Virus record (IMG/VR): IMGVR_UViG_3300049489_000464 | Span: 1 to 33,782 of that record | Strand: one strand, 5' to 3' | Source: a virus | DNA length: 33,782 nucleotides | Part shown: positions 1-33,782 of the stretch, piece by piece | Numbering within the stretch: the stretch's first letter is position 1 | Layout: every line of letters starts with the position of its first letter | Notes under the pieces: model-generated | The model's database searches: none | What the model was told of the DNA's origin: nothing | What the model saw: only the letters and a program-made list of their open reading frames with translations | Made by a program: the position numbers and the translations under genes

Positions 1-1
1 A

Positions 2-631
2 GAGACTAGCGCAGACGAATCCGCAGCAGTCGCAGAGCCTGAAGGAGAAAAGATCCGAATCGGAGATCAGGTCTTCAATTCAACTAAAGAGGCCGTCGCC
101 TACGCAGAGCAGATGGAGCGAGAACGAGCCATCGAACAAGCCCACACTGCCGGAATGCGAGAAGCCATTGAAGCACAGAACAGAACTGCGGCTCCCCCTG
201 TCGTCGAGCCAGAGGAAGATTTCGATGCTAAGTTCTATTCGAACCCGAAAGAAACTCTCAGGGAGCTAAGAACACAAGCTCGCGATGAGGCGGTCGCCGT
301 AATCCGAGCAGAACAGAGTCGCGAAAAGATGTGGAATGACTTCCTCACGGAGAATCCAGACATTAGACGAAAGGACGCCGAGCGCATACTCACAGAGAAC
401 TGGGAAACAATCGGAAAACTCACAGACATGGAAAAGGGGAAGAAGATTCTCGCCCAGCGCGTCCGCGCAGAATACGCTGAGATCGCTGAGCTCATTAAGC
501 CGCGAACGGCACTTTCGACCGGAAAAGCAGCACTTTCACCCTCGGGTGGAGTAAAAAGCGGTGTAACACCACAAAAGGGGGTTGAAAAGATATTGAGTTT
601 GTCCGAACAACTCCGCAAGATGAAAGCATAA
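2..631 (+). CDS. Scaffolding-like protein, 5' end outside the window
   Basis: The reading frame is open from base 2, so the ATG at 113 is an internal methionine and the true start lies upstream of the window. The visible 209 residues are almost all charged and helical: an acidic Ala/Glu-rich first half, then a long Arg/Lys/Glu helix region and a basic end finishing in LSEQLRKMKA. There are no cysteines or enzyme motifs. An acidic, coiled, Gly-poor protein immediately upstream of a major capsid gene is the standard position and composition of a phage head scaffold, whose basic C-terminus binds coat protein. The call rests on context and composition, not on a recognised domain. A capsid-associated protease or portal-linked protein is less likely. 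Confidence 0.6.
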   Translation, partial: ETSADESAAVAEPEGEKIRIGDQVFNSTKEAVAYAEQMERERAIEQAHTAGMREAIEAQNRTAAPPVVEPEEDFDAKFYSNPKETLRELRTQARDEAVAVIRAEQSREKMWNDFLTENPDIRRKDAERILTENWETIGKLTDMEKGKKILAQRVRAEYAEIAELIKPRTALSTGKAALSPSGGVKSGVTPQKGVEKILSLSEQLRKMKA

Positions 632-648
632 CAGCAGGTTATAAACCG

Positions 649-675
649 AACCCGTTCGTACTTTACTGGCGGGTT
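649..675 (+). other. Inverted repeat between scaffold and capsid genes
   Basis: AACCCG at 649-654 is repeated in inverse as CGGGTT at 670-675 with a 15-base loop. No T run follows, so this is not a standard intrinsic terminator. It could be an mRNA-stabilising or processing hairpin at the 5' end of the capsid message. The capsid ribosome site AAGGAAGG lies downstream at about 690-697. Confidence 0.3.
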
Positions 676-704
676 TAAGAAATCACATCAAGGAAGGTAA
701 CAGT

Positions 705-1661
705 ATGGCGATAATGAGTTGGGTAAATGACGGTCCTTCGGGCGTCTATAAGAATCACGATCTATCTAGCAAAATAAGAATGGCCGCAATTCAAGAAGCT
801 AAATTCATGCAGTTCGTTAAGCCTGAAGAAGGCTACGGCAAGAAAAAAGGCGACAACGTAACAATCACTCGCGTGAGCAATGTGACTGTTCCTACTTCTG
901 ACGTTCTTGATGAATTGAGCAGAATCCCTGAAGATACCTTGAGTTTAAGCACTCAAGCGATCAGCGTAAGCGAAAGAGGACGCGCAATTCCTTACACTAA
1001 ACTTTCAATCGATCTAGCTCACTTCGATCTGGGTTCTGCTATTCAAAAGAAACTTAAAGATCAACTTAAGCTCTCTCTTGACGGTGCAGCAGCAACGGCA
1101 TTCAAAGCGGGTAAAATTCTCGCCTGCCCTACTGGTATCTCTGAAACAACTTTCGAAACTGATGGAGCTATCTCTAGCACAGCGACATCTAACCTAAATA
1201 TGTACCACGTTGAAAGCGTTCGCGATTACATGTTCAGTACACTAAATATTGCTCCTTATTCAGGTGACGACTATATATGTGTAATGATCACTCAAGCAAA
1301 ACGCGGTCTAATGCGTGATCCAGCATGGGTTGATTGGAAGAAATACACTGATCCTTCTGCTAAATATAATGGCGAAATCGGTCGTATTGAAAACATCCGC
1401 TTCGTTGAAACCAACTACTCATCTTCACTAGCTAACAATAAAGGAACAGGTTCAGTTCTCGGTGAAGCAGTATTCTTCGGTGAAGATCCAGTGACAATGG
1501 CCGTAGCAGAAGATCCACACTTAATCGCAGAAGAAAACGTAGGCAGTGATTTCGGTCGAAGCAAATCCGTCGCATGGTACGGCATTTATGGCTTCGGTCA
1601 AATCTGGGGCGACTCAGCTAATGCTGGTGAAGCTCGCGTAGTTTACATGACTTCATTATAA
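705..1661 (+). CDS. Major capsid protein, N4-gp56-like HK97-fold family
   Basis: This 318-aa protein forms the head shell. It follows a strong ribosome site (AAGGAAGG, 7 bases before ATG). The pattern fits N4-gp56-type coat proteins: an N-terminal arm, a GKKKGDNVTITR strand near residue 48, a SVSERGRAIPYTKL segment near residue 86, a helical spine (AIQKKLKDQLKLSLDGAAATAF) and the segment GEIGRIENIRFVETNY near residue 224, which resembles the conserved GxIGxIxxxRFVET stretch of that family. Codon use is richer in T-ending codons than in neighbouring genes, as expected of the most highly expressed phage gene. It is preceded by the scaffold-like gene and followed by a clear terminator. Family assignment is from memory of the motif. 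Confidence 0.85.
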   Translation: MAIMSWVNDGPSGVYKNHDLSSKIRMAAIQEAKFMQFVKPEEGYGKKKGDNVTITRVSNVTVPTSDVLDELSRIPEDTLSLSTQAISVSERGRAIPYTKLSIDLAHFDLGSAIQKKLKDQLKLSLDGAAATAFKAGKILACPTGISETTFETDGAISSTATSNLNMYHVESVRDYMFSTLNIAPYSGDDYICVMITQAKRGLMRDPAWVDWKKYTDPSAKYNGEIGRIENIRFVETNYSSSLANNKGTGSVLGEAVFFGEDPVTMAVAEDPHLIAEENVGSDFGRSKSVAWYGIYGFGQIWGDSANAGEARVVYMTSL

Positions 1662-1673
1662 TAAATTAACGAT

Positions 1674-1695
1674 AAGGAGCTGCGGCTCCTTTTTG
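1674..1695 (+). terminator. Rho-independent terminator after the capsid gene
   Basis: A perfect 7-bp stem, AAGGAGC / GCTCCTT, closes a TGCG tetraloop and is followed by TTTTG (five T in all counting the last stem base). It lies 13 bases after the capsid stop codon. The genes downstream are clearly part of the same late region, so it probably works as a partial terminator that enriches capsid mRNA relative to downstream messages. Confidence 0.8.
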
Positions 1696-1728
1696 TTTCA
1701 CTTCTAACTTAACTTAAAGGAGACAAAC

Positions 1729-2196
1729 ATGTCTTACATCGATAAAGGTTCACATCTAGCTTTCTTCACTCCGCTTATTACGCTTGCGCAGAATGCTGCG
1801 GAAGTTCTTAAAGAACAGGACATCGGCGCAGCTTCGGCTGATCACGGCGAACTAATTTGCGTCCGCCCTTGCTACGTTACTCAGTGTGGATTCGTCCTCA
1901 CTTCAGAAGCGGCTTCGGGCACGACAACTGCTCCGACAGTGATCTTCACAAAGAGACCTACTCCACTTTCAGCGACAGGCGAAGCCGTCGTTGCAACGGT
2001 GACGGTAGCTTCAGGTACAGCAATCGGAAAAGTAACTTATGAAGCTAACACTCCAGTACGTTTCGCAGTCGGTGACAGCATGGAACTTAGCCACACCGTA
2101 GGCGTAGGCACACCAACTGGAATTGGCTCTTATTACTTCATTTGCGAAGAGGACAGCGAAACTCCGGCAAATAATAGCGATATGGTCGCAGGTTAA
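1729..2196 (+). CDS. Small virion protein, possible head decoration
   Basis: This 155-aa protein follows a strong AAAGGAG ribosome site. It is rich in Thr, Ala, Val and Gly with alternating short hydrophobic stretches, which suggests a mostly beta-sheet structure. It has no membrane segment and no recognisable catalytic motif. Its position directly after the capsid gene and before the tail adaptor region is where decoration or head-stabilising proteins are normally found. The precise role is inferred from position alone. It has T-ending codon preference like the capsid gene. Confidence 0.6.
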   Translation: MSYIDKGSHLAFFTPLITLAQNAAEVLKEQDIGAASADHGELICVRPCYVTQCGFVLTSEAASGTTTAPTVIFTKRPTPLSATGEAVVATVTVASGTAIGKVTYEANTPVRFAVGDSMELSHTVGVGTPTGIGSYYFICEEDSETPANNSDMVAG

Positions 2197-2273
2197 TTAG
2201 CTAAAGAATAAGATTCCCCTTGCCGTTAGTGTGAGGGGATAACTTAAAACTTTCTTAAAATCAGGAGACTCTT

Positions 2274-2624
2274 ATGGCAGATTTAGCCTCAGGTGATGTG
2301 ACTTATGCAGTTGTTAAGCAAAGACGCATGTCGAATTCACAAGCAAGTAACTTAGTTCGTTTATCTTTTGGAGACGGCGCACTCACTGTTCCCGCTAACG
2401 GAATTCCACTCAGCAAGGGTAAAATGGGCTGCCCCTCTACTATCGATAGCCTCAAAGTCGTCGATCAGGGCTTATCCGGCTATGTTTTCCAGTATGACCA
2501 ATCAGCCGAAAAGCTAGTTGTCATGATGGGGGATAACAATAACGCATCAGACGGTCCACTAATCGAGGCTTCAACTGTAGCAATAGCCGCGCAGGTCCTC
2601 GAAGTCGAAGTAATCGGGTACTAA
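2274..2624 (+). CDS. Small beta-rich virion protein of unknown role
   Basis: This 116-aa protein starts at an ATG behind AGGAGA. Segments such as NLVRLSFGDGALTVPANGIPLSK and the C-terminal AAQVLEVEVIGY alternate hydrophobic and polar residues, consistent with a compact beta sandwich. Small proteins with this general pattern occur often in phage head cassettes, either as decoration proteins or head fibres. No catalytic residues or membrane segments are visible. It is flanked by short spacers (77 bp upstream, 79 bp downstream), unlike the tightly packed genes that follow. Confidence 0.6.
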   Translation: MADLASGDVTYAVVKQRRMSNSQASNLVRLSFGDGALTVPANGIPLSKGKMGCPSTIDSLKVVDQGLSGYVFQYDQSAEKLVVMMGDNNNASDGPLIEASTVAIAAQVLEVEVIGY

Positions 2625-2703
2625 TCAGCCTTGAGTGAATAATCAGTTGACTGGGTTTTCTTTAGTCGCAAGACTCTAAGAAAATTAACCGAGGAGCTTA
2701 AGC

Positions 2704-3135
2704 ATGTACCGTGGACGTGAAACAGCAAAAGAGGAACCTTCTTCTCAAGAACTAGGTCTCCGTGTAACATACCGTAATATGAAAACAGGAATGGTCGAGA
2801 AATCCGATCCTTACGTTCTTCGCATCGTCGGTGAAGGCGGAAATCGCACCCAACTATGGGAACGTCCTGCTGGATCAGGTAATCTCTGGAGCCACGCTCA
2901 CGGCGGAAAAGCTGTCGGTCGTTGGGACTTAAGTAAAGCAGAGGGCGAACGCTTCATCAAGGACGCTGCACATATTGCATGGGCACCGCCTGAAACCGAA
3001 GATCAAATCCTTGCTCGCAGCATAGCTACGAAGGATAATAAAATAAATGAACTCGAACGCGAAATTGCGGCAATAAAAGCCGAGAAGATTGCACGTGACG
3101 AGAAAAGCGTACAGAAGAAAGACAAGGGAGCTTAA
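2704..3135 (+). CDS. Unknown head-region protein with C-terminal coiled coil
   Basis: This 143-aa protein starts behind GAGGAG. The first 100 residues form a globular part (RVTYRNMKTGMVEKSDPYVLRI and a Gly/Trp-rich stretch). From about residue 104 it changes to a charged helix (DNKINELEREIAAIKAEK) and ends in a Lys-rich tail, so it probably has an oligomeric coiled-coil end. I do not recognise a family. Its place between small head proteins and the adaptor-like gene suggests a structural or head-completion job. The stop is followed by a GGAGC/GCTCC hairpin near 3127-3143 that has no T run. Confidence 0.6.
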   Translation: MYRGRETAKEEPSSQELGLRVTYRNMKTGMVEKSDPYVLRIVGEGGNRTQLWERPAGSGNLWSHAHGGKAVGRWDLSKAEGERFIKDAAHIAWAPPETEDQILARSIATKDNKINELEREIAAIKAEKIARDEKSVQKKDKGA

Positions 3136-3161
3136 ACGGCTCCTGCTAAAAGGGGGAGAGT

Positions 3162-4481
3162 TTGGCTCAGTTCAGAACTACAGCGGATGTCCTTGATCTT
3201 GCTCTCGCTAATGCGGGCGAAGTCATCAATGGAAACTCTCCTTACGAAACCGACTTACTTAATAAATTAAATCGAGTGCATTTTACGCTAATAGCCGGGG
3301 GTACGATTGCGCTCGGACGCGATGTCACCGTTGAGATCGACGAAGTATGGCCATGGGCGAAATCAAAACGGCCTATGATTCTCGAACTTCAGCCTAAGAT
3401 TACTACGGGCACTGTGACCCTAACGCTAGCTTCCGAGGTCGGCGCATTCAGTTCGGCTCCGACCGTCTCCGTCGCAGGCTGGTATTTACAGATCGACGGG
3501 GTCGAAGGGACTTACCGAATCGCCTCACACACGGCGAGTGCGACAGCATTCGAGCTCGATGGAGCGTGGGCGAGCGCCTCGATCACAGCAGGCGGCTATC
3601 GTATCTTCAAACTCGATTACGATCTCCTCCCGTCTTATCTCGTAATCGATTCGACGAATAATAAGATTAATTTTAAGAAGACCGCAGGCGGTTCGGAGCT
3701 CACGGCGACACTCACGGCAGGATCTTACACGCCGAGTGACCTAGCGACGCACGTAGCGGCGCAAATGACCGCAGTGGCAGCCGGACCTACGATCACCGGG
3801 GCTTATTCTACGATTACGAAACTATTCACTCTCACCTCGGACGGCGCAGGAGCGACAACGCTTCTTCCGCTCTTTGCATCGGGCACGAATCAGAAACAGT
3901 CCGCGCACAAGCTGCTCGGATACGATGATGCAGACTCGGCGGCGGCACTCACACAGACTTCGACCTACATACTTGGCGGTATCGCTCGTCTCGTTGAACC
4001 GATGCGCGCGCAGAGCGGGACTAATCAGCTCATCATGGGCGTCGACGGTGAGACCTTTATGCGAAACTATCCGCCACTTCTATGCGACGAAGGACAGCCG
4101 ACGAAATTCACAGTTATCGGCGAGGGCGAAGACGGTTCGCTGCGTGTCCGTTTTAATCACTACGCGAAAGAAAAGACGCGAATCGAAATCGATTACGTTC
4201 CTGTTCCGCGAGATCTTAAGGACTCCGGAGGCTCCGTTCCACTAGTACCACGAAAGTTCATCGACGTTCTCGAGGATGCGGCATCGTTCTTCATCATGCT
4301 GCTTAAGAATGACGACCGCGCCTCTTCATATGCGCAGCTCGTTCAAGGAAAATTAATGTCAATGATCAATCAACATCGCGGATCGCTAATGCGAACGGGA
4401 GTGAATTTCGGGCAGACTATTCCACGGAGAGATCATCTCGGATATAAGCGAAGACGTTTCTGGCCGGAGGAACCTTACTAA
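3162..4481 (+). CDS. Head-to-tail adaptor-like protein (TTG start)
   Basis: This 439-aa protein uses a TTG start placed 6 bases after AGGGGGAG; no better ATG is in frame nearby. The N-terminal helices (TTADVLDLALANAGEV...) and the C-terminal helices (FIDVLEDAASFFIMLLKNDD and onward) resemble the helical core of podovirus adaptor or tail-tube A proteins (P22 gp4, T7 gp11 type). Between them, from about residue 75 to 280, lies a long Thr/Ala-rich beta insertion. The gene stops at 4481, sharing one base with the ATG of the tail hub gene, so the two are translationally coupled. The call is from architecture and order; sequence-level homology was not tested. Confidence 0.5.
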   Translation: MAQFRTTADVLDLALANAGEVINGNSPYETDLLNKLNRVHFTLIAGGTIALGRDVTVEIDEVWPWAKSKRPMILELQPKITTGTVTLTLASEVGAFSSAPTVSVAGWYLQIDGVEGTYRIASHTASATAFELDGAWASASITAGGYRIFKLDYDLLPSYLVIDSTNNKINFKKTAGGSELTATLTAGSYTPSDLATHVAAQMTAVAAGPTITGAYSTITKLFTLTSDGAGATTLLPLFASGTNQKQSAHKLLGYDDADSAAALTQTSTYILGGIARLVEPMRAQSGTNQLIMGVDGETFMRNYPPLLCDEGQPTKFTVIGEGEDGSLRVRFNHYAKEKTRIEIDYVPVPRDLKDSGGSVPLVPRKFIDVLEDAASFFIMLLKNDDRASSYAQLVQGKLMSMINQHRGSLMRTGVNFGQTIPRRDHLGYKRRRFWPEEPY

Positions 4482-6058
4482 TGGCTTACGTTGGGCAAGT
4501 GGCACACATTCAACTGGGAAACATGGGACTTGTCACAGATACTCCGCCGTCGGACGTGCCACGTGGTGCGCTTATTCTTGCGAATAATGTGACGTTCGAG
4601 ACGGGGGCGATTACGAAAGCGCCCGGTTCGAGAAAACACAATACGAATGCTCTTCCCGCCGGGATCGTCGCACTCCATGACTATTGGCCTAATACATATT
4701 CACAGCGGCTCATCGCACTCTGCGATAATGGCTCGATATATCAGGACATTGACGATCATCTATTCGGAGGAAACGTAGCGATCACCACAGGACTAATGAG
4801 TGTCACACCGAAATCATTCTTTATCGAGGGCGGGCAAGAAACGGCCCTTCGCGATAAGAAATTATTTCTATTCACGGGGGCTAATCAGCTTAAGGTTCTC
4901 ACGGGAACTGAATCGACATTCGAAACAATTGCACTCCCTGCCGCAGACTGGACGACTCCGAACTATCCGACTTTCGGCTTTCTTCACCGTAATCGCCTGT
5001 GGGCATTCATGAAACAGCGAGCTTATGCTTCAACGACTGCGGATCATGAGGACTTTACGTCAGCGGGCATACTTACGCAGTCAATCTATCCCGGCGAAGG
5101 AGGCGATCTCATTGGCGGCTGGATATTCAAGGGACGGCCTTTCGTCTTTAAAGACGGCGGATTCGTCTACTATCTTGATGATTCAGACGTCGACTCGGAT
5201 AACTGGAACTGGAAGAAACTCGCATCGAACTTTGGTCTCGCCTCTCCTCATGCGATATTCGAGACGACGAACGACATGCTTGCACTGAACGAGTCGGGTG
5301 GACTCATTTCTTATTCTGCCATTAACACTTACGGCGGAATCGACGCAGCCGATGTTTATAAGATTCTTAAGGTTTCAGAATACTTAAGAAACAAGACCTC
5401 ACTCTCCGGTGTCGACATGACTCATACGATCTACTACGAAGATAAGCGTCAGATTTACATCACGGGTCGCTCGAGCTTTCAGGTCAATAATGATTTACTT
5501 ATTCAAATCGATATGAATAGCGCGCAGCCGAGAGTATCTCTCTTCGACAAGGACGCTCCGAACTGCCTCGCTCTTCGTCGTGATATTAATAAAATCAAAC
5601 GACCCATGTACGGGGCAGCGGACGGGTTCGTCTATCTCATGGATCAGGAAGATCGTCTCGTCGGCGCTTCCTCTTACACGGGTGAATTCAAGACGGGGCA
5701 TTATGACTTCCGCGATCTCGATTCGACACTCGCGCATAAGAATAAAATCTTTGATCATCTCGCGGTGGAATTCGTTCCGCAAGGAACATGGAACCTCGAC
5801 ATTGACGTCTATATTGACGGGAAGTTCTCCGAGACGATTCAATTCTCGATGGACGTCAGGGACGACGGTCTGGACACTTTCACGCTCGATACAGACCCAC
5901 TCGGACGTGAAGAGGCGCAGACAATCCAGAAGCCGCTCCATGGATCGGGGCGGCGCATTTCATTTCACTGTAAACAAGCTGGCTCGAATCAGAATTTTGA
6001 AATAACATCATTAGCAATTGGTTTCCGTGTCAGTGCCGAACAGGCGACACGAGTTTAA
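4481..6058 (+). CDS. Tail hub / DNA stabilisation protein, P22 gp10-like or T7 gp12-like
   Basis: This 525-aa protein begins with a segment near residues 22-50 (PRGALILANNVTFETGAITKAPG) typical of the beta-propeller tail nozzle proteins of podoviruses, which carry an N-terminal L.NNV....GA..K.PGS signature. Repeated aromatic/Gly beta strands follow throughout. It would sit below the adaptor and plug the filled head. The start codon overlaps the adaptor stop (TAATG), so it is made in a fixed ratio to it. No catalytic motif is seen. It could alternatively be described as a tail tubular protein B; both names refer to the same structural position. Confidence 0.65.
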   Translation: MAYVGQVAHIQLGNMGLVTDTPPSDVPRGALILANNVTFETGAITKAPGSRKHNTNALPAGIVALHDYWPNTYSQRLIALCDNGSIYQDIDDHLFGGNVAITTGLMSVTPKSFFIEGGQETALRDKKLFLFTGANQLKVLTGTESTFETIALPAADWTTPNYPTFGFLHRNRLWAFMKQRAYASTTADHEDFTSAGILTQSIYPGEGGDLIGGWIFKGRPFVFKDGGFVYYLDDSDVDSDNWNWKKLASNFGLASPHAIFETTNDMLALNESGGLISYSAINTYGGIDAADVYKILKVSEYLRNKTSLSGVDMTHTIYYEDKRQIYITGRSSFQVNNDLLIQIDMNSAQPRVSLFDKDAPNCLALRRDINKIKRPMYGAADGFVYLMDQEDRLVGASSYTGEFKTGHYDFRDLDSTLAHKNKIFDHLAVEFVPQGTWNLDIDVYIDGKFSETIQFSMDVRDDGLDTFTLDTDPLGREEAQTIQKPLHGSGRRISFHCKQAGSNQNFEITSLAIGFRVSAEQATRV

Positions 6059-6067
6059 GGGGATACT

Positions 6068-8584
6068 ATGGCAGGCGCACTTTTCTCACGTATTAAAACA
6101 TGGGTCAGCACTGAGGACGTAACGTACTCGGATCTTAATGCTGAGTTTGATAATATCTTACAGAATCTTACACCGGCGGGAATGGATGATTACTCGCTTA
6201 CGGTCGGACAAATGCAGACAACTACTGATCCCGGCGAGGTTGGAACAGAGAATCTTGCAACGACTCTTGCAGGGGAGTTAGCGCGACTTCGTTTCGTTCT
6301 CGCGCAGATTACAGGGGAAACTTACTGGTATGAGAGTCCACTGACTTCTCTCGCCGTCTTGAGTACGGCACTTGACTCGGTGACTCCGGATAATCGCCTA
6401 GTCTCCGGAAGGGTTATCACAGGAGAACAGCAAGCAATTGCCCTTGTCCCTAATGGAGCGGCGACAACTGCGACAGTTAAAGGTGCGACTACTAATCTAA
6501 TTTATTACGTAGCAGGCGCGCAATATACGATAACGACTGATGTAAATATCACAGGACTCGCTACGGCGGCAGCGGCGAATAACACTTGCCTCGTGAATGA
6601 TGCTGGGATTGCTGACGGGGAAGAGACTAAATATATTGGAGAATATGGAAGCTCCCTCACAGTCGATGCGATGGGAACCTCAGTCACGGGGCTCGTCGGC
6701 ACGGTCGCAGGGTTTAAGATCAATAACGGAAGCACGGATGAGTATTTCCTCGCTTACGTCGAGAGCACGACGAAGCTGACGCAGATCACCCGAGGAAACT
6801 TCTTCACTAGCGCAGACGCGCCCATCCCGCGCATAGCTGTCGCAGATAATGACGTGATCACCGTAATGAAAGCGGGTTGGATTTTTGCGAAAACTGACCT
6901 CTCTCTGACAGTGACTTACACACTTCCCTTTGTTGGGAAGACACAGCCTGCGGCTCCAGCTTCAGGCGATTATTGGTTTGATATAATAAATGACATATGG
7001 AAGAAATATGACGGCGTCTCTTGGGTTGATTCTCTAGCTACTTACATCGGCGTCGTCCTCACGGATACGACGAATACAGTTGCGGCGCGGACGGCGGATT
7101 ACTTCGCCTCTCGCAGCGCACTGAATACAGTGCAGCTTGAGAAATTCAGCGCGACGCAGATTAGGACGAAGAAAAATAGCGCCTCAGTTAGTGTGAACGG
7201 AACAGATCTCGACTTCTCTCCGAGTTACACGACTTGGGATATGACGCTTAACCTCGACTCAGGCGTCACTGAAGCGGCGAGTACGATTTATTATCTTTAC
7301 CTTAAGAACAACGGACAGCCTGTAATCTCGGATAAGGCTCCGCAGGACAGAAGAAATGATCTTCTCGGACTCTATCATCCGCATCAGATGTGGCGCTGTG
7401 TCGGGCAGACTTTCAACGATGCGAGCTCTAACTTAGAGATTGCGATAAGCTACTCTGACGAGAGTGAGCATAATTATGCACTCACTTCCTCAGTCGCGGC
7501 GAGTGCTCTGACGCTGAGGGCACACGCATCTCCGGCACTATCTTTCAAATTCAAAAACACGACTGCGGCAGCGGGCTCTTTTGAGCACGGCGCACTTCTC
7601 CCTGGGACTTCTCTTGTCCTCAGCTCAGGAAGTACACTGGGAACGACTTCCGCACTGAGCGAAGACATCTTCGCCTCACTCATCCTCTTCGGGGGACGGG
7701 CGGAACTTGCAATATCTAAATTCGCAGCGGGAAATGGCTATCTTGCTACTACGACGGCAGAGGGCGGAGCTGGTGCGGCTGACTTAGATACCGCGCTCTA
7801 TTCGCGAGCTGCGCGCACCTCTGTTCCCATTATGCCCTTCAGCCGCATGCAAAATAATCAGACGACTGCGGGAACATGGGCTGCGGCCTTTGAGCTTATG
7901 GCGCTCTCCCCATTCGGAACGGGCGGAAAATTTGACGTGAAGACTTTCACAGGCTCGGGAACGTGGACCAAGACAGTTGGGCTAAAAAAGGCCATTATCA
8001 TCATCACCGGAGGCGGAGCTGGTGCCGGAGGAGCCGACTCAGACGGAACGGGAATCGGGGGCGCAGGAGGCGGAGGCGCAGGGGGAACGGCTATTCGTCT
8101 CATGTATGCGTCAGCTTTAGGTGCGACTGAAACAGTCACCATAGGCGGGGGCGGTTCCGCAGGTTCCGGAACGAATGGGACTAACGGGGGCACAGGAACT
8201 TCATCTACTTTCGGCGCACATCTCACGGGATCGGGAGGAAGCGGGGGAACCGGAACAGGGATTAACACTGCTACGCAATCTGTTTTCTCTGGGGGAGCGG
8301 GCGGTGGAGCATCTAGCGGTTTTATGAATACCCAAGGAGGGGGCGGAAGCTTTGGCATAACGGCCTCTGTGACCCCAGGTAAATCTGTCGGCGGAAACGG
8401 CGGCGGCTCCTTCTGGGGAGGCGGTCCGCAGGGAAGTATCTCGACAGGAGCAGGCGCAGCGGGAACTAACGGAGCAGCTTATGGCGCAGGCGGATCAGGT
8501 GCAGCTTGCTCCGCTAACACCACAGGGGCGTCAGGCGGAACTGGAGCAGCCGGACTTTGCCTGGTCTTTGAATTTTACGATTAA
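6068..8584 (+). CDS. Tail fibre or spike with glycine-rich C-terminal domain
   Basis: This 838-aa protein follows AAGGGGATACT before ATG. Residues 1 to about 110 (SRIKTWVSTEDVTYSDLNAEFDNIL) look like the short N-terminal virion-anchoring part of podovirus fibres. The middle is Thr/Ala/Val beta-rich. From about residue 625 a strand (TFTGSGTWTKTVGLKKAIIIITGGG) leads into roughly 190 residues dominated by GG, GGG and GT repeats, ending in CLVFEFYD. Such glycine-rich tips pack as polyglycine helices or beta prisms and contact the host surface in known fibre families. The two genes that follow look fibre-associated. No hydrolase motif was recognised. Confidence 0.75.
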   Translation: MAGALFSRIKTWVSTEDVTYSDLNAEFDNILQNLTPAGMDDYSLTVGQMQTTTDPGEVGTENLATTLAGELARLRFVLAQITGETYWYESPLTSLAVLSTALDSVTPDNRLVSGRVITGEQQAIALVPNGAATTATVKGATTNLIYYVAGAQYTITTDVNITGLATAAAANNTCLVNDAGIADGEETKYIGEYGSSLTVDAMGTSVTGLVGTVAGFKINNGSTDEYFLAYVESTTKLTQITRGNFFTSADAPIPRIAVADNDVITVMKAGWIFAKTDLSLTVTYTLPFVGKTQPAAPASGDYWFDIINDIWKKYDGVSWVDSLATYIGVVLTDTTNTVAARTADYFASRSALNTVQLEKFSATQIRTKKNSASVSVNGTDLDFSPSYTTWDMTLNLDSGVTEAASTIYYLYLKNNGQPVISDKAPQDRRNDLLGLYHPHQMWRCVGQTFNDASSNLEIAISYSDESEHNYALTSSVAASALTLRAHASPALSFKFKNTTAAAGSFEHGALLPGTSLVLSSGSTLGTTSALSEDIFASLILFGGRAELAISKFAAGNGYLATTTAEGGAGAADLDTALYSRAARTSVPIMPFSRMQNNQTTAGTWAAAFELMALSPFGTGGKFDVKTFTGSGTWTKTVGLKKAIIIITGGGAGAGGADSDGTGIGGAGGGGAGGTAIRLMYASALGATETVTIGGGGSAGSGTNGTNGGTGTSSTFGAHLTGSGGSGGTGTGINTATQSVFSGGAGGGASSGFMNTQGGGGSFGITASVTPGKSVGGNGGGSFWGGGPQGSISTGAGAAGTNGAAYGAGGSGAACSANTTGASGGTGAAGLCLVFEFYD

Positions 8585-8593
8585 GGAGAAACC

Positions 8594-8779
8594 ATGCCAC
8601 TTTATGCGCTAATCAGAAACGGAATAGTTGAGAAAGTCATAGTCGCAGAAGCAGATTTCATCACGCTAATATCAGCGGAATGGGATGCTTGTGTTAGAGT
8701 CGAGGGGAGAGAAGATCGCCCCAGTCCTTCATGGACTTATGATGGGGAGCTCTTCACCCCTCCTGAGGAAGCACCATGA
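8594..8779 (+). CDS. Small fibre-associated protein
   Basis: This 61-aa protein follows AAGGAGAAACC before ATG. It begins MPLYALIRNGIVEKVIVAEADF and ends with a WTYDGELFTPPEE stretch. This pattern (xYALIxxGxVxxVIVAxxxF ... WxYxGxxFxPP) is common in small proteins directly after tail fibre genes, thought to be fibre caps or assembly helpers. Its stop overlaps the next start as ATGA. The role is inferred from position and remembered pattern. Confidence 0.65.
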   Translation: MPLYALIRNGIVEKVIVAEADFITLISAEWDACVRVEGREDRPSPSWTYDGELFTPPEEAP

Positions 8780-9108
8780 GCCTCTGGGCAGACTATCACA
8801 ACGAACGCTACGGCTACGAAACTATCGAAGTCGAAGGTGGATTCATATGCTATACGATCAATCCTCCTGACGCAGCAATTGAGGAGTTTTATATAGCCCC
8901 TACACACAGAGGGACGCATCTTGCAAAAGAGATGATGAAGCGAGTCTTCGATCTAGCACAAGCGGCTGGAGCAAAAACCATGTGGACGAAAGTCACACCG
9001 GGGGTACGCGGCGCAGAACACACTATGCAAGTTTGCTTAAACTATGGAGCAACGCTAGCCGGAGTCCGAGATAATGGTGTAATCTTAAAAAAAGAAATAG
9101 GAGACTAG
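8776..9108 (+). CDS. GNAT-family N-acetyltransferase
   Basis: This 110-aa protein carries a GNAT core: the strand EEFYIAPTHRGTHLAKEMM at residues 36-54, where the acetyl-CoA pyrophosphate loop R/Q-x-x-G-x-G/A appears as R45-G46-T-H-L-A50, then a long helix ending LAQAAGAKTMWTKVTPG, and a final YGATLAGVRDNGVILKK strand pair. It would transfer an acetyl group from acetyl-CoA to an amine. The protein is shorter than most GNATs (about 140-170 aa), lacking much of the N-terminal subdomain. It overlaps the upstream fibre-associated gene by ATGA and sits inside the virion cassette, so its target could be a virion or host protein. The substrate cannot be told from sequence. Confidence 0.7.
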   Translation: MSLWADYHNERYGYETIEVEGGFICYTINPPDAAIEEFYIAPTHRGTHLAKEMMKRVFDLAQAAGAKTMWTKVTPGVRGAEHTMQVCLNYGATLAGVRDNGVILKKEIGD

Positions 9109-9109
9109 T

Positions 9110-9859
9110 ATGGGAAGCAAGGGCGGCGGACTTATAGGCGGACTCAGTCAGACTTTAATGGGTGACGGCGGAGCAGGAGCTGCACAAAATGCAGCAATGG
9201 CGCAGCAATCAATAGCGCAGAGAGCGTTCAGCAAGAGCACAGGAATAGCCGATGAGGCGACCGTCGCAGGTCTCGCGAACATGGACAAGGCTCTCGGAGC
9301 GCAAGAGCGCAGTCTCGCGAATCAAGAAAAGCTACTCGCGCAGATCGATCCGACGATTATGGAGGCGAGTCAGCAGGCACTTAAGCTACTCCGGGGAGAA
9401 TCTTCGAGCGTCCTCGCTCCAGCACTAGAACAGAGACGTCAGCAGCGAGAGAAATTACTAGCGTCCCTTCGTGAGCAGCTCGGTCCGGGCGCTGAAACCT
9501 CAACGGCAGGCATTCAAGCACTTAATCGTTTCGACTCTGAGTCAAACTCACTCGCAGCGGGACAGCAGCAGCAGGCACTTCAGAATGTCGGGCAGACTTT
9601 CGGAACCTTCTCGAGCTATAAACCTAACATCGGACAAGAAGCCAGTACGTTCGGAAACCTCGCACAGGGACGCGCCGGACTTCAATTTCAACAAGCTGGA
9701 GTTTATCAGAAATCATTCGAGCCGCTACTTCAAACAGCGGGAGCACAATATACGGCAGACACGCTCCGAGGGCAGCAGAGTGCAGCTTTCGGTAACGCAC
9801 TCATTGGCGGAGCCGCGCAAGCCGCGGGCGGATATGCAATGAAGAAATTCATGGGATAG
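9110..9859 (+). CDS. Internal virion / DNA ejection protein
   Basis: This 249-aa protein is rich in Ala, Gln and Gly. It has glycine-zipper-like ends (KGGGLIGGLSQTLMG at the start; ALIGGAAQAAGGYAMKKFMG at the end) and a Gln-rich helical middle with repeated QQ and LAxQxxL patterns. This composition matches podovirus internal proteins (P22 gp7/gp20 type) that leave the capsid before the DNA and insert in the cell envelope. It lies at the head of a run of four similar genes. No enzymatic domain is visible. Confidence 0.6.
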   Translation: MGSKGGGLIGGLSQTLMGDGGAGAAQNAAMAQQSIAQRAFSKSTGIADEATVAGLANMDKALGAQERSLANQEKLLAQIDPTIMEASQQALKLLRGESSSVLAPALEQRRQQREKLLASLREQLGPGAETSTAGIQALNRFDSESNSLAAGQQQQALQNVGQTFGTFSSYKPNIGQEASTFGNLAQGRAGLQFQQAGVYQKSFEPLLQTAGAQYTADTLRGQQSAAFGNALIGGAAQAAGGYAMKKFMG

Positions 9860-9874
9860 AAAAGGGCGAGACCG

Positions 9875-10165
9875 ATGAAAAAAAGCACACTAAACGAAAT
9901 TATGGGAAAGTCCGGCGGCGCGAAAGCCTCCGAACGTAAACTCACACTCGACGATCTCGGAACCCTGCTGGGAGAAAAAATGCCCCGGCTCGAATTCCAT
10001 CCCGTCGGTCGTCTCCGTCTCACGACAGCACTCAGGAACAGATTCGGCGATTCATATAAAAACTTACCGGGAATCTCAGACATAATGAAAGAGTTCGATA
10101 ATAATGCGGACTTCGAAGTTAAAGTACAAAAGATGAAAATGATCCGTCCACAAACGAGGAAATAA
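9875..10165 (+). CDS. Small basic protein in the ejection cassette
   Basis: This 96-aa protein is basic at both ends (MKKSTLNEIMGKSGGAKASERK; VQKMKMIRPQTRK). It has a central LDDLGTLLGEKMPRLEFHPVGRLRLTTALRNRFGDSY segment that looks like a folded helix-strand unit. Its size and place just before two large ejection-type proteins suggest a virion component, but I do not recognise the family. Spacing to the next gene is one base, so the pair is probably translated together. Confidence 0.55.
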   Translation: MKKSTLNEIMGKSGGAKASERKLTLDDLGTLLGEKMPRLEFHPVGRLRLTTALRNRFGDSYKNLPGISDIMKEFDNNADFEVKVQKMKMIRPQTRK

Positions 10166-10166
10166 C

Positions 10167-11342
10167 ATGGCCACACTTGCAGAACAACTAGTCGCAGGAA
10201 CAATGGAACAGGCGCAGAAAGCACCGGACATCGCGGGTAATTTCGCGAAGGGTGCGGAACTCGCGCAGCACGTGGAACAGATTCAGCAGCAAAAGCAGCA
10301 GCTCGAGCAGAAGAAAGCTGAACTCGTAATGCAGAAATTCGAGAAAGTCGGAACATGGCTAGATAGTTACTCTAAGATGCCCGAAGGCGGAGCGAAAAAA
10401 GCATACGGAAAGAATTTTATACCGAACGGAATAGGTGCCCTCGGACTCTCTGATCTCATCCATCCTGATGTCGTGACTATGATGACTACTGATCCACTGC
10501 TGTCGGGCTTCCTTCAGGCCGAAGTACGTAGCGGACATATCGGCGTAAGCGATCTAGCTCAGCCCGATAAGATCGCATCATTCTACGCTAAGAACGGAAA
10601 ACAATTCGGCGACGAACTTAAGTACAAAGGCGCAATCGAGGACACAATGCCGGAACTGCTCAAAGCGCAGGATAAGTTCCTCGCTGCGGAAGCAGCCGCG
10701 AAAAGAGCGCAGACGACTGCGGAGCCGCGAGTCGGTCAACTTCAAGCGCGACTCGACGATCAAGCTGCGAATGCCGTTAAGACTATAAATAACGACACAG
10801 CAATAAAAGAACTCACGAAACATGCGCAGCGAATTGACCGAGATGTACTGACACTTAAAGCGCATCCTTCTGTTTACACGCTAAATGAAATCGCACAGTC
10901 GATCCCTTCACTCCTCGGAGCAGGTGCCGTTTCTTCCGATTACAAAGTGAAGGAAATAAATCCGCAAACCGTTGAGGGTGAAGTAGCTAAACTTAAGGCC
11001 TTTCTTCAGTCAGATCCGAATCAGGCGGCACCAGCGGGGAGTGTTAAATTCTTTATGGACATTTTAAACCGCTTAAATGGTGCGGTTGATAGACAGGCAT
11101 ATGGACGAGCTAAGCAGTTAGGAAGAGAAGCTGACACCGTATATAAATCCAATCCGAATGCTAGAGAAGGCGTTGCTAATACAGTAAATAGTTATAAGAC
11201 AGGCGAATGGCGCGGAGGAGAGCCGACTTATGATGTCGGCGGGAACAGATTCACCGCTGAGCAGATCAAGCAGATCATCGAGAAGAATCCAAAAGCTAAA
11301 GACGCACTCGCTCCCGAAGTAGTGAAAGAATTGGGGTTATAA
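10167..11342 (+). CDS. Internal virion protein, helical
   Basis: This 391-aa protein is mostly helix. A Gln/Glu-rich coiled coil occupies about residues 20-60 (AEQIQQQKQQLEQKKAEL class of sequence), and an Ala-rich helix follows around residues 165-240. There is no signal peptide, catalytic motif or cysteine pattern. Size, composition and order (after a glycine-zipper protein and before a larger one with a membrane segment) fit a podovirus ejection protein of the P22 gp20/gp16 group. Its stop and the next gene's GTG start are separated by a single base. Confidence 0.55.
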   Translation: MATLAEQLVAGTMEQAQKAPDIAGNFAKGAELAQHVEQIQQQKQQLEQKKAELVMQKFEKVGTWLDSYSKMPEGGAKKAYGKNFIPNGIGALGLSDLIHPDVVTMMTTDPLLSGFLQAEVRSGHIGVSDLAQPDKIASFYAKNGKQFGDELKYKGAIEDTMPELLKAQDKFLAAEAAAKRAQTTAEPRVGQLQARLDDQAANAVKTINNDTAIKELTKHAQRIDRDVLTLKAHPSVYTLNEIAQSIPSLLGAGAVSSDYKVKEINPQTVEGEVAKLKAFLQSDPNQAAPAGSVKFFMDILNRLNGAVDRQAYGRAKQLGREADTVYKSNPNAREGVANTVNSYKTGEWRGGEPTYDVGGNRFTAEQIKQIIEKNPKAKDALAPEVVKELGL

Positions 11343-11343
11343 C

Positions 11344-13149
11344 GTGGCAGCAATAAAGAACCAGCCCGCACCGAAACCAAGTCAGATCGGATCACCCGTG
11401 CCGAACGAAGACGCCCTCGCAGCATTTAATGCAGCGGCGGATGAACTCGCAGCAAGTGTCCCGCCTCCGGCTAATGCCGAGGCAATGCAAGCATTTGAGC
11501 AGTCTGCGGCTCCCGCGCCTTCGCAAGAAGTCACACCCAATCCCGGTATAATGGGAACTATCGCTGACTATGCTCCCGTTGCGGGTGGAATCGTGGGCGG
11601 AATCATCGGAACTCCCGCAGACGTATTCACTGGTCCCGTTGGCACAGCAGTCGGAGCAGGACTCGGCGCTTATGCAGGACACGGACTTAAGCGTCTGATC
11701 GAGACGAACGTATTTAATAAACCCGTTGAGTCTTTCGCGAATGAAGCGGAAAAAGCGGCGAATGAAGCGATATTTAATGCGGCCGCGACCTACACGGGAG
11801 AGAAGGCTATCGCAGGCGCAAGTAAAGCTATAGGTGCCGCAGCGAAAACCGAACTCGGGCAGCAGGCCGTAGAGGGGATTTCTAAATTAGCAGCGGCTCC
11901 TCTAAAGTGGATGAAGCAGACGATTGCCGAGGCGGGAGAGAAGCTGACAGCGCCACTACTTAAAGTTATCGCAGAAAAGACGACTAATCTCGATGCGAAT
12001 GCAGCGGGTGCGCAGGTTAAGAATCTTCTCGTGAAGAACATTAATGAAAAATACGGCGCGTTTAAGAACGCCTACGGAACTCTCGATAACGTAACGACAG
12101 CACTTCCACTAAAGGATGAAGCTCGTCGCGGATTTACGCAGGATCTTAAGTCATGGGTCACTGAGAGCTTTCCCTCATCATCCGACAAGGGTCGCATGGT
12201 AACTAAATTCGCAAACGACATAGACGCATCGAATACGGGCGCGCACTTTAAAAGCGTTATCGGTGACATTAGAGATGCGAAGGCCGTTGCCTTTAAGAAT
12301 GGAGCGACAGAGCAGGGTAAGTTTCTCGCAGCTCTCGAAAATAAAGCAAATGACTTCTATGAGGCGCAGATTACGGGGCTCGCGAAGCGAGTCAGTAAGG
12401 GTGTCGCCTCTCCGGAGGAGCTAAATGCATTTAATCAAATGGTCGCTGCGACGGGCGGAGAAGCAGCAGCGGGAGTCACGACGACCGGAGCACAAGGCGC
12501 ATTCGCTCGCGTTTCGCAAGATCCGAAGGCGCTGAAGAAAGTCGCGACGGATTATCTCGAGGCGGCAGATAAGATTAAGAACGACTATGCAGGATTTCGC
12601 AGTTTCCTCTCTGATGTCGGCGAACAGGCTAAAATCAAAGCAGAGCGTCTTGGTCCAATGAGTTTTCTCAGTAAGCTCGATGAAGTTCCATCGGAGAAAC
12701 TAATGGAGAGAATGTTCGATCCAAAGAATGCAGACGCACTTCGTGTAATGGCGAAAGAGACTCCAGAGGTATTCGAGCAGGTCGTGAAGTCGAAGATGAA
12801 TAATCTTATCGCAAAAGCCAGCCCGGACGGTGTTCTCGATCTTCCGATGCTACGGAAGGAAATTTACAAACTGCCCGAAGCATCACGTAACATACTGATG
12901 AAGTCGGATGAGTTAAAAGTCATGAATGAGGTTCTTAATAATCCAAGACTTGCGAGGATTCAGCAGCTCGATAAGTTGGGCGATACGGCGATACTGAAAT
13001 GGGCGAAAGATGTCGCTGAAGTCACCCGCACGGTCGGAGCTGCCGCAGGTAAAAAAGTAATCAATAGTCCCGCCGGAAGTCAGGCAGTCGGTCGCCCCGT
13101 CATAAGCGGCATGCAAAGCATGATGGCACCGAAGCAGGGCGAACAGTGA
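11344..13149 (+). CDS. Large internal ejection protein with glycine-zipper membrane segment (GTG start)
   Basis: This 601-aa protein starts at GTG one base after the upstream stop. After a Pro/Ala-rich N-terminus it has a glycine-zipper hydrophobic hairpin at about residues 76-116 (GIVGGIIGTPADVF ... GTAVGAGLGAYAGHGL) that could cross the host inner membrane. The remaining 480 residues are helical and charged. No lysozyme or transglycosylase residues were found, unlike some ejection proteins. It is the last large late gene before the strand switch. Its likely job is to form part of the DNA translocation channel. Confidence 0.6.
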   Translation: MAAIKNQPAPKPSQIGSPVPNEDALAAFNAAADELAASVPPPANAEAMQAFEQSAAPAPSQEVTPNPGIMGTIADYAPVAGGIVGGIIGTPADVFTGPVGTAVGAGLGAYAGHGLKRLIETNVFNKPVESFANEAEKAANEAIFNAAATYTGEKAIAGASKAIGAAAKTELGQQAVEGISKLAAAPLKWMKQTIAEAGEKLTAPLLKVIAEKTTNLDANAAGAQVKNLLVKNINEKYGAFKNAYGTLDNVTTALPLKDEARRGFTQDLKSWVTESFPSSSDKGRMVTKFANDIDASNTGAHFKSVIGDIRDAKAVAFKNGATEQGKFLAALENKANDFYEAQITGLAKRVSKGVASPEELNAFNQMVAATGGEAAAGVTTTGAQGAFARVSQDPKALKKVATDYLEAADKIKNDYAGFRSFLSDVGEQAKIKAERLGPMSFLSKLDEVPSEKLMERMFDPKNADALRVMAKETPEVFEQVVKSKMNNLIAKASPDGVLDLPMLRKEIYKLPEASRNILMKSDELKVMNEVLNNPRLARIQQLDKLGDTAILKWAKDVAEVTRTVGAAAGKKVINSPAGSQAVGRPVISGMQSMMAPKQGEQ

Positions 13150-13358
13150 CCTTTGCTAATGAGCAGACACGGAAGGACTTTCATCTCCTTCCCGCTGATC
13201 GTCAGTCTGCACTTGGTGCGCTCGATCTTGAGCTTATGCGCTCGGGACATTCTCTCGCGATACTTTATGTCGACTGTCTGCTCTTAGAGGTGACTATTAG
13301 GTTCGACTCGAGCGTGAATCAATCCGTCGGAAATAGTGACCCATCCTCCGCCGATTAA
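13146..13358 (+). CDS. Small protein at the end of the late operon (GTG start)
   Basis: This 70-aa protein starts at GTG, overlapping the upstream stop as GTGA, which supports real coupled translation. The segment DFHLLPADRQSALGALDLEL, followed by a strand SLAILYVDCLLLEVTIRFD, has the layout of small proteins found near ejection or tail genes (a FxxLPxxxQ helix then an amphipathic strand). The last 75 bases overlap the 3' end of the leftward DUF3987-like gene on the other strand, with no terminator visible between the convergent units. Confidence 0.55.
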   Translation: MTFANEQTRKDFHLLPADRQSALGALDLELMRSGHSLAILYVDCLLLEVTIRFDSSVNQSVGNSDPSSAD

Positions 13359-14504
13359 ACCGTCGATTGTACTGGCTGCCATCATAAGATCGTTTCCGTT
13401 CCCCATGATGAGAGAATTCAGCTCCATTCGAGTCATACTTCCGCCTTTGCGCTTAATCATTTGCATTATGTACTGAGTCGTTCCTTTTTGTGTTGTCACG
13501 TCTGAGGTCACGGCAGAGACGATGATCTTATGATTATCCTTATAAACGTCTTCGACGATCACTAGTGCGCGTTCAAAATGTTCCTCCGTGAGGATCATTG
13601 AATCGCCCTCGGAGATTGAAAGCAAAATCGCAATCTTCTGAAGCGCGGTCGATTTCCGCGCCATGATCGCTTCCATGCGCTCGGATTTAAGATCGATAAG
13701 ATATTGGTCGAATTCGGGCTTCCATTTCTCGAACGCCGCTTTCCACCCTGCCGTCGGTTTCATCGGTCCGATTAGTTTATTAATATGAACGAGATCTTCG
13801 ACAAGTGCGCGTTTAGTTCGATCGTCGAGATCGCGATTCTCATCCCATTTCGTCTTACGCACTTTGCGATCTTCCTCGACGACATAAATAAGACGAGAAG
13901 AAAATCCCCCAAGAACGGACTGATCATTGATGAGTGTCTTAAGATAGTTGAATGTCGATCCCGCAAGAAGATTCATACAGGCGTTTTCTATCTCCGTTGC
14001 TGCGCCGTCGATCTTCGTTTCCTTACGAAACCAACGGGGGCAGTCATAGAACGCGGTCATCGTAGCGACGAAATCGCCGCAAGTATTCTGTAGTGCAGAC
14101 GCTGATGCTTCACTTGCGTAAAAGAATCCCGCTGACTGCGGCAGTATCACGTTTGGATTATTTGGAAGCGGATAGCGATCGACAATGTTCATTGCCTTAA
14201 TGAAAGCGGGTTCCGTGATCTGATTCGAGATGATTCGAAAATTCGTATTATAATCTTTCTTAAGTATTTCGAGTAACTCAACGCCCGCGTCCATCGCAGT
14301 CGTCTTTCCGACCGCAGGATGAGAAACGAGAAGAACGTAAATGTTCGGAACAATATGAACGCGACCATTCTTTAACGAGACCTTACGCTCGAGTGCAGCG
14401 GCGAGGACGGAGAATCCAACCCAACGATGAAAGCGATTGGGGCAGAAATTATCCTGTGCATATTCAAAATATGCATCGAGAAATGAAGGAAAGTTACGTG
14501 CCAT
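13284..14504 (-). CDS. DUF3987-like primase/helicase-type P-loop ATPase
   Basis: This 406-aa protein starts at ATG 14504. A P-loop lies at residues 61-69 (SHPAVGKTT, the first Gly of GxxxxGKT replaced by Ser61) and a Walker-B-like acidic site at GFFYASEAS (E132). An NLLAGSTFNYL stretch near residue 183 and a conserved arginine region (GGFSSRLIYV, near 205) follow, and the end looks like a winged-helix domain (GGSMTRMELNSLIMG). This is the order seen in DUF3987/primase-C-terminal ATPases, which often serve as the replicative helicase in phages without DnaB. The only other replication ATPase in view is Sak4-like. It is preceded by a 51-aa gene ending 3 bases upstream. Confidence 0.7.
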   Translation of the reverse strand: MARNFPSFLDAYFEYAQDNFCPNRFHRWVGFSVLAAALERKVSLKNGRVHIVPNIYVLLVSHPAVGKTTAMDAGVELLEILKKDYNTNFRIISNQITEPAFIKAMNIVDRYPLPNNPNVILPQSAGFFYASEASASALQNTCGDFVATMTAFYDCPRWFRKETKIDGAATEIENACMNLLAGSTFNYLKTLINDQSVLGGFSSRLIYVVEEDRKVRKTKWDENRDLDDRTKRALVEDLVHINKLIGPMKPTAGWKAAFEKWKPEFDQYLIDLKSERMEAIMARKSTALQKIAILLSISEGDSMILTEEHFERALVIVEDVYKDNHKIIVSAVTSDVTTQKGTTQYIMQMIKRKGGSMTRMELNSLIMGNGNDLMMAASTIDGLIGGGWVTISDGLIHARVEPNSHL

Positions 14505-14507
14505 AGA

Positions 14508-14663
14508 CTAGCCCTTGCCGAACTTCGCTCTGAGTCTTTTGTGCGCGCGTTTTATAATCTTCTCGCGCTCCGTACGCAGCAGTTCTGCGATCTCCTCTTC
14601 AATTGCCCATTTAAGATCCGCGTCTGTGATTTTCGTTTCCGTCTGCGCTGTTTGTTCTTTCAT
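14508..14663 (-). CDS. 51-aa basic helical protein
   Basis: A short gene of 51 codons plus stop. ATG at 14663 is preceded by GGGAGGGG, a strong ribosome site, 6 bases away. The protein runs from MKEQTAQTETKITDADLKW to a strongly basic end with KIIKRAHKRLRAKFGKG, predicted as one acidic helix followed by one basic helix. Its TAG stop sits 3 bases before the ATG of the DUF3987-like gene, so translation of the two is likely coupled. A small DNA- or RNA-binding replication accessory is plausible; no family was recognised. Confidence 0.65.
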   Translation of the reverse strand: MKEQTAQTETKITDADLKWAIEEEIAELLRTEREKIIKRAHKRLRAKFGKG

Positions 14664-14696
14664 TGTTATCCCCTCCCGTTGTCGTTTCGTTTCGGT

Positions 14697-17600
14697 CTAT
14701 ATTATCTCTTTAAGTTCGCTCATCCTTTTTCCCGCTTTACATTCTCGCGGTATGTACATGCGTCCCCCCGGAAGGTCGATCGCCGGATGTCCCGCTTTCG
14801 TATCGAGACAAACGCGCGCTATGTCTTCGATTCCCGCATCCGTTGTCAGTAGCGTAAGCGAATCATGCACCTGATCGATGAGCTGAAATTTCAGCTTCCC
14901 CTGACTTCGCAGATCGCACAAGTGCAACATTAAATGATTCGTAAGAAATGGAATGGTGTGCTGTGGACGGAACGCTGCGGCTTCCTTGAACATGTCCGTT
15001 CCCGGTCTGCCATAGAAGTACCGCTCCCATCCTGTCGGCGTCGTCAGCTTACGTTTCATGTAAAGTTCGCGGCGAATCCATGCATGCCAACGTGGTATTC
15101 CGGGGAACAGTCCGTAATAGGCCTCCGTAATCATCTCCGCATCTTTTCGTGAGATGACCATGTCGAGCTCGTTAAAAACGGTGTCGGCGAAGACCGAAGC
15201 CTTCATTCCATAATTCAGTCCATGTCCGGCTTTCTTGCCAAGCTGACGCCAAGTCCGTTTAAATTCATCTCGATCGATAGCACTTGGGTCACGACCCATG
15301 TGTCGTAAGATTGCATTACCGACGTGGGAATGAACATCCGCACCGGACTCAAGCATCTCAATGAGTTGACTGTCCGCACTGTCGTAAGCAACGAAACGAC
15401 TCTCAGCCTGACGAAGATCGACTTCAATAAAAGAATGACCTTCCGGCGCAAGGAACATTGATTTGATTGAGACATCTCCGCCCTCCTTCGGTATTGTTTG
15501 AATGTTGAAGCCGCGACCCCATGGATCTTTTCCGCCGCTCCATCGGAGCGTCTCCGTACCTGTGATGTTGAGCGAGTATGAGAGACGTCCGTCAGATCGT
15601 GCTTCGAAATTGATGTACGACGAGAGAGCCTTACCGAGCGTTTTGATTTCCTGAAGCTCACTGAGTCCCGGTAGATCCTTCTTGATGCGGATCTTTTTAA
15701 TCGCATTCGAGTCCGCTGTCTCCTTATATGAGTCTGCGCTCTTGTCGTACTTTTTCGGTAAACTTACTCCGGCGGCGAGAAGCCACTTCTTTACTTGCGC
15801 AGGTGAGTTCGGATTGAGCTCCGCGCCTACTTTCGCGTGGAAGTCCGTCGTGAGGGTTTTGATACGCGATTCAATTTCGACCTGTAAACTTGCGCGGCGA
15901 TCGAGGTCAAGGGGCATTCCCGTGGCACACATCTCTCGTGCGCAGTCGACGAGTTTAGTCGTATATGATTTATAAAAATCTTCGAGTCCACGCTCTCGCA
16001 GATCAGTTCGCTGATTCCGAGATGACTCAATAGTTCCTGCAGTGTCGCGACAATTTGCGACAATTCCATACTCCGTGAGAAAGTTTCCATTGCCATTGAC
16101 TGTGATACAGTAGCTTGTTTTATACCCGCGCTTTTTTTTCCTCTCACGTGATACCCCCGTCACCATAATTTCTTTTCTGCCCGGCTTACTTGCATAGGTC
16201 ATACAATCAGCTAATGAATACTCCGGTCCAGGATGGCTCATCTTGTAGCGCATCGAGGGAACAAAAAAACACCCAAGCTCTGCACACACTTTGCGAGACA
16301 TTGCACCTGACATACTAAGATTACCAGCTTTGTCAACGGAGGCCTTAGCACTATAACGTGATCTAAAAAAAGATAAAATCAAATTGCGTTCTTCTTGTGA
16401 GTAACTCTGTAGTGCAAGTTTCATGTGTGGGTATTTAGATTTTTGCTTACATCCGTCGTCCATTATCCAGAGAGCTAAACCTAAAGGTGTCAGCTTTTGA
16501 AGTAAAGAAACGATTGATAATCTACTCAGGTGCTTTAATTGTGCGCAAGCCGGAACATAAAGAGAGTAAAAAGTATTAGCCCCATATTCTGTCTCTCTCC
16601 AGGAAGAAGTCACCGTTCCCCCGAATAAATTTTGCTTTAATCTTATTAATTCGGGCGATATTTGCATTGTAGTCAGATATGCACGATTTACATTGGTCGA
16701 TACTTGAATAGAACTATCTCCCAAGAAGGTTCCTGCGATAGTTCCTATGTTGTGGCATACACCCTCAGTGATCATATTATCACCAGGCACTATATTTACC
16801 GCTTGCTTCCATCCTGACTGACATAAAACATTATGATCAGTTGTTAAGAGTAGACCGTTTTTATTTCCATCCTCTTCGGTATTAAGTTTAACCCAATTGA
16901 CGTTGGCTTTCTCACGTTTCTCTAGCCATCTAGTTATATTTCCCCACTCCATGCATTTTGTTTTTTCATTATAACAACGTACCTTGATGGGCATTTTATT
17001 CTTAACTATTTTATCGATAGAAAGTAATCCTTTTTCGGTTACTACTTTCATTCCTTTGGCTAGGCAATTGTACGCATAGTGCTTTCCCCAGTCGCGAACA
17101 TTGCCCCAGTCTTTTTTCTTACCCTCTTCATGCTCGACCTTTCCGTCGTCTTTCCAATAAATGCGCTTCGTGTATATTCTACCGACGTTTCCGAGGTTCG
17201 AGTCAAGCTCAGGCCAGAGGACTTTCATCGCATGCATTGTATCGTAGATTTCGCCCTCGGTGCGAATTCCGTAGGCCGAGAAGTAGCTCGTGTCGTACAT
17301 GAAGTTCTGAAAGATCTTCAGCGCGGGACTTCTTAAGACCGAGGCGATCTTCCGCCAAAGTTCATGATAAGCAGTATCGCCACAGCGATCAGGCAGTACG
17401 TTAATGGCGATAGCGTCGGATGGGCTCCAAGCGAATCCAACTGTGTTAATTTGTCCATATCCTGTCTCCACGTCTATTGCTATTTCGGGTTCTGTTTTTA
17501 TGCGGTCGAGTACGGTAAGGGTCTCTTCGATTCCCGGATTCAGCAGGAAGCGTTCTGGTGTCGCCGTGTGCGGCGTTCGAGCGAAGTCCGCTGCCCTCTG

Positions 17601-17948
17601 CATAGCCATCTCGAGATAAAGTCCGAGCTCGAATTGCTTCTGTATGCGACCGAAATCGAAGGTCGGAATAAAAGTACCTCCACCGAGAAGGGGGAGTGGA
17701 CTTAGATGCCACTTATCGATTCCCTTCTTCCCAGTGAAAGTACGTAGAGTTTTCTCGCCGAGGCCTATGACGATTCCAGGGTAGGGGCCGGGAACAGACG
17801 GACACAGACTTATCGAGATTGACTCTGAAGGCAAACCCGCTCTTTGGATTCGACTTCGGAGGAAATCTTCTTGCCATCCGCTGAGGAGTGATCCTGCGGA
17901 AGGAGCCGACGTTCTTATTTCATCGAGTACGATATTCACGTTAAGCAT
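14697..17948 (-). CDS. Family A DNA polymerase (PolA-like) interrupted by an intein
   Basis: The precursor has 1083 aa; removing the 338-aa intein leaves 745 aa, a normal length for phage PolA enzymes. Order: residues 1-125 resemble a degenerate uracil-DNA-glycosylase-fold module (VIGLGEKTLRTFTGKKGIDKW ... IPTFDF); a 3'-5' exonuclease with Exo I D159-V-E161, Exo II N215-F-M-Y-D219 and Exo III Y293-N294 joined after splicing to C633-R-D635; then the polymerase with motif A (D844 in VDLRQAESR), motif B (R901 ... K905-K906 ... Y913-G) and motif C (H1028-D1029-S1030). It is the replicative polymerase of the phage. ATG 17948 has no good ribosome site of its own, but a short upstream frame overlaps it. 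It is followed downstream by the 51-aa and DUF3987-like genes. Confidence 0.93.
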   Translation of the reverse strand: MLNVNIVLDEIRTSAPSAGSLLSGWQEDFLRSRIQRAGLPSESISISLCPSVPGPYPGIVIGLGEKTLRTFTGKKGIDKWHLSPLPLLGGGTFIPTFDFGRIQKQFELGLYLEMAMQRAADFARTPHTATPERFLLNPGIEETLTVLDRIKTEPEIAIDVETGYGQINTVGFAWSPSDAIAINVLPDRCGDTAYHELWRKIASVLRSPALKIFQNFMYDTSYFSAYGIRTEGEIYDTMHAMKVLWPELDSNLGNVGRIYTKRIYWKDDGKVEHEEGKKKDWGNVRDWGKHYAYNCLAKGMKVVTEKGLLSIDKIVKNKMPIKVRCYNEKTKCMEWGNITRWLEKREKANVNWVKLNTEEDGNKNGLLLTTDHNVLCQSGWKQAVNIVPGDNMITEGVCHNIGTIAGTFLGDSSIQVSTNVNRAYLTTMQISPELIRLKQNLFGGTVTSSWRETEYGANTFYSLYVPACAQLKHLSRLSIVSLLQKLTPLGLALWIMDDGCKQKSKYPHMKLALQSYSQEERNLILSFFRSRYSAKASVDKAGNLSMSGAMSRKVCAELGCFFVPSMRYKMSHPGPEYSLADCMTYASKPGRKEIMVTGVSRERKKKRGYKTSYCITVNGNGNFLTEYGIVANCRDTAGTIESSRNQRTDLRERGLEDFYKSYTTKLVDCAREMCATGMPLDLDRRASLQVEIESRIKTLTTDFHAKVGAELNPNSPAQVKKWLLAAGVSLPKKYDKSADSYKETADSNAIKKIRIKKDLPGLSELQEIKTLGKALSSYINFEARSDGRLSYSLNITGTETLRWSGGKDPWGRGFNIQTIPKEGGDVSIKSMFLAPEGHSFIEVDLRQAESRFVAYDSADSQLIEMLESGADVHSHVGNAILRHMGRDPSAIDRDEFKRTWRQLGKKAGHGLNYGMKASVFADTVFNELDMVISRKDAEMITEAYYGLFPGIPRWHAWIRRELYMKRKLTTPTGWERYFYGRPGTDMFKEAAAFRPQHTIPFLTNHLMLHLCDLRSQGKLKFQLIDQVHDSLTLLTTDAGIEDIARVCLDTKAGHPAIDLPGGRMYIPRECKAGKRMSELKEII
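16053..17066 (-). mobile_element. Intein with LAGLIDADG homing endonuclease, in the polymerase gene
   Basis: The 338-aa element begins with Cys295 (CLAKGMKVVT, block A) and ends with Asn632 (FLTEYGIVAN), followed by extein Cys633. Block B has the T-x-x-H signature (TTDH, intein residues 75-78). Two LAGLIDADG-type motifs are present: IAGTFLGDSS near residue 110 and PLGLALWIMDDG near residue 194, each with the metal-binding acidic residue. Block F (SYCITVNGNGNFL) lacks the usual Asp and His, and the penultimate residue is Ala instead of His. The segment looks more AT-rich than the surrounding exteins, a sign of separate origin. Splicing would rebuild the sequence YN-CRD. Confidence 0.92.
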
Positions 17949-18015
17949 AAGGTGAGACCAGTCCCATTACGTCAAGCGGATGTTTATTCTGGGAAGATAA
18001 CTTCAGTTGATTCAT
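17941..18015 (-). CDS. Possible 24-aa leader ORF coupled to the polymerase
   Basis: ATG at 18015 is preceded by GAGG eight bases upstream and opens a 24-codon frame ending PYA-stop at 17941, overlapping the polymerase ATG (17948) by eight bases. The polymerase itself has no recognisable ribosome site, so reinitiation from this short frame would explain its expression. The peptide has no recognisable features. It may be chance; listed at low confidence. Confidence 0.3.
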   Translation of the reverse strand: MNQLKLSSQNKHPLDVMGLVSPYA

Positions 18016-18052
18016 GGAACTGGCCTCGAGGGTTTCTATTGTTTCGTTTAAA

Positions 18053-18436
18053 TTACATGTTCAGTCGTTTTACGCGCTTCACGTCTGTGTAGCCAGTTGG
18101 CTCGCCTGTCTTGCGGTCGATTCCGTCCGTGACTTCGACTGCGACTTGTTTACCGACTAATTGCTCAGTGTCGAATTCACCAGCGAGTGAAGTACCGACT
18201 GCGGCCATGTAAACTTGCTGAAGAGTGAATGCTCCGCGACCTGACGTAGCGGTCTTCTGGAAAATCCGGCGTCCGTTATTCTTCGGATTATCTTCGCCGT
18301 AAGTTTCATATTCCCAGTTTACGTAAGTGCCGCCATTCGGCCACTCTTTCACTGTTCCACTTTTAATGATGCACTTGTAAGTTCCCGGTGCTACCGAGTC
18401 TTGTACTTCATCGAAGTTTGGTTTAATTAGTGCCAT
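18053..18436 (-). CDS. DUF669-like single-strand DNA-binding protein
   Basis: This 127-aa protein follows AAGGAG before ATG 18436. It has the DUF669 layout: VAPGTYKCIIKSG near residue 16, a W-x-Y strand (YVNWEYETY) near 39, GRRIFQKTATSGRGAF near 54, a short helix, and LVGKQVAVEVTDGIDRKTGEPT near 93. Members are found beside recombination ATPases and polymerases in phages and are thought to coat single-stranded DNA. Its position between the Sak4-like ATPase and the polymerase supports this. Confidence 0.75.
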   Translation of the reverse strand: MALIKPNFDEVQDSVAPGTYKCIIKSGTVKEWPNGGTYVNWEYETYGEDNPKNNGRRIFQKTATSGRGAFTLQQVYMAAVGTSLAGEFDTEQLVGKQVAVEVTDGIDRKTGEPTGYTDVKRVKRLNM

Positions 18437-18483
18437 TGTATTCTCCTTTTGTTTTGGGGTCTTTCGACCCAGTTGGTTGTGGA

Positions 18484-18735
18484 TTAAATTACGTCCGGAT
18501 TGAGCATTGACTGCGGTAGTCGTCGCATCCGTTCGTAGTGATTTAGTGCGCGCAGTTCGTCTCTGATCTCGCAGAGAATTCCGAACATCAGTGCCGTTTC
18601 GATGTGCGACTTGATCGATCCGTGATCGTAATTAATCGAGCCTTTCGATAGCTCCGGCGTTAGTACACGGACGTCATTCATGAGTCCTTCGACTACGTCT
18701 TTGATCTTTGGATTTACTTTGTTGTCGTTAAACAT
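18484..18735 (-). CDS. 83-aa helical protein of unknown function
   Basis: ATG 18735 is preceded by AAAGGAG. The protein is helical and mixed in charge, with a central KSHIETALMFGILCEIRDELRAL amphipathic helix and a basic MRRLPQ stretch near the end. I do not recognise a family. It lies between the Sak4-like ATPase and the DUF669-like protein with 13 bp and 47 bp spacers, so a recombination accessory role is likely but not shown. Confidence 0.6.
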   Translation of the reverse strand: MFNDNKVNPKIKDVVEGLMNDVRVLTPELSKGSINYDHGSIKSHIETALMFGILCEIRDELRALNHYERMRRLPQSMLNPDVI

Positions 18736-18748
18736 GGTGTGATCTCCT

Positions 18749-19480
18749 TTATCGTTTCTTTGTTAGTTCGGCGTAAGATAATTCGACGGGATTAGGAAGG
18801 CGCGGGATCTGACTGCGGCAGAATTCGTAATAGCTGTCTGATTTAGTCTGCGCGTAGGGTTTTCCGTCCTTCATGAAACTGCGGTAGACTTCCTCGAAGT
18901 AAATTGGAAGTTCGTTTCCGAAAGCTCCGTCCATGAGTGGTGTTCGCATGATCTCGCCTGTGAGATCGGAGCGATCTGTCTTTATGTGTGCGGTCATGAC
19001 GATGTTCATTGGAAGAGAGAGAAGTCCCGGAATGAGTTTCGCGAACTCGCGTTTCAGTATTCCGTAATCGGACATTGTCGGTTGAACACCTTGCGCGGAA
19101 GAGACGCGCTTCACTCCAGGGTTTGACTTAATGATGTGCGAGAGAACGGCACTGCTGAATGTAGTCGCCGAGTCTATGATCAGTGTTTTGAACTTCATTA
19201 CTCCGGCTTTTTGCTGCGTGCCGAGTTCGTCGATGATTTTCATCAGTTCCGTGATTGGGTCAGATCCGTCGAGTTTCTTCGAGAGATTCTTCACTTCGAC
19301 GTTTTCGAGCCTTTCCTTGTCGCTCGCATACCATGCGGCAGCGGAGTTGATCTTATTGTCAAAATCGAGTGCGAGTATTGGATAGGGAAAACCAACTGCA
19401 CAGCATGTCTTTGTCGTTCCGGGTGCTCCGACGAGTAGCAGTTTAATGTGCTCACTCGGTTTAATTTCACTTAGCTTCAC
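18749..19480 (-). CDS. Sak4-like RecA-fold recombination ATPase (GTG start)
   Basis: This 243-aa protein begins at GTG 19480 behind AAGGAG. Walker A is GAPGTTKT (G18-T25), with Thr where the common motif has Gly before Lys24. Walker B is KTLIIDS, with D103. A possible sensor segment is NIVMTAHIKTDRS (H165). This is the small single-domain RecA-core ATPase family that phage annotators call Sak4, which promotes annealing/exchange with a phage ssDNA-binding protein. The gene overlaps the preceding restriction-fold-like gene by 14 bases and precedes the DUF669-like gene, the usual partnership. Confidence 0.8.
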   Translation of the reverse strand: MKLSEIKPSEHIKLLLVGAPGTTKTCCAVGFPYPILALDFDNKINSAAAWYASDKERLENVEVKNLSKKLDGSDPITELMKIIDELGTQQKAGVMKFKTLIIDSATTFSSAVLSHIIKSNPGVKRVSSAQGVQPTMSDYGILKREFAKLIPGLLSLPMNIVMTAHIKTDRSDLTGEIMRTPLMDGAFGNELPIYFEEVYRSFMKDGKPYAQTKSDSYYEFCRSQIPRLPNPVELSYAELTKKR

Positions 19481-19964
19481 TGATGATCTCCTTAAGTTGG
19501 GGAATTAATTCTTCTATTGGTTTAGTTTTAGCTAGTGGAACGATGTACGCAGGGACGGGAATGTTTCGCCTGAAATATTTATCGTTCTTAGCGTCTTTAA
19601 CTTTTATGTAATGCAGAAAGGTGATCTTGTTCCCGCCGTCTATGCAGGTAACGAGAAAACAATCATCCTCGTGTTTGGGTTTCACGAGCGCATTCTTGTA
19701 GTCTTTATCTGTTACATGAAAACGGCATCCCATTAAATCACGTCCGCGTCTGACGTCAGGATTATGACCCTCTTCAATATCACATGTGAATGGTACGTTC
19801 AGGAGAACGGAAAAAGCCATTCGCGCTTTAATCTCAGCGATATTGTATTTTAGCGTATTATTCCACACTGATTGCGCTCTGTTCTTGAGTGCATAGTCAT
19901 TTCTACGTCTGCCATTCTCAGTCACTTCATTTAATTGCGCATCAGTGAGTTCTATTTCGATCAT
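19467..19964 (-). CDS. Phage protein with restriction-endonuclease-like layout
   Basis: This 165-aa protein starts at ATG 19964, overlapping the nuclease stop as ATGA. Its layout is: helix with E49-x-K-A-R-M-A-F (start of a resolvase/restriction-fold helix), a loop GHNPDVRRGRDLMG, strands with HVTDKDYKNALVKPKHEDDCFLVTCIDGG, then a Lys-rich part and an IPVPAYIVP end. Many phage replication loci hold a protein with the same order (E-helix, N-x-D loop, D..LV.P strand, AK..Y..P). A PD-(D/E)XK fold is suspected, but the expected active-site Lys after the second acidic residue is not clear, so it may be inactive or use a variant site. Confidence 0.5.
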   Translation of the reverse strand: MIEIELTDAQLNEVTENGRRRNDYALKNRAQSVWNNTLKYNIAEIKARMAFSVLLNVPFTCDIEEGHNPDVRRGRDLMGCRFHVTDKDYKNALVKPKHEDDCFLVTCIDGGNKITFLHYIKVKDAKNDKYFRRNIPVPAYIVPLAKTKPIEELIPQLKEIISEAK

Positions 19965-21001
19965 ACTTCCCTCGCGAATTTATTATTAAGTAATGTCTCG
20001 CGCATGTTCTTAGGGACGGAACATACGGATCTGTAAGAGCAGCTTCCATATGCCGTGCATGCTCCAGTCGGACCCTGCGGCCAATTGTCCGTCTTTTTCG
20101 CCGTGAGATAAGATCTCACCGTATGCAGGAGTGCTTCGCGAAAGTCCGCGAAGTCATCCTCATTTCGCTCAGTGATCTGTCGTGGAAAGCTGACGCCTTT
20201 CGCTTTTTCGGTCTTAGGCTTAGACTTCTTTTCGACTATGTTCACCATGAATCGATTCGTGTCGATGCCGAGGACTTCTCGCGCTCCGAGAAGATAGCCT
20301 GTGTATTGGTGATTCGGTTTCTCACGATCGAAGTAAGAGCTGCCGCCGAAGTTGAGAAATCCTGCGGTCTTATGATCCGCCGGAATGAGATCGCCTGTCG
20401 TGACGTGACGGAGGACGACATCGATCGTTCCGAAGAGTTCGATGATTAGCGAGTCGTCTTCGTGAACGACGAGTGAGAATTTCTTTTCGACGAAGTATTC
20501 TCCGCTTTCCGTGCGATACGCCACGTATGGATCATCGATGTATGCGCGGAAGTATGAATGAAGAATCCACATACCGTTATATATGGAGTGTTTGTCCGTC
20601 TCCGAAAGTGGAGCAAGAGGAGCCGCTGCTTCGATGAAGGCTCGTGTCGCGCGCAGGCAGAGATCACTCTCATCGCCGTCGACTCGATTACCGAAAGACA
20701 TAAGTTCCATTGTGTCGAGTTTTGGAATTTTACGCTCGGAGATTTCTCCCGCGTAGAATACTTCAAGTGCTTTATGAAATGCCGAGCCAAAGAGAGTCGC
20801 TGTGCTTTCGTCTTGCGGCTTCCAGCGTTCTTCGAGGAGATATTTCGCTTTACGAAGACAATTCTGAATCACGTCCATCGATGAGTAATTAATGCGAACG
20901 AAAGTTTTTCCATTGCGCTCTCCTACTGAGATCATCTCTTTTGGTATTTTCGGGATCGCAAGAACAGAAACGTCAGCGACTTCAACTTGTACGATTGCCA
21001 T
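19961..21001 (-). CDS. Cas4/RecB-like PD-(D/E)XK nuclease with Fe-S cysteines
   Basis: This 346-aa protein starts at ATG 21001 behind GGGGAG. It carries the RecB/Cas4 nuclease set: GSAFHKALE (H76), D194 in FGTIDVV, D209-H-K211 in LIPADHKTAG, and Q232-Y-T-G-Y236 as the QxxxY motif. One cysteine precedes the fold (C48) and three follow it as C315-x5-C321-x5-C327, the pattern of the [4Fe-4S] clasp of Cas4 and AddB. It probably resects DNA ends from the 5' or 3' side so that the Sak4/DUF669 pair can act. There is no adjacent CRISPR array. It heads the replication operon. Confidence 0.85.
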   Translation of the reverse strand: MAIVQVEVADVSVLAIPKIPKEMISVGERNGKTFVRINYSSMDVIQNCLRKAKYLLEERWKPQDESTATLFGSAFHKALEVFYAGEISERKIPKLDTMELMSFGNRVDGDESDLCLRATRAFIEAAAPLAPLSETDKHSIYNGMWILHSYFRAYIDDPYVAYRTESGEYFVEKKFSLVVHEDDSLIIELFGTIDVVLRHVTTGDLIPADHKTAGFLNFGGSSYFDREKPNHQYTGYLLGAREVLGIDTNRFMVNIVEKKSKPKTEKAKGVSFPRQITERNEDDFADFREALLHTVRSYLTAKKTDNWPQGPTGACTAYGSCSYRSVCSVPKNMRETLLNNKFAREV

Positions 21002-21122
21002 TTAATCTCCCCAGATTATTTTTCTTTGCGTGATCAGGAATAATCGACGCGGACGGGGCGATCAATATATTTATTTCATGACGCTGTGAATTTATTGCTT
21101 GATATTTCGCGGGGCGGAAAGT

Positions 21123-21153
21123 AAAAAGCGCGACCTCAGCCGCGCCCTCTTTT
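21123..21153 (-). terminator. Intrinsic terminator below the 103-aa gene
   Basis: Read leftward, GCGCGGC, loop TGAG, GTCGCGC (one G-T pair) is followed by TTTTT at 21127-21123. It lies 26 bp after the stop of the leftward gene ending at 21179. On the other strand the same stem is followed by CCTCTTTT, so it may work weakly in both directions. Confidence 0.75.
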
Positions 21154-21178
21154 GTTTAAATTCTTAAATTAAATGAAA

Positions 21179-21490
21179 TTAGCTAAACTGTCCGACTGCG
21201 ATAACGGAGACACTTGCTCCTGTCGTAATCTTCCATGCTCCACTGACGCTAGGTACGCCGAGCTCTATGACTATTGGGGCAAGGCTCGGTAAGGTGCCCG
21301 AGACAAATACGGATATAGAGGTCGCATTATCGAGAAGTGTTACTGCTCCCGCCGTGACCGTTGCGGGAATAATGATCAGCCGTTCGATTATGTCGCCCGT
21401 CTTTCCGGTCGCTCCGAGAGCTTGTGCCGTCTGACTTGCTGCGACTGTTTCGTACTTAGTACGGTAGCCTAATTTTGGACTTAATCCCAT
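21179..21490 (-). CDS. 103-aa virion-type beta protein, stand-alone cassette
   Basis: ATG 21490 follows AGGGGG. The protein shows repeated Thr/Val/Gly strands: ETVAASQTAQALGATGKTGD near residue 15, ERLIIIPATVTAGAVTLLD, IVIELGVPSVSGAWKITTG and the end SVSVIAVGQFS. This pattern recurs in small proteins of phage head cassettes (decoration, head fibre or receptor-binding helpers). Here it is alone on the leftward strand, between the lysis and replication modules, with a good promoter upstream and a terminator downstream. The function is inferred from pattern only. Confidence 0.7.
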   Translation of the reverse strand: MGLSPKLGYRTKYETVAASQTAQALGATGKTGDIIERLIIIPATVTAGAVTLLDNATSISVFVSGTLPSLAPIVIELGVPSVSGAWKITTGASVSVIAVGQFS

Positions 21491-21509
21491 AAATTCCCCC
21501 TAAAGATTT

Positions 21510-21538
21510 AGCCTATTCGCCCCCGATGTCAGTGTCAA
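21510..21538 (-). promoter_or_regulatory. Sigma70-type promoter, leftward
   Basis: Read leftward: a perfect -35 TTGACA (21538-21533), a 17-bp spacer, and TAGGCT as -10 (21515-21510; matches TATAAT at T, A and final T). The start point would fall near 21503, 13 bp before the ATG at 21490, just including the AGGGGG ribosome site. The -35 and spacing are ideal, the -10 is poor, so this may be activator-dependent or moderate. Confidence 0.55.
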
Positions 21539-21701
21539 CTGTGCGTGGAAGGGGGGCGCTTACGTTCGCTCAGCGTCTTCAGTGTTACCCGCTCTTGAGC
21601 GTTAAGGGGAACGAACAGGGCTAAAGTCTAAAGTACATATTACCGAAACAGTCCAGTAGCGCACTTTCGACGACGATGCGAAAATCAAAAGCGGAGGACT
21701 T

Positions 21702-22136
21702 ATGAATTTTCAACGTATGATGACGCTTCCGATTGAAGAGTGTGAGCATTTTCTATGGGGGGAAGCTCTGTGGCTTTCCCAGTGGAAGATCTTTGCGCTG
21801 CCACATGAAGAGATTGAACGTAACATAATAAGTACGGCACGGACGATGCAGCTCTTGCGAAATTTCCTTCAGACGCCTCTCCGGATTACTTCATGGTATC
21901 GACCGGAGGAGTATAATGCTTTCATCGGAGGGGCGAAACGCTCTCAGCATATGCTCGGACGCGCTGTGGATTTTCAGGTCTATGGAATCGACTCCGATGC
22001 GATCAGGGCGAAGCTCCTTCCACATCTCGCGGACTTTAATATACGCATGGAAGATCTGCCGGGGTCTTCATGGATTCACGTCGACACGGCATGTACTAAT
22101 CTAACGCCCGAGGAATCGCGCTTCTTTAAACCCTAA
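21702..22136 (+). CDS. Endolysin, M15-type D-Ala-D-Ala/L-Ala-D-Glu peptidase
   Basis: This 144-aa protein begins at ATG 21702 behind GGAGG. The zinc-binding set of the peptidase M15_3 group is complete: S81-Q-H83-M-L-G-R-A-V-D90 and the later strand SWIHVD with H126. The preceding SWYRPEEYN (R67) is the typical lead-in. It cleaves peptidoglycan cross-linking peptides. There is no signal peptide, so release depends on a holin; a two-helix holin-like gene overlaps its stop. It is at the head of the rightward lysis cassette. Confidence 0.9.
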   Translation: MNFQRMMTLPIEECEHFLWGEALWLSQWKIFALPHEEIERNIISTARTMQLLRNFLQTPLRITSWYRPEEYNAFIGGAKRSQHMLGRAVDFQVYGIDSDAIRAKLLPHLADFNIRMEDLPGSSWIHVDTACTNLTPEESRFFKP

Positions 22137-22147
22137 TGGAGGAATTT

Positions 22148-22348
22148 ATGCATAAGAAACTCAGCTCACGGAAATTCTGGCTCGCACAGCAGGTCGTTTT
22201 TCTCAGCGTTAGCGTTCCGCTTCTTTTTAAGCACATGGAGATCTCGGAGTCCGTTACGCTGATCGCCATGGGCGTTATCGCCGGAGCAGGCACCCTTTAC
22301 GGTGTCGTCAATACTATCGATAAGCGTCTTAACGGTGGAGTTAGCTAA
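22148..22348 (+). CDS. Holin-like protein with two membrane helices
   Basis: The ATG at 22148 is chosen over the one at 22136 because GGAGG lies 5 bases before it. The 66-aa product has a basic start (MHKKLSSRK), membrane helix 1 at about 10-27, helix 2 at about 36-54 rich in Ala/Gly, and a charged tail. Size and topology fit class II-like holins that open the inner membrane for the endolysin. Its stop overlaps the next ATG (TAATG). Confidence 0.7.
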   Translation: MHKKLSSRKFWLAQQVVFLSVSVPLLFKHMEISESVTLIAMGVIAGAGTLYGVVNTIDKRLNGGVS

Positions 22349-22581
22349 TGCATGATGATCTAATAAAAATACTAGCTTTATTTTTCTGTGGCATCGTAGG
22401 CTATTTATGGGCATGGCGGAAACATAAGGATGAAACACAGGCGAATATTACTCGCTTACTCGTGGAGGAAGCTAATGATAAGGAAAAGACAGGTATCATT
22501 GTACGAAATTCTTCTGTGCGTTCTCTCATTCTTAGTGCTAACGAGCGGCTGCGCAAGCGGCGCGACGCTCACCGGAAGTGA
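22348..22581 (+). CDS. Small single-span membrane protein, possible inner-membrane spanin subunit
   Basis: This 77-aa protein has a membrane helix at about residues 6-24 (IKILALFFCGIVGYLWAW) followed by a charged helix (ETQANITRLLVEEANDKEK) and an Arg-rich end. It starts at the base where the holin-like gene stops. Its last 107 bases overlap the start of the lipoprotein gene in the +1 frame, the arrangement known from nested Rz/Rz1 pairs. It is shorter than usual i-spanins, so it may instead be an antiholin or a second holin. Confidence 0.6.
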   Translation: MHDDLIKILALFFCGIVGYLWAWRKHKDETQANITRLLVEEANDKEKTGIIVRNSSVRSLILSANERLRKRRDAHRK

Positions 22582-22816
22582 TTGGGAGACTGCACTTGAG
22601 TCCGGAGAGCGAGCGCCCTATTCGGGCGTTCTGATCCCGGAGGATTCTTATCGCTACTATCAGGAAGACAGTGCGCTCTACCCGGCCTGTGTCGAACGTC
22701 TGAAAGAGGCGAAGTGCGCGCAGCCTAATGAGCCATGGTTTTCTCCCCGTCAGCTCAGCTTTCTCCTCAGTGGTGTCGTCCTCGGACTGATCACCGCATC
22801 GAAGACAGGGCGCTAA
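22475..22816 (+). CDS. Lipoprotein with C-terminal membrane helix, spanin candidate
   Basis: ATG 22475 has GGAGGA 5-6 bases upstream, better than the in-frame ATG at 22430. The 113-aa product has a basic N-terminus, a hydrophobic signal and the lipobox-like LTSGC with Cys26. After about 65 periplasmic residues (including APYSGVLIPEDSYRYY) it ends in a second hydrophobic segment, LSFLLSGVVLGLITASK. An outer-membrane lipid anchor plus a C-terminal inner-membrane helix is the topology of unimolecular spanins such as T1 gp11. It is nested in the +1 frame over the previous gene and stops one base into the next start (TAATG). Confidence 0.7.
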   Translation: MIRKRQVSLYEILLCVLSFLVLTSGCASGATLTGSDWETALESGERAPYSGVLIPEDSYRYYQEDSALYPACVERLKEAKCAQPNEPWFSPRQLSFLLSGVVLGLITASKTGR

Positions 22817-23193
22817 TGGAAAAGTTTAGCACTCCTCTTCTTATCGCACTGTTCGGAATCGTTGGTTACTTTTTGCGAGATCTGCTCTCTGATATTAAGA
22901 CGACACAGAAGGAGCATGGAACGGCACTCAGTACGCTCCGGACGCATATCGGTCGAATCGAAGAGCGGCAGACGACGCAGAATTCAATTCTTATTGAACT
23001 TCAGCGCGGAGTTACGGCGACAGCGGAGATTCAGCGCGAGACGAAAAGCATTCTCGATCATAATCTATATGAACTCAGGCAGCAGATTAAAGAGCAGGCG
23101 GACGAACAATTCGTGCAGAAGCAGAATTTCGGCAAGATTATCGTCATAGTCCAGAAACTTTATGCGGCGACAAAGAATGGCTCAAGTAAATGA
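22816..23193 (+). CDS. Membrane-anchored coiled-coil protein, Rz-like candidate
   Basis: Translation most likely starts at ATG 22816, which overlaps the lipoprotein stop. The 125-aa protein has one N-terminal membrane helix (residues 5-20, TPLLIALFGIVGYFL) and then a long charged coiled coil to about residue 110. This is the architecture of inner-membrane spanins. With the lipoprotein just upstream the two could form a pair, though the usual order is i-spanin first. An alternative is a tail-length or membrane-tether function. Confidence 0.65.
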   Translation: MEKFSTPLLIALFGIVGYFLRDLLSDIKTTQKEHGTALSTLRTHIGRIEERQTTQNSILIELQRGVTATAEIQRETKSILDHNLYELRQQIKEQADEQFVQKQNFGKIIVIVQKLYAATKNGSSK

Positions 23194-23302
23194 GCTGCGC
23201 TGACGATACATCAGCAGGTTGTTCTCGTGTTCACCATGATTGCTCGGTCATTCGCACGTTCCAACGGTCGGATGATCGGGCGATCCTCTTCTCGGCGGAC
23301 GT

Positions 23303-23575
23303 ATGACACTTCTTAAGATTAACGGAGAATTCTATTTTGCCGTAACTTGGGGTGCCGAGTATGAGGACGATAAACTTCCTCCCTCGCGTAATCCCCGCAT
23401 GCCGAGTACTCCAGCTGAATTCGATCAGGCGCTTTTTGAATTATGTTGGGCGCTTCAGAGCTGTGCTGAGGCTATTGAGGTATTTGCGGATTTCGAAGAG
23501 TGCCCCGTCTGTCTTGCACGAAAAGGCGACTCCGGTAAGATTATGCATAAAGCGCCTTATTTTATGATCAATTAG
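23303..23575 (+). CDS. 90-aa acidic protein of unknown function
   Basis: The frame from ATG 23303 encodes an acidic protein with a central helix (FDQALFELCWALQSCAEAIEVF), then DFEECPVCLARKGDSG containing a C-x-x-C pair, and the end YFMIN. The ribosome site is weak, so the start is uncertain. It ends at 23575, overlapping the stop of the convergent leftward gene by four bases. Composition looks like real coding sequence, but I do not recognise it. Confidence 0.5.
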   Translation: MTLLKINGEFYFAVTWGAEYEDDKLPPSRNPRMPSTPAEFDQALFELCWALQSCAEAIEVFADFEECPVCLARKGDSGKIMHKAPYFMIN

Positions 23576-24135
23576 TCTATGCGCTTAAGCTGAATAGCAA
23601 AGCCTGCACCGCTCTTTCGGTACGCAGTGACGCCTTCGCGATCGGACGGGAAGATCTTACTCCCGAGCCAAAAGCGCATCAAGTGACCGCGCCACATGAA
23701 TTGAATCCATATGTTAGAATACAGTCCATGCCAGCAATAAAACCACTCGGGACGCGTCGGCTTAAGATCGTAATCTGCGCCATTCGAAGAGCTTCCGATG
23801 AAGCGAACACGCGCTGGATTTATTCGGCAGGAGAGAATTGGCACCCAGCGGAGTCCATTAGCGGGATTACGCAAACAGCTCCAGTAAATGATCTGTTTCC
23901 ATACAGCACCACAGTCTTTGTACTGCCGTCCGGCGGCTATTCCGTCTTCGAAATTATCCCATGGGAACATTGCGCTCAGTGAGAAGTGGTAGATTATTTT
24001 ATCATCTTTCGTGCTTTCGTGGTAGGCGTGAAAGAGAACGGCTAGTGGAATGACCAGCCAGCCGAGCAGTATGAAAATTAAATTTATTGCGAGTAGAATG
24101 ATGTTGATCGGAATGTGATAGATTAGTCTAAACAC
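23572..24135 (-). CDS. DUF7338-like phage membrane protein (GTG start)
   Basis: GTG at 24135 is preferred: GAGG lies 5 bases upstream and GTG overlaps the preceding TAG stop. The 187-aa product begins with a hydrophobic double span (INIILLAINLIFILLGWLVIPLAVLF, residues about 9-34), then a soluble part with LRNPANGLRW near the middle, an FMWRGHLMRFWLG segment and the end RKSGAGFAIQLKR. That combination (RNPxxGxxW ... GAGFAxQxKR) matches my memory of the DUF7338 phage family, of unknown biochemical role. It is the last gene of the leftward operon and converges on a rightward gene. Confidence 0.65.
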   Translation of the reverse strand: MFRLIYHIPINIILLAINLIFILLGWLVIPLAVLFHAYHESTKDDKIIYHFSLSAMFPWDNFEDGIAAGRQYKDCGAVWKQIIYWSCLRNPANGLRWVPILSCRINPARVRFIGSSSNGADYDLKPTRPEWFYCWHGLYSNIWIQFMWRGHLMRFWLGSKIFPSDREGVTAYRKSGAGFAIQLKRID

Positions 24136-24382
24136 TGTCGCCTCGATTCGGAATTCTAGCGCAAGAATCAAAATGCCCATCCCCAGGATAGCCACAAGTC
24201 TTGCAGCATTTTACTTTATCGAGGAGTGAGTTGTCGGGCTTTACTGCGTGTGCGTATCTATACCCAGCTATAAAAGCGCATCTAACTATTTGTTTCTGAG
24301 ATTTACGCTTAACTTCACATATATCTAAAATTACTTTAGCATAAGAATGAGCGGCGTTTTTTAAACTATCAGTTATTTTCAT
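24128..24382 (-). CDS. 84-aa cysteine-containing protein
   Basis: ATG 24382 overlaps the upstream stop as ATGA and has GGAG nine bases before. The product starts MKITDSLKNAAHSYAKV and is helical up to residue 50. It ends in a small cysteine cluster, KCCKTCGYPGDGHFDSC (C59, C60, C63, C74), that could bind zinc. It overlaps the next gene's GTG by eight bases. No family recognised. Confidence 0.6.
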   Translation of the reverse strand: MKITDSLKNAAHSYAKVILDICEVKRKSQKQIVRCAFIAGYRYAHAVKPDNSLLDKVKCCKTCGYPGDGHFDSCARIPNRGDSV

Positions 24383-24726
24383 TTCATTTTCTCCAGTGCC
24401 TTTATTCCATTGCATTTAACACAGCGCTCAACCCCAACATTGTTTCCGTACTCAATGTTACAACTGTGTTCAGATCGCGAAACGTACAGCTTTAGTGCTT
24501 TGGCAACAAGCTCAAGTTTTTCTTTAAGCTGCTCATTCTCATCTTTGAGTTTTTCTACTGCGCTATATTCTATGACGTGGATTGTATTGCCTATGCACTT
24601 TTCAGAATCTTGTTCGTGAATGTATGCAGCTCTCATGTATGGCCTGTCAATATTTAGTATGTCATCAATCCAAAACTCACGCGCCACAGGCTCATTATGG
24701 ACTGGGCAATCTTTGGGGGAGGTCAT
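24379..24726 (-). CDS. 115-aa coiled-coil protein with cysteine pairs
   Basis: ATG 24726 is chosen (GGAG eight bases upstream; ATGA overlap with the preceding small gene). The N-terminal 50 residues include DCPVHNEPVAREFWIDDIL. Residues 55-81 form a heptad-like coiled coil (AVEKLKDENEQLKEKLELVA). The end has C89 and a C102-x-x-C105 pair. The layout resembles small phage proteins with a central Glu-Asn-x-x-Leu-Lys leucine-zipper stretch. The function is unknown. Confidence 0.6.
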   Translation of the reverse strand: MTSPKDCPVHNEPVAREFWIDDILNIDRPYMRAAYIHEQDSEKCIGNTIHVIEYSAVEKLKDENEQLKEKLELVAKALKLYVSRSEHSCNIEYGNNVGVERCVKCNGIKALEKMK

Positions 24727-24860
24727 TCTAAACACTCCGCTTTCGTTGTGGCTTTATAGCACTCAACTTTAAGGCGAGTCATTTCACATGATGTTGCCGA
24801 AAGTATAAAACTCATTGCAACTAGAAACCCTAGAACTATTACAAGTCTTTCATCTCTCAT
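24723..24860 (-). CDS. 45-aa small membrane or lipoprotein
   Basis: This frame starts at ATG 24860, overlapping the upstream stop as ATGA, and its own stop overlaps the next start as ATGA, so both edges are coupled. The product begins MRDERLVIVLGFLVAMSFIL, then SATSC with Cys25. The hydrophobic segment at 6-22 and Cys25 suggest a signal peptide, possibly a lipoprotein signal, though Ala-Thr-Ser before Cys is a poor lipobox. The short exported part has C34 and C43. Confidence 0.6.
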   Translation of the reverse strand: MRDERLVIVLGFLVAMSFILSATSCEMTRLKVECYKATTKAECLE

Positions 24861-25060
24861 CACTCAACCTCAACAACTTCACCGCAATTATCTTTAACCA
24901 GCTTCTCAAAACAAGCGGCGCAATAACTTCTGAAATTACCATTATCTGACACATGAATACTGAAGCCTCTTGCTTCAGAACACTTAAGGCATTTATATTT
25001 CTTTGGCGATAGCGTAAACGTAGCTGTTGGTATGGTGCCATCTGGTTTTAGTTCACTCAT
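24860..25060 (-). CDS. 66-aa zinc-ribbon-like protein
   Basis: ATG 25060 follows GAGGAGA. Two CxxC knuckles, C24-L-K-C27 and C47-A-A-C50, are separated by 19 residues containing GFSIHVSDNGNFRSY. This is a typical zinc-ribbon arrangement, often used to bind nucleic acid or host transcription proteins. It is the first of a set of short Cys-containing proteins in this AT-rich part of the operon. Confidence 0.65.
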   Translation of the reverse strand: MSELKPDGTIPTATFTLSPKKYKCLKCSEARGFSIHVSDNGNFRSYCAACFEKLVKDNCGEVVEVE

Positions 25061-25084
25061 TCTCTCTTCTCCTCACCCGTGCGG

Positions 25085-25300
25085 TTAGTCTGCGGCCTTA
25101 ATTATTTCGTCGGTTATAATAACATCGCCGTCGTCAGTTATTAGGCCATGTAAAATAACTTTATGGTACTTTTCGCCATTTGTTTCAACGTCATCATATT
25201 TATCGTTATTAAATGTAAATTTCATAAACATAGTGCCATGCTCATATTTAGAAAAATCTACCATTTTTAGCGTGTAACCTTTTTTGAAGTTAATTTTCAC
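25085..25300 (-). CDS. 71-aa acidic protein (GTG start)
   Basis: The GTG start at 25300 follows GGAGG four bases upstream, the only well-placed start. The product has an amphipathic beta pattern (TLKMVDFSKYEHGTMFMKFTF) and an acidic second half (ITDDGDVIITDEIIKAAD). No cysteines and no membrane segment. It is separated from its neighbours by short spacers rather than overlaps. Family unknown. Confidence 0.6.
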   Translation of the reverse strand: MKINFKKGYTLKMVDFSKYEHGTMFMKFTFNNDKYDDVETNGEKYHKVILHGLITDDGDVIITDEIIKAAD

Positions 25301-25319
25301 TCACCCTCCAAGGTGCTGG

Positions 25320-25847
25320 TTAGTCTGCGTACCTATTAAACTCTATCGGTTCGCCTTTGATATTGAAATGTCGTTGGTCTCCTGCTTTTTCGCCAGGGAA
25401 TACTTTTCTAAACTCTTCATATAATTCATCACGTGTTTTTAGTGTTGGCACTTTATTAAGCAATGAGTCTATGCACTCTTTAACTTCACGCAATACGCCT
25501 TCTAAACTATATTCGATATTGTTATCCCATAGGTGTTGAAAGTCGCAGCCAAATTTTAATCTTGTAAACGGCTCGTCGTGTGATGTTTCGTTTGAACTCC
25601 AAGTCATGCCACCATGCCATTCTAGGTCATGCAAAAAGCCTTCGTATGTTTCTATGCGACTACCGAATTGCATATAATAAACTTTTGTTAAAACTTTATC
25701 CTGCAATTCAATTGGAAATTGCTCTTTAAGCAAATGCAGATAATAAGTCCAGCCGAATTTCTGACCGTTGTGTTCGTAGCCAGCGAAACGATTTATCTCG
25801 AAAGTAATGCCTTTATATTGGTCAAACCATATTGTTTTTTCCTTCAC
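25320..25847 (-). CDS. 175-aa protein of unknown function (GTG start)
   Basis: GTG 25847 overlaps the preceding TGA (GTGA). The protein is rich in aromatic residues (KGITFEINRFAGYEHNGQKF, GWTYYLHLLKEQFP, HDLEWHGGMTWSS), has a basic/acidic helix near residue 120 (REVKECIDSLLNKVP) and no membrane segment. It is the largest product of the AT-rich block. Repeated His, Trp and Tyr suggest a compact globular fold, but no catalytic motif stands out. Confidence 0.65.
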   Translation of the reverse strand: MKEKTIWFDQYKGITFEINRFAGYEHNGQKFGWTYYLHLLKEQFPIELQDKVLTKVYYMQFGSRIETYEGFLHDLEWHGGMTWSSNETSHDEPFTRLKFGCDFQHLWDNNIEYSLEGVLREVKECIDSLLNKVPTLKTRDELYEEFRKVFPGEKAGDQRHFNIKGEPIEFNRYAD

Positions 25848-26116
25848 TCAACCCCCAACTTCTTTTTAATCTCACTTAGTGTTTGTCTGGCTCGCTCCGC
25901 TGACCTAGTTGGTACACCAAGGCCAAATCCATTAGGCATACGCCTTTGGTTAGTTGCTATTATCTCAAGAGCCTCCAAAGCCTTAAGCAATTCGGGTAAA
26001 AGGAACGCTGCTACATTTTCAAAGAATACTTGCTGAAAAGGTGTTATAATTTCAGCCACCATTAAATCACTCGCCGCCTTCTCAATCCTCGCTATGCACT
26101 GGTCTTTGAAGGTCAT
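25844..26116 (-). CDS. 90-aa helical protein of unknown function
   Basis: ATG 26116 (MTFKDQCIARIEKAAS) has AAAGGA six bases upstream and overlaps the previous stop by two bases (CCATGA), so it is preferred to upstream in-frame starts. The product is an almost continuous amphipathic helix set with FENVAAFLLPELLKALEALE in the middle, followed by a Gly-rich turn GFGLGVPTRSAER, and ends in a Lys-rich helix. Family unknown. Confidence 0.6.
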   Translation of the reverse strand: MTFKDQCIARIEKAASDLMVAEIITPFQQVFFENVAAFLLPELLKALEALEIIATNQRRMPNGFGLGVPTRSAERARQTLSEIKKKLGVE

Positions 26117-26250
26117 GGGGTGTCCTTTGGTTGATAAAACTTCATGCACCCGCAATGAGTGCAATAATAAAACTGTTGAGCGTACGCCTCCATTGACATG
26201 CATTCAACATCCCAATTATGAAAGCCAAATAGGCAAAGTATTAGTTTCAT
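26113..26250 (-). CDS. 45-aa cysteine-rich protein
   Basis: ATG 26250 overlaps the upstream stop as ATGA, and AGAGGGGGAG lies just ahead. Its stop overlaps the following start. The product starts MKLILCLFGFHNWDVEC and later has YYCTHCGCMKFY, giving C6, C17, C30, C33 and C35 plus H11 and H32 as possible zinc ligands. Very short proteins starting with a hydrophobic LCxLFGxHxW segment followed by a CxxC are frequent in phage early regions. Confidence 0.65.
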   Translation of the reverse strand: MKLILCLFGFHNWDVECMSMEAYAQQFYYCTHCGCMKFYQPKDTP

Positions 26251-26504
26251 TTCTCCCCCTCTAAAAGTTTTCTTGCCTCGTCTAGTGCCTCATCTATAAG
26301 CCTTGGCGCACACATATTTATGCCAGTTCTGCTTTCGATAGCCATTTCAAAATCAAACTTAGCTCTCGCAAGCGCACCCTCAAGCACATCAATTACAGCC
26401 ACACAAGTTGATAAGGCCTGGCGTAGGTCTTTTGCATAACCATAAGTGTTAAATACTTGGTCTTCATTTATGTCTTCTAACAGCTTTTTATATTTGTCGG
26501 TCAT
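26247..26504 (-). CDS. 85-aa helical acidic protein
   Basis: ATG 26504 overlaps the preceding stop as ATGA, and the stop overlaps the next start. The sequence is helical with alternating charged residues (MTDKYKKLLEDINEDQ, DVLEGALARAKFDFEMAIES) and ends LLEGEK. No motif recognised. The gene belongs to the coupled leftward series. Confidence 0.6.
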   Translation of the reverse strand: MTDKYKKLLEDINEDQVFNTYGYAKDLRQALSTCVAVIDVLEGALARAKFDFEMAIESRTGINMCAPRLIDEALDEARKLLEGEK

Positions 26505-26647
26505 GACTCTTGCTCAGGCGTCACTGGCTTTTGCTCAACTTGCTTTAGCTGACTTAACTTCACAATCAACTCGGCTACCTCAACATAAGGACGCTTACCT
26601 AAGTAATTTAGAACTGCTATTATTGTACTTTCGCTTACTTCGAACAT
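26501..26647 (-). CDS. 48-aa protein
   Basis: ATG 26647 is selected because AAAGGAG lies six bases upstream. The product starts MFEVSESTIIAVLNYLGKRPY and contains the helix VEVAELIVKLSQLKQ. The ribosome site and the ATGA overlap at its 3' end make it a likely real gene in spite of its size. Function unknown. Confidence 0.6.
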   Translation of the reverse strand: MFEVSESTIIAVLNYLGKRPYVEVAELIVKLSQLKQVEQKPVTPEQES

Positions 26648-26688
26648 GATGTCTCCTTTATGCGCATAATTATGCAGCGGGGTGTAGG

Positions 26689-26787
26689 TTAAAAATCTCC
26701 AATAAAGAGTGAGGGGAGCCATCCGGCTAGTGCGAACAGGAGGCCGAAGACTAGAGCCAGAAGGATATCTTGCCAGCGTAGGGTCAT
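26689..26787 (-). CDS. 32-aa single-span membrane peptide
   Basis: ATG 26787 overlaps the preceding stop as ATGA, with AAGGAG eight bases upstream. The product begins MTLRWQDILLALVFGLLFAL and ends at TAA 26691-26689. It is nearly all one membrane helix with a short polar start. Such micro-membrane peptides act in phages as host-targeting or lysis-timing factors, but nothing here identifies which. Confidence 0.55.
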   Translation of the reverse strand: MTLRWQDILLALVFGLLFALAGWLPSLFIGDF

Positions 26788-27137
26788 TTGCGAGACTCCT
26801 TCATGCGCTCCGCCGATTCGTGCGTCATGATCCGCACACCGAGCTGCTTCAGTGCGATGTAGAGTGCATTGAGTGGCAGACTGACCGTCGCAGCCAGTGC
26901 GGTCATTTCCTCTTCCGTGACATAGCGCGGATCGCGCTTCGTCGTAAGGGAGAGCGTTCCGTTCTTCTTGATCTTCGCTCGGACGGCGAAATCGCGCAGG
27001 CGCTTTTTCTTCGGAGCGGCCTTCTTGGGCGTCCGTCTGAAGTGAAGTCCGCGAACGTATGCACGGAACTCCTCCGGAGAATAGGCTTCGAGTTCTTTCG
27101 GCGCTAGCAGAGGAATTCGCTCAACGTCCGCGCTCAT
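26784..27137 (-). CDS. 117-aa basic protein, unknown
   Basis: ATG 27137 overlaps the preceding stop (ATGA). The N-terminal LEAYSPEEFRAYVRGLH segment is followed by a very basic stretch (RRTPKKAAPKKKRLRDF) and a helix-turn-helix-like C-terminal part (VTEEEMTALAATVSLPLNALYIALKQLGV). The composition suggests a nucleic-acid-binding protein. From here upstream the operon is visibly more GC-rich than 24128-26647. Confidence 0.6.
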   Translation of the reverse strand: MSADVERIPLLAPKELEAYSPEEFRAYVRGLHFRRTPKKAAPKKKRLRDFAVRAKIKKNGTLSLTTKRDPRYVTEEEMTALAATVSLPLNALYIALKQLGVRIMTHESAERMKESRK

Positions 27138-27397
27138 CTATTCGCCTTTACGGCGAGCGGGCGTTCGATCTTTCCCGTCTTACTGCGAACTGCACGGAGG
27201 ACTGCGATTCCTCGTGCGCTTTCGATCGTCTCGTGAATGTCCGACGGAAGTACGTAACAGATCTCACCCGTGATGTTGAGGAGACGTCGGATTACGGCGG
27301 GAATCGACTCACCCTCGCGCTGCGATTCTGCGACGAGATTGACGAGATCCGGAGTAAGACGGACGACTTTTCCCTTTTTCGGCTTCGGCGTTCCCAT
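27134..27397 (-). CDS. Ribbon-helix-helix-like DNA-binding protein
   Basis: This 87-aa protein has a basic start (MGTPKPKKGK), a strand VVRLTPDLVNLVAES, and then REGESIPAVIRRLLN. The order strand (VRLTPDLV) - helix - turn - helix (SIPAVIRRLL) is characteristic of Arc/MetJ ribbon-helix-helix repressors, though here it sits in the first 45 residues and the C-terminal 40 residues are extra. Start and stop overlap its neighbours by one and four bases. It could regulate early transcription. Confidence 0.55.
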   Translation of the reverse strand: MGTPKPKKGKVVRLTPDLVNLVAESQREGESIPAVIRRLLNITGEICYVLPSDIHETIESARGIAVLRAVRSKTGKIERPLAVKANR

Positions 27398-27780
27398 CAG
27401 AATCCGCTCCTGAGTTTTCCGGGTTTCTTCCCGATGTAGGTAAGAACGCCCTTATGCAGATCGTCTATTGCGCGGACAAGAAGCTCATCGGGACATTTCG
27501 TCGGACAGATCTGTTTGATGTTCGCGAAAGTGCCCGTGACGGGCGCTGCATAAATATGCACAGCGACGCTTCCCCAGTATTCCATTCCCTTGGGCGCTTT
27601 TCCTGTCGTGAGGAAATCCTGTCCGATGTCCTGAAGGACGGAACTGAGCTGTTCGGTGCGGTCGTCTCGTTCGATTACGCTGCGTTCGACGACGGCTTTT
27701 TGCCCTAGCTGGGTCGCGAACTCGGTCTTCATCATGTCATTCGTGAATTGGGCGATTCGTTTCGTCTCATCCGTGCTCAT
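27397..27780 (-). CDS. 127-aa protein of unknown function
   Basis: ATG 27780 overlaps the preceding stop by ATGA. The first half is helical and charged (MSTDETKRIAQFTNDMMKTEF), and a central piece YWGSVAVHIYAAPVTGTFANIKQI is beta-like. It ends in KKPGKLRSGF. Two cysteines in ICPTKCPDE form CPxxCP, too isolated for a firm zinc call. No family recognised. Confidence 0.6.
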   Translation of the reverse strand: MSTDETKRIAQFTNDMMKTEFATQLGQKAVVERSVIERDDRTEQLSSVLQDIGQDFLTTGKAPKGMEYWGSVAVHIYAAPVTGTFANIKQICPTKCPDELLVRAIDDLHKGVLTYIGKKPGKLRSGF

Positions 27781-28010
27781 TCGAGAATCCTGATAGCTGA
27801 TTTCGCGAGTGTGCGGAAGTGTTTGAGATTCTCGAGCGTAACTCGCTCTTTATATATCTCGACACGGTCTATGACGTAATCGAGTTCGCGCTTCAGCACA
27901 TCGAGGTCGGCTTTTGCCGCCTGTCTCTGCATCCCTTCGATCTCCGAGTCCGTCACTTCGAGCGGAAAGTGCCCCATTTCGTCGAGTGAAAAAGTATCCT
28001 GTTCTGACAT
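27777..28010 (-). CDS. 77-aa helical protein
   Basis: The start is set at ATG 28010 (MSEQDTFSLDEMG) because GGAGG is five bases upstream, whereas a possible earlier ATG at 28070 has no ribosome site. The product contains a coiled-coil-like helix (DLDVLKRELDYVIDRVEIYK). Its stop overlaps the next start. Function unknown. Confidence 0.6.
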   Translation of the reverse strand: MSEQDTFSLDEMGHFPLEVTDSEIEGMQRQAAKADLDVLKRELDYVIDRVEIYKERVTLENLKHFRTLAKSAIRILE

Positions 28011-28075
28011 TTGTCCTCCGCTTTTGCGCACATCGTCTCGCATGATTGCTAATTCTTTGAAGTGCCCCATGTCTC

Positions 28076-28086
28076 GGTGTTACACC
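28076..28086. repeat. Perfect palindrome GGTGTTACACC, possible operator
   Basis: An 11-base palindrome with a single central T, located upstream of the 77-aa gene in a short spacer. A near copy (10 of 11 bases) lies at 30595-30605 just downstream of the early leftward promoter. The shared context suggests a protein-binding site, but two copies are weak evidence. Confidence 0.35.
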
Positions 28087-28132
28087 GCTCGGGGGAGGTC
28101 GTGCAAGTGAAAAAGCACGGGGTGTGTAAAAT

Positions 28133-28525
28133 TTACTCCCCTCCGTCCGGATTGCACTTCTCGATCGTCTTCCATACGTAAGGAGGGAGAGCGAGACAGT
28201 CGACGGCTCCGAACTCTTGCTTTTCTGCCCGGATCGCGGCTAGAATTGGAGTGTAATCATATACTAGTGTTGAAGTCGCCACGGCGACGACAATTCCCGC
28301 GACGAGGAGAAGAGAATGGCAGACGAGAAATCGGATCTTGAGAAACGACTCGGTACGAAGTACCGTCACATTACGTTCGTCGATCACGTTAAAGCGGGAT
28401 TTAAGCCCGTTGAAGAGCGCGATCAGTATTACACCGATGTTGCGAATCAAAAGGAAGCCGAAGAGAAGGCACGAAAGGCCGCAGAGGCTAAAGCAAAGAA
28501 TTCGGATAGCTAGTTCAAGAGTCAT
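28133..28525 (-). CDS. Inner-membrane protein with two spans
   Basis: ATG 28525 overlaps the upstream stop as ATGA, behind AGGAAGGG. The 130-aa protein has a hydrophobic N-terminus (LAIRILCFSLCGLSCLLFGF and onward to about residue 38), a basic cytoplasmic loop, a second span at about 65-88 (FLVCHSLLLVAGIVVAVATS), then a mostly polar end with C109 and C124. An antisense frame (28316-28513, rightward) with its own ribosome site overlaps it. Operon coupling and membrane topology favour the leftward gene. Confidence 0.65.
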   Translation of the reverse strand: MTLELAIRILCFSLCGLSCLLFGFLLIRNIGVILIALFNGLKSRFNVIDERNVTVLRTESFLKIRFLVCHSLLLVAGIVVAVATSTLVYDYTPILAAIRAEKQEFGAVDCLALPPYVWKTIEKCNPDGGE

Positions 28526-28758
28526 TTCGTTTCCCTTCCTTTAGGTAAAAAGTTCCGCTCCAGGTTCGCGCGTATAGCACTTCGTCCACAGCGTCGTCCG
28601 TATTTCTCAACCTCCGCTAGTAGCGCATCTAGCAGTTCCATTAGCAGCTCATGATCGTCTCCGCTCATTCGTTCTGCAATCACGCGGGAGAGCAATTTGC
28701 GCCCTTCAATTATGATGGACTCGGATGACTCCGGAGCCCCCGGCGACCCCACACTCAC
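28522..28758 (-). CDS. 78-aa protein (GTG start)
   Basis: GTG 28758 overlaps the preceding stop as GTGA. Starting there removes an unlikely extension through the previous gene. The product begins with a Ser/Pro/Gly-rich part (SVGSPGAPESSESIII) and continues as an acidic helix with DDHELLMELLDALLAEVEKYG, ending in a basic RSAIRANLERNFLPKG. No family recognised. Confidence 0.55.
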   Translation of the reverse strand: MSVGSPGAPESSESIIIEGRKLLSRVIAERMSGDDHELLMELLDALLAEVEKYGRRCGRSAIRANLERNFLPKGRETK

Positions 28759-29033
28759 AGTGCCGCCTTTCGTTTCGCTGCGCGCTTCTCCGCTAGTTCC
28801 GCGCTGATGATCTCGACTTCGAATCGCTTCACGGCTGAACGAGTCCATCCTGTATTCGAGTCTGCGAAATTATCCTTGAGCTCAACGACAAGTCCATCCA
28901 GGTTCGCGCGTATGAAGCCTCCGTGGGCTAATTCGACGACGATCTTATCGTATTCGGCGTAGAGTGCCTTTCGCAGATCTAGCTCGGCTTGTATCTCAAT
29001 CAGACGCTTAACCTGTTCATCCTGTTTACTCAT
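28755..29033 (-). CDS. 92-aa helical protein
   Basis: ATG 29033 overlaps the preceding lipoprotein gene by eight bases. The start (MSKQDEQVKRLIEIQAEL) and end (EVEIISAELAEKRAAKRKAAL) are coiled-coil-like, with a central strand GLVVELKDNFADSNTGWTRS. No membrane segment or cysteines. Part of the coupled leftward series. Function unknown. Confidence 0.6.
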   Translation of the reverse strand: MSKQDEQVKRLIEIQAELDLRKALYAEYDKIVVELAHGGFIRANLDGLVVELKDNFADSNTGWTRSAVKRFEVEIISAELAEKRAAKRKAAL

Positions 29034-29292
29034 TCGTTCCGCCTTTCACTAGTGCGCTATTGAATTCAGCTATATGCTGAAGCGTTTCAACAAGGCGCTT
29101 GTTAAAATCACGCTGATCCGCTAGCTCGCTTTCGACTTTCTCGAGACGACTCTCGATCGACTTCGGAGCACTAGCGCATCCGCCGAGTCCGAATAGTCCA
29201 ATCAATGCGACGATCCAGGTCGCGCGCGTATAGCGTTTCTGTTCCGTGTTCCGTCCCGGCGTTTCGTCTGTTCGTTTCGCTTGCATTCTCAT
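29026..29292 (-). CDS. Lipoprotein with periplasmic coiled coil
   Basis: ATG 29292 overlaps the preceding stop as ATGA. The 88-aa product has an unusually long hydrophilic N-terminus (about 24 residues), a hydrophobic stretch WIVALIGLFG and lipobox LGGC with Cys39. The mature 50 residues form a coiled coil (SIESRLEKVESELADQRDFN). A membrane lipoprotein made early could alter the cell surface, for example to exclude other phages, but that is speculation. Confidence 0.65.
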   Translation of the reverse strand: MRMQAKRTDETPGRNTEQKRYTRATWIVALIGLFGLGGCASAPKSIESRLEKVESELADQRDFNKRLVETLQHIAEFNSALVKGGTNE

Positions 29293-29486
29293 ATCTTTCC
29301 TTTCGCTTCTGTTTTTATTACCTTAATCTCATAACCATATTCGCGCGCCCTCTCGAGATTCGCCTCCGTGAGATTCACTCTCCCGAGAAGCTCAGCGAGG
29401 AAACGAGACTCCGGACACTCCGGTCTGAATTCCGTTCGTCCGAAGTGTGTGACCTCGGAGACGCTCAGCGTTCGCCGCGCACTCAT
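29289..29486 (-). CDS. 65-aa basic protein
   Basis: ATG 29486 overlaps the upstream stop (ATGA), and the stop overlaps the following start. The product is MSARRTLSVSEVTHFGRTE at the start, then an ECPESRFLAELLGRVNLTEANLERARE helix, and a strand-like end YGYEIKVIKTEAKGK. No recognised family. Composition is high in Arg and Glu. Confidence 0.6.
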   Translation of the reverse strand: MSARRTLSVSEVTHFGRTEFRPECPESRFLAELLGRVNLTEANLERAREYGYEIKVIKTEAKGKI

Positions 29487-29689
29487 GACTCACCTCCCGT
29501 GATACTCCGGAGAAGCTCCTCGAGTCGCTCCGTTTCACCCTCTGAGGTAGATCGGAGGAGGGCGACTGCGAAATGCTGAGCGAGATACTCCCCGACCCAT
29601 GCGCTGAGAAGCCGTGAGACCTCACGCTGAGTCGTCACTTGTGGTACGTTCCGGAGTCCGACTTCGAGAGTCTCACTGAGCGCACTCAT
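29483..29689 (-). CDS. 68-aa protein
   Basis: ATG 29689 overlaps the preceding stop as ATGA. The sequence has an amphipathic helix with SRLLSAWVGEYLAQHFAVALLRS and a second acidic helix ETERLEELLRSITGG. No cysteines or membrane segments. One of a run of genes of 60-140 codons that overlap by four bases. Function unknown. Confidence 0.6.
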   Translation of the reverse strand: MSALSETLEVGLRNVPQVTTQREVSRLLSAWVGEYLAQHFAVALLRSTSEGETERLEELLRSITGGES

Positions 29690-30111
29690 GAGTCGCCTCG
29701 ATCGGCTTCGTAGTCCTTATAGTTCTCATACGCATCGTCACACGCTGAGGCCGTCCAGTCTTCCCAGAACGCCCCCCAGTCGATCAGCTTCTCGATCTGC
29801 GATTCAATGTCCGTGGAACTGATTCCGGACGCATCACAGTCAAGATCGACTGCCGCTCCCTCCTCACCATAGACCGTGATAGAACGCAGCATTGGATAGG
29901 CTATTTGATCATGCGGATCGTCGATGTCCACTTCGAACTCTCCGGAGACCTCAAGCTCTCCGTCTCGCGGAGTCGCTGAGCTTAGATTGAGTCGGTTACG
30001 GAGCTCCTCAGGGAGATCGTCCGCATACACGGTGCCCGTGAATTCTCCGTCCCTCGCCCGCTTGACGTAGATCTTGACCCCATCGGCGGTCTTAAGTTCA
30101 TTCGCGTCCAT
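29686..30111 (-). CDS. 141-aa very acidic protein
   Basis: ATG 30111 sits 14 bases inside the preceding gene. Asp and Glu dominate (EVDIDDPHDQIAYP, VDLDCDASGISSTDIESQIEKL, DWTASACDDAYENYKDYEADRGD). Strong acidity and Tyr/Trp at the end could indicate a DNA-mimic or an inhibitor of a DNA-binding host enzyme, a common early phage strategy; this is inference only. No known family was recognised. Confidence 0.6.
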   Translation of the reverse strand: MDANELKTADGVKIYVKRARDGEFTGTVYADDLPEELRNRLNLSSATPRDGELEVSGEFEVDIDDPHDQIAYPMLRSITVYGEEGAAVDLDCDASGISSTDIESQIEKLIDWGAFWEDWTASACDDAYENYKDYEADRGDS

Positions 30112-30301
30112 AGTGTGACTCCTCTCGTATTAGTTTAATTAGATCGTCCAGCGGCCAGAATTCGAACGGCTCCCATATACTTATTTCGCCAGACCGGACG
30201 GCCTCGAAATGCTGATCTAGTGTCATTGTATCGTCGCATTCAGTGAGATAGTGACCTAGCACTGAGGCCTCATGGTCGGTTAGTTTAAATTGGGGCTTCA
30301 T
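30098..30301 (-). CDS. 67-aa acidic protein
   Basis: ATG 30301 overlaps the upstream stop as ATGA. The product has a start MKPQFKLTDHEASVLGHYL and an aromatic centre ISIWEPFEFWPLDDLIKLI. It overlaps the next gene by 14 bases. The Glu/Asp content is high, like the following gene. Function unknown. Confidence 0.6.
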   Translation of the reverse strand: MKPQFKLTDHEASVLGHYLTECDDTMTLDQHFEAVRSGEISIWEPFEFWPLDDLIKLIREESHYGRE

Positions 30302-30537
30302 GATTCACCTCCATTGACTAACTCCATGATCCTCAATGCCTCTTCTCGAGTCTTAACCGGCTGCCTACCGAGTCCGATGGTGCCGTTATCAAGTCTCCAC
30401 GTATAACCTCTAGACTCAATAGACCAATTGTGCTTCTCAGTCTCATTCATATATGGTACGGCACCATATATTGACGCTGTTCTGCCGTTGATTCTGTTCA
30501 ACCAGTATTTTGATTCAATGACTTCGATTATTTTCAC
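30298..30537 (-). CDS. 79-aa first gene of the leftward operon (GTG start)
   Basis: GTG 30537 is preceded by AGGAGG four bases away, a near-perfect ribosome site. The product has segments ESKYWLNRINGRTASIYG and NWSIESRGYTWRLDNGTIGLG, looking like a small beta-barrel fold, and an EEALRIMELV helix near the end. It is the first gene after the promoter at 30608-30636, so likely strongly expressed early. No recognised family. Confidence 0.6.
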   Translation of the reverse strand: MKIIEVIESKYWLNRINGRTASIYGAVPYMNETEKHNWSIESRGYTWRLDNGTIGLGRQPVKTREEALRIMELVNGGES

Positions 30538-30594
30538 ACTTCCTCCTAATTAAAACGCTTGATAGATCACAGTCTCATCGTCGTTCATTCGATC

Positions 30595-30605
30595 GGTGTT
30601 ACACT
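30595..30605. repeat. Near-palindrome GGTGTTACACT beside the early promoter
   Basis: It differs by one base from the perfect palindrome at 28076-28086. It lies immediately downstream of the -10 element at 30608-30613, so a bound protein would block transcription start. Confidence 0.35.
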
Positions 30606-30607
30606 AT

Positions 30608-30636
30608 ACTATAGCACAGCGCATGCCACATTCGAA
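30608..30636 (-). promoter_or_regulatory. Extended -10 promoter of the leftward early operon
   Basis: Read leftward: TTCGAA (30636-30631), a 17-bp spacer, then TATAGT (30613-30608) preceded by TG-C, the extended -10 signature. A perfect inverted repeat CGAAAT-N5-ATTTCG (30633-30649) covers the -35 side, and a GGTGTTACACT near-palindrome lies at the expected start. The first gene begins 71 bp downstream. Confidence 0.5.
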
Positions 30637-30649
30637 ATGAGTAATTTCG
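30633..30649. promoter_or_regulatory. Inverted repeat CGAAAT-N5-ATTTCG, possible operator
   Basis: Perfect 6-bp arms separated by GAGTA, overlapping the -35 element of the leftward early promoter. A dimeric regulator could bind it. The nearest candidate is the winged-helix-like protein encoded at 30813-31235. Binding is inferred, not shown. Confidence 0.35.
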
Positions 30650-30812
30650 CGGACTTAGCTTAACGGTCACTGTAAAACTTATAGGCAGACGTCCGCCCCA
30701 CCGTGAGACTTCAGGGCGAAATCCTGAGTCCCCACGCTAACTTGTAATTAAGTGTATAACTTTTAGCCAGTGTCACAGAGATCGACACCCACGCCGCCCC
30801 GAAGTCCGCCTC

Positions 30813-31235
30813 TTATATAAGACGATGAACGCCTTCATTCGAAACGATACGCTTATCCGCCTGCATCGTCATTACCGAGTCCATGTAATCACTAACCGTA
30901 AAGCCCGTTCCGTTGAGTCGCGCCCTCAAGTCTCCATCACTCAGCGCCCCGCCTGCATCAGTCAAGGCATTAAATATAAGTTCCTCAAGTTTACGGTCGC
31001 CCAATAGCCTAACCGTATAGCCCCCGGACTTGCCACTCATGATCATATTAAATCTCACGTCATTTTTAATCACAATGTCCAGCGCACGTCCCGTAGAACT
31101 CATCGACTTGCCGAAACGTGCGGCAAGATTACGATACGGTATTGAGTCCGTCTTATAAACCCTAACATAATCCAGACAATACCTATAAACACGCTCAACC
31201 AATGCCTTATATTTCGCCTCAACTAAAGTCTCCAT
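30813..31235 (-). CDS. Winged-helix-like protein, possible regulator or initiator
   Basis: ATG 31235 follows AAGGGGGG. The 140-aa protein has a helix-turn-helix-like part at about residues 34-55 (YRNLAARFGKSMSSTGRALDI) followed by a second winged-helix-like unit near residues 85-140 (LEELIFNALTDAGGALSDGDLRARL ... MQADKRIVSNEGVHRLI). It is alone, between the early promoter and the repeat-rich non-coding region, which is where an origin-binding or early-switch protein would be expected. No family was recognised, so this is inference from layout. Confidence 0.6.
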   Translation of the reverse strand: METLVEAKYKALVERVYRYCLDYVRVYKTDSIPYRNLAARFGKSMSSTGRALDIVIKNDVRFNMIMSGKSGGYTVRLLGDRKLEELIFNALTDAGGALSDGDLRARLNGTGFTVSDYMDSVMTMQADKRIVSNEGVHRLI

Positions 31236-31288
31236 AGTCCCCCCTTAAGCCCCGACGATCATCGTCACGGTTCCGTTGAATAGACTAC

Positions 31289-31305
31289 GATCACAAACCA
31301 CAAAC
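31289..31305 (+). repeat. Iteron-like element, copy 1
   Basis: GATCACAAACCACAAAC. It shares GATCACA and the 12-mer CAAACCACAAAC with copy 2. The consensus across copies is RGATCAYARACCRYAAACC. Confidence 0.55.
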
Positions 31306-31317
31306 AAGGTACCATGC

Positions 31318-31338
31318 GGCAAACATGAGGCGAACATG
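31318..31338 (+). repeat. Tandem 11-bp repeat GGCRAACATG
   Basis: GGCAAACATG (31318-31327) and GGCGAACATG (31329-31338) start exactly 11 bp apart, one helical turn. They lie between iteron copies 1 and 2. Confidence 0.45.
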
Positions 31339-31371
31339 CGCCCCTCATAACTAATATAGCAGACCTAAGAG

Positions 31372-31395
31372 GATCACAGACCGCAAACCACAAAC
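31372..31395 (+). repeat. Iteron-like element, copy 2
   Basis: Begins GATCACAGACCGC and ends CAAACCACAAAC (31384-31395), identical over those 12 bases to copy 1. It aligns over more than 20 positions with the inverted copy 3. Confidence 0.55.
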
Positions 31396-31409
31396 TGATG
31401 GGCTTAGTG

Positions 31410-31458
31410 GGGGTATATTGGTATTAAAAAAAAAAAAATATAGAAGAACAGATACCCC
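31410..31458. repeat. Inverted arms around an A13 tract
   Basis: GGGGTAT (31410-31416) and ATACCCC (31452-31458) enclose an AT-rich segment with 13 consecutive A (31426-31438). It could be a DNA-unwinding element or bent DNA. Confidence 0.45.
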
Positions 31459-31469
31459 GGTACCCCCCC

Positions 31470-31496
31470 ATGATTGCGGTTTATGGTTTATGATCC
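31470..31496 (-). repeat. Iteron-like element, copy 3 (inverted)
   Basis: Read on the minus strand it begins GGATCATAAACC and continues ATAAACCGCAATCAT, matching copy 2 except at several purine/pyrimidine transitions. It faces copies 1 and 2 across the A13 tract. Confidence 0.5.
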
Positions 31497-31512
31497 GAGT
31501 TTAGTCCCCCTC

Positions 31513-31558
31513 TTGAGGTCACATTGAGGCCGTGCATGATTAAGGTTGAGGGTTGAGG
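31513..31558 (+). repeat. Four TTGAGG hexamers
   Basis: TTGAGG starts at 31513, 31524, 31546 and 31553. The first three are spaced 11 and 22 bp, in helical phase. They could be binding sites for a regulator or initiator. Confidence 0.4.
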
Positions 31559-31848
31559 AACGCATGGGTTGGGCATCCACGTCTCAGCGCATTAATACTT
31601 GACTCCATCCGCCTGCTGAGTCTCGGCGTTCGGGCGTCCGCCGATCGGGCGCGCACCGCAGCCGAACCGCTACAGGTACAAGAGAGAAGCGGAACCCCCG
31701 GCGCGCAGCGGAGAACTCAGACCCACTCCCCACGGTGACCGGGGCAACCGCTGAGGGCTAGCTTATGTATATGACTGTCAGCGCAGCGTGAGTGAAAAGT
31801 GAATTTACGCGATGCGGCGTAATCGACTCCCCCGCCGCTGATCGCTGA

Positions 31849-31866
31849 TCGTCGGACGACCGACGA
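31849..31866. other. Perfect 7-bp hairpin
   Basis: TCGTCGG, loop ACGA, CCGACGA. No T run follows, so it is not an obvious terminator. It precedes the rightward fibre genes by about 65 bp. Confidence 0.35.
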
Positions 31867-31930
31867 GAGGAGAAATATCCCGACCCTTTTTAACTTGCGC
31901 CCCGCTCACTCCGCTGCGATGATTTAGCTT

Positions 31931-32230
31931 ATGAAAATGAATCTATTTCCGCCTGATGCGAAGCGCGAATTCGGTGACTTCGATGAGGTCACCGGGACTG
32001 ATGTTGGGGCGACGAAGCGCGGACTTGATGTTAATTTAATCGGCACGATAGGGTCTGTCTTAAATTCAGTTAATTGGGACGGAGGATCTTTAGCTCTACC
32101 CGATGCCGTAACTGAGATATATTCATTTAAGACTGGTGGATCTTCGGGCACAACAGTTGCTACAGTTACTCTCGTATATACAAGTGCAGCAAAAACGGAT
32201 TTGCTCACTTGGGATATTGTTGTGGTGTAA
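31931..32230 (+). CDS. 99-aa virion-type protein before the tail fibre
   Basis: The frame starts at ATG 31931 (MKMNLFPPDAKREFGDFDEV); an in-frame TAG lies just upstream and no strong ribosome site is seen. The later part has DVNLIGTIGSVLNSVNWDGG and EIYSFKTGGSSGTTVATVTLVYTS. The tyrosine/phenylalanine-K-T/S-GG-x-x-GTTVATVT signature occurs in many small phage proteins next to fibre genes and is beta-rich. The next gene begins four bases after its stop. Structural role inferred. Confidence 0.65.
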   Translation: MKMNLFPPDAKREFGDFDEVTGTDVGATKRGLDVNLIGTIGSVLNSVNWDGGSLALPDAVTEIYSFKTGGSSGTTVATVTLVYTSAAKTDLLTWDIVVV

Positions 32231-32233
32231 TAA

Positions 32234-33782
32234 GTGGGATATAAATTTAATCCATTCTCAGGAACCTTCGATATAGACAATGTCGGAGGCTCTGGCTACA
32301 CCGACGAACAAGCTCAAGATGCAGTATTCAATGCAATGGTTGATTCGTCTTCTATTGATTTTCAGTATAACGATGCTTTAAATACTTGGACGGCAGTTGT
32401 TCTTCCGGCTGGTGTAGACCACAATTCACTCGTTAATTTAGCAGTAGGCGATCCACATACTCAGTATGCTTTAGATTCTGCATTAGATAACGTAGCGTTC
32501 ACTGGCCAACACTCAGACCTAGCAGGAATTGGCACAAACACTCACGCGACAATCGACACACATTTAGCAAATAATAATATTCACGTCCCTGCGATGACTT
32601 CAGGCTCAGTACCATATCATAACGGAATTATACTCACTGAGGATAATGCATATTTTTATTACGATGCTGTAAATAAACGGCTCGGTATTGGTATTGCTGC
32701 GAGTGAAAATACTGTAACAGTTAACGGCACTACTTACGGCAATGTGCTTTCTGTTCACGCTGAAGGTGCTACTGACATTGCAATGTTTGGGATGCATAGA
32801 CATTCTAGCACTGCGGCGATTGGAGCATTTCAGATTTTTGCAAGGTCTCGCGGTACTGAGGCGAGTGAAACGGTTGTTCAAAATGGTGACGTACTAGGCG
32901 CGCATTATTTTACAGGCCATGATGGTACTGATTACGCAATGGGAGCTGCACTAGTCGCAAGTGTACTTGGCACACCAGGTGCTAACGATATGCCGACAAA
33001 ACTCGCCATGCAAACTTCAGCCGATGGCTCGCAGACCTTAGTTGATAGAATTGCAGCGACTACGACGATTGACATTACGCCAACGGCAGCGATTACGAAC
33101 CAACCTTATGCGTTTTTAGTAGACCATGCTGCGACTAATTTAATAGTTAACCCAAGTTTTGAAGTTAATATCACAGACGGCTGGTCTGCTACTGGGGTCT
33201 CGACAAACACACGCGACACGACTCAGGCTTGGATTGGGACAGCATCACTTAAGATTGTTTCGAGCGCAAAAGACGGCGGGTTGATTAGCTCATCAATTGC
33301 AGTAAGCGCAAGCACATCTTACGTTGTCTCTTGTTACGTCAAGGGTAATGCCGGAGGCGAATCATTTTACATCACAGCGACTAAAAATATAAGTGGTGCA
33401 GTTCATAGCTCAAATCCTACAGGGGGGTTTGATGCCTTAAGTATTCACGATCAAATCAATACAGAATGGTCTAGAGTAACGCTTGGGTTTACGACAGGAG
33501 CCAGTGATACGAGTGTGACTATTGCTTTAAGATCAAGACTTGCAACATCACAGACGATATTTGTTGATGCAGTTTTATTCGAGCAAAAGAATTTACCTTC
33601 GGACACTAATGAAATTTCATTTGCGTCATCTTATTTTGATGGCAGCATGGGACTTGGCTATGCATGGACAGGGACTGCGCACAATAGTTCATCTACGAGA
33701 TCGGCAGGGGCTAAATTTCTTGCGCCACTTGCGACAACTGCAAATCGTGGTAATTTTGTTTTGCGCACTGACGGCACTATAG
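32234..33782 (+). CDS. Tail fibre, 3' end outside the window (GTG start)
   Basis: The frame opens at GTG 32234 (GYKFNPFSGTFDIDNVGGSG) and stays open to the last base, giving over 515 residues. Residues 60-95 include DHNSLVNLAVGDPHTQYAL, a pattern common in phage fibre necks. Residues around 315-400 begin NLIVNPSFEVNITDGWSATG, a typical start of a jelly-roll carbohydrate-binding domain (CBM4/9 style). Thr, Ser, Gly and Ala are high and cysteines rare. It would bind surface sugar or a polysaccharide receptor. It is a second fibre besides the glycine-rich one; the C-terminal tip is missing. Confidence 0.85.
   Translation, partial: MGYKFNPFSGTFDIDNVGGSGYTDEQAQDAVFNAMVDSSSIDFQYNDALNTWTAVVLPAGVDHNSLVNLAVGDPHTQYALDSALDNVAFTGQHSDLAGIGTNTHATIDTHLANNNIHVPAMTSGSVPYHNGIILTEDNAYFYYDAVNKRLGIGIAASENTVTVNGTTYGNVLSVHAEGATDIAMFGMHRHSSTAAIGAFQIFARSRGTEASETVVQNGDVLGAHYFTGHDGTDYAMGAALVASVLGTPGANDMPTKLAMQTSADGSQTLVDRIAATTTIDITPTAAITNQPYAFLVDHAATNLIVNPSFEVNITDGWSATGVSTNTRDTTQAWIGTASLKIVSSAKDGGLISSSIAVSASTSYVVSCYVKGNAGGESFYITATKNISGAVHSSNPTGGFDALSIHDQINTEWSRVTLGFTTGASDTSVTIALRSRLATSQTIFVDAVLFEQKNLPSDTNEISFASSYFDGSMGLGYAWTGTAHNSSSTRSAGAKFLAPLATTANRGNFVLRTDGTI

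Follow-up and report, generated by a model that had tools for sequence, protein, structure and literature searches.

A probable mobile intein at a recurrent insertion site within the Exo III motif of a phage family A DNA polymerase

Among the closest known counterparts of the element reported here are the mycobacteriophage inteins found in TerL, a RecB-like PD-(D/E)XK nuclease, and a TOPRIM protein, which are likewise phage inteins located in catalytic motifs (Kelley et al. 2016, PMC5050341). Mycobacteriophage inteins often lack the penultimate histidine, the role of which can be taken over by an upstream histidine in block F; a phage intein without the penultimate histidine was shown to splice, and a change of the penultimate residue altered precursor accumulation in a phage intein (PMC5050341). 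However, these inteins reside in other host proteins and their splicing has been shown experimentally, whereas the intein analyzed here is known from its sequence and a structural model. For the Exo III site of family A DNA polymerases (PolA), no description of an intein was found in the open-access literature, a scope outside which most subscription journals and InBase lie; the GenBank record of the T5-like Escherichia phage SelmaRatti (MZ501103), on the other hand, already contains an "intein-containing DNA polymerase precursor." The intein is of a well-known kind, while the site, although recurrent, is as far as we could find unpublished.

The window, i.e., the whole 33.8-kb virus contig that was analyzed, contains genes for a major head protein and a tail fibre and a single gene for a PolA precursor (Table 1); a second PolA gene was not found in this record. 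In the precursor, Pfam matches were obtained to DNA_pol_A (2.4e-32) and, slightly under its cut-off and therefore weak, to DNA_pol_A_exo1 (5.5e-04). In addition to the Exo I and Exo II residues listed in Table 1, alignment placed Exo III at Y293..D635 and the polymerase motifs at D844 (motif A), K905/Y913 (motif B), and H1028-D1029 (motif C); judged by this alignment, no catalytic motif of the exonuclease or the polymerase is missing, Exo III being complete once the extein is joined. The N-terminal region had no Pfam match, and the GExPG and HP motifs were not kept in its alignment to the related phage PolA.

Table 1. Features of the PolA precursor gene and its intein (positions in the window)
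Feature	Position	Strand	Basis or remarks
PolA precursor gene (family A DNA polymerase with 3'-5' exonuclease domain)	14697..17948	-	1083 aa; one in-frame intein
N-terminal region, aligning with the uracil-DNA-glycosylase-like N terminus of a related phage PolA	17574..17948	-	Alignment
N-terminal part of 3'-5' exonuclease domain, residues 146-254	17187..17513	-	Exo I D159xE161, Exo II N215..D219
Codons of the N-extein junction, Y293 (Tyr of Exo III, Y-x3-D) and N294 (x1)	17067..17072	-	
Class 1 intein with homing endonuclease, 338 aa, precursor C295-N632	16053..17066	-	Domain matches, alignment, model
Homing endonuclease domain (LAGLIDADG_2), residues 404-543 of the precursor	16320..16739	-	Pfam, model
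Codons of the C-extein junction, C633 (+1 Cys nucleophile), R634, and D635 (Exo III Asp)	16044..16052	-	
DNA_pol_A polymerase domain, residues 687-1047	14808..15890	-	Motifs A, B, and C present

An earlier, sequence-only reading of this DNA had proposed that the gene carries an intein, and both its identity and its boundaries, exactly those of Table 1, were upheld. The insert, flanked by ...HYAYN/C and N/CRDTAG (slashes mark the junctions), showed a weak match to Intein_splicing when searched on its own (4.3e-06, below the curated cut-off); the LAGLIDADG_2 domain (PF03161) was clearly matched, at 2.8e-14 and 3e-15, with the acidic residues of both LAGLIDADG motifs kept (D117 and D203/D204 in intein numbering). 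Its predicted structure (pLDDT 90) matched PI-PfuI, PI-SceI, I-SceI (2.7 Å over 192 columns), and the Mtu RecA splicing domain (1.6 Å over 103 columns), the Hint splicing fold being recovered against the last of these and against PI-PfuI. The residues of a class 1 intein are present, namely, Cys1 (C295), the terminal Asn (N632), the +1 Cys (C633), and a block B TxxH (TTDH, intein residues 75 to 78), the histidine of which, H78, was invariant across the 28 inteins compared. A class 3 assignment was ruled out, as Cys1 is present and the block F Cys is common to the other Exo III-site inteins. The precursor would accordingly be translated as a single chain in which Cys1 and the +1 Cys would mediate splicing and Asn338 would cyclize, leaving a ligated product with a normal exonuclease motif.

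Joining residue 294 to residue 633 yields HYAYNCRDTAG, with YNCRD as the Exo III motif, within an extein of 745 aa, the length that had been claimed. Alignment with intein-less homologues, the check that had been proposed for this junction, confirmed the joined motif: among 80 intein-less PolA relatives from IMG/VR, none had an insert at this point, and the Y, N, and D of the joined motif were found in all 80. The position equivalent to +1 was occupied by Cys (55 relatives), Ala (18), Leu (5), or Gly (2). The resulting consensus is YN[C/A/L/G]xD (YNCxD in 55), and a related annotated PolA without intein, that of ctMlz233, reads FYNCKDA. The reading that the insertion lies between the Exo III Tyr and Asp (Y293-N294 and C633-R-D635) is therefore borne out by alignment. 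Judged from the sequence, the element is inserted exactly, and before splicing the Exo III site is not complete. When the entire precursor was modelled, residues 248 to 294, directly before the intein, had a pLDDT of <50, which agrees, as weak evidence, with a site that would not yet be formed; the D635 helix and the polymerase domain were confident overall, and the polymerase part matched Bst and Taq Pol I.

What did not stand was the suggestion that Exo III is an unusual place for an intein. At least nine further PolA lineages had an intein at the same site, comprising the T5-like phages, seven IMG/VR lineages (L007/L010, L008/L016, L009/L013, L011, L012, L024-L026, and L187/L182), and one genome-bin contig (L193), which brings the total to at least 10 with the window included. 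The T5-like set was obtained by tblastn in phage records and the IMG/VR set with degenerate DNA patterns plus an intein profile; since these scans are limited by their patterns, the count is a lower bound. Of the seven pattern matches in genome contigs, only L193 was a PolA, and the others look like chance. The IMG/VR and genome-bin inteins share insertion point, architecture, and block F Cys with the window intein but reside in very different polymerases, some of which harbor an additional intein, or two, at polymerase motifs. No close relative of this intein or of its precursor turned up among viral contigs (single-sequence search) or plasmids. The intein is a very divergent addition to a recurrent site in phage replicative polymerases. 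Other motifs of phage PolAs are occupied as well: Exo II (L014, L017, L018, and L049), the position just after the TGR/RLS sequence (L009 and L049), motif A (L024), and motif B (L009 and L193). The Exo II inteins are also of the LAGLIDADG type and split a different catalytic motif within the exonuclease domain (HN/C..N/CKF[DE] or CKYE) but differ in the motif invaded and fall on separate branches of the intein tree. Exo III is thus among several catalytic motifs that have received inteins, which is what homing elements would be expected to do.

The T5-like phages provide both the occupied and the empty form of the site. Carriers include SelmaRatti, Gostya9, and the Salmonella phages smaug, Kenya-K36, K42, and K44, the polymerases of which align in one piece through the intein; it is located at PYA/C...HN/CKDTD, a position identical to that of the window intein. 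These T5-like inteins are likewise class 1 LAGLIDADG inteins, 24 to 25% identical to the window intein over the full length. Only 8 of the approximately 540 records in which the polymerase shares at least 60% identity with the SelmaRatti enzyme align across the intein. The empty site reads GCT-GCA-AAA-GAT (Ala-Ala-Lys-Asp; YAAKD) in the four examined cases that matched unambiguously, and the occupied site reads GCA/TGT-AAA-GAT (YA/CKD), the flanking DNA being otherwise closely similar; over the 300 bases upstream, occupied smaug and CitS1 are 98 to 100% identical. As the codons changed right at the insertion between near-identical flanks, the +1 Cys, a splicing nucleophile, probably arrived with the element by co-conversion, replacing the Ala of the empty allele; in most window-type relatives, in contrast, the Cys is native. 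Such pairs of alleles offer a natural laboratory system for measuring whether fidelity is affected by an intein in a proofreading site.

Taken together, we consider it very probable that the element is a class 1 LAGLIDADG mobile intein at a recurrent site of phage PolAs, between x1 and x2 of Exo III, and most likely belongs to a family spread by homing. The site would be used because the DNA of a catalytic motif is conserved, making it a good homing target, and because imprecise loss would be lethal or harmful, favoring persistence. In the polymerase tree, the polymerase of the window falls into a well-supported 13-member clade (99/98), the other 12 members of which are intein-less. This clade is separate from the T5-like polymerases and the rest of those with inteins, and intein-less relatives lie between the clades; the tree implies six changes of intein presence, at least five of them forced by well-supported branches. 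The intein tree comprised 11 Exo III-site inteins (including two near-identical T5-like copies) and 20 from other sites, and the best tree placed all 11 on one side of a branch with weak support (71/39), which rose to 91/79 when the window intein was omitted. Scattered polymerase clades combined with this grouping suggest a site-specific family that moved horizontally. Full-length alignments were obtained with several Exo III-site inteins, among them that of L007 (26% identity, E of 7e-23). Most likely, though on weak support and judged from sequence, the window intein is a distant allele of this family, carried between polymerase lineages by homing.

Alternatively, a separate phage intein might have converged on the Exo III site because of its conservation, in which case it would not be allelic to the T5-like/Exo III-site inteins. 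Independent arrival is possible because of the 71/39 support, the long branch of the window intein (2.3), and its best BLASTP match among the collected inteins, which was that of L015 (intein 5001-6107, E of 2e-23) in a DegT/DnrJ-like aminotransferase gene of a viral contig, a gene named by eye; BLASTP scores of the window intein against inteins at other sites, in this DegT-like gene, at Exo II, and in an RNA ligase, were comparable. The best tree nevertheless places the window intein with the Exo III-site inteins, as did 68% of 200 bootstrap trees, and the block F Asp is replaced by Cys in the window intein and all other Exo III-site inteins sampled, although some inteins from other sites have this Cys too. 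We therefore regard convergence as unlikely, though deserving of serious attention, and retain descent from the Exo III-site family as the preferred reading.

A histidine in block F and a penultimate histidine usually assist cyclization of the terminal Asn, a usual but not strictly defining feature of class 1 inteins. Both are present in the T5-like inteins; both are absent from the window intein (Gly and Ala), as well as from those of L024 (Gly and Ala), L013 (Glu and Ser), and L193 (Gln and Ser). This double loss is notable in that efficient splicing cannot be assumed, and the rate would be worth measuring. It might even indicate a dead, non-splicing intein and a polymerase that is exonuclease defective or dead, yet the frame is open over 1083 codons, Cys1, TxxH, Asn, and the +1 Cys are retained, the same double loss occurs in L024, L013, and L193, where the PolA frames are open, the record contains no other PolA gene, and splicing without the penultimate histidine has a phage precedent (PMC5050341). 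A dead element is, in our judgment, very improbable, and a spliced, functional polymerase is the reading that we favor.

The sequence-only reading had further suggested that splicing could act as a switch. In a regulated form of this idea, unspliced precursor would polymerize without proofreading, and redox, temperature, or infection stage would determine how much of it is spliced and, through this, the mutation rate. In its favor, 338 residues part the Exo III Asp from its Tyr before splicing, while the polymerase domain lies uninterrupted downstream and is modelled in the precursor with high confidence; Cys1, the +1 Cys, and the Cys of block F might be redox responsive; and the missing histidines of the window intein and those of L013, L024, and L193 may change the splicing rate (compare the effect of the penultimate residue on precursor buildup; PMC5050341). 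Against it, the sequence gave no sign of regulation, motifs A and B, where a proofreading switch makes no sense, are occupied by inteins as well, and the patchy presence among near-identical T5-like phages points to a dispensable mobile element, so that the proposal is scarcely credible. Equally hard to credit is the variant in which splicing speed, altered by the double histidine loss, would set the proofreading share during infection, with a selfish element doubling as a mutation-rate control. As catalytic motifs in general are intein targets, both in phage PolAs and in the mycobacteriophage proteins mentioned above, the position in Exo III can be understood without invoking regulation, and a mobile element that would have no regulatory role remains our preferred reading.

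Several PolA genes encountered in the scans deserve separate mention. The polymerase of L009/L013 (IMGVR_UViG_3300043411_000952) contains three inteins, at Exo III, after TGRPR, and in motif B (NFS/C...SN/SAYGAS), and that of L193 contains two, at Exo III and motif B. Two inteins also interrupt the PolA encoded by L024-L026 (frame 3636-8870), one located at Exo III and the other at motif A (GADY/C...GN/SQIEVR), the latter carrying an endonuclease of the HNH type (HNH_3, slightly below cut-off). Six PolA genes without an Exo III intein (L143, L144, L150, L153, L156, and L157) have inserts of approximately 0.2 to 0.95 kb just after NLQNIP, often with a frame change; a search for group I introns behind the PolA gaps of six intein-less loci gave no Rfam match at the gathering score, and the inserts after NLQNIP are possibly unrecognized introns. 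Finally, in L014 and L017, the open reading frame stops after the exonuclease domain, and the polymerase may be encoded by a separate gene.
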